From assembly GCA_030168575.1 (NCBI GenBank), contig CP115555.1, positions 1,550,001-1,614,000 on the forward strand: a stretch of DNA of 64,000 nucleotides, given 5' to 3'. The position numbers and the translations under genes are program-made. Every line of letters begins with the position of its first letter. The first letter of the stretch is position 1. Under the pieces are notes generated by a model. It ran no database searches. It was given only the letters and a program-made list of their open reading frames with translations, and had not been told where the DNA came from. This document shows positions 1 through 64,000 of the stretch, one piece after another. The DNA comes from Methanomassiliicoccales archaeon LGM-RCC1 (GTDB lineage: Archaea; Thermoplasmatota; Thermoplasmata; Methanomassiliicoccales; Methanomethylophilaceae).

Positions 1-36
1 GAACTCAAGAAGCAGATCGCCGAGCTCAAGAAGTGA
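1..36 (+). CDS. C-terminal end of a truncated gene
   Basis: Eleven codons in frame from the window edge end in TGA. The residues are almost all Glu, Leu, Lys, Gln, Ile and Ala in a heptad-like pattern, so the protein probably ends in a charged coiled coil. Nothing more can be said because the rest lies outside the window. Confidence 0.5.
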   Translation, partial: ELKKQIAELKK

Positions 37-54
37 GTTCTAAAACAATAAGAT

Positions 55-81
55 GGCCCGCCAGCGGACTGCTGGCAGGCC
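55..81. terminator. Hairpin between convergent genes
   Basis: GGCC-C-GCCAGC pairs with GCTGGC-A-GGCC around a 5-nt loop, followed on the + strand by a short T run. It lies between the end of the truncated + gene and the end of the - strand sstT, so it may stop both transcripts. Confidence 0.5.
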
Positions 82-88
82 GGTTTAA

Positions 89-1327
89 TCATTCTGTAGC
101 AGTTTCTTCAGCCTTGGCTGCCTTCTTCTTGTTGTTCGCGTCGACCGTGGCGGTGAACAGAACATCCGAAGAGGAGTTGAGAGCGGTCTCAAGGGAATCC
201 TGGATGACTCCGATGATGAATCCGACTCCGACCATGTAAGCGGCCACATCGTCAGGCACTCCCAGGATGGCACAGGCCATCGGGACCAGAAGGATGGATC
301 CTCCTGCGACTCCGGAACTACCGCATGCACAAAGCGTAGCGATGATACAGAGGACGATGGCTTGCTCGATCGGGACTGCGATTCCGATACTGTATGCCGC
401 TGTGAGGGCCAGGATACTGATCGTGATTGCCGCACCGCACATATTGATGGCGGATCCCAGAGGGATCGACGTGGAATAGAAGTCCCTGTCGAGTTTCATC
501 TCCTCGCAGAGTGCAAGGTTGATGGGCACGTTAGCGGCAGAACTCCTGGTGAAGAATGCGGTGATTGCGCTTCCACGGAGACAGGTGAGCAGAAGAGGAT
601 ACGGATTCCTCTTTCCGGCCACTGCCACGATCAGCGGGTTGGTCACGAACATGACCAAGACCATGCTCAGTACGATGATCAGGATCAATGCCCCGTAATC
701 GACGAACAGCTCGGGTCCGTTGTTGGACAGCGCCTCGTAGATCAATCCGAGTACTCCGAAGGGAGCGAACTGGATGAAGATCGAGATAACCTTCAACAGC
801 ATATCCGTGATGTTCTGACTCAGATCAGCGGTGTGCTTGGTCGCGATCGGTTTCATGAGGATACCGATGAGCACGGCCCAGAACAGGATACCGAGATAGT
901 TGGTGTTGGCCAACGCATCGATGGGGTTCACCAGGATCTTCCTGATGATGCTGTCCAGGAATGCTTCGAATGTTGTTACGGCTCCTACAGGTTCCTCAGA
1001 GATGACAGGAAGCGCGACGGGCATTATGTAGAACACGACGACCGATACCGCTGCCGCTATTACGCTGCTGAGGAAATACAAAACGATAACAGATTTGAAT
1101 CTGGAACCGAGACCTGTGCTCCTGGTGATCAGCGATGTGATGATGATCGCCATGATGAGGATCGGTGCCACTGACTTCAGGGACTGAACGAATGCCACTC
1201 CCAGAAGGTCTATGTAAGGGAGCCCGGGAATCAATAATCCCAAGGCGATACCTACCAGCAATCCAGCGATGATACGCAGAATAAGGCTGATAGAGGTCCA
1301 TTTTTCCCAAATAGCCTTGAAATCCAT
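89..1327 (-). CDS. sstT: Serine/threonine:Na+ symporter SstT
   Basis: A 412-residue polytopic membrane protein of the dicarboxylate/amino acid:cation symporter family. It is predicted to import serine and threonine with sodium. The family signature FFTRSSAANVPINLALCEEM is present at about residues 258-277, followed by a SIPLGSAINMCGAAITI segment typical of SstT rather than of glutamate/aspartate carriers. Hydrophobic segments run from about residue 15 to 390, and the tail is short and charged. The ATG lies about 26 nt from the centre of an AT-rich TATA element, so the mRNA is probably leaderless. The gene is divergent from cysS. Confidence 0.93.
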   Translation of the reverse strand: MDFKAIWEKWTSISLILRIIAGLLVGIALGLLIPGLPYIDLLGVAFVQSLKSVAPILIMAIIITSLITRSTGLGSRFKSVIVLYFLSSVIAAAVSVVVFYIMPVALPVISEEPVGAVTTFEAFLDSIIRKILVNPIDALANTNYLGILFWAVLIGILMKPIATKHTADLSQNITDMLLKVISIFIQFAPFGVLGLIYEALSNNGPELFVDYGALILIIVLSMVLVMFVTNPLIVAVAGKRNPYPLLLTCLRGSAITAFFTRSSAANVPINLALCEEMKLDRDFYSTSIPLGSAINMCGAAITISILALTAAYSIGIAVPIEQAIVLCIIATLCACGSSGVAGGSILLVPMACAILGVPDDVAAYMVGVGFIIGVIQDSLETALNSSSDVLFTATVDANNKKKAAKAEETATE

Positions 1328-1346
1328 GGATTGTAACGGTCTTATG

Positions 1347-1359
1347 CTATAATATAAAC
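1347..1359. promoter_or_regulatory. Shared divergent TATA element, sstT/cysS
   Basis: CTATAATATAAAC is TATA-like on both strands. On the - strand it is centred about 26 nt before the sstT ATG. On the + strand it would place the cysS transcription start near 1380, downstream of the longest possible cysS start at 1367. Confidence 0.5.
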
Positions 1360-1453
1360 TTCCCCGTTGGCGGGTATAACAGATTCAGTATCTGGAACCA
1401 TCTCCTACCGTCAAATGAGTTATGTACCTCTTTCAGGATACCACATCGATCAG

Positions 1454-2884
1454 ATGTCTTTGATGATCCATAACACACTAACGAACTCCAAAGAGGAGTT
1501 CAAGACGATAGAACCGGGCAAGGTCAAGATGTACGTGTGCGGAGTCACCGTGTACGACGACATCCACATGGGCCATGCGAGGTGCATGATCGTGTTCGAC
1601 ACCGTTGTGCGCTACCTCAGATACCAGGGCTATCAGGTCACCCACGTCACCAACTTCACCGACGTGGATGACAAGATCATCAACAGGGCGGCCAAGGAGG
1701 GGATTGATCCCTTGGAGCTGTCGGCAAGATACATCGACAAGTACTTCGAGGACGCAGCCAAGCTGGGAATCAACAAGGCTGACATCTATCCTAAGGCCAG
1801 CGAGTGCATCGGAGACATCATCGAGATGGTCCAGAAGATCATCGACAACGGATTCGGCTACGTCACCAGCGACGGAAGCGTGTACTTCTCAATCGACAAG
1901 GTCAAGGACTATGGCAGGCTCGTGAAATCCAAACTCGAGGACATGTCGTCCTCTGGACGCGTCCAGATGGACGAGGAGAAGAAGAATCCCATGGATTTCG
2001 CCGTATGGAAGGCTGCCAAGCCCGGAGAGTGCTCCTGGGATTCCCCCTGGGGAAAGGGCAGGCCCGGATGGCATATCGAATGCTCTGCGATGATCGGCAG
2101 GTATCTCGGCGAGCAGATCGACATCCACGGCGGAGGCAACGACCTTATCTTCCCCCACCATGAGAACGAGATCCTCCAGACGGAAGCGGTGACGGGCAAA
2201 CCCCTGGCCAACTATTGGATGCACAACGGTATGCTCCAGGTCAAGGGACACGGCATGACCAAGGAGGAGAAGATGTCCAAATCTCTTGGCAACTTCTTCA
2301 CGGTCAAGGATGTCGCGGCCAAGTACGATCCGCAGACCATCAGGTTCTACTTCCTCAACACCCACTACATGAGTCCCCTTCTTTACGGAGAGGACATGCT
2401 GGAGGAGGCCAAAGCGGCGGACTCCAGGATCATCAACTGCTACAAGGATCTCAAATCCTACATCAAGACAGCTCCCGAAGGAGATGCCGAGGCAGATGAC
2501 TGCTGCGACTCCATCGAGTCCTACAGGCAGGGATTCAAGGATGCCATGGACGATGACTTCAACACACGCCAGGCGATAGAGGTCATCTTCCAGATGGTGA
2601 GGGCCTTGAACAAGGCCATGAACGAGAAGACCCTTAGCAAGAAGGCAGCCGAGAGGCACCTGAAGCTCCTGGACGAGTTCAACGGTATCCTCAACATCAT
2701 CCCCGCGGAAGACGGTGCCGACGACGGTACCCTGGACGATGTTATGAACATCCTCATCGACCTCCGTGCAGAGCTCAGGAAGAACAAGATGTACGATCTG
2801 GCCGACATGATCCGTGACAGGCTGAAGGATGCAGGCGTGGTCCTTGAGGATTCCAAGGACGGGGCCAAGTGGAAGAAGATCTGA
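1454..2884 (+). CDS. cysS: Cysteinyl-tRNA synthetase
   Basis: Class I aminoacyl-tRNA synthetase that charges tRNA-Cys. The N-terminal CGVTVYD zinc-site motif is followed by a HIGH-like HMGH. Further zinc-site features are GWHIEC and HGGGNDLIFPHHEN, and KMSKS sits near residue 275. At about 476 residues it has normal family length. The frame stays open upstream to 1367, but that start would precede the expected transcription start, and homologues begin close to the start chosen here; ATG 1463 is also possible. It ends 8 bp from the convergent ttuA. Confidence 0.95.
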   Translation: MSLMIHNTLTNSKEEFKTIEPGKVKMYVCGVTVYDDIHMGHARCMIVFDTVVRYLRYQGYQVTHVTNFTDVDDKIINRAAKEGIDPLELSARYIDKYFEDAAKLGINKADIYPKASECIGDIIEMVQKIIDNGFGYVTSDGSVYFSIDKVKDYGRLVKSKLEDMSSSGRVQMDEEKKNPMDFAVWKAAKPGECSWDSPWGKGRPGWHIECSAMIGRYLGEQIDIHGGGNDLIFPHHENEILQTEAVTGKPLANYWMHNGMLQVKGHGMTKEEKMSKSLGNFFTVKDVAAKYDPQTIRFYFLNTHYMSPLLYGEDMLEEAKAADSRIINCYKDLKSYIKTAPEGDAEADDCCDSIESYRQGFKDAMDDDFNTRQAIEVIFQMVRALNKAMNEKTLSKKAAERHLKLLDEFNGILNIIPAEDGADDGTLDDVMNILIDLRAELRKNKMYDLADMIRDRLKDAGVVLEDSKDGAKWKKI

Positions 2885-2892
2885 TATCGGAT

Positions 2893-3822
2893 TCAGAGCT
2901 TTGCGATCTTCTTCTGGGCATCGGCCAGCAGGTCGCATGACTTGCATCTCCTACCTACGGTAGGCTCTCCGCATTTGCACATGTGCAGATTCGATGTAGT
3001 GTACTCCTTGTAGAGCATCGGACGCAGCGTATCATATGAGGACACTATGCTGTGCCTGGATCCGGGAGACCTGTCCTCCAGCTCATCCACGATGCTCCTG
3101 TACTGATTCCTCAGCGCCTCCTGCCAATATGGGCATTCGCCATCCCAGAACTCTATGTCGTTGACCAGAGCGTAGAGGAGACTCTCCTTCTCTGGGATCA
3201 ATCTCAACGGAAGGAATCTCGGAATGAGCCCGGGCTGCACCCTCTCATGGGGACCCATCCTGGCAAGCCTCTCGACATCCCCTCTGACGAAGTTCATCAT
3301 TATCGATTGAGCCATGTCGTCCAGATTATGTCCTGTCGCCAGATACTTGGCCCCTATCTTCCTGGCCTCATCGTTCATGAGCCTGCGGCGGAATACCCCG
3401 CAGTAAGTGCACGGGCTGCTGTCCCTCGACAGCGGCGCGATGGCATCCATTGTGACTCCCAGCTCCGAGAATGAACGCAGATGGAATTGGATGTCCGTAC
3501 CTTCGCAGAACTTCCTCACGATCTCCACGCTGGGAGGACGATATCCATCTATGCCCTCATCGATGACTATGGCGTGCACGGTGACCTTGTTGCGGGGACC
3601 GAAGACATCGGAGATCAGTTTGAGAGTGACCATGCTGTCCTTCCCTCCGGACACCGCTACGGCGATGTTGTCCCCGGGATAGACCTTGATCTGCTTGCGG
3701 ATCTCCCTCTTAACTCTCTTCTCGACGAATCTGGAGAAATCCTGGGCACATAGATGCATGCCGTTGTATCTGATGAAAGTCACGGCCTCGGCGTTGCACT
3801 GGTCACATTTCATAGAATTCAC
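2893..3822 (-). CDS. ttuA: tRNA 2-thiolation enzyme, TtuA/Ncs6 family
   Basis: A 309-residue PP-loop ATPase that adenylates and thiolates a uridine in tRNA (wobble U34 or T54 in this family). An N-terminal CxxC zinc finger is followed by SGGKDS near residue 59, a CTYC site near residue 141 that could hold the Fe-S cluster, and a C-terminal CKCG...CKSC zinc finger. This finger-PP-loop-finger arrangement is typical of the archaeal family. The start overlaps the end of cdc6 by 20 bp, so the two are probably co-transcribed. The target nucleotide cannot be decided from sequence alone. Confidence 0.88.
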   Translation of the reverse strand: MNSMKCDQCNAEAVTFIRYNGMHLCAQDFSRFVEKRVKREIRKQIKVYPGDNIAVAVSGGKDSMVTLKLISDVFGPRNKVTVHAIVIDEGIDGYRPPSVEIVRKFCEGTDIQFHLRSFSELGVTMDAIAPLSRDSSPCTYCGVFRRRLMNDEARKIGAKYLATGHNLDDMAQSIMMNFVRGDVERLARMGPHERVQPGLIPRFLPLRLIPEKESLLYALVNDIEFWDGECPYWQEALRNQYRSIVDELEDRSPGSRHSIVSSYDTLRPMLYKEYTTSNLHMCKCGEPTVGRRCKSCDLLADAQKKIAKL

Positions 3823-4990
3823 CGCGGCCTCCGGATTCGGAGTCTATGATCTCAGCGACCTTCGCCGCCAGTGCCTTTGAAGGGATATCCGGCAAGGAGA
3901 TCAGCGTTGTCCTGCTCTTTCCGTCCGAAGAGACCTTGGTGCGAACTAGTCCGACCTTCTCGAGGTCCTGGATGTAGATCCAAAACTGGGTGTGCTTCCT
4001 GGCCGTGAGCTCGTATTCCTCGCACACGATGGCATAGGTCTTCTCTGCGGCAGTGATCGGGATGGATACGTTCTGCTTCATCGCACGGGCGACCGCCAGA
4101 AGAACGACCTTCCTATTGATGTCCAGTGTGCTGATCTTCGATTCCGATACGACGCTGTAGATCAGGGCCTTGGCGGCACGGACATTCTCCACCGTGACCT
4201 CTCCGAGGGAATCATCCTCAGCTATGACCGCAGCCTTCTCCAGCAATTCGATCACCATTCTGGCGTCGCCGTAGTCCTCTGAGCTCTCGGCTATCTGGTC
4301 GAGAGCATCATCGGATATCTTACCGGGATACAGTGCCTCATCGGCCCTCTCGGATGCGATCTGCCTGAGCTCGTCGTAGACGTACTTGTTGAACTTGACG
4401 GTCGATGCACGGCGGAATGTGGATACAGAGGCATCGTCCAATAGCGGGAATATCGATTCCTGTGAGATCAGGATCAGCGACACAGGCGCAGGTTTCTCCA
4501 CCTCGTCCGATAGCCTTGTTATCTGATAGATCAGGTCGACGGTGCCCTTCTTCAGAAGGATGTCTACCTCGTCCAGGATAAGAACTATGGGCCTCTTGTT
4601 CTTCAGGAGGTGGACCTTGAGTGTGCGGGCCAGCTCCTCGTTGGAGAATCCCCTGTCCGGATGGCCTTGATCGAAATGGCGGATGAGCGTCAGCAGGACT
4701 GCGTTCTCGGAGTTGTTGCTCCTGCAGTTGATGTAGATCGTGTCCAGCTGCATGCCCTTTCCCTTACAGTACTCGGTCATCTCCTGGCAGAACTTCCTGG
4801 CGGTGACAGTCTTACCAGTTCCCACCGTACCCATCAGGAATGCGTTGCAGGCACGGCCGGATTCCACGAAGGGGCGGTATAGCTTCTCCAGCTCATGCAT
4901 CTGTCCCTCCCTTTTGACCAGGTTCTTTGGAACGTAGTCATAATCGAACTTGGAAGCATCCCTGATGATGGTGGAGGATTTCTCGAACAT
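3803..4990 (-). CDS. cdc6: Orc1/Cdc6 replication initiator
   Basis: AAA+ origin-binding and helicase-loading protein. Walker A (GTVGTGKT) is near residue 55 and Walker B (ILDEVD) near 138, and there is a sensor-like region and a C-terminal winged-helix domain. About 395 residues is normal for archaeal Orc1/Cdc6. ATG 4990 is preferred because AGGTG lies just ahead of it; ATG 5005 is an alternative five codons upstream. It is divergent from rfcS across only about 100 bp. I see no origin-recognition-box-like repeats there, so an origin is not called. Confidence 0.93.
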   Translation of the reverse strand: MFEKSSTIIRDASKFDYDYVPKNLVKREGQMHELEKLYRPFVESGRACNAFLMGTVGTGKTVTARKFCQEMTEYCKGKGMQLDTIYINCRSNNSENAVLLTLIRHFDQGHPDRGFSNEELARTLKVHLLKNKRPIVLILDEVDILLKKGTVDLIYQITRLSDEVEKPAPVSLILISQESIFPLLDDASVSTFRRASTVKFNKYVYDELRQIASERADEALYPGKISDDALDQIAESSEDYGDARMVIELLEKAAVIAEDDSLGEVTVENVRAAKALIYSVVSESKISTLDINRKVVLLAVARAMKQNVSIPITAAEKTYAIVCEEYELTARKHTQFWIYIQDLEKVGLVRTKVSSDGKSRTTLISLPDIPSKALAAKVAEIIDSESGGRGEFYEM

Positions 4991-5067
4991 TTTGCACCTT
5001 TCCATGGTTTGTTGCTGCTAGGAACCCACTTTGATATTGGCTCTGCCATACCTTCGCCCAATAAAAT

Positions 5068-5078
5068 CTTTTATAAGC
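5068..5078 (+). promoter_or_regulatory. TATA box of rfcS
   Basis: CTTTTATAAGC is centred 29 nt before ATG 5102 and 20 nt before ATG 5093. Usual archaeal spacing favours a near-leaderless start at 5102. Confidence 0.5.
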
Positions 5079-5092
5079 TCTGCTATGGGTAG

Positions 5093-6061
5093 ATGATTCC
5101 GATGAATGAGATTTGGACGGAGAAGTACAGGCCGAAGAACCTGGACGATGTTGTCGGACAGAAGCATGTGACCGAGAGGCTCAAGGCCTATGTCGAGTCC
5201 AGGAACATGCCCCATCTGCTTTTCACCGGCCCTGCCGGAACTGGGAAGACGACATGCTCTCTGGCACTGGCCAAATCCATGTTCGGGGACGAGTGGAAGG
5301 GCAACTTCATCGAACTCAACGCCTCCGACGAGAGGGGAATCGATGTGGTCCGCGGAAAGATCAAGGAGTTCGCGAGGACCGCTCCGCTCGGAGGAGCAGA
5401 ATTCAAGATCATCTTCATGGATGAGGCCGATGCTCTCACATCGGATGCACAGGCCGCTCTCAGGAGGACAATGGAGAAGTTCTCAGGCATCTGCCGTTTC
5501 ATCCTCTCATGCAACTATTCATCGAAGATCATCGACCCTATCCAGTCCAGGTGCGCGGTGTTCAGGTTCAAGCCCCTCACATCGGATGATGTGAAGGAGT
5601 TCCTCGAGATGATCGTGAAGAACGAGAACGTGAACATCGACGACGATGCGATGACCGGGCTCATCCACGTGGCGAGAGGGGACATGAGGCGTGCCGTCAA
5701 CTCGCTCCAGGTGGCCGCATCCCTCGGAAAGAAGATCGACCTCGACGTCATCTACCAGACGACCGGAATGGCCAACCCTCAGGCGGTCAAGGAGATGATC
5801 GAGACAGCGCTCGACGGGAACTTCATCAAGGCCCGTGACATGCTGGACGACATCATGATCACCTTCGGACTCTCCGGACAGGACATCATCAAGCAGATCC
5901 ATTCTACATTCTTCGACCTGAGCATCACGGATGCAGAGAAGGTCAGGTTCATGGACAAGACCGGTGAGATAGAGTTCCGTATCGTGGAAGGAAGCAACGA
6001 AAGGATTCAGCTCGAAGCCCTGCTGGCCTACCTGGTCATGCTCGGCGGAAAATCGAGATGA
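5093..6061 (+). CDS. rfcS: Replication factor C small subunit
   Basis: Clamp-loader ATPase that opens the PCNA ring together with RfcL. Visible motifs are the N-terminal EKYRP, Walker A (GPAGTGKTT) near residue 45, a DEAD-type Walker B with MDEADAL, and the sensor/arginine-finger SRC motif (QSRCAVFRF). The 322-residue length is typical. Two in-frame ATGs (5093 and 5102) are possible, and TATA spacing favours 5102. The 3' end overlaps the convergent IMPase gene by about 26 bp. Confidence 0.95.
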   Translation: MIPMNEIWTEKYRPKNLDDVVGQKHVTERLKAYVESRNMPHLLFTGPAGTGKTTCSLALAKSMFGDEWKGNFIELNASDERGIDVVRGKIKEFARTAPLGGAEFKIIFMDEADALTSDAQAALRRTMEKFSGICRFILSCNYSSKIIDPIQSRCAVFRFKPLTSDDVKEFLEMIVKNENVNIDDDAMTGLIHVARGDMRRAVNSLQVAASLGKKIDLDVIYQTTGMANPQAVKEMIETALDGNFIKARDMLDDIMITFGLSGQDIIKQIHSTFFDLSITDAEKVRFMDKTGEIEFRIVEGSNERIQLEALLAYLVMLGGKSR

Positions 6062-6827
6062 ACTTCGGGACAAGCGTCCCTACGGCCTCTTCCAATACCT
6101 CTTGCGAGGAACACATCACCAGGATGCCGTGCTCATCTGCCAATCCGTGATCGTAGACGGCACCGGCCTTCTCCGCTATGTGCATCCCAGGTTTGAAATC
6201 CCATATCTTGTTGAGGAACCTAACGTGGACGTCTATCCTCCCGGCTGCGAGATAGGTGTAATCCACGGATGATGCTCCGAACACCTTGAATCTGGCGATG
6301 TCGGAGTAACAGTCGTGGAAGATCGCCGCCTGGGCATCCCTGAATTCCTGGGAGCGCCTGCTGAAATCCCCTGTGGAGACGAGGCACTGCTTCAACGGTC
6401 TGGGCTCGCATGTGTGGATCCTCTCGCCGTTCAGATATGCGCCGTTCTCGTCTGCGGTGAACATCTCATCGAACACCGGAAGGTAGATCGCTGAGGCCTT
6501 CGCCTCTCCGTTCTCCATGAAGCAGCCCTGGATGCCGAAGAATGGTATCCCTCTGCTGTAGTTCATGGTCCCGCCTATGGGGTCGATAGTCCAGCAGCGT
6601 TCGGAAAGCTCCTTGTCTGGATTGGTCTCCTCGGAGATGATCGTATCCTCGGGGAACGCTGCGGTTATGTCTTTGATGATGGACTGCTCCGCCAGTATAT
6701 CCGAACCTGTGACGACATCGTACATGCCGATAACGGTGGATTTGTCCTTCGCTGAACGGTCGCCGTTGAGGACTATCTCCGATGCCTTCCTTATGGCATC
6801 CGTCAATACCTTGAGTTCGCCAGTCAT
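6036..6827 (-). CDS. Inositol-monophosphatase family sugar phosphatase
   Basis: A 263-residue member of the Mg2+-dependent IMPase/FBPase/CysQ superfamily. The metal-binding DPIGGTMNYSRG motif is near residue 93; the usual DPxDGT aspartate is replaced by glycine. The second metal motif, normally WDxxAG, reads WDFKPGMHIAEKAG. In archaea such proteins often act on inositol phosphate, fructose-1,6-bisphosphate or both, but the substrate cannot be read here and the altered residues make activity less certain. It lies directly downstream of paaK on the same strand, with 5 bp between them. Confidence 0.75.
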   Translation of the reverse strand: MTGELKVLTDAIRKASEIVLNGDRSAKDKSTVIGMYDVVTGSDILAEQSIIKDITAAFPEDTIISEETNPDKELSERCWTIDPIGGTMNYSRGIPFFGIQGCFMENGEAKASAIYLPVFDEMFTADENGAYLNGERIHTCEPRPLKQCLVSTGDFSRRSQEFRDAQAAIFHDCYSDIARFKVFGASSVDYTYLAAGRIDVHVRFLNKIWDFKPGMHIAEKAGAVYDHGLADEHGILVMCSSQEVLEEAVGTLVPKFISIFRRA

Positions 6828-6832
6828 GATAA

Positions 6833-8068
6833 TCAGTAACGGTTGTCGAAGATACGGTTTGTCTTCTTCTCGCTTCTAGGCAGATATCCTATGTCCACGG
6901 CCTTCGGCACAACGGTGACGTTGATCTTGGCCTTGACCTTCTCGACCAGCTCCTTCTCCGCAGCCTCGCGTTCCTCACCCGTGGCCTTGGTCTCGAAGTA
7001 GACGGTGATCATATCCCTTCCCTCGAGGTGATCTATCATGATCTGATACTCGCTGGTCGCGTCCTTCATGGTCGCCAGCACCTCCTCGAACTGAGCAGGG
7101 AACATGTTGACCCCTTTGACCTTGATCATATCGTCCGTGCGTCCGATGATGATGTCTATCCTGGGGAACCTGGATCCGCATGGGCAGTCTCCTGGGATGA
7201 TCCTTGTGAGGTCATGCGTCCTGTACCTGATGAGGGGTGCTCCCTCCTTCTTCAGTGTGGTGATGACCAGCTCACCTACCTCCCCGTCAGGGAGGTTCTT
7301 GCCGGTCTTCGGATCGATGATCTCGAAATAGATGTAGTCATCCCACATGTGGATACCGTTGCGGTAATCGCAGCTGATTCCGATTCCGGGGCCGTAGATC
7401 TCCGTGAGCCCGTAGATATCATAGAAGTCGACACCCAATTCCTGGGCGATGCTCTGGCGCATCTTGTCTCCCCAACGCTCGGAACCGATGATTCCCTTCT
7501 TCAAGCAAAGCTTGTCCCTGATGCCGCGCTTCTTGATCTCCTCTGAAAGGAGAAGTGCGTATGATGATGTGGCGCACAGAACGGTGGAACGGAGATCCTC
7601 CATCATGCGGAGCTGCTTCTCGGTATTGCCCGGGCCCATCGGTATGGCCATCGCGCCGAGTCTCTCGCATCCCGCCTGGAATCCTATTCCGGCGGTCCAC
7701 AGACCGTATCCGGGAGTGATGTGGATGCGGTCCTTGTTGGTGACGCCTGCCATGACGTAGCAGCGCTCGAAGATGATGGCCCAATCCTCCACATCCTTCT
7801 TCGTGTAAGGGATGACCACCGGAGTGCCTGTGGTTCCCGAAGAGGAATGGATCCTGACGATGTCCTTCTCCGGCACAGCGGCGAGGCCCAGCGGATATGC
7901 CTCACGGAGATCTGCCTTGTCGGTGAAGGGGAGCTTCTCGAAGTCCTCCTGCGTCCTTATGGATTCGACGTCTATGTCCTTGTACTTCTGGGCATAGAAC
8001 TTGCTGTGGGCCTTGATGGTCGACAGCTCGTTGAAGATCATCTCCTTCTGATACTCGTTCATCCTCAT
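6833..8068 (-). CDS. Phenylacetate-CoA ligase family adenylate-forming enzyme
   Basis: An ANL-superfamily acyl-CoA ligase of 411 residues, close to the usual PaaK length. It shows the AMP-binding loop SSSGTTGTP near residue 75, an YGLTE-type A5 motif, YRTHDL, and the C-terminal hinge GRTDDMIKVKGVNMFP. It should activate a carboxylic acid through an acyl-AMP to the CoA thioester. Aryl acids such as phenylacetate or indoleacetate are the usual substrates in archaea. GGTGA precedes ATG 8068. The start overlaps the upstream Sel1 gene by 4 bp, implying translational coupling. Confidence 0.85.
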   Translation of the reverse strand: MRMNEYQKEMIFNELSTIKAHSKFYAQKYKDIDVESIRTQEDFEKLPFTDKADLREAYPLGLAAVPEKDIVRIHSSSGTTGTPVVIPYTKKDVEDWAIIFERCYVMAGVTNKDRIHITPGYGLWTAGIGFQAGCERLGAMAIPMGPGNTEKQLRMMEDLRSTVLCATSSYALLLSEEIKKRGIRDKLCLKKGIIGSERWGDKMRQSIAQELGVDFYDIYGLTEIYGPGIGISCDYRNGIHMWDDYIYFEIIDPKTGKNLPDGEVGELVITTLKKEGAPLIRYRTHDLTRIIPGDCPCGSRFPRIDIIIGRTDDMIKVKGVNMFPAQFEEVLATMKDATSEYQIMIDHLEGRDMITVYFETKATGEEREAAEKELVEKVKAKINVTVVPKAVDIGYLPRSEKKTNRIFDNRY

Positions 8069-8790
8069 CTTATCTCACCGCTGTTGATCTTCTCCAGCAA
8101 TTCCGTGGCTTCCTGTGAGCCGCGGTTCGCTGCCTTGGTTAACCACTTCTTTGCATTAGTTAAACTGTGTGTCATTCCGTGACCTGAAATATGCATTTTC
8201 CCAAGCTCGCACATGGCATCCTCTGAACCCAGGTCTGCCGCCTTTATCATCAGCTTGGAGGCCTTATCCGCATTATCCTGGACTCCCCTGCCCTCCAGGT
8301 ACATCAGGCCCAGACGGTAGCCTGCTTTGGGGTAGCCTGCATCGAGGCATCTGCTGTAGCAATCCATCGCTTTGTCATAGTCGACGGGTATGCCCCTGCC
8401 CTCCTCGTTCATGACGCCCATCCTGTACAATGCGAGCACATTGCCCGCCTCGGCCGATTTGGAATACCAGAAGTACGCCTGCTCCCAATCCTGCTGGATG
8501 CCTTCGACGTCTGAGTACATGAATCCTAGATTGAACATCGCTCTGGCATCGCCGAGGTCCGCAGCTCTCTTGTAGAGATCCATGGCCTTCTCCAGATCGA
8601 GTCTCATACCGATTCCGTGGGCACGCATATGACCGAGGTTGCAGATGGCCTCGGCATGATCCTGATCGGCTGCCAGACCGAACCATCTGGCTGCCTCCCT
8701 GCGGTCTTGGACGACTCCATCGCCCTTGTAGAAGAGATAGCCCATGGCGACCTGTGCATCAGGATCTCCGTCCTGGGCGGCCCTGAGCAC
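8065..8790 (-). CDS. Sel1-repeat protein 1
   Basis: Built almost entirely of about six 36-residue Sel1-like (TPR-related) repeats with the pattern A-GD-AQ--LG--Y--G-GV--D---A--W---AA. Such solenoids are protein-protein adaptors. There is no signal peptide and no membrane segment, so it is probably cytoplasmic. The start appears to be GTG at 8790, because no in-frame ATG is available upstream. It follows the larger Sel1 gene by 19 bp and overlaps the ligase gene, forming an apparent Sel1-Sel1-ligase-IMPase operon. Confidence 0.85.
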   Translation of the reverse strand: MLRAAQDGDPDAQVAMGYLFYKGDGVVQDRREAARWFGLAADQDHAEAICNLGHMRAHGIGMRLDLEKAMDLYKRAADLGDARAMFNLGFMYSDVEGIQQDWEQAYFWYSKSAEAGNVLALYRMGVMNEEGRGIPVDYDKAMDCYSRCLDAGYPKAGYRLGLMYLEGRGVQDNADKASKLMIKAADLGSEDAMCELGKMHISGHGMTHSLTNAKKWLTKAANRGSQEATELLEKINSGEIR

Positions 8791-8809
8791 ATCCTCGAAT
8801 CCCGTGGAA

Positions 8810-10255
8810 TCACCTTCTCTTGGATTTGATGAGATTCAGAAGAGCAGCGGCATCCGGATCGCCCTGCTTGGCCGCAAGGTTGAGGTACTTCTTCGCACGG
8901 ATGTCGTTCTTCTTCACGTACTTGCCCTCGTAGTAGATCTTTCCGAGATAGAACTGAGCCTCGTAGTAGCCGCTCTCAGCAGAAGCCTCCAGCAGCTCCA
9001 GTCCCTCTTGGACATCCTGCTTGACACCCGAGCCGGTGACCTTGAACATCCCTAGGAACGCCATAGCAGCGGGGTGTCCTTTCTCGGCGGCCTCCGTGTA
9101 CCATATGGCGGCCTCGTCGAGGTTCCTCTCCGTTCCTCTTCCCTCGTAGTAGAAGCATCCGAGACAGTACTGCGAGTTGACCTCGCCCATCTCCGCCGCT
9201 TCTTTGAACCATTTCAGAGCCATCTCGTCGCTCTGCTCGTAATAGTAACCATTGCCGTACATGCATGCCAACGCATACTGCGCGTATCCGTTGCACCTGT
9301 TTGCGGCCTCTGTGAACCAATGTGCCGCCTTCTCGTAACTCTTGGGGATCAGCTGTCCCTCGAAGCACATGTTCGCGAAGTCCACCATTCCCTGCTGGTA
9401 TCCGTTCTCGCAAGACTTCTCCAACCATTTCACGGCCTGGGAAGGGTCCCTGTCGACTCCCTGACCGTATGCATAGGACATCCCGATCTGGTATTGGGCC
9501 TCGGCGTGACCCTGTTCCGCGGCCTTCTCGAACATGACGGCCGCCTTCCTGACATCGGTGTACTTCTTCTTGGGGACGATGTACATGCAACCGCAGGCGA
9601 ACTGAGCATCCTTGTTTCCCGCCTCAGCCGACTTCTCGTACCATTCCAATGCCTTCTTCTCGTCAGGCTCTGTGTTGCACAATCCCTGGTCGTACATCTG
9701 ACCGATACGGTACATGGCGGTGCCGTCGCCAGCATCAGCTGCCTTGGTGAGCCATTTCAGGGCGAGATCCTTGTCCTTCGGGATCCCCTTTCCCATCAGA
9801 TACATGAATCCGATCTTGGCCTGTGCCTCGGAATCCCCCTGCTCAGCGCAGGCGGTGTAGAATCTGACGGCCTCCGCATGACTCTTCTTGACCTTGTCGT
9901 CCCCTTTGTCATACATCCTGAAGAGTTCCTCGGATGCTACTGTGTCCCTTTGCTCTCCCAGGAACCTCTTCGCCAGAAGACTATCCATGACCTCTGGAGG
10001 ATTCCTCTCGAATTCCTTGGCGACGATCTCGGACTCTTTGGATCCCGCTGCCGCTGCGTCGATGAATCTCTTCTTGGCCGATTCCTTATCCTGGGTGACC
10101 CCGCCCTCTCCAAGATACTGGAAGAGAGCGAACAGGTATCCTGCATCCGCATCGGATGAAGCAGAAGATGCGGCCGAGGCTGCCTTGGATAGGTCGAAGG
10201 AGTCTGAATGACGGTCCATGAGGGCCCGTACTTTTAGGGACTGTTCGGAAGCCAT
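8810..10255 (-). CDS. Sel1-repeat protein 2 (large)
   Basis: 481 residues with an N-terminal charged helical segment followed by about eleven tandem Sel1-like repeats (for example AEQGDSEAQAKIGFMYLMG and AAEQGHAEAQYQIGMSYAYG). It is predicted to be an all-helical solenoid scaffold; no catalytic domain is visible. It is first in the - strand operon and divergent from a third Sel1 gene across 135 bp, a region with TATA-like ATATATC. Confidence 0.87.
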   Translation of the reverse strand: MASEQSLKVRALMDRHSDSFDLSKAASAASSASSDADAGYLFALFQYLGEGGVTQDKESAKKRFIDAAAAGSKESEIVAKEFERNPPEVMDSLLAKRFLGEQRDTVASEELFRMYDKGDDKVKKSHAEAVRFYTACAEQGDSEAQAKIGFMYLMGKGIPKDKDLALKWLTKAADAGDGTAMYRIGQMYDQGLCNTEPDEKKALEWYEKSAEAGNKDAQFACGCMYIVPKKKYTDVRKAAVMFEKAAEQGHAEAQYQIGMSYAYGQGVDRDPSQAVKWLEKSCENGYQQGMVDFANMCFEGQLIPKSYEKAAHWFTEAANRCNGYAQYALACMYGNGYYYEQSDEMALKWFKEAAEMGEVNSQYCLGCFYYEGRGTERNLDEAAIWYTEAAEKGHPAAMAFLGMFKVTGSGVKQDVQEGLELLEASAESGYYEAQFYLGKIYYEGKYVKKNDIRAKKYLNLAAKQGDPDAAALLNLIKSKRR

Positions 10256-10390
10256 GTGAACTTACCTGCTACTGGTTAGTAACGCGCGATATATCACGAT
10301 TACGACAAGTACTGAGGATGACTCAAAGCTAGTAAGTATTCCGGAACTAGTGGCCAATCGCTTATATCGAAGGAGGAACATTTCAGCAAT

Positions 10391-11068
10391 ATGTTCTCCG
10401 ACACGGATGTGATGGAGCCTCTCGAGAGGGCGAAGTTCATCATCCGCAACGGCACCGATTCGGATTATCTCGACGCATACAACATACTGATGCGCGAGTC
10501 GAAGAAGGGCAGCACGGAGGCCAATTACTACCTCGGACTCATGTACGCCAGAGGACAAGGTGTCACCAAAGACTACGAATCGGCCCGCATATGGTTCGAG
10601 AAAGGGTCAGACGGAGGCCATCCCAGTTCCAACTACTATCTGGGGATGATCTACCTCAACGGACTGCATGTTGAGAAGGACCTGGAGAAGGCCAAGGAGT
10701 ATTTCCTGATGGCAGCGGGCAAAGGCGATGTGCGCGCCGAGTATGAGCTGGGGCTCCTCCATTTCAAGGATGAGGGAATCCCCAGAGACCTTGAGGTATC
10801 TGCACACTGGATGAAGCAGGCTGCAGAGCACGGTCACGTGGAGGCACAGTTCATCCTTGGACAGTTCTACAAGACAGGTGCCGGAGTCCAGAAGGATGCA
10901 CCGTTGGCCGTCAAATGGCTTATGACGGCTGCGATCAACGGTCATCAGGGGGCGCAGGTGCTCCTCGGCAACATGTATCGTACTGGGGACGACGTCCCTC
11001 ATGACGATGACGAAGCAGACCGCTGGTACGATATGGCGGACAGCAACAGGAATGCCGCCAGATTCTGA
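10391..11068 (+). CDS. Sel1-repeat protein 3
   Basis: 225 residues containing about five Sel1-like repeats from residue 30 to 215, with a short N-terminal helix. A TATA-like CTTATATC lies about 28 nt upstream and GGAGG lies 13-14 nt before the ATG, slightly far for a ribosome-binding site. It is monocistronic between a divergent Sel1 gene and the convergent fhs. The function is unknown beyond probable adaptor or scaffold use. Confidence 0.85.
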   Translation: MFSDTDVMEPLERAKFIIRNGTDSDYLDAYNILMRESKKGSTEANYYLGLMYARGQGVTKDYESARIWFEKGSDGGHPSSNYYLGMIYLNGLHVEKDLEKAKEYFLMAAGKGDVRAEYELGLLHFKDEGIPRDLEVSAHWMKQAAEHGHVEAQFILGQFYKTGAGVQKDAPLAVKWLMTAAINGHQGAQVLLGNMYRTGDDVPHDDDEADRWYDMADSNRNAARF

Positions 11069-11084
11069 TTTTCAAAAAAGGTGA

Positions 11085-11100
11085 AGGGGGTTGCCCCCCT
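11085..11100. terminator. Hairpin between sel1-3 and fhs
   Basis: AGGGGG-ttgc-CCCCCT stem-loop in the 47-bp gap between convergent genes. Confidence 0.45.
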
Positions 11101-11115
11101 CTGAATGGTTTTGAT

Positions 11116-12792
11116 TCACTTGAGACCTACGATCCTTCCGTCGTCCTGAAGATCCATCCTCATGGCGGCGGGGACCTTGGGCAGACCGGGCATCAGAGTC
11201 AATGTTCCGCACTCGGGGACGATGAATCCCGCTCCTGCGGAGATGTTGATCTCCCTTACGTGGAGCTTCCATCCCTTCGGGACTCCCTTCAGGGTGGACA
11301 CGTCGGACAGTGATGCTTGTGTCTTCGCGATACAGATGGGCAGCTTTCCGAATCCGTCCTTCTCGTATCCCTCGATCCTCTTGTCGACCAGCGGGTCGTA
11401 TGTGACTCCGTCCGCTCCGTAGATCTTCTTGGCGATGATCTCGATCTTGTCCTTGATGGGCTGGTCGAGCTCATACAGGAACTTGAAGTCGGTCTTGGAG
11501 TTCTCGATCGTGTCAACAACTGTCTGGGCCAGTTCCTTGGCTCCCTCTCCTCCCTTGATGAATCCGTCGTTGAATGCGACGGCGACGCCCATCTTCTTGC
11601 AGTGGTCGCGGATGTAGTCCATCTGTTCCTGGGTGTCCTGTACGAAGTGGTTGATTCCAACGACCACGGGCACTCCGTAGGAGCTCATGTTCTCGATGTG
11701 CTTGTCGAGGTTGCACATTCCTTTCTCGAGGGCCTCGATTGTGAGTGTGGACTCGTCCTCGAGCACTCCTCCTCCGTGTGTCATGAGTGCCTTGACGGTA
11801 GCGACGATGACGACGCATGAGGGCCTTAGGCCGGACTCCCTGCACACGATATCCATGAACTTCTCTCCTCCCAGATCGGAAGCGAAACCAGATTCCGTTA
11901 TGACATAGTCGGCAAGCTTCAACGCAGTCCTGGTGGCGATGATGGAATTGTTTCCGTGAGCGATGTTCGCGAAGGGGAATCCGTGAACGAACACGGGCTG
12001 TCCCTCGAGTGTCTGGACGAGGTTGGGGTTGATGGCATCCTTCAGAAGGACCATCATGGCTCCGACGCACTTCAGATCCTTGACAGTGACGGGCTTGTTG
12101 TCGTATGTGTATGCAACGACGATCCTCTCGAGTCTCGCCCTGAGGTCTGCACGGTCCTTGGCCAGACACAGGATGGCAGCGATTTCCGAGGCGGATGTGA
12201 TGATGTAACCGGACTCGTGGGGGACTCCTCCCTTGATCTTGTCTTTTCCGAGACCTGTGACGATGTTCCTGAGCTCACGGACATTCATGTCCACGGTCTT
12301 CCTCCACACGACACGTGCAGGATCGATCTGCAGGGGGTTGTCCCTGACGAGCTCGTTGTCTACGATTGCGGACAGCAGGTTGTGAGCCGCTGCGACCGCG
12401 TGGATGTCTCCTGTGAAGTGGAGATCGATATCCCACATGGGGTAGACCTGAGCGTATCCTCCTCCTGTTGCTCCACCCTTGATTCCGAATGTAGGTCCGA
12501 GGGAAGGCTCCCTGAGCGCTCCGACGACGTTCTTGCCCAGTGCACCGAGACCCTCCATGAGTCCGATGGAAGTGACAGTCTTTCCCTCTCCGGCGGGAGT
12601 GGGTGTGATAGCGGTCACCATGACGAGCTTTCCGTCCTTTTTGTCCTTGAGCCTCTCAAGGTTCTCGATGGGTACCTTTGCGATGTACTTTCCATAAGGG
12701 CTGATGTCGTCCTCTGAGAGTCCGATCTTAGCCGCGATTTCCTTGATTGGTTTCGGTTTCGCATCATATGCGATATCGATATCTGCTTGCAT
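11116..12792 (-). CDS. fhs: Formate-tetrahydrofolate ligase
   Basis: Makes 10-formyl-THF from formate, THF and ATP in the cytoplasm. The 558 residues match family length. The P-loop-like TPTPAGEGKTVTSIGL is near residue 63 and the signature EPSLGPTFGIKGGATGGGYAQV follows in two overlapping parts. In a methanogen lacking the methanopterin C1 branch, as Methanomassiliicoccales do, folate C1 units would serve purine and other biosynthesis; that link is inference. It is transcribed alone, with its promoter beside the IS110-bearing region. Confidence 0.95.
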   Translation of the reverse strand: MQADIDIAYDAKPKPIKEIAAKIGLSEDDISPYGKYIAKVPIENLERLKDKKDGKLVMVTAITPTPAGEGKTVTSIGLMEGLGALGKNVVGALREPSLGPTFGIKGGATGGGYAQVYPMWDIDLHFTGDIHAVAAAHNLLSAIVDNELVRDNPLQIDPARVVWRKTVDMNVRELRNIVTGLGKDKIKGGVPHESGYIITSASEIAAILCLAKDRADLRARLERIVVAYTYDNKPVTVKDLKCVGAMMVLLKDAINPNLVQTLEGQPVFVHGFPFANIAHGNNSIIATRTALKLADYVITESGFASDLGGEKFMDIVCRESGLRPSCVVIVATVKALMTHGGGVLEDESTLTIEALEKGMCNLDKHIENMSSYGVPVVVGINHFVQDTQEQMDYIRDHCKKMGVAVAFNDGFIKGGEGAKELAQTVVDTIENSKTDFKFLYELDQPIKDKIEIIAKKIYGADGVTYDPLVDKRIEGYEKDGFGKLPICIAKTQASLSDVSTLKGVPKGWKLHVREINISAGAGFIVPECGTLTLMPGLPKVPAAMRMDLQDDGRIVGLK

Positions 12793-12855
12793 GAGTGATG
12801 GCAGTTCTTTTGCGCTAATAAGGATACGCTTAACAAGGCAAAATTAGTAAGTAAA

Positions 12856-12901
12856 TTTTGGTATTCCTAAAAATTTAAATAGAATTTAGTCATTCCTAAA
12901 A
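12856..12901 (+). promoter_or_regulatory. Metalloregulator-like promoter A
   Basis: A TATA box (TTTAAATAG, centre about 12877) is flanked by a 10-bp direct repeat ATTCCTAAAA at 12863-12872 and 12892-12901. Each copy is the right half of an imperfect palindrome: TTTGG-N5-CTAAA, and TTTAG-N6-CTAAA at 12885-12900. The layout closely matches the feoA promoter 1.8 kb downstream. DtxR/IdeR-type iron regulators bind sites of the kind TTAGG...CCTAA, so iron-dependent repression is a reasonable inference. Confidence 0.5.
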
Positions 12902-12915
12902 TCAAGCACTGAGCC

Positions 12916-13014
12916 ATGAGCTACATCAAAGACTGCGAGCGATTGCGGCCTTATGATGGTCCTTTGGGATCAAACACCTTACACCAACATTGCCGGTCGG
13001 GGGGCCGGCAATGA
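12916..13014 (+). other. Short ORF behind promoter A, possible gene remnant
   Basis: A 32-codon ORF starting ATG-AGC-TAC lies 13 nt after the predicted transcription start of promoter A. I do not recognise the peptide. Its last 26 bp form a strong hairpin (CATTGCCGG/CCGGCAATG, 12988-13013). It could be the 5' stub of a gene interrupted by the IS110-type element, or a short leader; no matching 3' part is evident beyond the element. Confidence 0.25.
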
Positions 13015-13026
13015 CCTCAAACGATT

Positions 13027-13047
13027 TCATTAAAAGTGGCCTCTTGC
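13027..13047 (+). repeat. IS subterminal inverted repeat, left
   Basis: Twenty-one bases beginning TCATTAAAAG and ending CTCTTGC are the exact reverse complement of 14428-14448. Confidence 0.85.
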
Positions 13048-13086
13048 TTCGTTTGAAGTGAAGTAAAACAAAGAGGCAAGAGGCCA
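13037..13086 (+). promoter_or_regulatory. Hairpin covering the transposase start codon
   Basis: TGGCCTCTTGC (13037-13047) pairs perfectly over 11 bp with GCAAGAGGCCA (13076-13086). An inner near-complementary CTTCGTTT/AAACAAAG pair extends the stem. The last paired base is the A of the ATG, so the start and part of the purine-rich ribosome site are inside the stem. This could block translation from read-through mRNA. Confidence 0.55.
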
Positions 13087-14126
13087 TGAAATTCATAGGA
13101 ATTGATGTACATAAACGCATCTTCACAGCTTGTGTTTTGGATGAGAATGAGAAGGTCGTCGGAGAGATTATCGACGCAGAAACTTCTGAGAAAGGACTCG
13201 ATGAATTCATCGAGCAGTATCCTCCTGAGGATTGTCGTATCGTTTTTGAGAACCTCGGAAGAGCCCATTTCGTGTTCCATTATCTTTGGGATAGGGGGTA
13301 CGCGGTCGATGTAGCACATACTGGACACGGTTCGATGCAGGAAATTGCCAATTGCAATTTCAAGACCGATCGCATTGACGCATACAAGCTGGCGCTTGTT
13401 TGCAAGGACATCTGGTCAGGAAGGAAGTTCATCAGGCGTGCGCATCTGTCGAAAGACGATGTGATGAGGATGAAGGGTCTCGTTAGGATCCATAACGAAT
13501 GTGCGAACATCAGGGACGAGATGTATCTCCGCATTCTTGAATATATGAGCCTTCACAACATCCCGGAACATCCGAGATACAAGGATGTCAAAGGACAGGG
13601 GTACAGCCAGTATCTTCTGGATATGAAGGATCCTGCGCTTTCAGCGATGGTGAATATGATGTGTTCTGCTATCTAGCAAGTGAATGTGGCCAATGAGGAA
13701 ATCAAGAGATATGCAAGGAAATCCGAGGATGCCAGACTGCTGATGACCATCAAGGGTGTTTCGGCTTTGACAGCAGTCACGGTCGTGACTGCCATCGACG
13801 GCATCTACAGATTCGAGACCCCGGAGAAATTGGTATCCTTCTTCGGTCTGGCCGTTCCTCACAAGGAGTCCGCTCACAAGAAGCAGAAGGTGGGCGTGAT
13901 CACCAAGGAAGGCGATCCGCTGGTCAGGAAGTATCTGGCCAATGTCGTAATACAGCAGAACATGTGGTGCAAGGACAGCGATCTTTCGCAATTCTTTAGG
14001 AAGAAAGCAGAATCCATGCCACATTGGAAAGCCGTAACGGCGGCGATGAGGAAGCTCACCTCCATCATCTGGGCGATGCTGACTAAGAAGCAACCTTACA
14101 AGTTCCACCCCATGATGCAATCTTGA
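13086..14126 (+). CDS. IS110-family DEDD transposase with in-frame amber codon
   Basis: One frame runs from ATG 13086 to TGA 14124-14126, interrupted only by TAG at 13674-13676 (codon 197 of 346). The N-terminal RuvC-like DEDD domain shows GIDVHK, VFENLG and KTDRIDAYK. The C-terminal Tnp20 domain shows IKGVSALTAVTVVTAIDG, a candidate catalytic serine near ESAHKKQKVG, and GDPLVRKYLA. The amber lies in the helical linker between domains, and the helix pattern continues on both sides. If TAG is read as pyrrolysine the protein is full-length; otherwise it is a 196-aa fragment and the gene is dead. No called gene in the window uses TAG as a stop. Confidence 0.75.
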
Positions 14127-14427
14127 TGAAGCTCGATTTAGGCTCCGGGTACCGGAGCCAGTCCAATGAGGACAGATCGTATTCTGTCCTGAGATGAGGG
14201 AATCGGGAGGTCCGTCCGACGTGACCGCGAAGAGGTTTTGCAGGCATAGACCGCGTTCATCAAACTTAGGCAGTTCGGACAGGACCAAGGTCGACATCGT
14301 TGTGCGGCAATGACCGCGGGGTAGGGAAAATGGCATTCTGAAGACTCATCTACGGAAGGTTTACGATCGTAGTTCGAAAAACCTTCGCATCAGCGAAAGC
14401 TTTTTCTCACAACCAGAGGATGTAATC
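14127..14427 (+). ncRNA. Candidate bridge RNA in IS right end
   Basis: No coding frame, but dense perfect hairpins: GGCTCCGG-gta-CCGGAGCC (14141-14159); AGGACAGA-N6-TCTGTCCT (14169-14190); a bulged 11-bp stem 14209-14219/14275-14286 enclosing a 55-nt loop; GAAGGTTT/AAACCTTC (14355-14386); and TTCGC-atca-GCGAA (14384-14397). The motif GACCGCG recurs at 14223, 14249 and 14312. IS1111-group elements encode their target/donor-pairing bridge RNA in this position. RNA identity is inferred from structure and location only. Confidence 0.45.
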
Positions 14428-14448
14428 GCAAGAGGCCACTTTTAATGA
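14428..14448 (+). repeat. IS subterminal inverted repeat, right
   Basis: Exact reverse complement of 13027-13047. Its first 11 bases also recur directly at 13076-13086, overlapping the transposase start. Confidence 0.85.
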
Positions 14449-14654
14449 GGGAAACCTCTTACGGCAGCAGAAACCTGAACAAGGGCATAACCTCTGTAGG
14501 ATGTAACCAATGCTTAGCCCGAGGGATGGGATGTGGCCATAATTAGTAACCTCTGGCCGGGGGTCGAAGGATCCCCGGCCAATATCTATTGAATGTTTTG
14601 TTCCCATACATCCAACTATCTGGATGCTTAATTTTTCGATTTTGCGAATTAATT
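14449..14654. other. Non-coding spacer with strong hairpin
   Basis: No convincing ORF between the IS right repeat and the feoA promoter. It contains TGGCCGGGG-N10-CCCCGGCCA at 14554-14581, a stable stem-loop that could end transcription leaving the IS. The rest shows nothing I can interpret. Confidence 0.4.
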
Positions 14655-14699
14655 TTAGTCTTGCCAAATTATAAATAGATAATTTAGGTTGTCCTAATT
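14655..14699 (+). promoter_or_regulatory. feo promoter with metalloregulator-like operator
   Basis: TATA box TTATAAAT is centred about 27 nt before the feoA ATG at 14700, giving a leaderless mRNA. Between TATA and start lies a perfect palindrome TTAGG-ttgt-CCTAA (14684-14697); a second imperfect site TTTTAG...CCAAA precedes TATA. The palindrome resembles DtxR/IdeR boxes, and a bound repressor would cover the transcription start. Repression by Fe2+ is inferred. Confidence 0.6.
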
Positions 14700-14978
14700 A
14701 TGAGTCTAGCGAACAGTATGCACATCCCTCCGGGTGCAGTTTCCAAAAGCGTCGGTCCGTCGCTGCCCGTTTCATTCCTCAAAGAAGGAGAATCAGGCAC
14801 GGTCCTGAAGATATCAGGCAACGACGAAGTCAGGAAGTTCCTCGCTGGGCTCGGATTTGTGCAGGGTACTGTGGTGAAGGCTGTCTGCAACAACAATACC
14901 GGTCTGATCTTGGATGTCAGAGGCTCCAGGGTCGCACTTGACAAGGTAATGGGACAGAAGATCCACATCACCCAATGA
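14700..14978 (+). CDS. feoA: FeoA domain protein 1
   Basis: A 92-residue SH3-like FeoA protein, cytoplasmic accessory to ferrous-iron transporter FeoB. The core FLKEGESGTVLKISGNDEVRKFLAGLGF and the basic/hydrophobic end typical of FeoA are visible; an extra N-terminal stretch of about 25 residues precedes them. It is first in the feo operon, and the second feoA starts 9 bp after its stop. Confidence 0.88.
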   Translation: MSLANSMHIPPGAVSKSVGPSLPVSFLKEGESGTVLKISGNDEVRKFLAGLGFVQGTVVKAVCNNNTGLILDVRGSRVALDKVMGQKIHITQ

Positions 14979-14987
14979 GCTGATAGC

Positions 14988-15209
14988 ATGACGAATTTGA
15001 AGGAAGTCTCCATTGGATCCACCGTCAAGGTGAAGAAGATCAATGGGGAAGGAGGCCTGAAGAGACACATCATGGATATGGGCATCACGAAAGGTGTCGA
15101 GATCTATGTACGTAAGGTCGCACCGCTGGGGGATCCAGTAGAGATCACCGTCCGCGGATACGAGCTGAGTCTCAGAAAGGAATACGCTGAGATGATTGAA
15201 GTCGAGTGA
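14988..15209 (+). CDS. feoA: FeoA domain protein 2
   Basis: A 73-residue FeoA protein of standard length (GSTVKVKKINGEGGLKRHIMDMG pattern, then VTVRGYELSLRKEYAEMIEV). Paired FeoA proteins before FeoB are common in archaea and clostridia. The two copies differ strongly in sequence, so they are not a recent duplication. AGGAGG precedes the following feoB. Confidence 0.9.
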   Translation: MTNLKEVSIGSTVKVKKINGEGGLKRHIMDMGITKGVEIYVRKVAPLGDPVEITVRGYELSLRKEYAEMIEVE

Positions 15210-15237
15210 CTGATCATCATTATCAGGAGGGATTGAA

Positions 15238-17400
15238 ATGAGTTTTACAATAGCTTTGGCTGGGGACCCTAACTGCGGCAAAACGACCCTGTTCAACGCA
15301 TTGACCGGGGCGTCGCAGCGTGTAGGTAACTGGCCTGGCGTAACGATAGATAAAAAGGTCGGTAAGATCAAGGGCACGGATTCGGAGCTCGTAGATCTTC
15401 CCGGCATCTACTCACTGTCGCCCTATTCCCCCGAGGAGATAGTGTCTAGGAATTTCATAGTGAACGATGACCCCGATGCGATCATCAATATCGTCGATGC
15501 CACGAACCTGGAGAGGAACCTCTTCCTCACACTCCAGATTATCGACATGGGTAAACCCGTCGTCGTGGCGCTGAACATGATGGATGAGATTGAGAAGCTC
15601 GGGGACAAGATAGATATCGAGAAGCTTTCCGCTGGATTGGGCGTCCCCGTGGTCCCCATCTCCGCAAAGGAGAAGAGGAACATCGACACGCTGGTCAGCA
15701 AGATCGAGGAAGCAGCGGAGAAGAAGGATAAAGTCTCCTTCGTGAAGTACAGCGATTCCATAGAGAAGGTTGAAGTCGCTGCAGAATCGGCACTGAAGGG
15801 AAAGGTCCCCGATCAGAGCATCAGATTCTATGCTTTCAAACTGATCGAGGGCGACAATGCCGTCATGGAAGACGTTCCCGGTGCGAGAGAATCCATATCG
15901 GATGCCATCGAGGCGCTGGAGAAGGAGTTCGACGACGATGCCGACTCCATCATAGCCGACAGTAGGTACGAGAAGATCGGAGAGATCGTCGGAGATGCAT
16001 GCTCCAAGGCCCCCAGGGATGAGAAGGGAACATTGTCAGACCGCATCGACAGGATAGTTACCAACAGGATCCTCGGTCTGCCTATATTCGTGGGCATCAT
16101 AGCACTCGTTTACTTCCTCGCGATGTACGACGGACCTCTGGGGACGTCCCCTGGAGCATGGGCGACCGGATGGCTCAATGACTTCATCGGCGAGGAGATC
16201 ATTCCCGGTGTTGAACAATGGTGCATCGAAAACGGTGTCAACGAGGCTCTCACCGGCCTATTGTGTGAGGGTATCCTATCTGGTGTGGGCGCCGTAATCG
16301 GATTCCTTCCCCAGTTGGTCGTCCTGTTCATCGGTCTGGTCATTCTCGAGGAGGTAGGTTACATGGCCCGTGTCGCATTCGTCATGGACCGCGTATTCAG
16401 ATACTTCAACCTCTCCGGAAAGTCGTTCATACCCCTGCTCGTCAGCACAGGATGCGGAGTGCCCGGAGTCATGTCCACAAGGACCATAGAGAGCGAGTCC
16501 GACCGCCGTATCACTGCGATGACCTGTACATTCATGCCCTGCGGTGCGAAACTGCCGGTCATTTCGGCTATCGCTGGAGCATTGGCAGGAAGCGTCTGGG
16601 TCGCTGTGTTCGCATACGTCATGGGAATCGTCCTCGTGATCATCTCTGGAATTATAATCAAGAAGTTCAAGGGAATGGCTGGAAAACCATCCCCGTTCAT
16701 CATGGAGCTGCCGCCATACCACGCACCTGGACTATACAGCAGCGCCAAGACGGTCTTCGACAGGTCCTGGGCCTTCGTCAAGAAGGCGGCGACGATCATC
16801 CTTCTTGCGATGGTCCTTGTCTGGTTCCTCAGAACTTTCGACTGGAGCCTTCAGATGGTCGAGGATATGGACGAATCCATATTGGCAACCATAGGAGGCA
16901 TATTGAGCTACATCTTCATCCCGCTCGGATGGGGCGACAACTGGGAGCTTCCCGCAGCGTCCATCACCGGACTCATCGCCAAGGAGGACCTCATAGGAAC
17001 CTTGGAGCAGCTCATAACTACCGATTCCATGCCAGACATATCTGATGCATTGGTTTCGATGGCCCAGAGCACAGCCGGAACCGCCGCTGGGGCGATGATC
17101 CTGTCGTTCTTCACATTCAACATGTTCTGTGCACCCTGCTTCGCAGCCATAGGTGCGATCCACAGGGAATTGGGAACATGGAAGGCGACCGGCTTCGCAT
17201 TCGCCTACCAGTGCATACTGGCGTACTTCGTGTCGACCATAGTCTATGTGATCTATGCGGCCATGATTGGCGGTCTGAGCGACGTAGCCTGGTATTCATA
17301 TCTGTTCGCAGTCTTAGGTTTCATGATCATCGCCTACTTCCTGGTGGCGAAGGACCCGTTGAAACCGTTCTGCAAATACACGGAGAAAACGACAGCATGA
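15238..17400 (+). CDS. feoB: Ferrous iron transporter FeoB
   Basis: A 720-residue Fe2+ uptake permease. The N-terminal cytoplasmic G domain has GDPNCGKTT (residues 8-16), DLPGIYSL and a NMMDE G4 motif. A helical spacer to about residue 275 follows, then the polytopic membrane part with two Gate-like regions including the Cys-bearing VSTGCGVPGVMSTR and FMPCGAKLPV. The ribosome site AGGAGGGATTGAA is strong. The stop overlaps the next ATG (ATGA), so the small Cys-rich gene is coupled. Confidence 0.95.
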   Translation: MSFTIALAGDPNCGKTTLFNALTGASQRVGNWPGVTIDKKVGKIKGTDSELVDLPGIYSLSPYSPEEIVSRNFIVNDDPDAIINIVDATNLERNLFLTLQIIDMGKPVVVALNMMDEIEKLGDKIDIEKLSAGLGVPVVPISAKEKRNIDTLVSKIEEAAEKKDKVSFVKYSDSIEKVEVAAESALKGKVPDQSIRFYAFKLIEGDNAVMEDVPGARESISDAIEALEKEFDDDADSIIADSRYEKIGEIVGDACSKAPRDEKGTLSDRIDRIVTNRILGLPIFVGIIALVYFLAMYDGPLGTSPGAWATGWLNDFIGEEIIPGVEQWCIENGVNEALTGLLCEGILSGVGAVIGFLPQLVVLFIGLVILEEVGYMARVAFVMDRVFRYFNLSGKSFIPLLVSTGCGVPGVMSTRTIESESDRRITAMTCTFMPCGAKLPVISAIAGALAGSVWVAVFAYVMGIVLVIISGIIIKKFKGMAGKPSPFIMELPPYHAPGLYSSAKTVFDRSWAFVKKAATIILLAMVLVWFLRTFDWSLQMVEDMDESILATIGGILSYIFIPLGWGDNWELPAASITGLIAKEDLIGTLEQLITTDSMPDISDALVSMAQSTAGTAAGAMILSFFTFNMFCAPCFAAIGAIHRELGTWKATGFAFAYQCILAYFVSTIVYVIYAAMIGGLSDVAWYSYLFAVLGFMIIAYFLVAKDPLKPFCKYTEKTTA

Positions 17401-17588
17401 GCTCGGGCGACCTCATAGTGATTGCAGTCATATCACTCATGGTGATCGGTGCCATACTGGTGCTTTGGAACAACTATCGCAAAGGCAGAAACAGCTGCGG
17501 CTGTAACTGTTCTGGATGCCCTCGCTCCGCTACGTGCAAATCTCCGAACGTGGAGATCGAAGACTGCGATTGCTGCAAGAAGAACTGA
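17397..17588 (+). CDS. FeoB-associated Cys-rich membrane protein
   Basis: 63 residues: one N-terminal membrane helix (about residues 5-24) followed by a short cytoplasmic Cys-rich tail with CGCNCSGCPRSATC and CDCC. This matches the small FeoB-associated Cys-rich family found at the end of feo operons, presumed to bind iron or an Fe-S cluster and act with FeoB in place of FeoC. It overlaps feoB by 4 bp. Confidence 0.8.
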   Translation: MSSGDLIVIAVISLMVIGAILVLWNNYRKGRNSCGCNCSGCPRSATCKSPNVEIEDCDCCKKN

Positions 17589-17598
17589 AACCAGAAAC

Positions 17599-17625
17599 GG
17601 GGCGCAAGCCCCTTACTTTCTTTGT
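17599..17625 (+). terminator. feo operon terminator
   Basis: GGGGC-gcaa-GCCCC stem followed by a T-rich stretch to about 17625, 10 bp after the last feo gene. Confidence 0.7.
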
Positions 17626-17641
17626 TATTATCATATTCAAT

Positions 17642-17674
17642 ATTGCCGATAGATCCGCGGAAAATATCGGCAAT
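17642..17674. other. 10-bp stem-loop in intergenic region
   Basis: ATTGCCGATA pairs with TATCGGCAAT across a 13-nt loop. It lies between the feo terminator and the convergent gene's terminator; the role is unknown. Confidence 0.4.
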
Positions 17675-17715
17675 GATCCCCAACTATCGGGAGAAATCGG
17701 AATTGAAAATAATTT

Positions 17716-17737
17716 AGCCCCTGCACATGCAGGGGCT
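17716..17737 (-). terminator. Terminator of the exported-protein gene
   Basis: AGCCCCTGC-acat-GCAGGGGCT is a perfect 9-bp stem. On the - strand it is followed by AAATTATTTTC, consistent with termination 14 bp after the stop at 17752. Confidence 0.65.
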
Positions 17738-17751
17738 GGTATGGTTGACGA

Positions 17752-18918
17752 TCAGTAGCTCTGGCTGACCACGATATAATACTTACCATAATCGCAGTCG
17801 GCGACACCGTTGAACGACACTTTCTTCAGATTGCTGTCGATGGTTCCACTGTAATAACCGAAGTAGTGCTTCCCCTCATAGAAGAACTGCGACTGGATGA
17901 AGAACATGTATCCGCCGTCGGACTTGGCTACGAAAGACGCCCACTGGGCAGTACCGTGGAAATTCTCTCCTCCGTAATCGGTGGAGATGAGGATGATGTC
18001 ATCGCTCTGCGCATCTATCGTAAGGGTGATGTCGTTGCTGAATTCCCTAATTAGATTCGGTTCGCAGTCGAACAGCATCGCCTTCTCCTTTCCTTCGAAA
18101 GACAGTCCAGCCAATTTAGCAGGGATCGTCTGATGCTTCGCTGCGTCCCCGTATGCGACGTACCAAACACGGTTCTCATCAACCAGCTCCTCCTGAGAGA
18201 AGGAGTAGATGTTGCCGTTGCTCAGATATATGTTGTCCATTAGGATATCATCGTTGAAGATCGCCATCGAGAACCATTGTCCTTCATCGATCTTTATCGA
18301 TACAAACCTGAAATCGATATAGGGGTCCTCGGAATGAGATATGTAGAACGCCACATCACCGTGGTTCTCCAGCATCTCGAAGGAGTATTCGTTGGACATG
18401 ATGTCTGTAGTGCTGTCCGAATCGATCCTATATGCCTGGAATGCGTCGAGGATCGTTCCGTCTGCAGGCATATCGCTCTTCACGGTTGGAGCGCCGTTGC
18501 CCGCATCCACACCCTTGCGGACGAAGTCGAGCACGGTAACACTTCTGGTGCTGTAGTCCACGGTGGACACTTTGATCCAATCCCCGTCCGCCTTGGCGAA
18601 CCCCCTAAGGACGTCTGCGTTGAACATGCTGAATGTCAGGATGTCACCGTCCAGTGCACACACAGCCTTCTCGTCTCCGATCTGAATGTTGTAGAATCCA
18701 TCCTTGCGATCTGTGATCTTCATCTCGAGATCGAATATCTCGACGACCTCGTAACATGGCTCATCGTCCACGTATTTTCCCGTGGCGATGTGCTCTAGGG
18801 TCCATTCTCCGAGAAAGTCCTGCGAATCGCTGTTGTTGTTCTCCATCACGAAATATGATCCGATGAGACAGAGGACGACGACCGCCAGGGCTGCTCCCAG
18901 TACAGTGGCTGTCTTCAT
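17752..18918 (-). CDS. Membrane-anchored extracellular protein, unknown function
   Basis: 388 residues. An N-terminal hydrophobic helix (about residues 5-25) acts as a signal/anchor, and the rest is an acidic, beta-rich extracellular region. A lipocalin-like opening DFLGEWTLEHIATGKY and repeated DGD-I--FSMFN / GNIYSFSQ / GGYMFFIQSQFFYEGK strands suggest repeated beta-barrel-like modules. I do not recognise a family. It is monocistronic with its own terminator. Exported proteins of this style are common and fast-evolving in gut methanogens; no function is proposed. Confidence 0.75.
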   Translation of the reverse strand: MKTATVLGAALAVVVLCLIGSYFVMENNNSDSQDFLGEWTLEHIATGKYVDDEPCYEVVEIFDLEMKITDRKDGFYNIQIGDEKAVCALDGDILTFSMFNADVLRGFAKADGDWIKVSTVDYSTRSVTVLDFVRKGVDAGNGAPTVKSDMPADGTILDAFQAYRIDSDSTTDIMSNEYSFEMLENHGDVAFYISHSEDPYIDFRFVSIKIDEGQWFSMAIFNDDILMDNIYLSNGNIYSFSQEELVDENRVWYVAYGDAAKHQTIPAKLAGLSFEGKEKAMLFDCEPNLIREFSNDITLTIDAQSDDIILISTDYGGENFHGTAQWASFVAKSDGGYMFFIQSQFFYEGKHYFGYYSGTIDSNLKKVSFNGVADCDYGKYYIVVSQSY

Positions 18919-19048
18919 AGCCTTTGTATCCTTGTCTTAGAAAATAAAGGTTTATCGTTCACAGCATTTTACTTCCAGAGTCTAAAGTACCCTGCATTCC
19001 ATCAATATTGAGGGTGCGGGCTAAATATGTGCTCATCGATTCGATCTC

Positions 19049-19186
19049 ATGAAATACAGATGCCCTATGTGCGGATACATCTATGATGAGGATGAACAGG
19101 GAGTCAAGTTCGCTGACCTTCCCGACGATTGGGAGTGCCCCGTCTGCGGAGAGCCCAAATCCGAGTTCGTCCCAATGGACGACTGA
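19049..19186 (+). CDS. Rubredoxin
   Basis: A 45-residue protein with two knuckles CPMCGY and CPVCGE, forming the four-Cys iron site, plus the usual aromatic/acidic middle ([13 protein letters not shown]). It is a one-electron carrier in the cytoplasm, often partnering oxidative-stress flavoproteins; no partner is adjacent. The ATG follows a TATA-like CTAAATATG by about 24 nt. The stop abuts the stop of the convergent Sel1 gene. Confidence 0.93.
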
Positions 19187-20155
19187 TCACAGTCCGTCTA
19201 TCTTCACGAATTGGGCGTTCTGCTTGCGGCGGATATCGGTGAGGAACTCCTCAGCCAGCTTATTTCCCGCTGCGGCGGAACGTCCGAACCTTTCCATCGC
19301 TTCTTCAGTGTCCTGCGCTATGCCCAGGCCGCTATACAGCATCCTGGCGGTCATGAACAGCGCATCACCGTCTCCGGACGAGGCCACCTCATCGTAAAGG
19401 ACGAATGCCTTCTCCAGATTCTGCTTGGTGCCCCTTCCTTCATAGTACATGGTGGCGAGATTGAACTTGGCAGGGTCGAATCCCTGGTCGGCTGCCTTCT
19501 CGTACCATTTCTTGGCCTCATCGAATCCTCCTGGGATCTTCCCATCCTCCGTCAGCCTAGCAACCCTGAACTGTGCCTCCGGGATCCCTCCCTCGGCAGA
19601 CTTGACGAACCACTTTACGGAGTCCTTTCTGGACTCGTCCGTGGCGACTAATTCGGATTTTATGTATCCGACCATGAACATGGATTGTGCGTTGCCTGTG
19701 TCGGCGGAGAGCTTGTAGTAATGGAGAGCCTTGCTGGAATCGGGCTCCGTGCCGTACCCGTAGAGGTAGATGGCGGCGATCTCGGGATATGCTAGATCCA
19801 CACCCCCCTCTGCAGCCTTCTCGAACCAGATCCTGCATTGCTCCTTGTCCTCGGGGTATCCGTATGAGCCGGTGTATATTCCGCCTAGCCTGAACATGGC
19901 GGGGGTGTTCCCTCCTTCTGCTGACTTCTTGTAGAGCTCTACAGCGCCCTCGACGTCCTTGGGTGTGCCCATTCCGTTGATCTTCATCTCCGCCAAACCG
20001 AAGTAACCCTCGGGAGACCCGAGTTCGGCGGCACGTTCGAACAGGGCTACCGCCCTCTCGGGATTGGTCTGATAACAGTTGACTGCCTGCATGCAGTAGA
20101 CGGCAGGATCTTCCATGCCCCCCTTAACTGCTCCCAACGATTTAACCCAATGCAT
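19187..20155 (-). CDS. Sel1-repeat protein 4
   Basis: 322 residues with about seven Sel1-like repeats (for example AAELGSPEGYFGLAEMKINGMG and SAEGGIPEAQFRVARLTEDG). It is predicted to be a cytoplasmic helical solenoid adaptor. Repeat sequences diverge from the three Sel1 proteins at 8-11 kb, so it is not a simple recent copy. It is monocistronic and convergent with rubredoxin with no spacing. Confidence 0.85.
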   Translation of the reverse strand: MHWVKSLGAVKGGMEDPAVYCMQAVNCYQTNPERAVALFERAAELGSPEGYFGLAEMKINGMGTPKDVEGAVELYKKSAEGGNTPAMFRLGGIYTGSYGYPEDKEQCRIWFEKAAEGGVDLAYPEIAAIYLYGYGTEPDSSKALHYYKLSADTGNAQSMFMVGYIKSELVATDESRKDSVKWFVKSAEGGIPEAQFRVARLTEDGKIPGGFDEAKKWYEKAADQGFDPAKFNLATMYYEGRGTKQNLEKAFVLYDEVASSGDGDALFMTARMLYSGLGIAQDTEEAMERFGRSAAAGNKLAEEFLTDIRRKQNAQFVKIDGL

Positions 20156-20182
20156 TTCTATCCGTAGGTCTATCCAAAGCCC

Positions 20183-20380
20183 ATGATCAAGGGACCATTG
20201 GTTTATGCTGCGGTCATCCTAGCCGCTGCCCTCATGGCGATGTCGGCTCTCATGGTTTTGGCAAGGGACTTCTTCATCGAGAACCAAATGATCATCATGG
20301 TTGCCTCCGGATTGATTGCTTTAGGGGTCGTCGTGGTGCTCATAATGATGCTCATACGCACCAGAAGAAGTGCTGAATGA
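20183..20380 (+). CDS. Small membrane protein
   Basis: 65 residues with two hydrophobic helices (about 7-27 and 37-58) joined by a short polar loop and ending in a basic tail (RTRRSAE), suggesting both ends are cytoplasmic. No family is recognised. It is divergent from the Sel1 gene by 27 bp and upstream of the Hsp70 operon, which has its own promoters, so a functional tie is not implied. Confidence 0.6.
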   Translation: MIKGPLVYAAVILAAALMAMSALMVLARDFFIENQMIIMVASGLIALGVVVVLIMMLIRTRRSAE

Positions 20381-20450
20381 TGATGGAAAAACGTCTTCCA
20401 GAATGGCTACGAAATCCGTCATCAAAACTACTTTACTTTTCAAAATTAAG

Positions 20451-20506
20451 CCGTCACCTTTTATAAGCTACGAATATCGTAAAACCGTTACCTTTATATT
20501 ATATAG
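20451..20506 (+). promoter_or_regulatory. Tandem duplicated promoters of the Hsp70-vWA operon
   Basis: Two near-identical BRE/TATA elements 34 bp apart: CCGTCACCTTTTATAAG (20451-20467) and CCGTTACCTTTATATTATAT (20485-20504). The first would start RNA near 20489 and the second near 20524. Only the upstream start would include the hairpin at 20515-20532 in the leader. Confidence 0.55.
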
Positions 20507-20514
20507 AGTGAAAA

Positions 20515-20532
20515 CCATCGCTTCCGCGATGG
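20515..20532 (+). promoter_or_regulatory. Leader hairpin before the hsp70-vWA start
   Basis: CCATCGC-ttcc-GCGATGG is a perfect 7-bp stem ending 4 nt before ATG 20537. Its 3' arm contains the only purine-rich stretch that could act as ribosome site (GATGGGATT). It could gate translation of the long transcript. Confidence 0.45.
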
Positions 20533-20536
20533 GATT

Positions 20537-22567
20537 ATGAAGGTAGGTATAGACCTCGGAACAACATACTCTGCAGTAGCAAGATATGACACGGCAACCA
20601 ACAAGCCGATCATGCTGAACAACTCGTTCGGAAAGGAGATCACACCGTCAGTCATCTGTTTCCTAGATGACGGCGACATCCTGGTCGGTGAGGATGCCAA
20701 GGACATGCAGTCGAACGGTACAGGAGTCAACGCCGCAGCTTTCAAGCGCAACATGGGCGACGGCTCCGTAGTGGTGAGCTTCAACGGAAAGGATTACACT
20801 GCCGAGGACCTCTCCGCAATGCTGCTCAAGCACCTCATAGAGGATGCAGAGAAAGCGACAGGCGAGAAGGTCGACGAGGCTGTCATCACGGTCCCCGCAT
20901 ACTTCGAAGATGCACAGAGGACCGCTACCAAGCGCGCGGGCGAATCATGCGGCATAAAGGTGCCCAAGATCATCAACGAGCCTACCGCGGCTGCAATTTC
21001 ATACGGATACAAGCACTCTGCTGACAAGACGCTCTTGGTCTACGACCTCGGAGGAGGAACCTTCGATGTCACGATCGTCAGGATCAGCAAAGGAAACATA
21101 GAGGTCGTAGGTACCAACGGAAACCACATCCTTGGAGGAAAGGACTGGGACGCTGCGATCGTCAAATTCGTATGCGACAAGTTCTACAACGAGTTCGATG
21201 TGGATCCGAGGGACGACCTGCCTACCAAGAACGAGCTCATCGTAGCTGCAGAGGGATACAAGAAGACCCTCTCGATAGCAGAGAGCGTCACCATCCCCGT
21301 TAACTACGACGGATGCAGCGAGAAATACACGCTCACAAGGGACGAGTTCGAGTCCATGACAGAGCACCTGATGAACGCCACCAAGGAGGTCTGCGAGGAC
21401 CTCATGGATTCCGTCGGGATGCAGTGGACCAACATCGACGAGATCCTCCTGGTCGGAGGATCCACAAGGATGCCTGGAGTCGCCAAGTTCCTGAAGGACC
21501 TCACCGGACGTGAGGTCATCACACACGGCGACACCGATCTTGCGGTCGCCAAGGGAGCTGCCATCACAGCCGAGCTGTACAGCAGCAGCGCCACAGGCAT
21601 CAGGGCTGCCATGCAGGTCACGGACGTCACCGCCCACAGTCTGGGAGCACTGTCCGTCAGCAAGGACGGCAAGAAGTACGTCAACGAGATCATGATCAAG
21701 AGGAACTCCAAGGTCCCCAGCAACTGCAGGAAGCAGTTCGAGATAAAGCCCGGCAACGTCACGGACAAGATCGAGGTCTATACCCTCCAGGGAGAGTCCA
21801 GGGTGCCTTTGGACTGTAACGTCCTCGCCAAAGTGGTCATCTCCGGATTCTACAACAGCGGAAAGGGAGAGATCATCGACATTGAGTACAATTACGACGA
21901 GAACGGAATCGTCAACATCAAGGCATTCCAGGGCGAGGAGCCACTGGAGGTAAAGTCTGAGCCCGTCCCTGAGGATATCAGGTGGATGGGCGGTGACCCG
22001 CACGACAAGCCCAGCGATGCTGTCATCGCAAAGAACATCGCGATTTGCGTCGATCTCTCCAGGAGTATGGATGGTGAACCCATCGAGGCTGCAAAGGACT
22101 CGATACGCAACTTCGTCCGCACGCTTTCCGATGATGAGACCAGATTCTCCCTCATCGGATTCGGTGACAAGATCAAGGTTGTCCAGGAACTCACCAACGA
22201 TACGGATGTCATAATGAACTCCATTGAGGAGCTCAAGGTCAAGATGCTCGGAAGGGGTACGGACGCCAGCCCGCTCGCCACTGCGAGTGCGGTCGTGGGC
22301 GGACAGCCCGGAGTCGGCATCATCGTAGTGCTCACGGACGGAATCTGGGGAAAGAGGGAGAATGCCGTAGAGCAGGCCCTCGCCTGCAGGTCCGAGAACA
22401 TCACGATCATCGCAGTCGGTCTCGGAGAGGCCGACACATCGTTCCTCAGGCAGATCGCCACTGTCGACGACGGTGCTCTGTTCACCACCATCGACAAGCT
22501 CGGAGACACCTTCGGTACGATCGCAACCGCGATTTCATCTGGTAACATGGGTCTAGCTGTGCGCTGA
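20537..22567 (+). CDS. Hsp70-von Willebrand A fusion protein
   Basis: 676 residues. An Hsp70 nucleotide-binding domain (about 1-355) has phosphate-1 GIDLGTTYS, VYDLGGGTFD and GGSTRMP motifs. A substrate-binding beta domain follows from DVTAHSLG near 361 to about 475. In place of the helical lid, a vWA domain (about 498-676) carries an intact MIDAS: DLSRS near 505, GRGTD near 573 and LTDG near 599. Hsp70 ATP cycling could therefore control, or be controlled by, metal-dependent ligand binding of the vWA domain. It is first gene of a five-gene operon; the next starts 13 bp later. Domain calls are firm; cellular role is unknown. Confidence 0.9.
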   Translation: MKVGIDLGTTYSAVARYDTATNKPIMLNNSFGKEITPSVICFLDDGDILVGEDAKDMQSNGTGVNAAAFKRNMGDGSVVVSFNGKDYTAEDLSAMLLKHLIEDAEKATGEKVDEAVITVPAYFEDAQRTATKRAGESCGIKVPKIINEPTAAAISYGYKHSADKTLLVYDLGGGTFDVTIVRISKGNIEVVGTNGNHILGGKDWDAAIVKFVCDKFYNEFDVDPRDDLPTKNELIVAAEGYKKTLSIAESVTIPVNYDGCSEKYTLTRDEFESMTEHLMNATKEVCEDLMDSVGMQWTNIDEILLVGGSTRMPGVAKFLKDLTGREVITHGDTDLAVAKGAAITAELYSSSATGIRAAMQVTDVTAHSLGALSVSKDGKKYVNEIMIKRNSKVPSNCRKQFEIKPGNVTDKIEVYTLQGESRVPLDCNVLAKVVISGFYNSGKGEIIDIEYNYDENGIVNIKAFQGEEPLEVKSEPVPEDIRWMGGDPHDKPSDAVIAKNIAICVDLSRSMDGEPIEAAKDSIRNFVRTLSDDETRFSLIGFGDKIKVVQELTNDTDVIMNSIEELKVKMLGRGTDASPLATASAVVGGQPGVGIIVVLTDGIWGKRENAVEQALACRSENITIIAVGLGEADTSFLRQIATVDDGALFTTIDKLGDTFGTIATAISSGNMGLAVR

Positions 22568-22580
22568 ACAGGTCGTTAAC

Positions 22581-25500
22581 ATGGACAATCAGACAGAGAA
22601 CTACTGTCAGCTCCTTGGACTCGACCCATTCGGCGAGAACAAGTACTCCCTCGATAAGATCAACGAGAAGATCGACAAGATGGAGGTCAAGTGGGCTAAC
22701 GAGTTCAGGAACAAGCAGAACGACACAGGTCAGAGGTTCAAGTACCATAAGCTGCTGGACCAGATCCCCAACATGAGACGCTGCATGGCGGACCCCGTGC
22801 TCAGGAGGAAGGTCTTCGCCGACGGTAAGAAGAGCCTCGAGGGCAAATGTCAGAAGCTCAAGATGGACTGCGTCATACTCTCAGACGGCAGATACTTCAT
22901 CCTTCCCGGCATAGCGGACAACTTCGTCAAGAGGCTGCACTGGGATGGCGTGAACAAGGCTCAGGTACTGAAGCTGGCTGGAGTGACGGACGGCGGTATA
23001 CCGAAGATCGTCAGCGAGAAGGTCTTGAACGCGTTCACGAACCTCACCACCGTGGATTCATACACGCCGGTGGAGGTTCTCAACACACTGATCAACAATC
23101 CTGATCTGGAGATCAGGTGCGATCCCCTCACGGAGACCAGCTCCCTCGCCCAGATAAGGAACGCGTTCGATCTGTGCGAGAAGAGGGTCAACAGCGTCAG
23201 GCAGGAGCTCCTGCTGGACCAGGACTCCTACATATCGGTCCTGAGGAGCATGAAGCTCATCATCGATTCGGACAAGGACTTCAAGGACCTCATCAACTAC
23301 GGAAGATGTTACAAAGCCCTGGAGCCCGTCATGGACAGGATCGAGGGCGAATACAACGGCCAGCAGATCTCCAGGACCTACATAGACGATCTGATGAACA
23401 TCTATGTCAGGGGACTGGACCAGAACATGTGCGTGTTCATACTGGAGATGTTCTGCCACAAGAAGAGGATAGCTGCCAACTTCTCGAAGATGGACAGCAC
23501 GATGATCAGGTGCCCCACGTGTAACAACATGGTTCCCGGCGGGAAGAACACCATCTACTGTCCCTACTGCGGTAAGAACTTCAAGATAGTCTGTCCCCAG
23601 TGCAGCACAGCACAGATGGCCAGCAACAACATCTGTATCAAGTGCGGATTCAACTTCAAGGAAGGGGAGACCAAGGCTCAGAACCTATCCCTCAGCTTCC
23701 AGATGGACCTCCAGAGAGGAAACCTCTCGAAGGCGGAGAAGGAGCTCACCCTCCTGAAGGATACGTATTCTACATTCCCCGGCATCGCAGCCATGGAGAT
23801 TCAGCTCCGCAAGGAGCAGGGAACCCTCAACACCCTGAGGGGCATGGTCTCCGACGGATACAAGACAAACAAGTTCTACTCCGCGAAGAGCGCCGGAGAC
23901 ACCATCGTCGCGAAGTACCCCTACGAACTGCAGACCTACCCGGATATCAAACAGAAGTACGAGGAGTCCCTGCAGCGCGTCGAGCATGCCAATGTCTACT
24001 GCGAGAAGGCCAAGTCCGCAGAGGACAGGAACGAGATGCTCTCGCTGTATGTCGGTGCGGCACAGGAATGCCCCGACCACCCGGTAGCCAAAGGAGTTCT
24101 CAAGCAGTACCCGCCCGCGGGCCCCGTCGATCCCAACGGAAAGGTCCTGAGGGATAAGGGTCACTTCCTGCTGAAGTTCGAGCCGCCGATGGACAGCAAG
24201 GGTGTAACATACATGATCTACAGGGAGAAGAACTCCCTGCCCAACGTTACAGACGAGACCCGTCCGCTGACCGAGATATCGGGAACCGCGTTCATAGACA
24301 AGTCCCTCGAGCCCGGAGTCGAGTACCACTACTCTGTGTACTCCAGACGCTGGGGAATACTCTCCAGGGAAGCGGCCCACTTCGGACCGGTCATCATCCT
24401 GTCCGAGGTCGATAATGTCACGATCGAGCAGATCGACGGCGGTCTCCGCCTGATGTACGACAAGCCCCGCGGAGCCACCCAGGTCCGCGTATGGAGGGCC
24501 GACAACGTCAGCGGTACCAACGTGGAGCTTCCGATCAACGGGGAATCCGTATACGACGACCTAGGTCTGAAGGGCGGACAGACGTACTACTACCTGTTCG
24601 TGGCCGAATACCAGACCAGGAACAAGATCGAGAGGTCGGAGGGCAATGTGTTCTCCGGAACTCCTGTGGACGCACCCAAGCCCGTCCGCGACCTCGACAT
24701 ACAGTGGATGAAGACCGACGGAACGTATCAGGCCACATGGTCCACCAAAAGCCAGGTGATGCTGTTCTCCTCCGAGAAGAAGTACACCATTCAGGGCAAC
24801 ATGGTCAAGATGGAGGACATCAAGGCCTGGATGAACGAGATCCAGCCCGTTGTCGAATACGATAACGGATGCAGGTTCTTCCTGCCCGACGGAGCGGTGG
24901 AGTACATCTACCCCATAATCCCGATGGGCAAGGTCGGTATCAAAGGTACCGAGGTCCTCATCGCCAACCTGAAGCCCTTCCGCGACGTCGAGAAGATCAT
25001 CAGCAACAAGGACTGCATCCTGACCATGACCTGGCCGGAGGATGCCATATCGGCCAAGCTGGTCGTGTCCACGTCCGATGCCAAGAACATCAACGACCCC
25101 ACTGCTGAGATCATAACGGTCAGCCGTGAGGAGTACAACGAGGAGAAGCTCATCAGGATACCCATGGGACGCTCTCCCAAGAAGTGCATCAATATATTCG
25201 CGGTATACAAGATCAATAACGACACAATGTACTCCAGAGGGATAGTCATCGATGTCTACTCCTCTGAATGCAAGAAGGTCTACTACACACTGGATCCGGC
25301 CAAGAGGAGACCCATGCTGGAGCTGACTGCCGGTCCCGAGGTTACAAGCATCCCGGAGATCGCCATAGTACGTGTAGATGTGGGGATTCCTCTTCGCAAG
25401 GAGGACGGAGAAGTGCTCTGGTCCTCGGGCAAGCCCGTGACTTTCACCAACGGCAAATGCTCGCTAGATGTGATCCTAGCCGGTCACACCGATGCGGAGC

Positions 25501-25583
25501 ACATGAGGGTGTTCTTCGTGAACGAGGAGGACTACAACCTCTACAGGTTCATACACCCGCTGTACAACAGGAGGCAAGATTGA
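22581..25583 (+). CDS. 1000-aa zinc-ribbon scaffold with J-like N-terminus and FN3-like modules
   Basis: Residues 1-85 resemble a degenerate J domain (ENYCQLLGLDPFGENKYSLD, then helices) but lack an HPD motif. A helical region follows to about 305. Three zinc knuckles (CPTC...CPYC, CPQC, CIKC) occupy about 309-355, then TPR-like helices to about 510. At least two FN3-like beta domains (about 525-720) and further beta domains reach the C-terminus. No signal peptide or membrane helix is seen. Its stop is immediately followed by the GTPase ATG. It is probably the scaffold or substrate-recognition subunit; not recognised as a named family. Confidence 0.75.
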   Translation: MDNQTENYCQLLGLDPFGENKYSLDKINEKIDKMEVKWANEFRNKQNDTGQRFKYHKLLDQIPNMRRCMADPVLRRKVFADGKKSLEGKCQKLKMDCVILSDGRYFILPGIADNFVKRLHWDGVNKAQVLKLAGVTDGGIPKIVSEKVLNAFTNLTTVDSYTPVEVLNTLINNPDLEIRCDPLTETSSLAQIRNAFDLCEKRVNSVRQELLLDQDSYISVLRSMKLIIDSDKDFKDLINYGRCYKALEPVMDRIEGEYNGQQISRTYIDDLMNIYVRGLDQNMCVFILEMFCHKKRIAANFSKMDSTMIRCPTCNNMVPGGKNTIYCPYCGKNFKIVCPQCSTAQMASNNICIKCGFNFKEGETKAQNLSLSFQMDLQRGNLSKAEKELTLLKDTYSTFPGIAAMEIQLRKEQGTLNTLRGMVSDGYKTNKFYSAKSAGDTIVAKYPYELQTYPDIKQKYEESLQRVEHANVYCEKAKSAEDRNEMLSLYVGAAQECPDHPVAKGVLKQYPPAGPVDPNGKVLRDKGHFLLKFEPPMDSKGVTYMIYREKNSLPNVTDETRPLTEISGTAFIDKSLEPGVEYHYSVYSRRWGILSREAAHFGPVIILSEVDNVTIEQIDGGLRLMYDKPRGATQVRVWRADNVSGTNVELPINGESVYDDLGLKGGQTYYYLFVAEYQTRNKIERSEGNVFSGTPVDAPKPVRDLDIQWMKTDGTYQATWSTKSQVMLFSSEKKYTIQGNMVKMEDIKAWMNEIQPVVEYDNGCRFFLPDGAVEYIYPIIPMGKVGIKGTEVLIANLKPFRDVEKIISNKDCILTMTWPEDAISAKLVVSTSDAKNINDPTAEIITVSREEYNEEKLIRIPMGRSPKKCINIFAVYKINNDTMYSRGIVIDVYSSECKKVYYTLDPAKRRPMLELTAGPEVTSIPEIAIVRVDVGIPLRKEDGEVLWSSGKPVTFTNGKCSLDVILAGHTDAEHMRVFFVNEEDYNLYRFIHPLYNRRQD

Positions 25584-26846
25584 ATGGCCAAGAAAGAGAC
25601 ATCCCACAGCGTCGCCAGGAAGGACTACGTCTGTCCCTACTGCTTCACCAAGGTGGACATGGCGAAGATCCACTTCGTCTGCACCAGCCCCAGCTGTTCC
25701 AGGACATTCGCGGCCAATGCGGTCGCCACGAGGAACGAGAAGGACCTCATGTACGTCTCGAAGGACGGACAGAAGGAGATCGACCGCGAGAAGAGCCTGG
25801 TGTACGGAAAGGACCCCTTCGGACCGGACGCGATAGTCGCCAAACAGCACATCATCAGGAACTCGTCGGGATTCTGCGACATATGCAAGAGGCCCGTATA
25901 CCTCAGGGTGTGCCCCACCTGCCACAACATGATCCCGCCGGGAGCGGAGGAGGAAGGCAACAAGATCTTCGTCATCCTCGGACCCAAGGGAGTGGGTAAG
26001 AGTCACTACATCGCCGTGTTGATCAACCAGCTGAAGAATGCCATCTCCAGCGAGTTCAACGGCGTGCTGAACGCTGCCAACGACAGCACCACGATCAAGT
26101 ACAGGGACGTCTACTACCGCAGGCTCTTCGAGGAGAAGAGGAAGCTGCAGCCTACATTGTCCTTCGGAAGCTCCGAGGACTCCCGCGAGCCGCTGATCTT
26201 CTACCTGAGGATCCTGAACAGCGACAAGCCCCAGGTGTTCACCTTCGCCTTCTTCGACACAGCCGGAGAGGATCTGGTTACCACCAACAGGATGATGCAG
26301 GTGAACCTCAACGCATTCATATCTCTGGCATCCGGAATAGTGTACCTGGTGGATCCCCTGCAGGTGAAGTACATCAACCAGAGGATACAGGTGGACAACA
26401 AGCCGGAGGTCGGCCCCAACGCCACGGATATCCTGAACAACATCTGTCAGATCATCCGCACAAACAAGAAGATCAAATCAAAGGAGAAGATCGACATTCC
26501 TATCGCCGTCAGCCTGACGAAGTCCGATGTGCTCTACAAATCCTCGGAGAACGAGGAGGAGAAGAAGGTACTGTTCGGACTGAACTCCTCGCTGCACATC
26601 CCGCGCGAGCACGGGAAGTACGACGCAGAGAACTTCGACCAGATCAACGCTGAGCTGGAGGAGTACATCAGGAGGACGATCGGTATCGAATTCCTACAGC
26701 TGGTTCGCAGCTTCAAAGACCACTCGTTCTTCGCAGTGTCCGCCCTGGGATGCAACCCCACGGGCAACTCGCTGCCTAGGGGAGTCTCCCCCATGAGGGT
26801 CGAGGATCCGTTCATTTGGCTGCTGAACAAGGAGGGACTAAGATGA
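25584..26846 (+). CDS. P-loop GTPase with N-terminal zinc ribbons
   Basis: 420 residues. Zinc-ribbon cysteines (YVCPYC...CTSPSC, then CDIC...CPTC) occupy about 12-115. The GTPase domain has G1 GPKGVGKS near 133, a threonine-rich switch region, G3 DTAGED near 224 and G4 TKSD near 312. The ordering and the FFDTAGED strand resemble the 'double-GTPase 2' type found in predicted NTP-dependent conflict systems; this assignment is from memory of the family, not a search. It abuts the scaffold gene and overlaps the GrpE-like gene by 4 bp. Confidence 0.8.
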   Translation: MAKKETSHSVARKDYVCPYCFTKVDMAKIHFVCTSPSCSRTFAANAVATRNEKDLMYVSKDGQKEIDREKSLVYGKDPFGPDAIVAKQHIIRNSSGFCDICKRPVYLRVCPTCHNMIPPGAEEEGNKIFVILGPKGVGKSHYIAVLINQLKNAISSEFNGVLNAANDSTTIKYRDVYYRRLFEEKRKLQPTLSFGSSEDSREPLIFYLRILNSDKPQVFTFAFFDTAGEDLVTTNRMMQVNLNAFISLASGIVYLVDPLQVKYINQRIQVDNKPEVGPNATDILNNICQIIRTNKKIKSKEKIDIPIAVSLTKSDVLYKSSENEEEKKVLFGLNSSLHIPREHGKYDAENFDQINAELEEYIRRTIGIEFLQLVRSFKDHSFFAVSALGCNPTGNSLPRGVSPMRVEDPFIWLLNKEGLR

Positions 26847-27703
26847 GCGACTATAATTTCAAGAACTTCCTGTCAGGCAGTTTCCAGAACAAGAACACAC
26901 CCGAACCTGAATCCCACGATGGGGTCAGCATCAGGGTGCCCACGGATCAGGAGCTGCACGATCAGGGGATCCAAGTCAACGATGCACCGCCGGCCCAGAA
27001 TGCCCCCGGGACATCGGTCGAGGATACATTGAACGAACTGAAGAGACAGATCGCAGGTCTGCAGAGCACAGTCGAGTCCCTCAGGGCATCGGCCGGCCCT
27101 TCGCAGGACATGTCGGAGTACATGACATCCAGAGAGCAGATCAAGGCTCTCCAGGCTACGATCGAGAGACAGAACATAGAGATAACGAACAAGGCGCTCG
27201 TATCCTCAATGGAGCAGATCGCCATCATGAGGGAGGATTTCTTCAAGCTGTGCGCAGGCATGGAGAAGAAGATCGATACCATGTCGGCCAAGGACGTGCT
27301 TGCATCGTTCAAGGCATACGAAGTGGACATGGAGAACATCCTGCACGACGGAGGTGTCGAGATCGGACACTTCCCATACGATACCCTCAACACGATCCAC
27401 CAGCGCATAGTGGAGGTTGTACCAACGAACGACCAGTCCAAGAACGGTCAGATAGCTGAGAGGCTTTCGGACGGTTACAAATTGGGAGACAGGGTCCTTC
27501 TCAAGGAGAAGGTCACCGTCTACAAGTACACCGAGAACATGCCGCAGGAGATCGTCCAGGAGACCCCTGAGGTCAGCCAGCCGGTCGCTGAAGAGCAGCC
27601 CAAGGCCGCCGAGGAGGCACCTGCCAAACCCGCTACCAAAACGACTTCGAAGAAAAAGAGAACCACAAAAGCAAAAGCTAAGAAAACGGAGGAAGAAGAA
27701 TGA
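26843..27703 (+). CDS. GrpE-like nucleotide exchange factor
   Basis: About 286 residues, longer than GrpE. An acidic, low-complexity N-terminus is followed by a long coiled coil (about 55-160) and a GrpE-like head in which IVEVVPTNDQ and LSDGYKLGDRVLLKEKVTVYKY match the diagnostic C-terminal beta domain. A Lys/Ala/Thr-rich tail ends in acidic residues. It should release ADP from one or both Hsp70s in this operon. GGAGG 7 nt upstream supports ATG 26843 over the upstream in-frame codon. The stop overlaps the next ATG. Confidence 0.85.
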   Translation: MSDYNFKNFLSGSFQNKNTPEPESHDGVSIRVPTDQELHDQGIQVNDAPPAQNAPGTSVEDTLNELKRQIAGLQSTVESLRASAGPSQDMSEYMTSREQIKALQATIERQNIEITNKALVSSMEQIAIMREDFFKLCAGMEKKIDTMSAKDVLASFKAYEVDMENILHDGGVEIGHFPYDTLNTIHQRIVEVVPTNDQSKNGQIAERLSDGYKLGDRVLLKEKVTVYKYTENMPQEIVQETPEVSQPVAEEQPKAAEEAPAKPATKTTSKKKRTTKAKAKKTEEEE

Positions 27704-29271
27704 CAGATTATTGCATCGGTATCGACCTCGGTACGACATACTCGTGCCTAGCCTACATCGATGAGGATGGGGACCCGGTAGTTGAGAAGAACTTCGAGCA
27801 GGAGGACACAACTCCGTCAGTCATCCTCTTCAACGAGAACGGGGAGATCATCGTCGGATCTCCCGCAAAGGACATGTCCATGATGTACGAGCCCGAGAGG
27901 GTCATCACGTCCATCAAGAGGCAGATGGGAACAGACTACACCGTCAGCATCGACGGCGAGACCTACAACCCCATCATGCTCTCTGCGGTCATCCTCAGGA
28001 AGATCATCAACGACTTCAATGAGAACCACGGATGCGAGGTCAAGAAGGCGGTCATCACATGTCCCGCATACTTCGGACAGAACGAGAGGGACGCCACCAA
28101 GACGGCAGGAACCATCGCCGGACTGGAGGACGTCACCGTCATCAACGAGCCCACAGCAGCAGCCATCTCCTTCGGATTCGGAAAGGCGGATGGCGGCAAG
28201 AAGAGGGTCCTGGTGTACGACCTCGGAGGAGGAACCTTCGATGTCACCATCCTCGAGATCGACGGAACATCATTCACTGCCGTCGCAACCGACGGAGAGA
28301 GGTTCCTCGGAGGAAAGGACTGGGATGCCATCATCTCCAACATCGTCAAGCAGAAGATCTCAGAGGAGACCGGAATCGACAAGGAATCCCTGGACGAGAA
28401 CGAGGAGGTCAAGCAGACCCTCGTCAACGACTCGGAGACCATCAAGAAGAGGCTGTCCACAGCTGAGTCCACCAAGGGAACCATGACCGTCGACGGCCAG
28501 AAGGTCGTCTTCACCGTCACCAGGGAGGACTTCGAGAACGCTTCCAGCGGACTCATCCAGACCACCATCGAGATCATCGACCGTGTGCTCGCCTCCAAGG
28601 ACTTCACCATGGCGGATATCGACGAGGTCGTCCTTGTCGGAGGATCCTCCAGGATGCCTCAGGTCAAGAACAGCATCGCCGCCAAGTACCCCGACGCGAA
28701 GATCAACCTCTACGACCCTGACCAGTCCGTCGCCAAGGGAGCAGCCATCTTCGCCAAGTCCAACATGGTCGCACCTGATATGGCCGCCACCACCGCTGCC
28801 GGAGCAGCATCCACGGTCGAGGGAGCTATCAACGTTCACAACGTCCTGTCCAAGACCTTCGGAATCAAAGCGGTCTACGAGGACGGATCCGAGATGATCT
28901 CCAACATCATCTTCAGGAACGAGGCTCTGCCCATCGAGAACGTCAAGACGTACTACCCCGTCGACGACGGTCAGAACACCATCATGGTGGAGATCTACGA
29001 GGATGCGGCATTCAACGACGACAGAGGAAAGAAGACCCCTGTCATCGAGGGAGCACCTGTCGGAAACTTCATGATGGAGCTGCCTGTGGATGTCACCAAG
29101 AGCACCCCGATCACCGTGAAGTTCACTGCTACCAACGAGGGTATCCTCATCGCTTCGGTGGACTGCATGGAGCAGCACTCCGACTACCAGATCGAGAACG
29201 AGATGACCATGTCCGCCGATGAGATCTCCAAGTCTCAGGGCCTGATGGACAAGGTCACCAATGCGAACTGA
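27700..29271 (+). CDS. Lid-less Hsp70 (second Hsp70 of operon)
   Basis: 523 residues against about 610-640 for DnaK. The nucleotide-binding domain has GIDLGTTYS (7-15), VYDLGGGTFD near 173, GGSSRMP near 314 and complete ATPase motifs. The interdomain linker is unusual: instead of the acidic VLLLDVTPL it reads AINVHNVLSKTF. A substrate-binding beta domain reaches about residue 500, then a short helix replaces the lid. Without a lid, substrate exchange should be fast, suggesting holdase or regulatory use. It is last gene of the operon, followed by a strong terminator. Confidence 0.9.
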   Translation: MTDYCIGIDLGTTYSCLAYIDEDGDPVVEKNFEQEDTTPSVILFNENGEIIVGSPAKDMSMMYEPERVITSIKRQMGTDYTVSIDGETYNPIMLSAVILRKIINDFNENHGCEVKKAVITCPAYFGQNERDATKTAGTIAGLEDVTVINEPTAAAISFGFGKADGGKKRVLVYDLGGGTFDVTILEIDGTSFTAVATDGERFLGGKDWDAIISNIVKQKISEETGIDKESLDENEEVKQTLVNDSETIKKRLSTAESTKGTMTVDGQKVVFTVTREDFENASSGLIQTTIEIIDRVLASKDFTMADIDEVVLVGGSSRMPQVKNSIAAKYPDAKINLYDPDQSVAKGAAIFAKSNMVAPDMAATTAAGAASTVEGAINVHNVLSKTFGIKAVYEDGSEMISNIIFRNEALPIENVKTYYPVDDGQNTIMVEIYEDAAFNDDRGKKTPVIEGAPVGNFMMELPVDVTKSTPITVKFTATNEGILIASVDCMEQHSDYQIENEMTMSADEISKSQGLMDKVTNAN

Positions 29272-29283
29272 TAAAACCACAAC

Positions 29284-29308
29284 GGGGGCATCAGCCCCCA
29301 TTTTTTTT
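29284..29308 (+). terminator. Terminator of the Hsp70 operon
   Basis: GGGGGC-atca-GCCCCC followed by A and eight T residues, 12 bp after the last gene. Confidence 0.85.
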
Positions 29309-29322
29309 CAATAATTCAGAAT

Positions 29323-29733
29323 TCAGTCCTTGCTCTCTTCGGGAGTGGGGACAATGATGACAGGGCAGGAAGAATTCTCGACGAGGTTCTGAGATACGCT
29401 TCCCATGACCATCCTGTCGAAACGGGACCTGTCCGGCCTGCCGACCACTACTGCATCGCATTGGAACCTGTCGGTTACCTCCAGGATCGTGTCGTCGGGT
29501 TTACCGACCTCGATGATTATATGCACGTCGGTTGCACCGTTGAGCATAGCCCTCTCCTGTGCGGCCTGCATGTACGCCTGCACGGATGTGTCTATGTCCT
29601 CGGGATCCATCTGATCCTTCGAGACCACTGTGAGTATGTACAGGGGCTCGTTGAGGCCCACCGACAGCTTGGCGGCGTAATTCAATGCGGCTTCCGTGTG
29701 CGGTTTCCCATCGTACGCAATAAGTATGGTCAT
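29323..29733 (-). CDS. Universal stress protein (UspA family)
   Basis: 136 residues, single Usp domain. The N-terminal ILIAYDGK strand and the C-terminal ATP-binding motif G-PDRSRFDRMVMGSVSQNLVENSSCPVIIV are present, indicating an ATP-binding type. TATA-like CTTTTATAC (about 29760-29768) gives a nearly leaderless start. It is convergent with the Hsp70 operon. Confidence 0.9.
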   Translation of the reverse strand: MTILIAYDGKPHTEAALNYAAKLSVGLNEPLYILTVVSKDQMDPEDIDTSVQAYMQAAQERAMLNGATDVHIIIEVGKPDDTILEVTDRFQCDAVVVGRPDRSRFDRMVMGSVSQNLVENSSCPVIIVPTPEESKD

Positions 29734-29894
29734 TGCAATTAGATATCGTGCCTAGAGAGTATAAAAGTTGACCTCGGACAAACCATCCTACCCTCATTGC
29801 AACACTGGATGGTGAAAAACGATCCTTTGTTCAATCAACCATTAAACAATCCTTTATCTTTTATATAGAAGTACTAATCGAATATTCCTTATAT

Positions 29895-30503
29895 ATGGTG
29901 ATGATACAGGAAGTTATGTTCGTATACATATTGGGCGGATTCCTTGGAAGTGGAAAGACCACCCTTCTGATGAAACTAGCATCCATGTACACCAAGCGTG
30001 GACTGAAAACCGCTCTCCTGGTCAACGAATCCGGTGAGATCGGTGTGGATGGCGCCACCCTCAAAGCTGAGGGATATGATGCGATCGAACTCCCTGACGG
30101 ATGCATCTGCTGCTCCCTTTCCGGAACGCTGCAGACAGCTATGAAGAACATCGAGGACGACATCGATCCCGACATCATCATCGTCGAACCGACAGGATTG
30201 GCATTGCCCCACAAGGTGAAAGAACTCGTTGAGAGCTCAGGCGTGGATGCCGAGGGAATCTTCATCATAGGCATATCCGATGTCGAGAGATTCCAGATCC
30301 TGATCGATAAGAAGGAAGAGTTCATTAAGAGACAGATGGTCGGAGCCGATTTCGTTCTGATCAACAAGAAGGACCTGGCCAAACCAGGACAGGTCGATGC
30401 CATCGAAGCATGGTTCAAGAAGGAATTCCCTGACAAAAAGGTCATGGTCATCTCTGCCAAGACCGGAGAGAACATGGATTCAGTTTACGAGATGATGAAA
30501 TGA
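29895..30503 (+). CDS. CobW/HypB-type metallochaperone GTPase
   Basis: 202 residues, G3E family P-loop GTPase. Walker A GGFLGSGKTTLL is near residue 14, followed by the CobW-type metal-binding motif CICCSL, G3-like VEPTG and G4 NKKD. It lacks the usual C-terminal CobW domain. Such GTPases hand Co, Zn, Ni or Fe to client proteins. A TATA-like CTTTTATATAG lies near 29858. The stop overlaps the start of the His/Cys-rich protein (ATGA), which suggests they are partners. Confidence 0.85.
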   Translation: MVMIQEVMFVYILGGFLGSGKTTLLMKLASMYTKRGLKTALLVNESGEIGVDGATLKAEGYDAIELPDGCICCSLSGTLQTAMKNIEDDIDPDIIIVEPTGLALPHKVKELVESSGVDAEGIFIIGISDVERFQILIDKKEEFIKRQMVGADFVLINKKDLAKPGQVDAIEAWFKKEFPDKKVMVISAKTGENMDSVYEMMK

Positions 30504-31306
30504 GCGGAGAGAAGACATCATTGGAACAGGCCGGCGGAGTTGCCACCGGACTCACTGGAAGCATAGACTGCTGGAATGCGGATGCGGAGGCCAGACTCGT
30601 TAAGGCCATGACTTCCGTTGGAAATTGGGTCGTCTCCGAGGCAGGTGTGCTCCTTGGACACATCAAGGCCGCGGTCACTCTCGAGGACGGATCCGGCATC
30701 ACATTCAACCTGACCGACATGAGTAACGGTGTTGAGAAGCACGGAACACTCGGGCCTCAGGAGAAGGTCAATTTCACATTCATGTCCGCAGTGCTCGATG
30801 TTGATGAGGAGGAACTCCACCACGTTATGCACCATGCGATCGATGACAGCGGACTCATGTGCGAGATTGATGAGCATCACCACCATCACCATCACCACCA
30901 CGAGCATGAGCACGGAGAATGCTGCTGCCATGAGCATGAGGAAGAGGAATGCGTTGTGAACAACTACTACGGCAAAGTGTACTACCACTGCTGCTGCGAG
31001 CACGGCGAGTGCAAATGCGGACACGAGCACCACCACGAGCATGAGGAAGAGTGCTGTTGCGGTCACGATCACCATGATCATGAGCATCACCACCATGACC
31101 ATCACGAATGTGGATGCGATCATGAGCACGAGCATGAGGAAGAGTGCTGTTGCAGCCATGAGCACCACGGAAAATGCATTGTGAACAACTACTACGAGGA
31201 CGTTCACTACTACTGCTGTTGCTCAGACGAATGCCACTGCCATGAGCATGAGGACCATCATGAGCATGAGTATGGCGAATGCCACTGCCACCATCACGAC
31301 GAGTGA
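30500..31306 (+). CDS. His/Cys-rich metal-binding protein linked to CobW GTPase
   Basis: 268 residues. A conventional N-terminal domain (about 1-115), not recognised, is followed by a tail made mostly of His, Glu, Cys and Asp, including nine consecutive His and repeated CCC and HEHE motifs. Two modules of the pattern CxVNNYY--V-YYCCC sit near residues 152 and 230, so the tail is internally duplicated. It is probably a high-capacity cytoplasmic store or buffer for Ni, Zn or Co that feeds the coupled GTPase. The metal is not predictable from sequence. Confidence 0.8.
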   Translation: MSGEKTSLEQAGGVATGLTGSIDCWNADAEARLVKAMTSVGNWVVSEAGVLLGHIKAAVTLEDGSGITFNLTDMSNGVEKHGTLGPQEKVNFTFMSAVLDVDEEELHHVMHHAIDDSGLMCEIDEHHHHHHHHHEHEHGECCCHEHEEEECVVNNYYGKVYYHCCCEHGECKCGHEHHHEHEEECCCGHDHHDHEHHHHDHHECGCDHEHEHEEECCCSHEHHGKCIVNNYYEDVHYYCCCSDECHCHEHEDHHEHEYGECHCHHHDE

Positions 31307-31318
31307 ATCGTTTTAATC

Positions 31319-31347
31319 CCCTTCCCCAGCTCATGGGGAAGGGTTTT
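31319..31347 (+). terminator. Terminator of the cobW-like pair
   Basis: CCCTTCCCC-N7-GGGGAAGGG followed by TTTTG, 13 bp after the stop. Confidence 0.75.
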
Positions 31348-31399
31348 GTTAACATCTTTTAACATATTGTATTAATTGAATAACATCTCGATAATTGTA

Positions 31400-31435
31400 C
31401 AATAAGGAAATCATTTCCCAATAAGGTTATATTAT
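31400..31435 (+). promoter_or_regulatory. Promoter and palindromic operator of the ABC operon
   Basis: GGAAAT-c-ATTTCC (31406-31418) is a perfect inverted repeat bracketed by two direct copies of CAATAAGG (31400-31407 and 31419-31426). It sits immediately upstream of TATA-like TTATATTAT (31427-31435), a position suiting an activator or BRE-competing repressor. Confidence 0.45.
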
Positions 31436-31482
31436 CATCTGAAATTTTACGACCAGGAAGTGATACCATCAACACAAAACAA

Positions 31483-33756
31483 ATGGTAATCATTGTCGTA
31501 CTGATCGAGATCATTGCGGCAGGAATTATCGTTGTTCTCGACAGGGACTCTGAGAACGTTTCCACAGAGGTGGAAAAGGAAGTGTCTCTGATCGCCAGAG
31601 TGAACACAGATGGTTCTGGAATTTATATCGCATCAAAATACAACGCGGACGATTTCATTAGCGTCTCCAGCAGCGGAAAGGTTACTTACAACACAGATGC
31701 TTGGGGAGGAAAAGTCTTCGGAACACCTGGCGCATCCACCATCCAGCACGTTCAGTTGATGGGAATCGTTCAGAATAACCTAGGGCTCAAATTCGAGAAA
31801 TATAACTCGGGCGGAACACTCGCCTCGGATACCGTATACTACGTGGACACCATACAGAATTATACTCATGCCATCAACAACAAAGGAATTCTGGACGGAG
31901 GAATCCTCTGGGAGCCCCAGTATCACTACATCCTGTCAGATCCGGGATACAAGGGAATGATCACCACCAACGTCCTGTTCCCCGGACACACCTGTTGTCT
32001 TATCGCGGGATACCAGGATTATCTGGACGTACATGGCGATGAGACCATGAGGTTCCTAGCCGCCTACATCAAAGCGGTAAACTACATCAACGACGCCAAA
32101 CAGGATGTTTCCGGTGACAAGTACAACACCCTTGTCTCGATATGCAAGGACAACATCAAGGGACTTACCGATGATGTCATCAAGCAAGCGTTGGAGACTG
32201 TGGTTTACACTTACAGCGATGAAGTCGGCAAATCCAATCTGAATGCTCTTAAGAAGGATATTGCCAACCTTGCAGAGAATCTGACCGAACTGGGAGGAAT
32301 CACAGTGAAGATCGATGAGCTCGGGTTCGGTTCTTACGATGAGTTGGCAGAGGCTTTTGTTGACAACCAATATCTGTCAGGAGCACTGACATACGGTTCC
32401 TATGATAAGCAGGCCACTAGCACCATCAAGGTGGCTGCTATCGACGGTGACATCCATCAGATCGCGGTCCAGGTCGCAAAGTCGTTAGGATACTTCGAGG
32501 ACTACGGACTCGAGGTCGAGATCAGAGGTCTCGCCAACGGAGGATCTGTCGCACAGGATCTGCTGAGCGGACAGTCTGACCTCGGATTCATGGGTGCACC
32601 CCCTATCACCAGTGCAACGATAAACGGAAAGAAGATTATCGTGCATCAGAAGACCGATACCAAAGTGGACAAGGAGCTCTCGCTTCTCTCGAGGGTCAAC
32701 ACCGACGGATCAGGCATCTACATCGCGTCAAAATACAATGCGGATGACTTCATCTCCGTTTCGAGCGATAGTAAGGTCACCTTCCATTCAGAATTCTGGG
32801 GAGGAAAGGTCTTCGGAACACCTGGTGCATCTACAATCCAGCATGTTCAGTTGATGGACCTTGTCCAGAACACCATGAAACTGAAATTCGAGAAATATAA
32901 CTCTGGATCGACACTATCGAGTGATACCGTGTACTATGTCGACACAATCCAGAATTACACTCATGCTATCAACAACAAAGGAATTCTGGACGGAGGAATC
33001 CTCTGGGAGCCCCAGTATCACTACATCCTGTCAGATCCGGGATACAAGGGAATGATCACCACCAACGTCCTGTTCCCCGGACACACCTGTTGTCTTATCG
33101 CGGGATACCAGGATTATCTGGATTCCAACGAGGATGCGACTGTGAGATTCCTGGCTGCTTACATCAAAGCTGTGGACTTCATCAACGACGCCAAACAGGA
33201 TGTTTCCGGTGACAAGTACAACACCCTTGTCTCGATATGCAAGGACAACATCAAGGGACTTACCGATGATGTCATCAAGCAAGCGTTGGAGACTGTGGTT
33301 TACACTTACAGTGATGAGAAAGGTACATCCAACCTCAAATCGCTGAAGTCTGACATCGCCAACCTTGCAGAGAATCTGACTTCACTCGGAAGCATCACCG
33401 TGACCATGAGGGACCTTGGATTCAAATCCTATACGGAATTCGCAGAGGCCTTCGTCGATAATTCATACCTTGACAAGGCTCTTAAGCTCAGCTCTGCCAG
33501 CTACAGCAAGAAGAGCACCATCAAAGTGGCAGCGATCGACGGTGACATCCATCAGATCGCAGTTCAGGTCGCTAAATCCCTCGGATACTTCGAGGACTAC
33601 GGACTCGAGGTCGAGATCAGAGGTCTCGCCAACGGAGGTTCTGTCGCACAGGATCTGCTGAGCGGACAGTCTGACCTCGGATTCATGGGAGCGCCTCCGA
33701 TCACCAGCGCCACCATCAACGGTAAGAAGATAATTGTCGTGGAGAGTGAGAGTTGA
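31483..33756 (+). CDS. Tandem, circularly permuted ABC substrate-binding protein
   Basis: 757 residues, about twice a normal NitT/TauT/SsuA-type binding protein. After an N-terminal membrane helix come two 365-residue copies (DNA period 1095 bp) in which the usual second lobe (SL--RVNTDGSGIYIASKYNADD...) precedes the usual N-terminal part (TIKVAAIDGDIHQIAVQVAK). The order is therefore C1-N1-C2-N2: one canonical protein spans residues about 308-675, flanked by a split second copy. Long tracts are identical at DNA level (for example 31881-32028 and 32976-33123), so the duplication is recent or converted. Ligand unknown. No ribosome site is well spaced for ATG 31483. Confidence 0.8.
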   Translation: MVIIVVLIEIIAAGIIVVLDRDSENVSTEVEKEVSLIARVNTDGSGIYIASKYNADDFISVSSSGKVTYNTDAWGGKVFGTPGASTIQHVQLMGIVQNNLGLKFEKYNSGGTLASDTVYYVDTIQNYTHAINNKGILDGGILWEPQYHYILSDPGYKGMITTNVLFPGHTCCLIAGYQDYLDVHGDETMRFLAAYIKAVNYINDAKQDVSGDKYNTLVSICKDNIKGLTDDVIKQALETVVYTYSDEVGKSNLNALKKDIANLAENLTELGGITVKIDELGFGSYDELAEAFVDNQYLSGALTYGSYDKQATSTIKVAAIDGDIHQIAVQVAKSLGYFEDYGLEVEIRGLANGGSVAQDLLSGQSDLGFMGAPPITSATINGKKIIVHQKTDTKVDKELSLLSRVNTDGSGIYIASKYNADDFISVSSDSKVTFHSEFWGGKVFGTPGASTIQHVQLMDLVQNTMKLKFEKYNSGSTLSSDTVYYVDTIQNYTHAINNKGILDGGILWEPQYHYILSDPGYKGMITTNVLFPGHTCCLIAGYQDYLDSNEDATVRFLAAYIKAVDFINDAKQDVSGDKYNTLVSICKDNIKGLTDDVIKQALETVVYTYSDEKGTSNLKSLKSDIANLAENLTSLGSITVTMRDLGFKSYTEFAEAFVDNSYLDKALKLSSASYSKKSTIKVAAIDGDIHQIAVQVAKSLGYFEDYGLEVEIRGLANGGSVAQDLLSGQSDLGFMGAPPITSATINGKKIIVVESES

Positions 33757-34550
33757 TGTTCAAATACGACGACAACAACAAATACCACAGGTTCGGCAAG
33801 ACAGTGATGATCGTCGCCCTATCTCTAATCATGTTCGTAGAGATATGGTGGATCCTATCCCTGATCTCGAACACGAATGTGTTCCCGACACCTGCAGAGA
33901 CTGCAGGGGCATTCGTTGATTTCATCAACAACGGTTACTCTCATCAGTCTTCGGCCAGCATCATATGGTCCTCACTGAGCCTGTTCCTCCAGGGATTCGG
34001 ACTCGCGCTCTTAGTCGCGATCCCTCTGGGATTGTTCCTGGGTTACTCCAAGAACCTGAACACGTTCGTCACGCCTATGATCGAGGTCCTCAGGCCTATA
34101 GCGCCTATTGCTTGGGCTCCGGTCTTCATCTACGGTATCAACTACAATGTAGGTCCTGTACTGGTGGTCTTCATCGGAATATTCTTCCCTCTGCTGACCA
34201 ACATCATCTTCGGAGTGAAGAAGATCGACCCTACCCTCATCGACGCCGCCAAGACCCTCGGTGCCAATAAGACACAGGTCTTCGTGAAGGTCATGGTCCC
34301 CAGTGCGATCCCTTACCTGATGAACGGTATCAAAGTAGGTCTCGGTGTAGGATGGATGTGTATCGTCGCAGCAGAGATGTACTCTCCGGTCTCCATCGGA
34401 GTAGGTTACTGTCTGCAGAGCATGTGTCAGAACAGCCTATGGCCTAGTGTGTTCGCAGTACTGATTGTCATCGCAATATTGGGAATCTTGACCACCAGTC
34501 TTGCTGAGTACATACAGAAGAGAATCTCAAAGAGGATGGGGATGGAATGA
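33756..34550 (+). CDS. ABC importer permease (SsuC/TauC type)
   Basis: 264 residues with about six membrane helices and the binding-protein-dependent transport signature with EAA loop (DAAKTLGANKTQVFVKVMVPSAIPYLMNGIKVGLGVGW). It is the single permease for the nitrate/sulfonate/taurine-type importer formed with its neighbours and probably works as a homodimer. The ATG overlaps the stop of the binding-protein gene. Confidence 0.9.
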   Translation: MFKYDDNNKYHRFGKTVMIVALSLIMFVEIWWILSLISNTNVFPTPAETAGAFVDFINNGYSHQSSASIIWSSLSLFLQGFGLALLVAIPLGLFLGYSKNLNTFVTPMIEVLRPIAPIAWAPVFIYGINYNVGPVLVVFIGIFFPLLTNIIFGVKKIDPTLIDAAKTLGANKTQVFVKVMVPSAIPYLMNGIKVGLGVGWMCIVAAEMYSPVSIGVGYCLQSMCQNSLWPSVFAVLIVIAILGILTTSLAEYIQKRISKRMGME

Positions 34551-35332
34551 GTCCAGAAATCAAAGAAGGAGACGATTTCATCGTCATAGATGGCATACGC
34601 AAGGTCTACAAGAAGGACGAGACGGAGACCGTCGCAATCGATAGGATAGACCTGACCATCAAGAAGGGAGAGCTTGTATCATTAGTCGGCCCGTCAGGGT
34701 GCGGAAAGACCACGATACTGCGCATGATCGCAGGTCTTCTGGAGCCCTCGGAGGGAACCATAACCATCGCCGGCAAGGAATGCAAAGAACCGGGATCCGA
34801 CAGAGGAATGGTCTTCCAGGACTTCGCTCTCTTCCCGTGGAGAACTGTCAGAAGGAACGTCGAGTTCGGAATGGAGATTGCCGGTGTGCCTAAGGAGGAA
34901 CGCCGCCAAAGGGCAGAGAAGTACATCGAACTGGCAGGTCTCAAAGAATTTGCGGATTCAAGGGTACACGAATTGTCCGGAGGAATGAAACAACGTGTCG
35001 GAATCGCCCGTGCGCTGGTCAATCATCCCGACGTGATCCTGATGGATGAGCCCTTCGGTGCCCTCGATGCACAGACCAGGAACATCATGCAGGCCCAGCT
35101 TGTATCTATCCTCGAGAAGACAGAACAGACAGTTATCTTCATCACGCACTCTGTGGATGAGGCGCTGTTCCTGTCCGACCGCGTGGTGCTGCTGTCCAAG
35201 CGTCCTTCGGTCATAAAAGAGGTCATCGACCTTGATTGGCCAAGGCCTCGCGACCGTTCGGCTCCCGAATTCACTGCGCTGAGGAAGAGGATTCTTGAAG
35301 AGCTCGAGAAAGAGAACGTCATGAACCAATGA
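34547..35332 (+). CDS. ABC importer ATPase (SsuB/TauB type)
   Basis: 261 residues. Walker A GPSGCGKTT near residue 48, Q-loop FQDFALFPW, signature LSGGMKQRVGIARAL, Walker B VILMDEPFGALD and the H-loop ITHSVDEA are all intact. It energises uptake with the overlapping permease (4 bp). The subfamily is that of sulfonate, taurine, nitrate and pyrimidine-precursor importers; the substrate is undetermined. Confidence 0.93.
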   Translation: MSPEIKEGDDFIVIDGIRKVYKKDETETVAIDRIDLTIKKGELVSLVGPSGCGKTTILRMIAGLLEPSEGTITIAGKECKEPGSDRGMVFQDFALFPWRTVRRNVEFGMEIAGVPKEERRQRAEKYIELAGLKEFADSRVHELSGGMKQRVGIARALVNHPDVILMDEPFGALDAQTRNIMQAQLVSILEKTEQTVIFITHSVDEALFLSDRVVLLSKRPSVIKEVIDLDWPRPRDRSAPEFTALRKRILEELEKENVMNQ

Positions 35333-35341
35333 CCAATAATT

Positions 35342-35363
35342 GGAGGGGATTATCTTCCCCTCC
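35342..35363. terminator. Bidirectional terminator, ABC operon/ybaK
   Basis: GGAGGGGA-N6-TCCCCTCC stem-loop in the 40-bp gap between convergent genes. Confidence 0.65.
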
Positions 35364-35372
35364 TCCTTTACC

Positions 35373-35840
35373 TTAATTTCTAGCTATATCGGCAAACTGG
35401 AAGTCCATCATCTTCGGAAGATCGGACACGCTGACCTTCAGCTGACAACCAACCTTCCCGCCGCTGAAGTACATGTAATCCGCATCCTTGGCGGACTCGT
35501 CGACGGTAATCCTGACAGGACGTTTCGTGCATAACGGTGAACATCCGCCATGAACGTATCCCATAAGGGGAAGCAACTGGTCGGACTTCAGCATTGATAC
35601 GGATTTCTCGCCGACAGAGGCTGCTGCCTTCTTGAGGTCCAGCTCGCCAGTGACGGGCACCATGAAACAGTAGTAGCACTTCTCCTTCCCCATGGTCATG
35701 AGGGTCTTGAACACCCTCGCCGGATCCTGTCCGTTCGCCTGGGCGATCTCCAGACCGTTGAGGCCCTGTCCCTCGTAGAAGATGGCTTCGTAAGGGATCT
35801 TCAGCCTGTCGAGGTGCCTCATGGGGTTGGTCTTTTCCAT
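35373..35840 (-). CDS. ybaK: Cys-tRNA(Pro) deacylase YbaK/EbsC
   Basis: 155 residues, single YbaK/ProRS-INS editing domain that hydrolyses misacylated Cys-tRNA(Pro). The conserved KTLMTMG and K-VSMLKSDQLLPLMGYVHGGCSP regions are visible. ATG 35840 is chosen because GAGG lies 8-9 nt before it; the frame continues upstream to a TTG at 35894 without support. It stops with TAA. Confidence 0.9.
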   Translation of the reverse strand: MEKTNPMRHLDRLKIPYEAIFYEGQGLNGLEIAQANGQDPARVFKTLMTMGKEKCYYCFMVPVTGELDLKKAAASVGEKSVSMLKSDQLLPLMGYVHGGCSPLCTKRPVRITVDESAKDADYMYFSGGKVGCQLKVSVSDLPKMMDFQFADIARN

Positions 35841-35932
35841 GCTATCGTCCTCAGATTCGGCGGTCAGATACAAATAACTGCGCCTCACCGTCAACCCGCC
35901 ACACTTATTTCAAAGGAGATTGATACAGTGGC

Positions 35933-38095
35933 ATGAAGCTCCTCATCCGCGGAACGGTGCAGGGGGTCGGATTCAGGCCCACGGTCTACCGGTCTGCAGT
36001 CAAGATCGGTGCCAACGGCATGGTATGGAACAACGGTTCCGACGTCGTCATCGACACCGACAAGGGAGAAGAGCTTCTTGAGACCATTAAGAGGGATCTC
36101 CCTCCGCTCGCAAGGATAGATTCTGTCGAATTCATCGAAGAGGAATACAAGGGAGGAGAAGGGTTCAGCATCGCACTGTCGAAACAGAACGGTGACGGTG
36201 CATCCATACCTGCGGATAGCGCGGTATGCGACGACTGCCTGAAGGAGATGATGTCCCCGGGCAGGCGCTTCAAGTATCCTTTCACGACGTGCACCAACTG
36301 CGGACCGCGTTTCACCCTGCTGAGCGGCATGCCGTACGACCGTCCACTGACATCCATGAAGGACTTCCCACTATGCCCGGAATGTCAGAAGGAATTCAGC
36401 GACCCCACCTTCAGGAGATTCCATCACCAGACCATATGCTGTCCCGTATGCGGACCGAGGTACAGGCTGGAGAACGATAAGGCTCCGATGAACACCAGCG
36501 ATCCCATAGGTGAACTGGCCAAGGAATTGGACAAGGGATGCATCGCGGTGGTGAAAGGCTGGGGTGGCATGCATATATGCTGCACCCTCGACCGCCTGAA
36601 GGAGATGAGAGAATGGTACGGCAGGAAGGAGAAACCGTTCGCCATAATGTTCAGAGACATGGAGTCGCTCAAGAGGTATGCGGAGCCCACACCTTACGAG
36701 GAAGAACTCCTCCAATCGCCAAACAGGCCCATAGTCCTCGTGAAGAAGAAACAGAACGAATTCACTGAGCTAGCTTCCCCTGGCCTCGACAATATCGGAT
36801 CGTTCCTCCCTTACACCGGGATGCACCATCTGCTGTTCTCCGAACTGAAGCATGATGCACTGGTGATGACATCCGCCAACGTCCCGGGAGAACCGATGAT
36901 CGTGGACGATCAGAGGATCAAGGAACTGGGTGCGGACCTGTATCTGCTGCACGACCAGCCGATCCTGAACCGTGCCGACGATACCGTGGTTAGGCTGCTG
37001 GATGACAGGACTCAGTTCATCCGCCGCTCCAGAGGCAACGTTCCATTCCACATCTCGGTACCTTTCAAAGGCTGTGCGGTCGGAATGGGTCCTCAGGAGA
37101 ATCTTACAGCCTCCGTAGCATACGACGGGAACATCTGGCCCACACAGTACATCGGTAACGGGGAGAAGATCGGCGTCCCCGAATACCTTGAAGAAGCGGT
37201 CAGGACCCAGATCGGATTCCTGAACTGCAGACCGGAGATGATCGCTATGGATCTCCACCCGGGATACTCCAATAGGCCTTTGGCCAAAACCCTTGCATCC
37301 GAATACGGTGCCGAGCTGATAGAGGTACAGCACCATTGGGCGCATGCCGCATCTCTGATGGTCGATAACCGCATTGATTCATGTGTCGCGCTGACCCTTG
37401 ACGGAACAGGCCACGGGGACGATGGAACGGCTTGGGGAGGAGAGGTCCTGGCATCGGATTTCGATTCGTACAAGAGGGTAGCGCATCTTGAGAACATCCC
37501 GTTGCTTGGTTCAGAAAGGGCCCTGTACGACCTGAGGAGGCTGAGGTTCGCGATAGATGCGATCAACGGCCGGGAGAACAACGACTTCACTGAATCTGAA
37601 GCCGCTGTCATGAACAAGCTCATGGGCAAGAGCGTGATGACATCATCGTTCGGAAGGGTCCTGGATGCCCTGTCGTATTCACTGGGCGTGTGCACGCAGA
37701 GGACCTATGACGGAGAGCCCGCTATGAAGCTAGAACCGCTCCTGGCAAGAGGGAAGCTCGTCGAAGGATTCGAGACGGAAACAGTCAACGGGATCGTGAA
37801 GACAACTCATCTTTTCCATCCTTCCAACGAGAAAAGGGAGGATGTCGCTTATTCGGTTGTTTACAACATCATGAAGGAACTGGTCCGTTCTGCATCCGAA
37901 GCAGCGGATTCCATGGGCATCGGTACCCTGGGCCTCACTGGAGGCGTATCATACAACTACACGATCTCCCGCATGTTCATCGACCTAGCTAAGGAATCGG
38001 GACATCCGATAGCTCTGCACAAGGACGTCCCCAATGGGGACGGTGGCGTGTCCATAGGACAGGTTGCGATTGCGACTAAGAGACTGCAATCCTGA
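35933..38095 (+). CDS. hypF: Hydrogenase maturation carbamoyltransferase HypF
   Basis: 720 residues. An N-terminal acylphosphatase domain (RGTVQGVGFRP) is followed by two zinc fingers (CDDC...CTNC and CPEC...CPVC, about 98-180), a YrdC-like domain (about 190-370) and a Kae1-like C-terminal domain with the HHWAHAASL metal motif and DGTGHGDDGTAWGGE. It converts carbamoyl phosphate to carbamoyl-AMP and transfers the group to HypE for the Fe-CN ligands of [NiFe] hydrogenases. No other hyp genes are adjacent. Confidence 0.95.
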   Translation: MKLLIRGTVQGVGFRPTVYRSAVKIGANGMVWNNGSDVVIDTDKGEELLETIKRDLPPLARIDSVEFIEEEYKGGEGFSIALSKQNGDGASIPADSAVCDDCLKEMMSPGRRFKYPFTTCTNCGPRFTLLSGMPYDRPLTSMKDFPLCPECQKEFSDPTFRRFHHQTICCPVCGPRYRLENDKAPMNTSDPIGELAKELDKGCIAVVKGWGGMHICCTLDRLKEMREWYGRKEKPFAIMFRDMESLKRYAEPTPYEEELLQSPNRPIVLVKKKQNEFTELASPGLDNIGSFLPYTGMHHLLFSELKHDALVMTSANVPGEPMIVDDQRIKELGADLYLLHDQPILNRADDTVVRLLDDRTQFIRRSRGNVPFHISVPFKGCAVGMGPQENLTASVAYDGNIWPTQYIGNGEKIGVPEYLEEAVRTQIGFLNCRPEMIAMDLHPGYSNRPLAKTLASEYGAELIEVQHHWAHAASLMVDNRIDSCVALTLDGTGHGDDGTAWGGEVLASDFDSYKRVAHLENIPLLGSERALYDLRRLRFAIDAINGRENNDFTESEAAVMNKLMGKSVMTSSFGRVLDALSYSLGVCTQRTYDGEPAMKLEPLLARGKLVEGFETETVNGIVKTTHLFHPSNEKREDVAYSVVYNIMKELVRSASEAADSMGIGTLGLTGGVSYNYTISRMFIDLAKESGHPIALHKDVPNGDGGVSIGQVAIATKRLQS

Positions 38096-38208
38096 TCGGC
38101 CAGCAATTATTCCGCTGATATCAGAACGGAATAGCATTGAAAGATCGTTGGTGGCTACATCCATCCATATACCTTTATCCCTGGACGACATGTCCAATGC
38201 CGATAGGA

Positions 38209-39219
38209 ATGAGCAACACACTTTTCGTTCTCCTCGACGGGGCGGAAGACGATCCGCATCCAGACCTAGGAGGGAAGAAGCCCTACGAGGTGGCTGAGAT
38301 GCCGTTCCTGAAAAAGAAGGCCTGCCATAGGTACACCACGACCGGAAGGGGATACACGCATCTCTTCCTCAACGAGTTCTTCACCGGACATCCTCCGGAG
38401 ATGGCTCGCGCCGCGATAGAAGCGATGGGGCTCGGATTGCTGGATGTCAAGGATCCCAAAAGGACCGCCTACAGGCTCAGTCCAGCTGTGATCGACGGTG
38501 ACACCGTTCACTGGTCCTATCATGCCGATGAGTTCAAACAGGAGCTCATCGCGGCTGTGAACAAGAACCTGCACATCCTGGAAGAGTACAACCCTAGGAT
38601 CGAGTACTTCATCGGAGGAAGGGCCATCCTGACCATGGACTCCGATTACGTCCCCGAGCTCCCCGGACCTCCGGTGGATGCTCCCTTCGTCCAGCTGCCA
38701 GGTAAGTTCGGCGAGTTCATCGAGGGCGTACGCAAGGACATGAACGGGATCACCGATTATCCTTGGGGATGCGGGAAGTTCGGAAGGCAGTACGAGCCCG
38801 TCGAGGGACTTAACAACCTGTTCGCTGTTTCCAACAGCCCCACTGCACTGGGCATATGTGCATCAATGGGATTCGATTTCAAACTGATAGAGGAGGTCGA
38901 GGACAGATTCCCGGTCGCCAGAGATATGCTGGACAAAGGAAACGTCTTCCTGCACATCGACGAGGTGGATGAGTACAGCCACCAGAAGGATCCCTTCAAG
39001 AAAAAGGCCATCCTGGAGGAGACCGACAGGCTGATGGAGAAGTATTTCTCCGATGCGGACAACATAATCTATTTCGTCGACCACGGCACTTCATGTGTAA
39101 CCGGGGAGCATATCCTGATGAACGTTCCTCTGTGGTCCACCATCGATCTGGGCAAGGGCCCGGACGAGGTACTTCCATTGAATACGATCGTCAGCTCGCT
39201 GCTGGCCAAAAAGAGGTGA
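38209..39219 (+). CDS. Alkaline-phosphatase-superfamily protein, archaeal PGM-like, in cobamide cluster
   Basis: 336 residues resembling cofactor-independent phosphoglycerate mutases of the ApgM type: VLLDGAEDDPHPDLGGKKPYEVAEMPFL at the N-terminus, HIDEVDEYSHQ and VDHGTSC-TGEH at the metal sites. The second N-terminal metal/nucleophile region is weak. It sits 5 bp upstream of cobT and is probably co-transcribed, so it may be the alpha-ribazole-phosphate or adenosylcobalamin-phosphate phosphatase, or a threonine phosphate enzyme, that this cluster otherwise lacks; that is inference. TATA CCTTTATCC (about 38172) supports ATG 38209 over 38197. Confidence 0.7.
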   Translation: MSNTLFVLLDGAEDDPHPDLGGKKPYEVAEMPFLKKKACHRYTTTGRGYTHLFLNEFFTGHPPEMARAAIEAMGLGLLDVKDPKRTAYRLSPAVIDGDTVHWSYHADEFKQELIAAVNKNLHILEEYNPRIEYFIGGRAILTMDSDYVPELPGPPVDAPFVQLPGKFGEFIEGVRKDMNGITDYPWGCGKFGRQYEPVEGLNNLFAVSNSPTALGICASMGFDFKLIEEVEDRFPVARDMLDKGNVFLHIDEVDEYSHQKDPFKKKAILEETDRLMEKYFSDADNIIYFVDHGTSCVTGEHILMNVPLWSTIDLGKGPDEVLPLNTIVSSLLAKKR

Positions 39220-39224
39220 ACAAG

Positions 39225-40337
39225 ATGACTGATTTCAACATACCTCCGTCCCTAGGACTGTATGGGGACGAGAAGACCGCCAAGGACATACTGTCCCGCA
39301 TCTGGGGCAGAAGGGGCGTGTTCACCTGCACGGTGGCCAGCACCATGACGTCCAGCATTCCCGGGGTTTCCGATGCCGGAGACACTCCCGAACTGACCCT
39401 TTACACCGGTGCTGCGGATGCGGAGCTCCTGGTCAACGGTAAGACGACCTGCATCAAGGGAGTCCCGATCAATCCTGGAGGAATCCCGACACCCGCCACC
39501 CTCACCAAAGCTGCGCTGGAGCTATCCAATATGCAGACATTCATCGTCAACGGCGGATGCTATGTAGAGCCAAACATCCCCTACTTCTATCTCGGCGGCA
39601 AGTGCGGTGATAAGATCACCACAGCTCATGCGGTCGAACACGTCAGATCCATCTATGAGAAGGGTCACGCCCTCGGAGAACAGCTCGCCAAGGACAATGA
39701 TTTCGTGATCATCAGCGAGAGCTGCGCCGGAGGTACGACCACCGCTCTGGCCGTTATGACCGCCATGGGCGTTCTGAAAGAGAACCTCGTCAGCAGCAGT
39801 TCTCCCAAGAACCCCAAGGAACTGAAGAGCAAGCTGGTCAAGGAAGCACTAGACAAGGCCGGCATCCAGCCTGGTGACTACGCCAACGATCCGCTGAAGG
39901 CCATCGAGTGCTTCGGAGACCCGATGATGCCCGCTAACGTCGGTATCCTCTGCGGTGCTGCCAAGCATGTCCCTGTCATAGTCGGCGGTGGAACCCAGCT
40001 CGCAGCCGTCATGGCTGCAGCGGTGAAACTTCATCCCGAGATCGTAGGTAACTTCATCCAAGGGACCACCAGATGGCTGATGAACGACCCCAATTCCAAC
40101 ATGAAGAAGATCATGGATAACATCTCAGATAGGATCCCGATCGTCTACGTCAATGTGGACTACTCAGACAGCCCCTATGAGGGACTGCAGGCCTACGAGT
40201 GGGGATACATCAAGGAAGGTGCCGGATGCGGAGGGTCCTGCGTCGGTGCGATAATCACCACCGGCGGAATGATCACTGCCAAAGACCTGGTCGACAAGGT
40301 CCACGAGATCTACAAAGGGATAATGAATCTGGACTGA
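39225..40337 (+). CDS. cobT: Nicotinate-nucleotide:lower-ligand phosphoribosyltransferase CobT
   Basis: 370 residues, archaeal CobT type, activating the lower-ligand base to its alpha-riboside phosphate for cobamide assembly. Conserved glycine-rich stretches include SESCAGGTTTALAVMTAMG and GGGTQLAAVMAA, with GAGCGGSCVGA near the end. AGGTGA seven nt upstream fixes ATG 39225. Its stop abuts the stop of the convergent cobY. Confidence 0.9.
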   Translation: MTDFNIPPSLGLYGDEKTAKDILSRIWGRRGVFTCTVASTMTSSIPGVSDAGDTPELTLYTGAADAELLVNGKTTCIKGVPINPGGIPTPATLTKAALELSNMQTFIVNGGCYVEPNIPYFYLGGKCGDKITTAHAVEHVRSIYEKGHALGEQLAKDNDFVIISESCAGGTTTALAVMTAMGVLKENLVSSSSPKNPKELKSKLVKEALDKAGIQPGDYANDPLKAIECFGDPMMPANVGILCGAAKHVPVIVGGGTQLAAVMAAAVKLHPEIVGNFIQGTTRWLMNDPNSNMKKIMDNISDRIPIVYVNVDYSDSPYEGLQAYEWGYIKEGAGCGGSCVGAIITTGGMITAKDLVDKVHEIYKGIMNLD

Positions 40338-40943
40338 TCATTCCTTGTAGAATGAACGGGCGAGGCCCAGCTCCAGCTGCGTATTAACATTCACAGACAG
40401 CTCTGGCCAGTTCGTCTCGAAGATCGCTTCCCCCAGGTACTCTCCGGCTAGGGTCTTCTTGCGGTCGATTATTGAAACGCCTGAAAGCACCCACCTGTGA
40501 CCCCCCTCCTCGCGGACATAGGATGGTGTGATCCCTATGCTGCGGACAGTCTCCTCATCGATGACCGCCAAGAGGGAATCCATGACGCCCGGATTGAAAT
40601 AATCGATGATCTGGTTGAAGACCTCGGATGTTATCAGCGGGAGATCCGAGGGAGTTGTCAGAACATAATCTCCATTTAGGCATTCGAGTGCCTGGTGCAG
40701 ATCGCCCATGAAATCGTCCCCGGACGTCCTCACCGTCTCGATACCGATGCTCTTGAGGTACTCCTCTGTCTGAGGGGTGTTATCGCTCACGGACACCAAT
40801 ATGCGATCGATCTCCTTCGTGCCCTTTAGGGCATCTATGACCCTTTCCACGGTGCACTTGTCGCCGACCTTCATCATCGGCTTCTCGATACCGCAGCGGC
40901 CCATGCGGGTTCCTTTCCCTCCGGCATGGACCAAGGCTTCCAT
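40338..40943 (-). CDS. cobY: Adenosylcobinamide-phosphate guanylyltransferase CobY
   Basis: 201 residues, nucleotidyltransferase fold beginning EALVHAGGKGTRMG---EKPMM, the archaeal replacement for CobU. It adds GMP from GTP to AdoCbi-phosphate. The TPSDLPLITSE motif marks the metal-binding aspartate region. It overlaps the stop of cobS by one base and forms the end of the cobD-cbiB-cobS-cobY - strand operon. Confidence 0.9.
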   Translation of the reverse strand: MEALVHAGGKGTRMGRCGIEKPMMKVGDKCTVERVIDALKGTKEIDRILVSVSDNTPQTEEYLKSIGIETVRTSGDDFMGDLHQALECLNGDYVLTTPSDLPLITSEVFNQIIDYFNPGVMDSLLAVIDEETVRSIGITPSYVREEGGHRWVLSGVSIIDRKKTLAGEYLGEAIFETNWPELSVNVNTQLELGLARSFYKE

Positions 40944-41779
40944 CAGAGCATCTCCGTTACCATTGCGAACACTAGGATCATGAAGAACAGCAGGAACGGT
41001 CTGGCGACCTCATTGGTAGCGCCCAGGATATCCCCGTTCACCATTCCGAATACTCTGTTGGCAGTCCTTGCCATGATGAAACCGACGATGATGGATACGA
41101 TGAATCCTGCTACTATCGGCGGTGCCCAGAGCATCAGCATCCCTTCCCACGAGAAAGACGCAGGCACCAACATGAGAATCAATCCGGTGACTACGAACAG
41201 CAAAAGGACCGCCGCTATGGTAACGATGCATCCTAGAACGGCTGATTTACCGGTGGTCTTCTCCACCTGTCTGGCAGCCATGCCGTTACCGGGTTTTCCA
41301 AAGGATGCGGCCACGACCATCGCGTTCTTCACAAGGATCTCCACCGCAGGGAGAAGAAGGATCGCACTTGCCCTGGCATCATACATGGTGTAGCATGCGA
41401 AAGAGCACAGGACCGTGATCAACGCCACCCCGATTCCTCCGGCACCGACGAGGGTGTCTTTGAGGGCACGAATGTGGTCGCTCTGCTCTCCAGACACTAT
41501 CATTCCGTCCCCGAAATCGGTGAGTCCGTCGAAATGGAGGAATTTGCTCCCGACATATGGGATGAGCAGCAGGATCACTGCCATCACCAGAACATTCCCG
41601 AACCCGAAACGGATTTCCAGGAAATCCAAGATGGATATGGCCAAAAGAGCTATGAATCCGAACACGAGGCCAACAAGAGGAGTGAGGTAGAATTTCTTCT
41701 CCATGCTGTCCATGTCATCCTGCGTGATGTTCATATGGAATATGGTGTAGAATGAAACCAAAGCCTTCAATGCTCCCAA
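40943..41779 (-). CDS. cobS: Cobalamin-5'-phosphate synthase CobS
   Basis: 278 residues, integral membrane protein with about seven helices. The diagnostic motif HFDGLTDFGDGM near residue 86 carries the metal-binding aspartates. It joins AdoCbi-GDP with alpha-ribazole phosphate at the membrane. It is preceded by a GGGAGAGG ribosome site and 57 bp after cbiB. Confidence 0.93.
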   Translation of the reverse strand: MGALKALVSFYTIFHMNITQDDMDSMEKKFYLTPLVGLVFGFIALLAISILDFLEIRFGFGNVLVMAVILLLIPYVGSKFLHFDGLTDFGDGMIVSGEQSDHIRALKDTLVGAGGIGVALITVLCSFACYTMYDARASAILLLPAVEILVKNAMVVAASFGKPGNGMAARQVEKTTGKSAVLGCIVTIAAVLLLFVVTGLILMLVPASFSWEGMLMLWAPPIVAGFIVSIIVGFIMARTANRVFGMVNGDILGATNEVARPFLLFFMILVFAMVTEML

Positions 41780-41836
41780 ATCTGTCCTCTCCCGTGGATG
41801 GATGCTCTAACCACTTGAGCAATATGTCGTATTCAG

Positions 41837-42844
41837 TTATAAAAACAGAGTAAGGAGGAAACCCTCCAGCCAGAGCTGAACGTGGATCCCCAGGAATGCG
41901 AACAATGGGAAGCATATCAGCAGCATGAACAGTATCGAGGTGAGCTCTACGAGCCTCATGCAGCGCTGAACATCTTTGGTCGTCGGCATCGGCCCCTTGC
42001 CCATAACATAGACTCCTTTTTTCTCCATCGATATCCCGAGTGCCGCGGAAACCGCCGTCATGGGCCAACCGCTGTTAGGGCTGGGGGTCTTCGTGTGCTC
42101 CTCCTTGGCAGCAGGAACGGCTGCCCTCCAATCCATACGTAGGATCAAAGCGGCCAATGCTACGAAGTACGGGGATGCCCTGGATGTGAGCCACCCGAGA
42201 ACATCGTCGAACTTGGCAGGGAAGAATCCGAGCCTCCCGTACATGTCGTTGATGTATCCCCACATGGCATCCATGAGATTGGAACACCTGAACATGATCG
42301 ATCCTGCTATGCCCAGCAGTCCGAAGTAGAATGTAGGGGACACTATGCTGTCCACCAGATTCTCGGAGACGGTCTCGCAGCATGATGATGCTATATGCTC
42401 CGCATCCATCCCCTTCGTGTTCCTGCTGACGATCATCTGGACCTTGGAGGCAGCATCCTCGATCCTGCCTGCGTCTAGATCCTCGCATATCGGATCGCAG
42501 TGGTGTCTGAACGAGAATATCGCGAACTGCACCTTGAAGATGAATGCAGTGACGACGATCCATGCGATCTCTCCCCATGTCTCGTCATATTGCGATACGA
42601 AGTAGTGTACGGCAGTGATGATGACGATCGCGATGCCTCCGAACAGCAGGAAGACCAGAAGGTATGAAAGGAATCCTAGCACGGATGTCCATGCAGTGGA
42701 TCTGTTCTTGATCCTGCGATCTATGGCATCCAGTAAATTTCCCATCCACCTCAGAGGGTGTATTGAATTGGGGACATCGCCTATGAAACGGTCTATCAGG
42801 ATGGCCAGAACGATTATCGACAGCGCATCCATCCAGAGCTCCAT
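41837..42844 (-). CDS. cbiB: Adenosylcobinamide-phosphate synthase CbiB
   Basis: About 335 residues, polytopic membrane enzyme attaching aminopropanol phosphate to adenosylcobyric acid. The N-terminal IDRFIGDVPNSIHPLRWMG and the SCCETVSENLVDSIVSPTFYF motif are diagnostic. ATG 42844 is chosen because GGTGATCC lies just ahead; ATG 42856 is also possible. It follows cobD with the coding ends almost touching. Confidence 0.93.
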   Translation of the reverse strand: MELWMDALSIIVLAILIDRFIGDVPNSIHPLRWMGNLLDAIDRRIKNRSTAWTSVLGFLSYLLVFLLFGGIAIVIITAVHYFVSQYDETWGEIAWIVVTAFIFKVQFAIFSFRHHCDPICEDLDAGRIEDAASKVQMIVSRNTKGMDAEHIASSCCETVSENLVDSIVSPTFYFGLLGIAGSIMFRCSNLMDAMWGYINDMYGRLGFFPAKFDDVLGWLTSRASPYFVALAALILRMDWRAAVPAAKEEHTKTPSPNSGWPMTAVSAALGISMEKKGVYVMGKGPMPTTKDVQRCMRLVELTSILFMLLICFPLFAFLGIHVQLWLEGFLLTLFL

Positions 42845-42848
42845 CGGA

Positions 42849-43961
42849 TCACCCATTGATAACCGAATCCACAGCGGCCAGGAATCTGCAGTTGCGCTCC
42901 CTGTCCTTCACACTGTACCTCACATACGTTTTGAACTCGGGCCCGAAAGACGAGCAGTCGCGGACCATTATACCATGGGAGAGCATCTTCTTCTGGAAGA
43001 GCGCACAGTCCATCCCCAGCGGGCTCAGGTCGTTGAAGTAGAAGAACGAATCCGATACCGGTCCAGCGGGGAATCCCACGTTGTTGAGCGACGAGTTCAT
43101 TATCTCCGATTCCTCGCCCATCACTGCTGCTGCCTGGTCTACATAGTCCAGATAATCTCTGATGAGGATGTTGGCCACCGTCTGTTCGATCTGGCCGACA
43201 TTCCATGTCATCCTGACCTTCTCCATCTCGGAGATGATGTCGGGATTCGAGAGACCGAAACCGATCCTGATGCCGGGTATGGCAAAGGATTTCGTCAGGG
43301 AATTGGCAATGATCAGGTTGGTGAACTTGTCGACCATTCCGGTCAAGGTTATGTCGGCGTATCCGGGAACGAGCTCCAATAAGGTCTCGTCTAGGAACAC
43401 AAGGACTCCGCGGTCCTCGCATTCCCTCACTATGCTGACGATCTTGTCTCTGGGCTCCACTCTTCCCGTAGGATTGTTCGGGTTGCAGATGTACAGCGCC
43501 TTGGTGTCGTCACCGACGTTGTACATCAGCGAATCCAGATCGATGCGGAAATCATTCTCCGGAAGCAATTCATTCCAAACTATGTTAGCTCCGACGAGCC
43601 TGCACTGCTGGGCATATTCGGCAAAGCTCGGTCTGTTGATTATGACTTTGTCCCCCGGTGAGAAGAAGGTGTTGGGGACGTTCCTGATGATATCAGACGA
43701 CCCCGCCCCTATCGTGATGCATTCGGGATCGATGTTGAATGTCTTCGACACCGTGTCCTTAAGCTCAGCACAGGTGTCGTCGGGATAATGACCTATTTCG
43801 GCGATAGCGGTCGCGACGATCTCCGCGAGGTTCTCCGGAGGTCCGAACGGGTTGAGGTTATGGCTGTAGTCCTCGATTCCCTCCATCCTCCAGGCCTGAC
43901 CGCCATGGACGGTCTTCGGCAATTCGGACAGTTCCTTGCGGGGTAGTATGCGACCTTTCAT
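42849..43961 (-). CDS. cobD: Threonine-phosphate decarboxylase CobD
   Basis: 370 residues, PLP-dependent class I/II aminotransferase fold related to HisC. NPNNPTGR near residue 182 and the PLP-lysine motif NSLTKSFAIPGIRIGF near 242 are present. The N-terminal HGGQAW and SHNLNPFG segments are typical of CobD rather than HisC. It makes (R)-1-amino-2-propanol phosphate for cbiB. Some methanosarcinal CobD proteins also carry kinase activity; no such added domain is obvious here. Confidence 0.9.
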   Translation of the reverse strand: MKGRILPRKELSELPKTVHGGQAWRMEGIEDYSHNLNPFGPPENLAEIVATAIAEIGHYPDDTCAELKDTVSKTFNIDPECITIGAGSSDIIRNVPNTFFSPGDKVIINRPSFAEYAQQCRLVGANIVWNELLPENDFRIDLDSLMYNVGDDTKALYICNPNNPTGRVEPRDKIVSIVRECEDRGVLVFLDETLLELVPGYADITLTGMVDKFTNLIIANSLTKSFAIPGIRIGFGLSNPDIISEMEKVRMTWNVGQIEQTVANILIRDYLDYVDQAAAVMGEESEIMNSSLNNVGFPAGPVSDSFFYFNDLSPLGMDCALFQKKMLSHGIMVRDCSSFGPEFKTYVRYSVKDRERNCRFLAAVDSVING

Positions 43962-44419
43962 AATGTTCCAGTATCGCTATACAGTATAATACGTTTAACG
44001 GGCGAGAACGATCGGTGCCTCTTCATACCGCAGGTGAGGTTCTCTACCCATTCCACAGACTTGGAGCCATCCCGGTCAACGTAGCGGTACCTCCTGACGT
44101 AGAACCAACTGCCGAAGGAATAGGGTGTCTCGAACCCCGTGGCGGATATGCGTATGTATCCCTTCCCATCCTCCGTCCTTTCCAATGATACGGCGGTCTG
44201 CGGCATGTGATTGATCAGCTCACCCATCCTCTGGGAAACTTTGGACACGTCTTCCTCTGAGAATTCCCTATCCAGGATCTTGCCGTCCTTTCCAACGCCA
44301 ATGTAGATCTCGGCCTTGTTGAAACGGTTGAGCATGGCGGTCATCATCTTCACGGCAGCGTCTAGCTCGTCCATGCCGCTGACAAACCCCCTTGTCTCAT
44401 TCTCACTGCCGAAGTCCAT
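43958..44419 (-). CDS. Small Schlafen-AlbA_2-like domain protein
   Basis: 153 residues. The AEIYIGVGKDGKI strand-turn, the following S-EDVSKVSQRMGELINHM helix and the later GYIRISATGFETPYSFGSWFYVR pattern resemble the AlbA_2 (divergent AAA_4/Schlafen N-terminal) domain usually found in DNA-binding regulators. It would be a stand-alone version. It lies first in the cobD operon, overlapping cobD by 4 bp, and has a TATA-like ATATAG about 20 nt upstream. A regulatory role for the cob genes is possible but not shown. Confidence 0.55.
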   Translation of the reverse strand: MDFGSENETRGFVSGMDELDAAVKMMTAMLNRFNKAEIYIGVGKDGKILDREFSEEDVSKVSQRMGELINHMPQTAVSLERTEDGKGYIRISATGFETPYSFGSWFYVRRYRYVDRDGSKSVEWVENLTCGMKRHRSFSPVKRIILYSDTGTL

Positions 44420-44568
44420 GAATCGCTATCATTTCGACTCTATATAGTTTGAATTACAGAAGACAATGGATCGATTATGGAAGCTACAAGCTGATTTGAT
44501 TAAACATGTAGCTGGCCATCGAACTACTCGTCTAATGACCATATCCTCAATAATACAATCGTATTGAA

Positions 44569-45072
44569 TCAGAACATGACCTTCTCGAAATGGAACATCT
44601 CGCTATCTTCAGGGTCATTCGGGTCACGGTGATGTTCGTTGAAGAACTCGGTGATATGGAAACCGCACCTGTTCACATAGAAATGGATGTTTCTCTTCTC
44701 GAAATAAGGAGTACACGTGCTCCACACTCTGACCTGTGGGAACATCTTCTCAACAGAACACCAAGCTTCGTAGCCAATCCCTTTGCTATGTTCCTTCGGC
44801 GATACGAAAAGAATCTCCAAATCGCCGCGGTCGTCTGAGATAGATACGATGACGCCGCCCACGTATCTCCCGTCTGAAACGATCCTGTAGGCCTCACCGC
44901 TGTCTATTGATTTCTCTATCGTATCCCTGGAGATTATCTCGCCCGGCTCCTCGAAATGGTCATCGCGAAGACCGAACTCTTCAGTGGCCCCATATCTGAA
45001 AGCTTCCTGATTGTCTCTAACAAACTGATCACGGTCAGAATCTTTCAACTTCTCAAGAGCTATGTTCGACAT
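44569..45072 (-). CDS. GNAT-family acetyltransferase
   Basis: 167 residues. The acetyl-CoA-binding core is seen in DLEILFVSPKEHSKGIGYEAWCSVEKMFP followed by WSTCTPYFEKRNIHFYVNRCGF, matching motifs A and B of GNAT N-acetyltransferases. The substrate is unknown. It lies just outside the tRNA-Arg-fragment/toxin island. Confidence 0.85.
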   Translation of the reverse strand: MSNIALEKLKDSDRDQFVRDNQEAFRYGATEEFGLRDDHFEEPGEIISRDTIEKSIDSGEAYRIVSDGRYVGGVIVSISDDRGDLEILFVSPKEHSKGIGYEAWCSVEKMFPQVRVWSTCTPYFEKRNIHFYVNRCGFHITEFFNEHHRDPNDPEDSEMFHFEKVMF

Positions 45073-45132
45073 CGGCCCTCCTTATTACTCTATACTATAA
45101 GGACAAAGCCCAAAAAATCAATTGTTGTACGA

Positions 45133-45147
45133 GCGGGCCCGTCGGGA
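45133..45147 (+). repeat. Copy of tRNA-Arg 3' end (att-like)
   Basis: Fifteen bases GCGGGCCCGTCGGGA identical to 45852-45866, the 3' end of tRNA-Arg plus one flanking base, in the same orientation. This is the arrangement left by tRNA-targeted integration. Confidence 0.55.
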
Positions 45148-45244
45148 CTAGCTTAAAACGCCAGCCAGACACTTTGAAAAATGGTACATTATGCCTCTTT
45201 ATGAGAGAGGATATGGTACATTGCATTGATGATTTTCTTGAGTT

Positions 45245-45511
45245 TCAATCATATACTTTTGATCTGTGACCAACTTCAATAATGTATATGGTAACGACCT
45301 CATCCTCGATTCTTGCCAGGATTCTGTAATCACCGACACGATATCTCCATTCACCAACATGGTTCCCCTGAAGTGCCTTTCCCGTCCTCCTGGGATTGCT
45401 GCACCCCTCAAGATTCTTACCTATCCACGAATATATGCGAGCGGCCATCGGCCGATCCATCTTCTTCAAAGTGTCAATGACATCCTGAGAGATAATAACG
45501 CGATACGTCAT
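45245..45511 (-). CDS. RelE/ParE-family toxin
   Basis: 88 residues with the RelE/ParE fold: an N-terminal strand RVIISQDVIDTLKKMD, the K-LQGNHVGEWRYRVGDYRILARI beta sheet and a final V-HRSKVYD with the conserved His-Arg/Tyr surface. It probably cleaves mRNA on the ribosome, as RelE does. The gene overlaps its antitoxin by 4 bp. Confidence 0.88.
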   Translation of the reverse strand: MTYRVIISQDVIDTLKKMDRPMAARIYSWIGKNLEGCSNPRRTGKALQGNHVGEWRYRVGDYRILARIEDEVVTIYIIEVGHRSKVYD

Positions 45512-45732
45512 AGGAATCCAAGTTCCTTCCCGGCCTCTTCGAAGGTATACATCTTGGAACCTTCCTTAGATATGCGTTCCATAGCAGCCTCTAAAATTGC
45601 CACATCCATAGAATCCTCAATCATATCCATGGTGGCCTTACGGATGACATCTGAAACGCTCACATTGTATAGGGATGCGTACTCCTTGAGTAATCCAAGC
45701 TCAGAGTCGTTGAATCTGACTGAAACTGCCAT
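45508..45732 (-). CDS. RelB/RHH-type antitoxin
   Basis: 74 residues. An N-terminal ribbon-helix-helix (AVSVRFNDSELGLLKEYASLYNVSVSDVIRKA) for DNA binding and dimerisation is followed by an acidic C-terminal part that should wrap the toxin. It is expected to autoregulate the pair through the palindrome immediately upstream. Confidence 0.87.
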   Translation of the reverse strand: MAVSVRFNDSELGLLKEYASLYNVSVSDVIRKATMDMIEDSMDVAILEAAMERISKEGSKMYTFEEAGKELGFL

Positions 45733-45734
45733 GT

Positions 45735-45763
45735 GTAGTAATACATTTGTACTACATATAAAG
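45735..45763 (-). promoter_or_regulatory. Autoregulatory operator and TATA of the TA pair
   Basis: GTAGTA-N9-TACTAC (45735-45755) begins 3 bp before the antitoxin ATG. On the - strand a TATA-like CTTTATATG (45755-45763) directly precedes it, so a bound antitoxin would block transcription. Confidence 0.55.
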
Positions 45764-45852
45764 CTAACGATTGTCGGTTTATTTATATATTAAATATAAA
45801 CCCAACTTTCAAAACATTGAATAATCTTATTGCTATAATATATAAAATTACG

Positions 45853-45926
45853 CGGGCCCGTCGGGATTCGAACCCGAGTCCGGAGCTCCGGAGGCCCCTA
45901 TGCTATCCAAGCTATACTACGGGCCC
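45853..45926 (-). tRNA. tRNA-Arg (anticodon CCG)
   Basis: 74 nt. Acceptor GGGCCCG/CGGGCCC, D arm with TAGCTTGGATAGCA, anticodon stem GGGGC/GCTCC with loop CTCCGGA (anticodon CCG), T loop TTCGAAT. CCA is not encoded. Its last 14 bases plus one flanking base recur at 45133-45147. Confidence 0.93.
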
Positions 45927-46022
45927 AGGATGGGAAAGGAAGGTATTTGCCGGGGTTAGATACTCCCCGGCGATCCTGTGCCTCCTTTTGAGAGGGAGGA
46001 GGCGAATGAAGAGTTACCTTTC

Positions 46023-46208
46023 TCAGTCCTTCTTGGTGAACTCGGTGTATCCGCAGCAACCGCAGGACACACGGTCCTTGTGGACTGCCATGAATGTTCC
46101 GGGTCCGCACTTGGGACAGAACTGTTTGGTCCTGGAGATCTTGTCTCCGTCGACCTGATAAGCGTTAGATTTCTTGATTGCCGCCTTGGGTGCTGCTGCT
46201 TTTGCCAT
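46023..46208 (-). CDS. rps27ae: Ribosomal protein eS31 (S27ae)
   Basis: 61 residues from ATG 46208: a basic N-terminus and one zinc finger [10 protein letters not shown]...CGCCGYTEF. It is a 30S component near the beak. GAGTGATT precedes the ATG, and the S24e stop is inside that ribosome site. It is the last gene of the rpo7-spt4-dephospho-CoA kinase-rps24e-rps27ae operon. Confidence 0.93.
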
Positions 46209-46213
46209 CGTAA

Positions 46214-46543
46214 TCACTCCGCTGCGGGTGCCTCTGCGTCTGCAGGTGCTTCAGGGGCCTTTGCCTCGATTCCGTTCCTCTTCAGGAGGTACTCTCTGTC
46301 GAACTCGAGTGCTGCTTCCTTGCTGTCGTAGACCTTTGCGTATCCCTTGGACATGCCCTTTCCGTAGACGGACTCGATGTTGTCGACGACGACACACTCC
46401 CTCTTGGACTTGCATTCCTTTGCGATAGCCTCTGCGACTGCGTTCCTTCCGGGTGTGCTCTCGCCCTCGTGGTTGAGTGTGAAGTACACCTCGACCCTCT
46501 TGGAGAGAGGGTTCTCTTTCTTCTTTGTGATTTCCATCTTCAT
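46214..46543 (-). CDS. rps24e: Ribosomal protein eS24
   Basis: 109 residues. The core [20 protein letters not shown]...[14 protein letters not shown] and [20 protein letters not shown] is diagnostic of S24e. An Ala/Pro/Glu-rich tail of about 18 residues is longer than usual. GGAGG with good spacing supports ATG 46543, overlapping the upstream kinase gene by 4 bp. Confidence 0.95.
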
Positions 46544-47043
46544 TCTTCTTCCTCCATCTTGAACAGTAGCTGTTCGATTTTGGTTCTGATACCTTCGTCC
46601 GTGGTGACGCGCATCATGCACTTCCCTGGCCACCCGTAGATGATATCGGCACCGATCGGAGCCAGGAGGATTGCCGGCAACAACGCCAGATCCTCTTCTC
46701 CGTCGACCTTTATCAGTCCACCGGACCCTTCCATGCACCCGCGGATGCATTCCACCAGTTCCCTGGTTATCCTGCCTGCGGGGTTGACGACCTCCTTCTT
46801 CTCCTCGTTCTCCACGAGTTTGGCGAATTCGGTCATCTCGCGGCGCTCCGTCATCCCGTCATAGATAGACAGGAACGGTGTCATTCCGCGTTTCCTGAAC
46901 GTCAGGGATACCACGTCCCCGACGGTGATTAAGGTTGTTTGAGCGTGAAACGTTTCGAGGTCACTGTCGTACAGTTCGATTCCTATCGGTTCCTTGAACA
47001 GCTGCCTGTCTTTCTCGGGCAGCACAAGGTCCCTCTCGAACAT
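46540..47043 (-). CDS. GTP-dependent dephospho-CoA kinase
   Basis: 167 residues, the archaeal family formerly DUF359, catalysing the last step of coenzyme A synthesis with GTP. GDVVSLTFRKRGMTPFLSIYDG, NPAGRIT and VDGEEDLALLPAILLAPIGADIIYGWPGKCM are the conserved blocks, the last holding the DGEED acidic motif. ATG 47043 overlaps the end of spt4, and the frame upstream of it is spt4 shadow. Confidence 0.92.
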   Translation of the reverse strand: MFERDLVLPEKDRQLFKEPIGIELYDSDLETFHAQTTLITVGDVVSLTFRKRGMTPFLSIYDGMTERREMTEFAKLVENEEKKEVVNPAGRITRELVECIRGCMEGSGGLIKVDGEEDLALLPAILLAPIGADIIYGWPGKCMMRVTTDEGIRTKIEQLLFKMEEEE

Positions 47044-47234
47044 CAGCGTACCTTGAGAGCGTACTTTCCGTTGGCGGAGATTCCCATCTTCTTTGCGATC
47101 TCGGACTTCTCGAAGTCCAGAACCGCGAGGTATCCCTGCCACTCCTTAGAGGTCTGACCGCCGCAGCGGGGGCACACATCCTCCTCGGAGATGAAACTGC
47201 ACTGTTTGCATGCTTTCTGCACGATAACTGCCAT
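47043..47234 (-). CDS. spt4: Transcription elongation factor Spt4 (RpoE2)
   Basis: 63 residues. One zinc finger CKQC...CPRCGG and the SKEWQGYLAVLDFEKSEIAKKMGI region that docks on Spt5. ATG 47234 overlaps the rpo7 stop (TGATG), indicating coupling. It acts with Spt5 and RNA polymerase. Confidence 0.93.
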   Translation of the reverse strand: MAVIVQKACKQCSFISEEDVCPRCGGQTSKEWQGYLAVLDFEKSEIAKKMGISANGKYALKVR

Positions 47235-47806
47235 CACTCATCACCATCCGAATCCTTGTGCTTCTTGGCGTCCTCCTCGATCCACTGGAGTTTTCCCAGT
47301 CCGGGCTGCCTCATGGTGAGTCCGATCTTACTGTCCTGGGGGTTCTTCTCGTTGAGATCGATGCTGACGACCCTGGCCCTGACGATGTCTCCGACTGCCA
47401 GGAACCTTCCGCTGTCCTTGCCTACGAGCCTCTGGTTGGACTCATCGATATCCACACGATCATCCATTACCTGACTGATGTGCAGGAGTCCGTCAAGGGG
47501 TCCGAACCTGACGAATGCGCCGAACTTGAGGATCTCCACGACCACTCCCTCGACGACCTCGTTCTCTCTGGGCTTGAAGACGATCTGATCGAACTTGACT
47601 GTCTGGTAGACTGCTCCGTCACCGTGGACGATGCGTCCCGGGCCTTCCGTCCTGACGTTCCTGATCAGTACCGTGAAGGTCTTGTCTTCTCCGAATCTGC
47701 CCTCGTATGCGTCCCATGTGAGTCTGTCGATGACGTCATCGATGTCCTCTTTGAGTTCAACCGGCGGGATGCGGACGACCTTTTCGACTTCTGTAAGCAT
47801 GTACAT
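47234..47806 (-). CDS. rpo7: RNA polymerase subunit Rpo7 (RpoE1)
   Basis: 190 residues. An N-terminal RNP-like tip domain is followed by an S1/OB domain (VVEGVVVEILKFGAFVRFGPLDGLLHISQVMDD). It forms the stalk of RNA polymerase with Rpo4. GAGGG seven nt before ATG 47806 and TATA TTTATATAAG (47841-47850) mark the start of the operon. An acidic/Lys tail extends the C-terminus. Confidence 0.95.
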   Translation of the reverse strand: MYMLTEVEKVVRIPPVELKEDIDDVIDRLTWDAYEGRFGEDKTFTVLIRNVRTEGPGRIVHGDGAVYQTVKFDQIVFKPRENEVVEGVVVEILKFGAFVRFGPLDGLLHISQVMDDRVDIDESNQRLVGKDSGRFLAVGDIVRARVVSIDLNEKNPQDSKIGLTMRQPGLGKLQWIEEDAKKHKDSDGDE

Positions 47807-47840
47807 AGCGTGCCCTCTGATAACCCACGTTAGTGAGGAC

Positions 47841-47850
47841 TCTTATATAA
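47841..47850 (-). promoter_or_regulatory. TATA box of the rpo7-spt4-ribosomal operon
   Basis: TTATATAAGA on the - strand, centred about 40 nt before ATG 47806, giving an RNA start near 47820 and a short leader carrying GAGGG. Confidence 0.55.
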
Positions 47851-47888
47851 ATTATATCCACGCGTAATATAAGGATAAAATACTGGAT

Positions 47889-47908
47889 GGGAGGGGTCTC
47901 CCCCTCCC
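47889..47908 (-). terminator. hppA terminator
   Basis: GGGAGGGG-tctc-CCCCTCCC stem-loop; on the - strand it is followed by a T-rich stretch. It separates hppA from the rpo7 operon promoter. Confidence 0.6.
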
Positions 47909-47922
47909 TGATTAACTTGTTT

Positions 47923-50133
47923 TCACACGAACAGGACTGCCATGACCAAACAGATGGTCGAAAGCAGCTTGACCAGAACGTGGATTGAAGGTCCTGCGGT
48001 GTCCTTGAAGGGATCTCCGATGGTGTCTCCGACGACTGCCGCTGCGTGTGCAGGCGACTTCTTTCCGCCGTAGTTACCCTCTTCGATGTACTTCTTGGCG
48101 TTGTCCCAAGCTCCTCCTCCGTTGTTGAGGAAGTTAGCCATCAGGATACCGACAATGGTACCACCGATCACAAGTGCCAGAACACCGGTGTATGCGATGT
48201 TCTCGAAGCCGTCCATTCCGGACAGTGCGAACTTGTAGATGAGACCGAACGCGATGGGGACAAGGATAGGCAAGAGTGCAGGAACGACCATTGCGCGCAG
48301 TGCACCGCGGGTTGCGATGTCGACACAGCTTGCGTAGTCGGGCTCCTCTGTTCCCTCCATGATTCCCTTCTTCTCACGGAACTGCCTGCGGACCTCCTCG
48401 ATCATCTCACCGGCAGCCTTGGAGACGGCACGGATTGCGAGAGATGCGAAGAAGAACACAAGGACCGCTCCGACGAGCGCTCCGACGAAGATGAGGGGGT
48501 CACCGATGTTGATGTTGAAGATCTCGGTGATGGTGTGGTATCCAGCGTCTCCGGGGAAGAGTCCCTCGTTGACGTTCTTGACGTCAGCGATAACCTCCGC
48601 GATACTTGCGAAGAGCAGGAATGCTGCGAGAGCTGCAGATGCCATTGCGTATCCCTTGGTAAGGGCCTTGGTGGTGTTACCGGCGGAATCGAGCTTGTCG
48701 GTCCTGTTCCTGACCTCCTCGGGCTGGTTGGACATCTCAGCGATTCCTCCACCGTTGTCGGTGATGGGTCCGAATGTGTCCTCTGCGAGGATGAAGGCTG
48801 AGGAAGCGAGCATGGCGATGGTTCCGATAGCGGTTCCGTAGAATCCGTAGATCATCTGGTCATCGACAGTGGGTGCTGCGGAGAATCCGAGCAGGTATGT
48901 CGAGATGATTGCGATGACGATACAGACGACGGGCAGAACCGTGGACTCCATACCGATGGAGATTCCCTCGATGACGTTGGTGGCGGCTCCGGTCTGGGAT
49001 GCTGCTGCGATTCCCTTGACAGGCTTGTGGTCGCCAGTGTAGTACTGTGTGATGTAAACGATCGCGAGACCGAGTGCGATTCCGACTACTCCTGCTCCGA
49101 AGAAGTTCAACCAGCTGTCAGTCTCGGGACTGAGAAGCATGTATGTTGTAATTCCGAGGAACACGAGGTTGAGTGCGATTGTAAGGTAGTATCCGACGTT
49201 GAGCGATCCGCAGACGTCAGCGTTATCGTCCTTGAGCCTCACGATGAGGATTCCGACGAGTGACGCGATGAGTCCGAATGCCATGAGGACGAGAGGGAGG
49301 AAAACCCAGTTCGTGCTCATTCCGGTCGCGACGACGGCTGTACCGATGACCATCGATCCGATGATCTCGGCGGCGGTGGACTCGAAGATATCTGCTCCAC
49401 GTCCAGCGCAGTCTCCGACGTTGTCTCCGACAAGGTCGGCGATTACCGCAGGGTTCCTGGGGTCGTCCTCAGGGATTCCTGCTTCGACTTTTCCTACGAG
49501 GTCAGCTCCGACATCCGCGGCCTTTGTGTAGATTCCTCCACCCAGCTGGGCGAAGAGGGCTGCGAACGAAGCTCCGAATGCGTATCCGACAACGAGACGG
49601 AGTGTGGACTTCAGTGACTCATCGTCAGCTCCGAAACAGATGTTGTAGACGAAGACGACGATGAAGAGTCCAACAAGGCTCAGTGTGGACACTGCGATTC
49701 CGGACAAGGCTCCTCCCCTGAACGAGGTCTTGAAGGCGTCGTTGAGGTTGTTCCTTGCAGCGGAAGCTGTCCTGATGTTCGAGTTGACGGAGACTTTCAT
49801 TCCGATGTATCCAGAGAGGATCGAGAATGCTGCTCCGATGATAAAGGCGATCGAGACCTTCCAATTGAGATACTCGGCGAAATCCTCCACCGCGAATCCA
49901 ACAATTGCAATAATGATCGCCAATACGATGATCACAATACCGATTGTCTTGTACTGGCGCCTGAGATAGGCCATTGCACCTGTCTCGATGGCGTTGGAGA
50001 TCTTCTGCATCTCAGGAGTGCCCTTGTCAACAGACCAGACGCTCTTGTAGAAGTATGCTGCGAAGATCAGCGCTACAATTGCTGCAATCGGAATCATGAA
50101 CAGCAGATTGTCGAAATTGAACATGTCAATCAT
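47923..50133 (-). CDS. hppA: Membrane H+-translocating pyrophosphatase, K+-independent type
   Basis: About 736 residues with some 15-16 membrane helices. The catalytic loop DVGADLVGKVEAGIPEDDPRNPAVIADLVGDNVGDCAGRGADIFES is complete (seen in three adjoining parts around residue 210). The GNTTKALTKGYA motif has Lys at the position that is Ala in K+-dependent enzymes, predicting a K+-independent proton pump. It conserves energy from biosynthetic pyrophosphate. ATG 50133 is chosen for GGAG at good spacing; ATGs at 50163 and 50139 are in frame. Confidence 0.95.
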   Translation of the reverse strand: MIDMFNFDNLLFMIPIAAIVALIFAAYFYKSVWSVDKGTPEMQKISNAIETGAMAYLRRQYKTIGIVIIVLAIIIAIVGFAVEDFAEYLNWKVSIAFIIGAAFSILSGYIGMKVSVNSNIRTASAARNNLNDAFKTSFRGGALSGIAVSTLSLVGLFIVVFVYNICFGADDESLKSTLRLVVGYAFGASFAALFAQLGGGIYTKAADVGADLVGKVEAGIPEDDPRNPAVIADLVGDNVGDCAGRGADIFESTAAEIIGSMVIGTAVVATGMSTNWVFLPLVLMAFGLIASLVGILIVRLKDDNADVCGSLNVGYYLTIALNLVFLGITTYMLLSPETDSWLNFFGAGVVGIALGLAIVYITQYYTGDHKPVKGIAAASQTGAATNVIEGISIGMESTVLPVVCIVIAIISTYLLGFSAAPTVDDQMIYGFYGTAIGTIAMLASSAFILAEDTFGPITDNGGGIAEMSNQPEEVRNRTDKLDSAGNTTKALTKGYAMASAALAAFLLFASIAEVIADVKNVNEGLFPGDAGYHTITEIFNINIGDPLIFVGALVGAVLVFFFASLAIRAVSKAAGEMIEEVRRQFREKKGIMEGTEEPDYASCVDIATRGALRAMVVPALLPILVPIAFGLIYKFALSGMDGFENIAYTGVLALVIGGTIVGILMANFLNNGGGAWDNAKKYIEEGNYGGKKSPAHAAAVVGDTIGDPFKDTAGPSIHVLVKLLSTICLVMAVLFV

Positions 50134-50285
50134 GATCATAACTCCATTTGTTGACCGACCCATGCTCGAAGTCCTATATAATGACGTGCGTAAAAAGAGT
50201 ACTAGAAAATAAGGGTCAGCTTAGTCCCGATCAGCAATACCCTTTTAATCCCCGTCCCCTCTAGCCGGGGCTTAGAGACGATACA

Positions 50286-51239
50286 ATGTCGAAGGAAGCA
50301 GAACTCGAACTCATCGAAGTTGAGGACATAAAGGTCAAGAAAGGCATGACAGTGGACGAACTCATGAGATACATGAGCGGAGCCGGCGGATTCACAGCAC
50401 AGAAGCTGGCCGATGCCACTGACATCCTCGAGAGGATGGAGAAGGACAAGGACTGTCTCAAGATCCTCTCGTTCCCCGCATGCATCATGGCCACCGGAAC
50501 CCGCGGTGTGCTGGTCGATATGGTCAAGAACAAGAGAGTCGACCTGATCATCACCACCTGCGGATGCCTGGACCATGATATCTCCAGGACCTACGAGCAC
50601 TACTACCACGGCGACTTCATGATGGACGATGCGAAACTGAGGGAGGAGTACGAGATCTCCAGGCTCGGTAACGTCCTGGTCCCCGACGACTGCTACGGAG
50701 AGGTCCTCGAGGGAGAGATCCTTCCGATGTTCGACGAGATCTTCGAGAATACAGATTCCATGACCACCCATGAGATCATCTGGGAGGTCGGTAAGAGGAT
50801 GAACGATGAGAACTCGCTCATGTATTGGGCCTGGAAGAACCAGATCCCCATCGTCGTCCCCGGTATCACGGATGGTTCGTTCGGATGCCAGCTCTGGATG
50901 TACTACCAGACGCACAGGAAATTCAGGATCGACCTGTTCGGCGATGAGCAGATGCTGTCCGAGATGACGAACCACGCCACCAACACCGGCGCGCTGATGA
51001 TCGGCGGAGGAATCTCCAAGCACCACGTCATCTGGTGGAACCAGTTCCGCGGAGGACTGGACTACGCGGTCTACCTGACGACCGCCGAGGAATATGACGG
51101 ATCCCTCTCGGGAGCTAGGCTCAGAGAAGCAATCTCCTGGGGAAAGGTCAAGCCCGAAGCGAAGAAGATGACGGTCGAGGGAGATGCCACCATCACCCTC
51201 CCAATGATCTACGCATCCTTGGTAGACAGGCTAGAGTGA
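50286..51239 (+). CDS. dys: Deoxyhypusine synthase
   Basis: 317 residues. Transfers the aminobutyl group of spermidine to aIF5A. NAD-binding and active-site blocks include CTTCGCLDHDISR-like ITTCGCLDHDISR, PGITDGSFG and the catalytic-lysine motif GGGISKHHVIWWNQFRGG near residue 240. TATA CCTTTTAATC (50241-50250) lies about 40 nt before the ATG. The next gene begins 4 bp after the stop. Confidence 0.94.
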   Translation: MSKEAELELIEVEDIKVKKGMTVDELMRYMSGAGGFTAQKLADATDILERMEKDKDCLKILSFPACIMATGTRGVLVDMVKNKRVDLIITTCGCLDHDISRTYEHYYHGDFMMDDAKLREEYEISRLGNVLVPDDCYGEVLEGEILPMFDEIFENTDSMTTHEIIWEVGKRMNDENSLMYWAWKNQIPIVVPGITDGSFGCQLWMYYQTHRKFRIDLFGDEQMLSEMTNHATNTGALMIGGGISKHHVIWWNQFRGGLDYAVYLTTAEEYDGSLSGARLREAISWGKVKPEAKKMTVEGDATITLPMIYASLVDRLE

Positions 51240-51243
51240 GTGA

Positions 51244-52224
51244 ATGAGCGAGAAGGTACTGCTCCTGCCCGGTGACGGGATCGGCCCGATTGTGACTGCG
51301 GCTGCGGAGAAGGTGCTCAGCATGGCAACCGACTCCGTTGAGATAGTTCACGGCATGATCGGCAAATCCGCATTCGAGGAGACGGGACAGTACCTTCCGC
51401 ACGAGACCATGGACCTCCTGGATGAATGCAAGATAATCCTAAGCGGTCCCGTCTTCACTCCTGAATCCGGCGTCGACCCATTGAAGACCCTCAAGGTCCA
51501 GCTGGACCTTTACGCAAGGGCCAGGTACTTCAGGACACTCGCACCCGACCTGGGCGTGGACGGCCTTGAGATGGTACTCTGGGGAAGCAACAACAACGTC
51601 TCCTCGGAGATAACCGAGGTCACCGAACTCGATGGGGTCACCATATCGAAATACATCAAGAGCACCTCTTACAGCAGGATGATGAGCCTCGCGCTGTCAG
51701 ACGTGGAGATCCGCAAGCTCGAAAGGGTGACCTGCCTGACAAGGCCCGACTTCTTCCCCATCAGCAGCGGGATGTTCGCGGACACATTCCAGACCATGTT
51801 CCCGGCGGACGTATACGAAACAAGGATTCTGAACGTCAAGGACTGGGCATCCCATCTTCTCAAGACCCCTTCACTGGACCAGTGCATAATCTGCGTGGAC
51901 ATGTACAGCCACGTGGTATCGGGCATACTGGGCGGACTCACAGGCTACGACCACCTCTGCCCCACTTGCTACATCGGTGACGAGTACAGACTCTACCAGC
52001 CCCGTCACAAGGCCACAATCGAAGGTCTTGAGGACAAATACATCAACCCCACAGCATCCATACTTTCCTCGGCCACTATCCTCAGGGACCTCGGACTGAA
52101 GGATGAGGCGGAATCTATCGTCAACGCAGTCAAGGAAACCTATGTGGCCGGGGAGAGATGCCCAGACGTAGGCGGGAACCTGACCACCGATGAATTCGTG
52201 GAGAAGATCATCAGCCGTGTCTGA
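51244..52224 (+). CDS. Degenerate isocitrate/isopropylmalate dehydrogenase-like protein
   Basis: 326 residues with the decarboxylating dehydrogenase fold: N-terminal LLLPGDGIGPIV and a C-terminal NPTASILSSATILRDLG helix. Key residues look lost. The catalytic Lys block (VHKANxMKLT in family members) reads LTRPDFFPIS. The metal-binding block (SNxFGDILSD) reads VDMYSHVVSG. The NAD-site HGSAP loop reads RHKATIEG. Normal oxidative decarboxylation is therefore unlikely. It probably shares the dys transcript. Confidence 0.75.
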   Translation: MSEKVLLLPGDGIGPIVTAAAEKVLSMATDSVEIVHGMIGKSAFEETGQYLPHETMDLLDECKIILSGPVFTPESGVDPLKTLKVQLDLYARARYFRTLAPDLGVDGLEMVLWGSNNNVSSEITEVTELDGVTISKYIKSTSYSRMMSLALSDVEIRKLERVTCLTRPDFFPISSGMFADTFQTMFPADVYETRILNVKDWASHLLKTPSLDQCIICVDMYSHVVSGILGGLTGYDHLCPTCYIGDEYRLYQPRHKATIEGLEDKYINPTASILSSATILRDLGLKDEAESIVNAVKETYVAGERCPDVGGNLTTDEFVEKIISRV

Positions 52225-52271
52225 GCTTTTCCTAGATAGACCTTTTATCCCTTTATCGGATTTCAGTGCTC

Positions 52272-53324
52272 ATGATCGATGCCGGGCACAGGAGCTGCGT
52301 CGAAGCAGCGCTCAACCATGAGAAGACTGACAGGACACCCGTCAACAATTTCGTTCTGGCAACGGCCGCACGCAGCGCCGGCGTCAGCGTAGAGACGGCC
52401 AGATGGAACCCTGAGATCTCGGCCAAGGTGTCGGTCGACCATGCGGTGAAGACAAAATCGGATTTCGTCAAACCCGTACTCGACTCCCAGGTCCCCTTCA
52501 TCGACCTGGGCATGGAGGTCCGTTTCCCCGAGGATGATTACGGACAGATCATGAAACCCATCGCTACCGATGCACAGCAGATTGATGATCTCGCCATATT
52601 CGACCCAAGCGTAGCATCGGAATGCCCTAACTTCCAGAAAGTTTTCGTGGATGCTCTTGAAGAGACAGCAAGGATCCTTCCTGAGGACCTGCACATCTGC
52701 GGTCTGTCCTGGGGGCCGGTCACATCCGCGGGATACGTGATGGGCGTAGAGAACATGGTCATGGGAACTCTCGTCGAGCCCGACACCGTAAAGAAACTGA
52801 TCTCTAAGATCACCGGATTCGTATCCGGCATGCAGAAGCGCATGATCGAGGCGGGAGCTACAGTCATGTGGATGGCGGACCCCACATCGTCCGAGGACCT
52901 GATATCCCCTGATATGTTCGCCGAGTTCTCGGCACCTTACATCAAGAGGGTGGTGAGCGACGTCAACGCGATGGATTCTGATGTCCCGACCTTCGTTCAC
53001 ATATGCGGCAAGACTCTGAACATACTCCAGCAGATGCCCGGTACCGGAGCTGACTGCCTCAGCTTCGACCATGCGGTGGATCCAGCCAAGGCCAAAGAGA
53101 CCGCTGGAAGGAACATCTCGATCATGGGAAACGTAGATCCCGTGCAGACCATGATGATGGGCAACCCCGATACGATAAGGGACGAATGCTACAGAGTCAT
53201 CGATGCCGCGGGCAACGACAGCGGAGGATTCATTCTGGCTCCCGGATGCGAGACCCCCATATCCACCAAGGACGAGAACGTGCTGGCGATGGGAGAAGCT
53301 GCTAGGACCTACTGGACCCACTGA
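52272..53324 (+). CDS. MtaA/MtbA-family methylcobamide:CoM methyltransferase-like protein
   Basis: 350 residues, uroporphyrinogen-decarboxylase fold. The zinc motif H-x-C-xn-C is intact (FVHICGKT near residue 242 and LAPGCETP near 325), as needed to activate coenzyme M thiol. In methylotrophic methanogens such enzymes move the methyl group from a methylated corrinoid protein to CoM. TATA CCTTTTATCC at 52241-52250 is about 26 nt before ATG 52272, giving a leaderless mRNA independent of the preceding gene. No corrinoid protein or substrate methyltransferase is adjacent, so the substrate is open. Confidence 0.8.
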   Translation: MIDAGHRSCVEAALNHEKTDRTPVNNFVLATAARSAGVSVETARWNPEISAKVSVDHAVKTKSDFVKPVLDSQVPFIDLGMEVRFPEDDYGQIMKPIATDAQQIDDLAIFDPSVASECPNFQKVFVDALEETARILPEDLHICGLSWGPVTSAGYVMGVENMVMGTLVEPDTVKKLISKITGFVSGMQKRMIEAGATVMWMADPTSSEDLISPDMFAEFSAPYIKRVVSDVNAMDSDVPTFVHICGKTLNILQQMPGTGADCLSFDHAVDPAKAKETAGRNISIMGNVDPVQTMMMGNPDTIRDECYRVIDAAGNDSGGFILAPGCETPISTKDENVLAMGEAARTYWTH

Positions 53325-53369
53325 AGGACAATCTTTATTAACATCATCTATATCTCTGGGGTACTGAGT

Positions 53370-53456
53370 GCAAGGGTAGTCAAGCATGGCCAACGACGCT
53401 AGCTTGAGGGGCTAGTCCTTAGTGGTCCGCGAGTTCAAATCTCGTCCCTTGCACCA
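53370..53456 (+). tRNA. tRNA-Leu (anticodon GAG)
   Basis: 87 nt class II tRNA. Acceptor GCAAGGG/CCCTTGC, anticodon stem CTAGC/GCTAG with loop TTGAGGG (anticodon GAG), long variable arm, T loop TTCAAAT. The 3' CCA is encoded, unlike the other two tRNAs in the window. Confidence 0.95.
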
Positions 53457-53538
53457 TTTATTCCATTGATTTCTCTTCAGCGAAGGCTCTCGTGATGTCT
53501 GGACTCAGCATTAAATCCGATTCCGCCGATACCTCTGC

Positions 53539-55050
53539 ATGCGCACATCGAAGGTCCTCGTCATTGCGGCACTGTCGATCGTTCTGATATTGGGGTGCTC
53601 CTTTGTATTATCGAACAGCTCGGATGAGCCTCAGGAATTCGTGATACTCCATACGAACGACACCCACTGCCATTATGATGACCAACTCGGATTCGCCACC
53701 TTGAAATCGCTCAAGGATCAGATGGAGGCTGACGGAAAGATTGTCTTCACCATAGATGCCGGGGATTTCCTGCAGGGCAATGCCTACGGAACCATGACTG
53801 AAGGGGAATCCTCCATTGGGATCATGAACAGCATCGGATACGATGTGGGTGTGCCCGGCAACCACGAATTCGATTACACATTCACGGTGATGATGGACAG
53901 AGTATCCCAACTCAACTTCCCTTTGATATGCGCCAACCTGTACTACACTGACCAGGGCGGGAGCGTGTTCCCCCAGTACATGATACTTGAGAAAGGCAAC
54001 ATCAGATTGGGATGCTTCGGCATCCTGACTCCGGAAACTCCGGTGGCCACTTCGCAGGGAAAAATGGAGAACACGACTGTAACGGATGCCGTGGAGGCGG
54101 CCGAACGCATGGTATCTCTGCTCAGCACTATGGATGTGGATTACATCGTCGCCATCGGCCACATAGGGGTCGCCAGGTCCCTGCCGGTCACATCGGACTA
54201 CATATGCAGCAAAGTACCGGGAATAGACATATTCATCGACGGACACAGCCACGTTGAGATGGAGGACGGCAAGTTGTGTGATGGTTCGATAGACCTGATC
54301 CCAAGCGATACGATCATCGCCAGCACAGGCAGCAACCTGAATACTGTGGGGGTCATCACAGTTACCGCAGATGGGGACATAACCGCCAAATTACACCGCG
54401 ATAAGCTCTATAACGGAACCATAGAAGATCTGATCGAAGCTGTGGAGGAGGACGTGAATACCAAACTAATGGAGGTCATCGGCCATACAGACATCTATCT
54501 GGAAGGGGAGCGTTCGAAGGTTCGCTCTCAAGAGACCAATCTCGCTGACCTGATAACCGACAGCTTCAGATGGTGCGCCAAAACAGACATCGCTTTCATC
54601 AACGGAGGCAGTATCCGCACATCGATAGAGGAGGGAGACATCACTCTGAAGGACGCTTTCGACCTCCTTCCGTTCCTGAATGATATGGTTGTGATGACGG
54701 TCTCAGGATCCTCGATCTATGACTCGATAGAATTCTCCCTTGGAAAACCCACTCCTTTCGGAGGATTCGTGCAGGTCTCGGGAATAACGGTCACCTACGA
54801 CCCCTCTAAGGAAGCTGGTTCGAGGGTCGTTTCGATAATGATCAACGGCTCCGAACTTGACAAGAACGGAACATACACCTTTGCCACCGTCAACTTCATC
54901 GCTCAGGGTGGAGACGGGAACATTTACTTCGCGGATTATCCGACGCAGATGGTGTGTGCCGATATCGAGGCGCTAATCCAATACATCACGGAGATCGGGA
55001 ACATCACCGAATCGACCATCGATGGAGGCAGAATCGTCCCTATTTCATGA
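53539..55050 (+). CDS. Extracellular 5'-nucleotidase/phosphodiesterase (UshA family)
   Basis: 503 residues. The N-terminal hydrophobic segment (about 5-25, ending LILGCS) could be a lipoprotein-like signal or anchor. The metallophosphatase domain has HTNDTHCH near residue 38, GDFLQG, GNHEFD and GHSHVE; the C-terminal 5'-nucleotidase domain starts near residue 310 and has NGGSIR and the PF-N---M substrate loop. It probably releases phosphate or nucleosides outside the cell. It has its own transcription unit after tRNA-Leu. Confidence 0.88.
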   Translation: MRTSKVLVIAALSIVLILGCSFVLSNSSDEPQEFVILHTNDTHCHYDDQLGFATLKSLKDQMEADGKIVFTIDAGDFLQGNAYGTMTEGESSIGIMNSIGYDVGVPGNHEFDYTFTVMMDRVSQLNFPLICANLYYTDQGGSVFPQYMILEKGNIRLGCFGILTPETPVATSQGKMENTTVTDAVEAAERMVSLLSTMDVDYIVAIGHIGVARSLPVTSDYICSKVPGIDIFIDGHSHVEMEDGKLCDGSIDLIPSDTIIASTGSNLNTVGVITVTADGDITAKLHRDKLYNGTIEDLIEAVEEDVNTKLMEVIGHTDIYLEGERSKVRSQETNLADLITDSFRWCAKTDIAFINGGSIRTSIEEGDITLKDAFDLLPFLNDMVVMTVSGSSIYDSIEFSLGKPTPFGGFVQVSGITVTYDPSKEAGSRVVSIMINGSELDKNGTYTFATVNFIAQGGDGNIYFADYPTQMVCADIEALIQYITEIGNITESTIDGGRIVPIS

Positions 55051-55115
55051 AAATGGAATATTTACGAGAAACTCTGGGCGACTCCCCGAGTGAAAGAAAA
55101 GTGGGGGTTGGAGGG

Positions 55116-55961
55116 TCAGTCGAGAACGACCGATCCCTCCTTCGAGTATACCGAAACGACGGCTTCCCCTTTCCTCGTAAGTATGTAACGGTTTCTCTTG
55201 ATGTGGTCCTCCACGATCCAGCCCTTGTTCAGCATCGGGTCGATGTAGTTCCTCCTGAAGTACATGCGCTCCTTCTGGGCGTCGTCCGTGCGTGTCTTCT
55301 TGGACTCGGGAACGTAATCCCATTCGTTGTCGTTCTTCAACGCAAGGATGACATCGTTGAACGAGGGGTAGCGCTTGTTCTCGTTCATCCCCTTCAGGAT
55401 TCCCAAGCAGGCGACCAGCCTGTCATCGGGAGCTTCGGCTCCGAAGGTCATAATCATCGCAGGATCGTAGACTTCAGAAGTCCTTCCGACGGGTCTCCCG
55501 TCAACGGTGTAGGCCTCCATGGCCTGCTCGAGGTTCATGCTTCTGGTCTTGGTCCTGACGCTGAATGATATCAGAGATTCGTCCTGCATCGAGGCCAGCA
55601 TCGCACCGGCGATGTACTCGGGCGTACCTGATGAGATGTTGACATAGATGTCCACAAAGTCGCCGGACTTGGACTTCTCCTCGGCCACCGTACGGACGAT
55701 CGTGCGCAGCATCTCCTGATAATCGAGGATGTTGGCGTAATGCACGATCACTTCGACCTTTCCGCTCGCCTCGATCCTGGCCCTCGCCTCCTTCAGGAAG
55801 GTGTTATAGAACCTGGCCGTGGGATCCGACTCGTTGGTGTTCGGATAGGCTATGATATGCACGCGAGTGGCCTCATAGAAATCGATCGGTTTGACAACCT
55901 TCACGACCTCCGTTGTAAGGCAGCATATCAAGACCCTTTCCTTCTTACCGGTCTGATTCAT
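55116..55961 (-). CDS. CARF-like sensor with C-terminal HTH (HFX_2341/DUF6293-like)
   Basis: 281 residues. The N-terminal Rossmann-like domain starts RVLICCLTTEVVKVVKPIDFY and contains the conserved YVNISSGTPEYIAGAMLASMQ loop that in CARF proteins lines the nucleotide pocket. The C-terminal 90 residues form a winged helix (NYIDPMLNKGWIVEDHIKRNRYILTRKGEAVV). It is a predicted ligand-responsive transcription regulator. No CRISPR or cas gene lies in the window. GGTGAT precedes ATG 55961. A 7-bp inverted repeat lies about 86 bp upstream. Confidence 0.75.
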   Translation of the reverse strand: MNQTGKKERVLICCLTTEVVKVVKPIDFYEATRVHIIAYPNTNESDPTARFYNTFLKEARARIEASGKVEVIVHYANILDYQEMLRTIVRTVAEEKSKSGDFVDIYVNISSGTPEYIAGAMLASMQDESLISFSVRTKTRSMNLEQAMEAYTVDGRPVGRTSEVYDPAMIMTFGAEAPDDRLVACLGILKGMNENKRYPSFNDVILALKNDNEWDYVPESKKTRTDDAQKERMYFRRNYIDPMLNKGWIVEDHIKRNRYILTRKGEAVVSVYSKEGSVVLD

Positions 55962-56046
55962 TGATATCACCGTTAATAACAGCACCCTGTTAGGTATAAA
56001 AAAGTAATGTTTAACTTAATAAATAATAGAAGAACATATAAATAGT

Positions 56047-56091
56047 GATGGATGACAGATAATCCATCCAACTAAATGCATCTGGATGCAT
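56047..56091. promoter_or_regulatory. Double palindrome upstream of the CARF-like regulator
   Basis: GATGGAT-N8-ATCCATC (56047-56068) is followed by ATGCAT-ctgg-ATGCAT (56076-56091). Between them and the regulator start lie AT-rich TATA candidates (TTTATATG and TTTTTTATACC on the - strand). It is a likely operator, perhaps autoregulatory. Confidence 0.4.
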
Positions 56092-56110
56092 GGATACACC
56101 TATTCATACG

Positions 56111-56455
56111 TTACTGCATGATTTCGTTCATTGACGAAAGGAAGGTTCTACACGATGAAGCCATGTCGTTTCCGATAGCTCCTCTGAACCTCTTTCTCGA
56201 AGACGTTACCGACCAAGTGGAATCATCCTTGTCCCCGAGGAATGTCAGCTTGGACCTGATATCGCCGCGATCCCAAATGAATGATAGCTCGTAAGGCTCG
56301 TCCGAATAGAATGTGAACTCGAAATCCTCGAAGAGCGATAGATCGGACAGCTGTTCCCGAAGGACCTCACAGAACTTCCCTGCCTGTTCGGCCAGGCTGT
56401 ATGTCTCCGCATCGATGATGTAAGACCTCATGATGTCCGCTGGATTCGCTGTCAT
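56111..56455 (-). CDS. Small protein of unknown function
   Basis: About 114 residues from ATG 56455, soluble, mixed alpha/beta. An N-terminal helical part (SYIIDAETYSLAEQAGKFCEVL) is followed by strands FEFTFYSDEPYELSFIW and SKLTFLGDKDDSTWSV. No family is recognised. The frame is open further upstream into the divergent membrane-protein gene, but that part has the composition of a shadow frame. It stops with TAA. Confidence 0.55.
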   Translation of the reverse strand: MTANPADIMRSYIIDAETYSLAEQAGKFCEVLREQLSDLSLFEDFEFTFYSDEPYELSFIWDRGDIRSKLTFLGDKDDSTWSVTSSRKRFRGAIGNDMASSCRTFLSSMNEIMQ

Positions 56456-56514
56456 CGATTGGTAATGACTATATCCATCAAAAAGGTATTCGGGACAGTT
56501 ATCTGGTGACATCC

Positions 56515-57012
56515 ATGGAAGCAGAGAAGAGGATCGTGGGGGAGAAGATGCTGGCCATCTTCCGTATACTCTTGGGGTGGCTGTTATTCTGGCCTTTCCT
56601 GGACAAGATGTTTGGACTTGGATTCCAAACACCTGCCGGGAGCGGATTCATTGATGGCGGTTCGCCCTCATCGTTCGTCAGCTATGTGACCACAGGAATC
56701 TTCGCGGACCTATTCAACAGCCTTGCTGGTAACTTTGTCATCGACATAATTCTGCTGGCTGCGCTCCTTTTGGGAGGAGTGGCCCTTATTCTGGGGATTG
56801 CCTCCAAGATCTCCACCATCGGAACATCCGTGTTCCTGATAGTGATGTATTTGTTATGCGTCCCGCCTGCAGACAATCCGATCATCGATCACCGTATTGT
56901 CTTGGTAACGGGTCTGATAGCATGCTACTACCTGGGAGGATTCGAGCACTTCTCGTTGTATGAGAAGTGGAAGGGACTGTCGATAGTGAAAAGATTCCCG
57001 ATCTTAGAATGA
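56515..57012 (+). CDS. DoxX/DoxD-like membrane protein
   Basis: 165 residues with four membrane helices. The N-terminal RILLGWLLFWPFLDKMFGLG and the NSLAG--VIDIILLAALLLGGVALILGI region resemble the DoxX/TQO small-subunit group. A quinone- or thiol-linked role is known for some relatives but not inferable here. GGTGA precedes ATG 56515; GTG 56506 is an alternative. Confidence 0.7.
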   Translation: MEAEKRIVGEKMLAIFRILLGWLLFWPFLDKMFGLGFQTPAGSGFIDGGSPSSFVSYVTTGIFADLFNSLAGNFVIDIILLAALLLGGVALILGIASKISTIGTSVFLIVMYLLCVPPADNPIIDHRIVLVTGLIACYYLGGFEHFSLYEKWKGLSIVKRFPILE

Positions 57013-57064
57013 GAGCCGAGAAATTCAGCATGAGCTGAATCTGCATCCGTTCTAGAATGATGAG

Positions 57065-57137
57065 TGGGCCTGCCCGGATTTGAACCGGAGTCAATGGCTC
57101 CCGAAGCCACAAGGATACCAAGCTACCCCACAGGCCC
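57065..57137 (-). tRNA. tRNA-Pro (anticodon CGG)
   Basis: 73 nt. Acceptor GGGCCTG/CAGGCCC, D arm GGGTAGCTTGGTATCC, anticodon stem GTGGC/GCCAT with loop TTCGGGA (anticodon CGG), T loop TTCAAAT. CCA is not encoded. Confidence 0.94.
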
Positions 57138-57171
57138 ACAGGGTCTGACAAATAATCGTCGGATATAAACC

Positions 57172-57399
57172 TTAATGCTTGCCGATACCGATGGCCTCTT
57201 CAGCGGTCTTGATGCAGGCCAGAAGATCATCGGCGGTGTTCCTCAGGGTACCTGCGTTCTCCGCTTCCATAGAGAAGATAAGCTTGCTGCCCTCGATCCT
57301 GGAATCAACATATCCGTCGTTGTCCGGCCCCAAGGCATCCATGACTGTCTTGGCAGTCTCCGCATCGGGATAATCGAACCTCAGTTCCAATGAGAGCAT
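57172..57399 (-). CDS. pcc1: KEOPS complex subunit Pcc1
   Basis: 75 residues, the small Pcc1 dimerisation subunit of KEOPS, which with Kae1, Bud32 and Cgi121 installs t6A37 on ANN-decoding tRNAs. The pattern LELRFDYPDAETAKTVMDALGPDN...S-IEGSKLIFSMEAENAGTLRNTADDLLACI is typical. It lies just upstream of tRNA-Pro on the same strand. Stops with TAA. Confidence 0.85.
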   Translation of the reverse strand: MLSLELRFDYPDAETAKTVMDALGPDNDGYVDSRIEGSKLIFSMEAENAGTLRNTADDLLACIKTAEEAIGIGKH

Positions 57400-57436
57400 G
57401 ATTCCTGAGTATCGGGAAAGACCATAAAATAATGAT

Positions 57437-57454
57437 GCCGGGGATGTCCCCGGC
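57437..57454 (-). terminator. mgtA terminator
   Basis: GCCGGGG-atgt-CCCCGGC, followed on the - strand by ATCATTATTTTATGG, 10 bp after the mgtA stop. Confidence 0.7.
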
Positions 57455-57463
57455 TGAAAGGTT

Positions 57464-60283
57464 TCAACAGGCGAAATATCCGTACTTCCTCAGCATGCGC
57501 TTCTTCACCAGATGGCTACCGAAGAAGTACACGACGGCGATGAACGGCATCCAGATCATTGCGATTCCTGCGATGTTGTTGATGAACACGCCCTGGAAGA
57601 GTACCGTCGGGAATGTCGATATGACCTCCCAGAGCCCTCCGCTGAACGGCAGAATGGTTCCGACTATGAGCGCCACTATTGCCGAGACGACCAGTGCCTT
57701 GCAGGACCATGTCTGGAAGAATGGTAGCTTGTTGGTACGCACGATGTGGATGGCCCATACCTGCATCCAATACTGCTCTATCACCCAGATCGCCTGGAAC
57801 CAGGCCTCCACGTTCGTTCCCCTAAGATTCTCCCTGGCCAGTATCAGATCAGATACGGTGGAGTAACCAGCGAACGTGAGTGCTTCTCCATTTGCGTTGA
57901 ACACGGTGATATCCGATAGCGAAAGGGATGCGAACACCACGAACACCATGAATGCCCATGTGCACAGATCCGTCAGAGGGCACATCATACCGTAATGCAA
58001 CATGACGTTCTTCAGATTGTTCGCGTCCCAATTCCTGGGTTCTCTCACGAACTCATCCTCGACCGTATCCCATGGGATGATCATGCATGCGAAGTCGTTG
58101 ATCAGGTTGAATATCAGGACCATGATCGCTCCCAGCGGTTCCAAATTGAACAGCATGGTCGCTATGATGATCGAAAACATGTAACCGAGGTTGATGGAAC
58201 CGATCATCTTGACGTACTTGATCGAATTCGCGTATACTTTCCTTCCCTCGATTGCCCCATCCTTCAGGATGCCTAGGTCCTTCTCGAGGAGGATCATGCT
58301 GGCGGTCTCCTTCGCAATGTCGGTTCCGGTGTCGACAGAGATGCTGACGTCGGCGTTCTTCATCGCCAATACGTCATTGATTCCATCTCCCATCAATCCG
58401 ACGCAGTGCCCATTGTCACGGAGCGCCATTACGATACGGGATTTGTTGTCAGGGGTGAGCCTCACGAACACATCGTTGTCCTCAACCACGCTGCGGAGGG
58501 TCTCATCGTCCATCTCATCAATCTGTGGTCCGGTGAAGATCAGCGATTTGCCCGTCTCCGGCTCAAAATCCTCGACGGATGACACATCCTTCTCGCACAC
58601 CTTGCAGTTGATACCGATCTGATCGCAGACGAAACGCGATACGTATTCGTTGTCACCGGTCAGCACCTTGACTTTTATGCCGTACTCGGCCAGGTCCTCG
58701 ATCGCCTTCTTGGCGGTCTTCTTGACCGGATCCGTGAACACCACGAATCCTGCGAAGATCTGATCCATCTCGTCGGACGGAGAGTAGTCTGTCTTCCCCA
58801 CGGGGAAGTACTTGTGAGTCACACCGAGAACGCGCATTCCCTTCTTGCTGTACCACTCTACGAGACCGAGGGTCTTGTGGATTGTCTCCTCGTCGAGATC
58901 CCTCATCTCCCCTGCCTCATCCAGATACCTTGTGGAGATGGACAGTATCTCGGGGACTGCCCCCTTCGTAATCATAAGGTTCACATCGTTCTTCCTTCTG
59001 ACCACGACGGTGGCCCTTCTCCTGATGAAATCGAAGGGGACGTCTCCTATGAGCTCATACTCGTCGAGCTCCTCCATGAGGTACTCTCTCTCCGCATGCT
59101 CCTGGATGGCCCAATCTATCTGATTGGTGGCGGAACTGAGTTTGGTGCTGTTCAGGCACACGAGCTTCTCGACCAATGAGCTGTGAACCCCGTAGATGTC
59201 GCAGCTCTCCTCGACTGAGATCCTGTTCTCCGTGAGGGTACCGGTCTTATCGGAACAGAGGATGTCCATAGCTCCGAAGTTCTGAATGGCGTTGACGTCC
59301 TTGACGATGACCTTCTTCTTGGACATGTCGATGGAACCCTTGGCCAGATTGGTCGAGACTATTGTGGCCAGCATCTCTGGCATAAGGCCGATGGCCAAGG
59401 TGATGGCGAAGATCAGGGCCTCGAGCACATCCTCCATCAGGAACGCTCCTGCGTTGAAATAGGCCTTCAGGACCATTATGATGAACACAGGGGGAACCGT
59501 GTAGATCATCAGCTTGAGCAGAACGTTGACGATGTCCTTGCTGCCCCTGTCGTATGTCGTCTTGGTGGCCTTTGTCGAGAGCTTTTCGGCCATGGATCCT
59601 ATGACAGTGTCGTCACCGACTGCGATGACGACGGCCTCGGCGGATCCAGCCATCACGTTGGTGCCCATGAATGCGAGATTGTTGCATTCCAGGATGCTCC
59701 CGTCACACTTCACGGGCTCCGAGAATTTGGTGGCAGCCTCGGACTCCCCAGTGAGAGCCGACTGGTCCACCTTCATATGATGGGATTTGATGATCCTGAC
59801 ATCCGCAGGGATGACGTCCCCCATATCGAGGATAAGTATGTCTCCTGCCACTAGATCTGAAGAATCGACTTCTGTCTCGACGCCCTCACGGCGGACTGTG
59901 ATAATGGTCGTGACCATGTTCACCAGCTTCGCCGCAGCTTTACCACTGCGGGTCTCCTGGATGAAGGTCATGGTTCCGCTGATCATGATCAGAGTGGTCA
60001 GGATGATGCAGTAGATGATATCGGGATCCAAAATCATCCACAGGACATCTATGACTGCCAGTGCGATTATGAATACGTTGCAGAATGAATGATACAGTCT
60101 TTTGAGGACCACGTGGGTGTTGTGGTTAGAGACCAAATTCTCCCCGTACTTGATACGGGATGTTGTCAGTTCCTCGTTGTAGTGACCTTCGATCCTGGTG
60201 TTGTACTGCTCGATGATAGCATCCACATCCTTGGACGCTGCATCCTTCATTCTCTGCTCTGGTGAGAGCATATCCGTTGCCAC
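57464..60283 (-). CDS. mgtA: Mg2+-importing P-type ATPase MgtA
   Basis: 939 residues, P3B ATPase. Actuator TGES (ALTGESEAA), phosphorylation motif CSDKTGTLTENRI, the nucleotide-binding KGA loop, GDGINDVLAMKNADVSISV hinge and ten membrane helices are present. The late loop PWDTVEDEFVREPRNWD and QVWAIHIVRTNKLPFFQ mark the MgtA/MgtB branch. It imports Mg2+ down its gradient using ATP. A 113-bp leader region upstream holds no recognisable riboswitch. Confidence 0.93.
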   Translation of the reverse strand: MATDMLSPEQRMKDAASKDVDAIIEQYNTRIEGHYNEELTTSRIKYGENLVSNHNTHVVLKRLYHSFCNVFIIALAVIDVLWMILDPDIIYCIILTTLIMISGTMTFIQETRSGKAAAKLVNMVTTIITVRREGVETEVDSSDLVAGDILILDMGDVIPADVRIIKSHHMKVDQSALTGESEAATKFSEPVKCDGSILECNNLAFMGTNVMAGSAEAVVIAVGDDTVIGSMAEKLSTKATKTTYDRGSKDIVNVLLKLMIYTVPPVFIIMVLKAYFNAGAFLMEDVLEALIFAITLAIGLMPEMLATIVSTNLAKGSIDMSKKKVIVKDVNAIQNFGAMDILCSDKTGTLTENRISVEESCDIYGVHSSLVEKLVCLNSTKLSSATNQIDWAIQEHAEREYLMEELDEYELIGDVPFDFIRRRATVVVRRKNDVNLMITKGAVPEILSISTRYLDEAGEMRDLDEETIHKTLGLVEWYSKKGMRVLGVTHKYFPVGKTDYSPSDEMDQIFAGFVVFTDPVKKTAKKAIEDLAEYGIKVKVLTGDNEYVSRFVCDQIGINCKVCEKDVSSVEDFEPETGKSLIFTGPQIDEMDDETLRSVVEDNDVFVRLTPDNKSRIVMALRDNGHCVGLMGDGINDVLAMKNADVSISVDTGTDIAKETASMILLEKDLGILKDGAIEGRKVYANSIKYVKMIGSINLGYMFSIIIATMLFNLEPLGAIMVLIFNLINDFACMIIPWDTVEDEFVREPRNWDANNLKNVMLHYGMMCPLTDLCTWAFMVFVVFASLSLSDITVFNANGEALTFAGYSTVSDLILARENLRGTNVEAWFQAIWVIEQYWMQVWAIHIVRTNKLPFFQTWSCKALVVSAIVALIVGTILPFSGGLWEVISTFPTVLFQGVFINNIAGIAMIWMPFIAVVYFFGSHLVKKRMLRKYGYFAC

Positions 60284-60396
60284 AAAAAACTCGTATCATG
60301 TTCTGTTCTTAAATGTGACCTTTGGAATGTGTTACTATTTGTTTCTTAGAGCTCATCCATGTCCCTAGGGAAACAAACCGAAAGTGTGGAGACACA

Positions 60397-62163
60397 TCAC
60401 TCCGCTAGGCCGTCAGAATCGTGAGCTTGCATCTCGAACATCTCGATGATCTCGCCGACTGTTGTGCACTGCTCCGGGGACTTGTCGTCCCTTACCCTTC
60501 CGGTGAACCTGGGGAACCTTATCCCGAGACCTGAATCCTCTTTGAGGATGCCTTTGGCAGCGGTGTGGATCGGACTGAGGGTTATCTCTGCGGCCACGAC
60601 CTCAAGAACTGTGGTGGGATTGAACCAAACATCAGGTATCATCTCTGCATCGACCATGGAGGGTTTCTTCTCAGACAGTCCTGAGTTGAGGAGTTCTGGC
60701 ATGGAGTCCAGGAAGGCATCGTCGAATCCGGTACCGAGCTTGCATACGGTCTCGAACCTTCCCGTGTCCTCGTTGAACGCGGCCATCAGGAGAGCGCCGT
60801 ACTTCCCGGCCCTCTTTCCCATTCCGTAGAACGCTCCCACGACGGAAAGGTCGAATGAATCCGTGAGTGCCTGCTGATAGTCCTTCTTGTACTTGATCCA
60901 CAGGAATCCTCTCGATCCTGCTCTGTATATGGATTCTGGAGCCACGGATTTGGCCATGATTCCCTCGCACCTTGCCGCCACGGCCTGGGCGAAGAACTCC
61001 TCTCCCTCCTCGGGACTGTTGACCAGCCTCATGGTGGTCATCTGAATCTTGTCCCCGATGTCGAAGGTCGATTCCAGTTCGGATCTCCTCTCCAGATAGG
61101 GGATGTTGGTCATGTCCTGACCGTCGCGGTAGAGGATATCGAACATGAATATCCTGACGCTGACCTCCTTGACCGCCTCGTCCATTCCGTGCTTCTTCCT
61201 GCGGTGGGTGACAGCTTGGAAGGGCAGCATGTATCCTGTCTCGGGATCGATGGCCACGCATTCGCCCTCGATGATCGCTTCCCCTGCCTTGCACCTCTCC
61301 CTGAGGGCTTCTGCGATATCAGGGAAATTGGTGGTGAGGTTCTCCAGTCTTCTGGAATACAGCCTGACGGAATCCTTCCCGATGTGTGCCTGGACCCTGA
61401 TGCCGTCGTACTTGTATTCGATGGCGCACTTACCGCCCATCTTTGCCACGACTTCGGATACCGAGGGGAGACGCTCCGCGAGCATGACCTTGATCGGATT
61501 GTCGATTGTCACCTTGATCTGGTTGACCGCGTCCATTCCGCCTTCGGCGATGGTTTCCGCTACGAATCCTATGTCGCATGTGATGTTGAACGCTCTCTCT
61601 ATGGCAGGCCTGTCCTCCTTCGTGGCGAAGGCCTCCGCCAGAGCGTCGAGTATCGTCATGTCTCCTGCACCGACCCTCATCCTTCCTGTGACGATCCTGC
61701 AAAGGTACCTTGCCTCTACTGGTCCGGAGTCGTGTAGCATGTTGGCCAAGAGCTTCATCTTCTTGTCTTGGGAATCTTTACCTTCGGCATCCTGGATCGC
61801 TGTGAGCCCCTTGTAGACCCTATCGACGGTGAGCTCCTCGGCGAACAGCGTCATCTGCTTCTTCTTGGAGATCAGCTTCTCAGCCACCTCCCCGGGATCG
61901 CCGGTCTTGATCCACAGCTCCTCTGCCACGGATTCGGGTGTTCCGGATGTGAAGGATATCGCCTTCAGAACCAGCCTATCTGCCATCCCGAGCTCCTTCG
62001 CGATGAAGTCCGGATGGAGCTTTCCCTGGGAGAGATAGATGATGTTCCTGAGCTCGGACTTGTCCACCGTACGGATGAAATCCGCAAGGATCGTGGTCAT
62101 CTCCAGACGGCTGCCTGTAGCTTCCAGTCTGTCGAAGGTGTCCGCTAGCTCGGAATACAACAT
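60397..62163 (-). CDS. lig: ATP-dependent DNA ligase
   Basis: 588 residues, archaeal LigI type. The N-terminal helical DNA-binding domain (to about 220) is followed by the adenylation domain with the nucleophile motif EYKYDGIRVQAH near residue 248 and motif IV EGIMAKS. The OB-fold domain ends with FPRFTGRVRDDKSPEQCT. It seals Okazaki fragments and repair nicks. It is preceded by the helicase gene on the same strand with 35 bp between them. Confidence 0.95.
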   Translation of the reverse strand: MLYSELADTFDRLEATGSRLEMTTILADFIRTVDKSELRNIIYLSQGKLHPDFIAKELGMADRLVLKAISFTSGTPESVAEELWIKTGDPGEVAEKLISKKKQMTLFAEELTVDRVYKGLTAIQDAEGKDSQDKKMKLLANMLHDSGPVEARYLCRIVTGRMRVGAGDMTILDALAEAFATKEDRPAIERAFNITCDIGFVAETIAEGGMDAVNQIKVTIDNPIKVMLAERLPSVSEVVAKMGGKCAIEYKYDGIRVQAHIGKDSVRLYSRRLENLTTNFPDIAEALRERCKAGEAIIEGECVAIDPETGYMLPFQAVTHRRKKHGMDEAVKEVSVRIFMFDILYRDGQDMTNIPYLERRSELESTFDIGDKIQMTTMRLVNSPEEGEEFFAQAVAARCEGIMAKSVAPESIYRAGSRGFLWIKYKKDYQQALTDSFDLSVVGAFYGMGKRAGKYGALLMAAFNEDTGRFETVCKLGTGFDDAFLDSMPELLNSGLSEKKPSMVDAEMIPDVWFNPTTVLEVVAAEITLSPIHTAAKGILKEDSGLGIRFPRFTGRVRDDKSPEQCTTVGEIIEMFEMQAHDSDGLAE

Positions 62164-62198
62164 GCCCGCCTAATCGGGCGGTAACGTAATAAGACTTT

Positions 62199-63749
62199 TC
62201 AGAAATCGTCGAGACCGCGCTGAGTCCCATGGGGGTTTATGGGCCTGCCCCTCTTCAGCTCCTCGTTGAGCCTCTCGATGTTATCGCGCATGGTCTGCTC
62301 CTTGCGCTTGCTTGCAGCCTCGGTACCCTCGTCCATGGTATCCTCGACTATCAGCACGTAAACGTCACCGTCGTTCTTCCTGCCGGTACGCCCTCTTCTC
62401 TGGATGGTCCTTATCTCTGAAGGCACCGGCTCATAGAAGATGACGGCATTGGTGCTGGAAATGTCGAGTCCCTCCTCTCCGACAGATGTGGCCACGATGA
62501 CGTTGACCTCTCCGCTGCGGAGCTTGTCTAGAAGGGCAACCTGTTCCTTCTGCGACATCCCCTCCTTGGACTGGCCTATGAGCTTGGCGACCTTCGCTCC
62601 GGGGATGGTCGATAGTTTGGCGACCATCATCTCGCAGGTGTCCCTGAGCTCTGTGAAGACCATCACCTTGGAACCGGGATCGTCATTGATGGTCCTGCTT
62701 ACGATGGACATGGTCTTGGACACCTTCGGATGCTCCACGTTCGTGGTGTCCACGATCTTCCTCATCTCTTGGTACTCTGGAGTACCGATGATCTCCTTGG
62801 CGCTCCTGCCGCCGCGCTCCTGCTCGGATTCCGCTTCGATCTTCTCCAGATAGATCCTCAAAGGGGTGATACCCTGCGTCTCTGCCAGCTTCATGGCGTG
62901 CAGGATCTTGATCCCCTTGGCGGTCAGGGACAGGCCTCTGTATACCGTGGATGTCTTCTCTCCGGAGTTCAGCCTCGCCTGCAGCATCCTCTGCACATCC
63001 AGGAAATGCCCTCTGGTGGGAGGTCTGGCCGGATTCATGAGCTTCAAGGCTACTAGATTGTTGACATAGACTCCTAGCTGCTTCTTCAGAAGATAATCGA
63101 TTTTGAGAAGGTCCTCCGGGAGCTTCAACCTGACCTCGGTGATGTATGTATCATGAACATAAGGCGACACATCGGGGTCGTCCTCAGTCTTGGCATCGAT
63201 CCTCCTGAGATTCAGGTTGCCGCAGACCTCCTTGATCTTGTTGATGTTCGCTCCGGGAGATGCGGTCATGCCTATCGAGCGGATGCTGTTAGAACAGTAC
63301 TCGGCGACGGTGACGTAAGCGTAATCCCCCACTCCTCTGTGAGCCTCGTCGTAGATGACCAGGGAGAACGGGTCCATGCTGTACCTCCCCTCCTTCAGAT
63401 CGTTGGCTACTGTCTGGGGGGTGGCGATTATGACGTCGTTCTGAGCCATCATCTCTGCCCTCTTCTCCGGGGCCGTCTCTCCGCTTATGATGCACAGGGA
63501 ATGCCCGACCATGAGCTCTGTGAACGTCTTCTGATGCTGATCGAGCAGGGGCTTCGTCGGAGCCAAAATCAGAACCTTCCCTTTCGGGAGGAACTCTACG
63601 GCTACGTACAGCGCTACGATGGTCTTCCCGAGTCCCGTCGGTAGGATGAGCAGGGTGTTGGTATCGATACAGCCCCGGACCATGTTGATCTGGTAGCTGC
63701 GCTCCTCCACCTTGTTCGGTGCTATGAAGGGATGGACTACGTAGCTCAT
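62199..63749 (-). CDS. Hef/Mph1-type DEAD-box helicase without nuclease domain
   Basis: About 516 residues. Superfamily 2 helicase motifs: LPTGLGKT (I), APTKPL (Ia), DEAH (II, YDEAHRG), MTASPG (III), then FTELRDTCEMM (IV), VGEEGLDI (V) and QRRGRTGR (VI). A helical insert between the lobes (about 235-320) is typical of Hef/FANCM. Euryarchaeal Hef usually has a C-terminal XPF nuclease and HhH; here the protein stops after the helicase, as in Thermoplasmata-type short forms. ATG 63749 fits the conserved N-terminus. Confidence 0.88.
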   Translation of the reverse strand: MSYVVHPFIAPNKVEERSYQINMVRGCIDTNTLLILPTGLGKTIVALYVAVEFLPKGKVLILAPTKPLLDQHQKTFTELMVGHSLCIISGETAPEKRAEMMAQNDVIIATPQTVANDLKEGRYSMDPFSLVIYDEAHRGVGDYAYVTVAEYCSNSIRSIGMTASPGANINKIKEVCGNLNLRRIDAKTEDDPDVSPYVHDTYITEVRLKLPEDLLKIDYLLKKQLGVYVNNLVALKLMNPARPPTRGHFLDVQRMLQARLNSGEKTSTVYRGLSLTAKGIKILHAMKLAETQGITPLRIYLEKIEAESEQERGGRSAKEIIGTPEYQEMRKIVDTTNVEHPKVSKTMSIVSRTINDDPGSKVMVFTELRDTCEMMVAKLSTIPGAKVAKLIGQSKEGMSQKEQVALLDKLRSGEVNVIVATSVGEEGLDISSTNAVIFYEPVPSEIRTIQRRGRTGRKNDGDVYVLIVEDTMDEGTEAASKRKEQTMRDNIERLNEELKRGRPINPHGTQRGLDDF

Positions 63750-63803
63750 CGCCGGTACATGTCGTAAGGATATCAAAAATATTGTGAGAAAATGGGTTTG
63801 AAT

Positions 63804-63820
63804 GGGCCGTCAGGCCCTTT
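63804..63820. terminator. Hairpin between hesB-like and helicase genes
   Basis: GGGCC-gtca-GGCCC with a T run on the + strand side. It lies in the 77-bp gap between two - strand genes, and would act on the hesB-like transcript. Confidence 0.4.
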
Positions 63821-63826
63821 TTATGT

Positions 63827-64000
63827 TTAGTGGCATCCGCCGCCGCAGGAAGCGCAGCCCTGGAAGTTGGGGTCGCGGATCATGAGGCCGGTTCCGAAGT
63901 TGGGGTCGTCGACGAACTCGATGACGCACTTGTCGAGCTCCACCTTCGTCTCCTCGTCGTAGAACATGTTGAAGTTCTTGGCGGTGTCGTCGACTATGTC
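63827..64000 (-). CDS. HesB/IscA-like Fe-S assembly protein, 5' part outside window
   Basis: The last 57 residues of a protein ending in TAA. The end pattern FGTGLMIRDPNFQGCASCGGGCH resembles the C-terminal Cys-containing loop of A-type Fe-S carriers (IscA/HesB), with extra Cys and a terminal His. The N-terminal third, including the first conserved Cys, is beyond the window edge, so the assignment is tentative. Confidence 0.6.
   Translation of the reverse strand, partial: DIVDDTAKNFNMFYDEETKVELDKCVIEFVDDPNFGTGLMIRDPNFQGCASCGGGCH

What the first reader, a model, noticed from the sequence alone, without database searches (positions are those of the whole stretch)
31483..33756. Binding protein is a permuted tandem duplication (C1-N1-C2-N2)
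Two 1095-bp units, in frame, with stretches of over 100 bp identical, have the canonical second lobe before the first lobe. One complete canonical domain lies in the middle and a second must form from the ends. A two-domain, possibly two-site receptor for one permease would be unusual. A collapse of tandem paralogues during assembly could also produce it. The poorly spaced start codon adds doubt about the 5' end.
Basis: partly seen in the sequence, partly recalled or inferred. Interest (0 to 1): 0.62.

Follow-up and report, generated by a model that had tools for sequence, protein, structure and literature searches.

The report
Doubled, rotated ABC transporter binding protein
This gut/rumen methanogen makes a nutrient-catching protein that is two fused copies of a binding domain whose chain order has been rotated, and its relatives carry the same domain in all four possible rotations, so it looks like a preserved stage in how proteins become circularly permuted.

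Summary
ORF 31483-33756 (757 aa) is an in-frame tandem of two about 362-aa units, 81% identical in DNA, each an NMT1/SsuA-like substrate-binding protein with canonical segments A-B-C-D in the order B-C-D-A. It is not an assembly artefact: three other genomes of the genus carry the same dimer (66-72% identity), upstream of the same permease and ATPase genes. Single-unit BCDA proteins are the norm in this family (87 found); one models with high confidence (pLDDT 96), and the dimer model fits two adjacent permuted domains better than a canonical middle plus joined ends. The larger finding is that this operon slot holds all four rotations: BCDA, DABC, CDAB and ABCD, with at least 5 changes on the tree. 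DABC arose at least twice. A second, independent dimer, (CDAB)2, exists. DABC and ABCD relatives keep a lengthened A-B junction close to that of the dimers, as expected if they were cut from such a dimer (permutation by duplication). Permuted binding proteins, tandem binding domains and the duplication model were all known; a family showing all four rotations plus dimers was not found in the literature searched. Substrate and function are untested.

The parts
31455..31464 (+). SD-like AGGAAGTGAT, GGAAGTG conserved in all four dimer genes
31468..31470 (+). probable non-AUG start codon (ATC here, ATT in the other three dimer genes), at the place of the family's usual ATG
   Evidence: inference
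31483..33756 (+). ORF: tandem permuted substrate-binding protein (BCDA)2, 757 aa from the first ATG
31483..31545 (+). N-terminal hydrophobic membrane anchor/signal (VIIVVLIEIIAAGIIVVL)
   Evidence: sequence; conserved in L002-L004
31576..31794 (+). segment B1
   Evidence: segment HMM
31807..31926 (+). segment C1
31963..32394 (+). segment D1 (HTCC motif at 31987-31998)
32419..32628 (+). segment A1 (canonical N-terminal part of the lobe)
32629..32670 (+). A1-B2 junction (old C-terminal tail plus new leader)
32671..32889 (+). segment B2
32902..33021 (+). segment C2
33058..33495 (+). segment D2 (HTCC motif)
33514..33723 (+). segment A2
31873..32027 (+). 155-bp tract identical to 32968-33122 (gene conversion)
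32085..32216 (+). 132-bp tract identical to 33180-33311 (gene conversion)
33753..34550 (+). ABC permease (BPD_transp_1)
34547..35332 (+). ABC ATPase

Best explanation
The gene encodes a membrane-anchored receptor for the ABC importer next to it, made of two complete binding domains in a row. Each domain is a circularly permuted NMT1/SsuA-type substrate-binding protein: chain order B-C-D-A, with new ends just before the strand that leads to the hinge. Each unit folds on its own into a two-lobed clamp (B1C1D1A1, then B2C2D2A2), joined by a short linker (14 codons between the segment profiles), and either clamp can hand ligand to the same permease, much as the tandem domains of GlnPQ do. It arose by in-frame duplication of the single BCDA protein common in this archaeal family and is kept similar by gene conversion. 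Dimers of this kind are the intermediate in a repeated permutation-by-duplication process: losing segments from both ends of a dimer gives a new rotation. Shown: the sequence order, the intact and conserved dimer, the four rotations, the operon, the repeated changes on the tree, the lengthened junctions. Inferred: how the two domains fold, two working sites, ligand hand-over, the dimer as intermediate. The substrate is unknown.
For: Same dimer in G003, G013 and G012 at 72, 68 and 66% identity, two of them named records SUSW01000037 and JAFUHJ010000128, upstream of permease and ATPase genes 83-89% like the window's. Single BCDA proteins: 87 in 79 genomes of family f1; AF2 of one gives pLDDT 95.8, pTM 0.92. 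Dimer AF2 pLDDT 91.2, pTM 0.58; Foldseek aligns whole SsuA-like targets in canonical order but at 23-27 A rmsd, so A1 and B2C2D2 are apart. Both window units keep every conserved motif (GDIHQ, GAPP, NTDGS, TPGASTIQH, WEPQ, HTCC); dN/dS about 0.14. All four rotations, at least 5 topology changes in the order tree and 7 with outgroups; one origin of DABC (tested with the nested ABCD row L020) rejected, p-AU 1.6e-44. Independent dimer (CDAB)2 in L123. Junction scars: GxPP to N[TS]xG is 18-21 aa in CDAB and 18 in ABCD of other families, 24-29 in family-f1 DABC and ABCD, 30-31 in the dimers, and most BCDA singles end 13 aa after GxPP.
Against: Model coordinates could not be inspected; domain pairing is inferred from Foldseek rmsd. 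The alignment behind the dimer model was dominated by single BCDA rows laid on unit 1, which favours local pairing. The A1-B2 junction is only 1-2 residues longer than in the closest ABCD/DABC relatives, so a canonical A1B2C2D2 middle is sterically possible. Neither DABC clade descends from the window's own dimer clade, so this dimer is an example of the intermediate, not a proven ancestor. No binding or transport data.
Confidence: 0.75

Rival explanations
1. One reading: A1-B2-C2-D2 forms one canonical domain in the middle and B1-C1-D1 closes with A2 from the two ends.
For: A1-B2-C2-D2 is collinear with Pfam NMT1_2 and with the canonical relative L197; junction length is nearly that of canonical relatives in the same family.
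Against: Canonical-order superposition of the dimer model fails, 23-27 A rmsd; BCDA units exist and model alone.
Confidence: 0.15
2. Assembly collapse or chimera of tandem paralogues.
For: Exact repeats up to 155 bp could confuse assembly.
Against: Same architecture in three other genomes, with diverged units (64-74% DNA identity, longest exact run 44 bp) that cannot collapse; window genome is one 1.66-Mb contig.
Confidence: 0.01
3. Domain-swapped or multimeric assembly: A segments exchanged between two chains or between beads.
For: Near-identical A segments could swap; low pTM (0.58) leaves domain arrangement open.
Against: No conserved feature requires it; a single-unit relative models as a complete monomer.
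Confidence: 0.08
4. The rotations arose by fission and fusion or by gene shuffling, not through tandem dimers, and the window dimer is an unrelated duplication.
For: No free half-genes were looked for systematically; the dimer clade does not contain the DABC clades.
Against: Two independent dimers of two different rotations, lengthened junctions in the derived rotations, no split forms seen among order-level hits.
Confidence: 0.2

Closest known systems
TpMglB-2 (Tp0684) of Treponema pallidum, type Ic/cluster Bc binding proteins (PMC4990184)
   Same: Natural circularly permuted ABC-transporter binding protein, first N-lobe strands moved to the C-terminus, tethered at the N-terminus.
   Different: Type I sugar-binding fold, one permutation, single domain; here NMT1/SsuA-like fold, four rotations and dimers.
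Glycine betaine-binding proteins and molybdate-binding proteins related by circular permutation (PMC2395249; the OpuAC/ProX pair is from memory)
   Same: Binding proteins with the same fold and rotated chain order.
   Different: Remote structural relationship at low sequence identity; here rotations occur among relatives up to 68% identical in the same operon slot.
GlnPQ tandem substrate-binding domains (PMC8025302)
   Same: Two binding domains in a row serving one importer, joined by a short linker.
   Different: GlnPQ domains are canonical, diverged in specificity and fused to the permease; here both are permuted, near-identical, and the permease is separate.
Permutation by duplication; DNA methyltransferases, saposin/swaposin (PMC3320104)
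   Same: Tandem in-frame duplicate as functional intermediate, then new start and stop.
   Different: Here dimers and all four rotations coexist in close relatives, one rotation arising at least twice.
SsuA, NrtA, THI5-like solved structures (2x26, 3ksx, 2g29, 4h6d)
   Same: Closest solved folds.
   Different: Canonical order; only part of the permuted chain aligns (query TM-score at most 0.48).

Membership tests
NMT1/SsuA-like substrate-binding proteins (Pfam PF13379/PF09084) | Profile score above gathering threshold | tested here: met
   79.8 against 24.7 bits for PF13379; 63.9 against 20.5 for PF09084
NMT1/SsuA-like substrate-binding proteins (Pfam PF13379/PF09084) | Segments collinear with the profile in one domain | tested here: not met
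   BCDA unit gives two stretches in swapped order
SsuA, TauA or SaoX equivalogs (NCBIfam) | Score above the curated cut-off | tested here: not met
   56.8/163.5, 20.8/304 and 51/300 bits
ABC importer operon | Permease and ATPase genes adjacent and co-directional | tested here: met
   Window and all four rotations: SBP, permease, ATPase in that order in nearly all loci
ABC importer operon | Ligand binding and transport | not testable with these tools
   no experiment
Circularly permuted binding proteins | Rotated order with intact fold | tested here: met
   Segment HMMs, Pfam, AF2 of a natural single BCDA protein
Circularly permuted binding proteins, type Ic (TpMglB-2) | Type I (cluster B) sugar-binding fold | tested here: not met
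   Best solved relatives are SsuA/NrtA/THI5-like
GlnPQ-like fused tandem domains | Binding domains fused to the transmembrane domain | tested here: not met
   Separate permease ORF at 33753
Permutation-by-duplication intermediate | In-frame tandem duplicate conserved among relatives | tested here: met
   Four genomes, plus an independent (CDAB)2
Permutation-by-duplication intermediate | Derived rotations descend from a dimer | tested here: inconclusive
   Junction scars fit, but no dimer sits at the base of the DABC clades

The most novel reading that the evidence does not exclude
This operon slot is a natural circular-permutation series: in-frame dimers such as the window's form repeatedly and are trimmed into new rotations, so that one orthologous binding protein has passed through CDAB, BCDA, DABC and back to ABCD, with junction scars recording each step.
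Probability: 0.6. Interest if true: 0.82.

Novelty: new variant of a known kind. Interest (0 to 1): 0.72.

Why it matters
Natural circular permutations are usually seen as old, single, finished events, and the duplicated intermediate demanded by the main model is seldom caught. Here one transporter family holds all four rotations at up to 68% sequence identity, two independent dimers, and junctions that record the steps, so the model can be tested directly in phylogeny and at the bench. It also warns that standard profile searches split or mis-order these proteins.

Tried and rejected
Assembly collapse: rejected by three independent dimers. A single family-wide permutation: rejected, four rotations exist. 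One origin of DABC (with L020): rejected; the test of DABC alone did not finish. Unit-1 sequences as one clade, that is, simple descent from one duplication without conversion: p-AU 0.013, so conversion or repeated duplication is likely. phmmer of the dimer against the PDB found nothing; a profile was needed. SaoX/SaoP/SaoA (selenocysteine-assisted organometal) identity: below every cut-off, dropped. Plasmid homologues are distant (27-32% identity) and were used only as canonical outgroups.

Full report
WHAT IS THERE. ORF 31483-33756 encodes a hydrophobic N-terminal anchor followed by two units 1095 bp apart. The units are 81% identical in DNA, in a mosaic: exact runs of 155, 132, 56 and 50 bp lie inside sequence that is mostly 57-77% identical elsewhere, dN 0.11, dS 0.81. 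This pattern is expected of gene conversion between old repeats, not of a fresh duplication. In the careful tree the two window units are sisters (96/100, two support measures) although the dimer is shared by four genomes, and a common clade of all first units is rejected at p 0.013, which also fits conversion.

ORDER OF SEGMENTS. I divided the fold into four segments: A (GDIHQ...GAPP), B (N[TS][DE]GS...TPGxSTIQH), C (...WEPQ) and D (HTCC...end). Canonical order, by Pfam NMT1_2, is A-B-C-D: the artificial cut A1-B2-C2-D2 of the window matches profile 22-242 in one stretch, while the natural unit B-C-D-A gives two swapped stretches. A profile of the single-unit relatives matches THI5 chains in swapped order too.

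NOT AN ARTEFACT. The window genome is one 1.66-Mb contig. Genomes G003, G013 and G012 of the same genus encode the same dimer at 72, 68 and 66% identity; two are public records SUSW01000037 and JAFUHJ010000128. Their units are 64-74% identical in DNA, with no exact run over 44 bp, so they cannot be assembly collapses. All dimer loci carry permease and ATPase genes directly downstream.

FOUR ROTATIONS. Segment HMMs on hits in the order (147 genomes searched, 135 with a hit) give 87 BCDA proteins in 79 genomes, all in the window's family; 7 DABC; 4 ABCD; 37 CDAB in the other five families; 4 (BCDA)2; and one (CDAB)2 (L123, whose first unit has lost the conserved motifs). CDAB is also the usual form elsewhere in the class and phylum, with a few ABCD. 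Named genome records show BCDA, DABC, ABCD and the dimer. The gene order binding protein, permease, ATPase is the same for all rotations, so they fill one operon slot. The alignment shows the point directly: BCDA rows lie on unit 1, the ABCD row on A1-B2-C2-D2, the DABC rows on D1-A1-B2-C2.

TREE. On sequences rotated to a common order, the rotations need at least 5 changes within the order and 7 with distant relatives and bacterial outgroups. In the rooted tree CDAB is basal in this family, BCDA arises once in the window's family, and DABC arises at least twice (one clade for DABC plus L020 rejected, p-AU 1.6e-44). ABCD recurs next to DABC (L020, up to 68% identical to DABC proteins) and near the CDAB rows (L026, L119, L122). 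These are quick trees with long outgroup branches, so the root and the direction of single steps are less certain than the number of changes. L020 rests on one 61%-complete metagenome genome; DABC L095 and ABCD L026 lie in single-contig genomes.

JUNCTION SCARS. From GxPP to N[TS]xG is 18-21 residues in CDAB and 18 in ABCD proteins of other families, 24-29 in DABC and ABCD of the window's family, and 30-31 in the dimers; most single BCDA proteins end 13 residues after GxPP. The extra residues in DABC/ABCD are what remains if they were cut from a BCDA dimer. The B-C distance is likewise longer in proteins derived from CDAB (50-56) than in outgroups and L236 (40-47), although the CDAB dimer itself has 44; this second scar is weaker.

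FOLD. A single BCDA protein (L175) models at pLDDT 95.8, pTM 0.92. Its best solved relatives, NrtA and SsuA, align only partly (query TM-score at most 0.48), as expected of a permutant, and no solved structure matches the whole. The dimer models at pLDDT 91.2, pTM 0.58. Foldseek then aligns whole SsuA-like targets, which in sequence order needs A1-B2-C2-D2, yet at 23-27 A rmsd. I read this as A1 packed on B1C1D1 and A2 on B2C2D2.

START CODON. In all four dimer genes the place of the family's ATG (ATG GAC AAG AAA) reads ATC or ATT, preceded at normal distance by a conserved GGAAGTG; the first in-frame ATG is too far downstream and is missing in L003. A conserved non-AUG start is the simplest reading, untested.

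HOW IT LIKELY WORKS. A tethered receptor with two clamps raises the local number of binding sites at one importer; in GlnPQ the tandem domains bind independently of each other (PMC8025302). Both window units keep all conserved motifs and evolve under purifying selection, so I expect two working sites of like specificity. The ligand is unknown: profile matches to sulfonate, taurine and SaoX families are all below cut-off. The HxCC pair at the start of segment D, present in most members, and the neighbouring CobW GTPase and His/Cys-rich genes hint at a metal or thiol ligand, no more.

COMPARISON. Permuted binding proteins are known in type I sugar receptors (PMC4990184) and among glycine betaine/molybdate proteins (PMC2395249); the duplication route with functional intermediates is known from DNA methyltransferases (PMC3320104). 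I found no report of a binding-protein family with all four rotations and dimers, but subscription journals are mostly missing from that library.

Noticed in passing
31455-31485: Probable conserved AUU/AUC initiation codon in all four dimer genes, where single-unit relatives have ATG.
   Followed up: partly
about 31255-35386; L255:7191-10432: A strain labelled same species (G103) has 98.7% identical flanks over 7 kb on each side, but the whole transporter operon is replaced by a different one in the opposite orientation, with a single BCDA protein about 44% identical.
   Followed up: partly
29895-31306: CobW-type GTPase and a His/Cys-rich protein (runs of H, CCC, HEHEH) directly upstream: possible metal chaperone pair.
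   Followed up: no
L123:1531-3723: Independent (CDAB)2 tandem in another family; its first unit has lost all ligand-site motifs including HxCC.
   Followed up: partly
L148, frame of 900 aa on the minus strand: CDAB binding protein in which HxCC is lost, followed in frame by repeats that look fibronectin/PKD-like and beta-helix-like (by eye, not tested).
   Followed up: no
31987-31998 and equivalents: Vicinal Cys-Cys after His-x in most members (120 of 135 single units), reminiscent of the Cys-Sec site listed for SaoB (PMC13188914).
   Followed up: no
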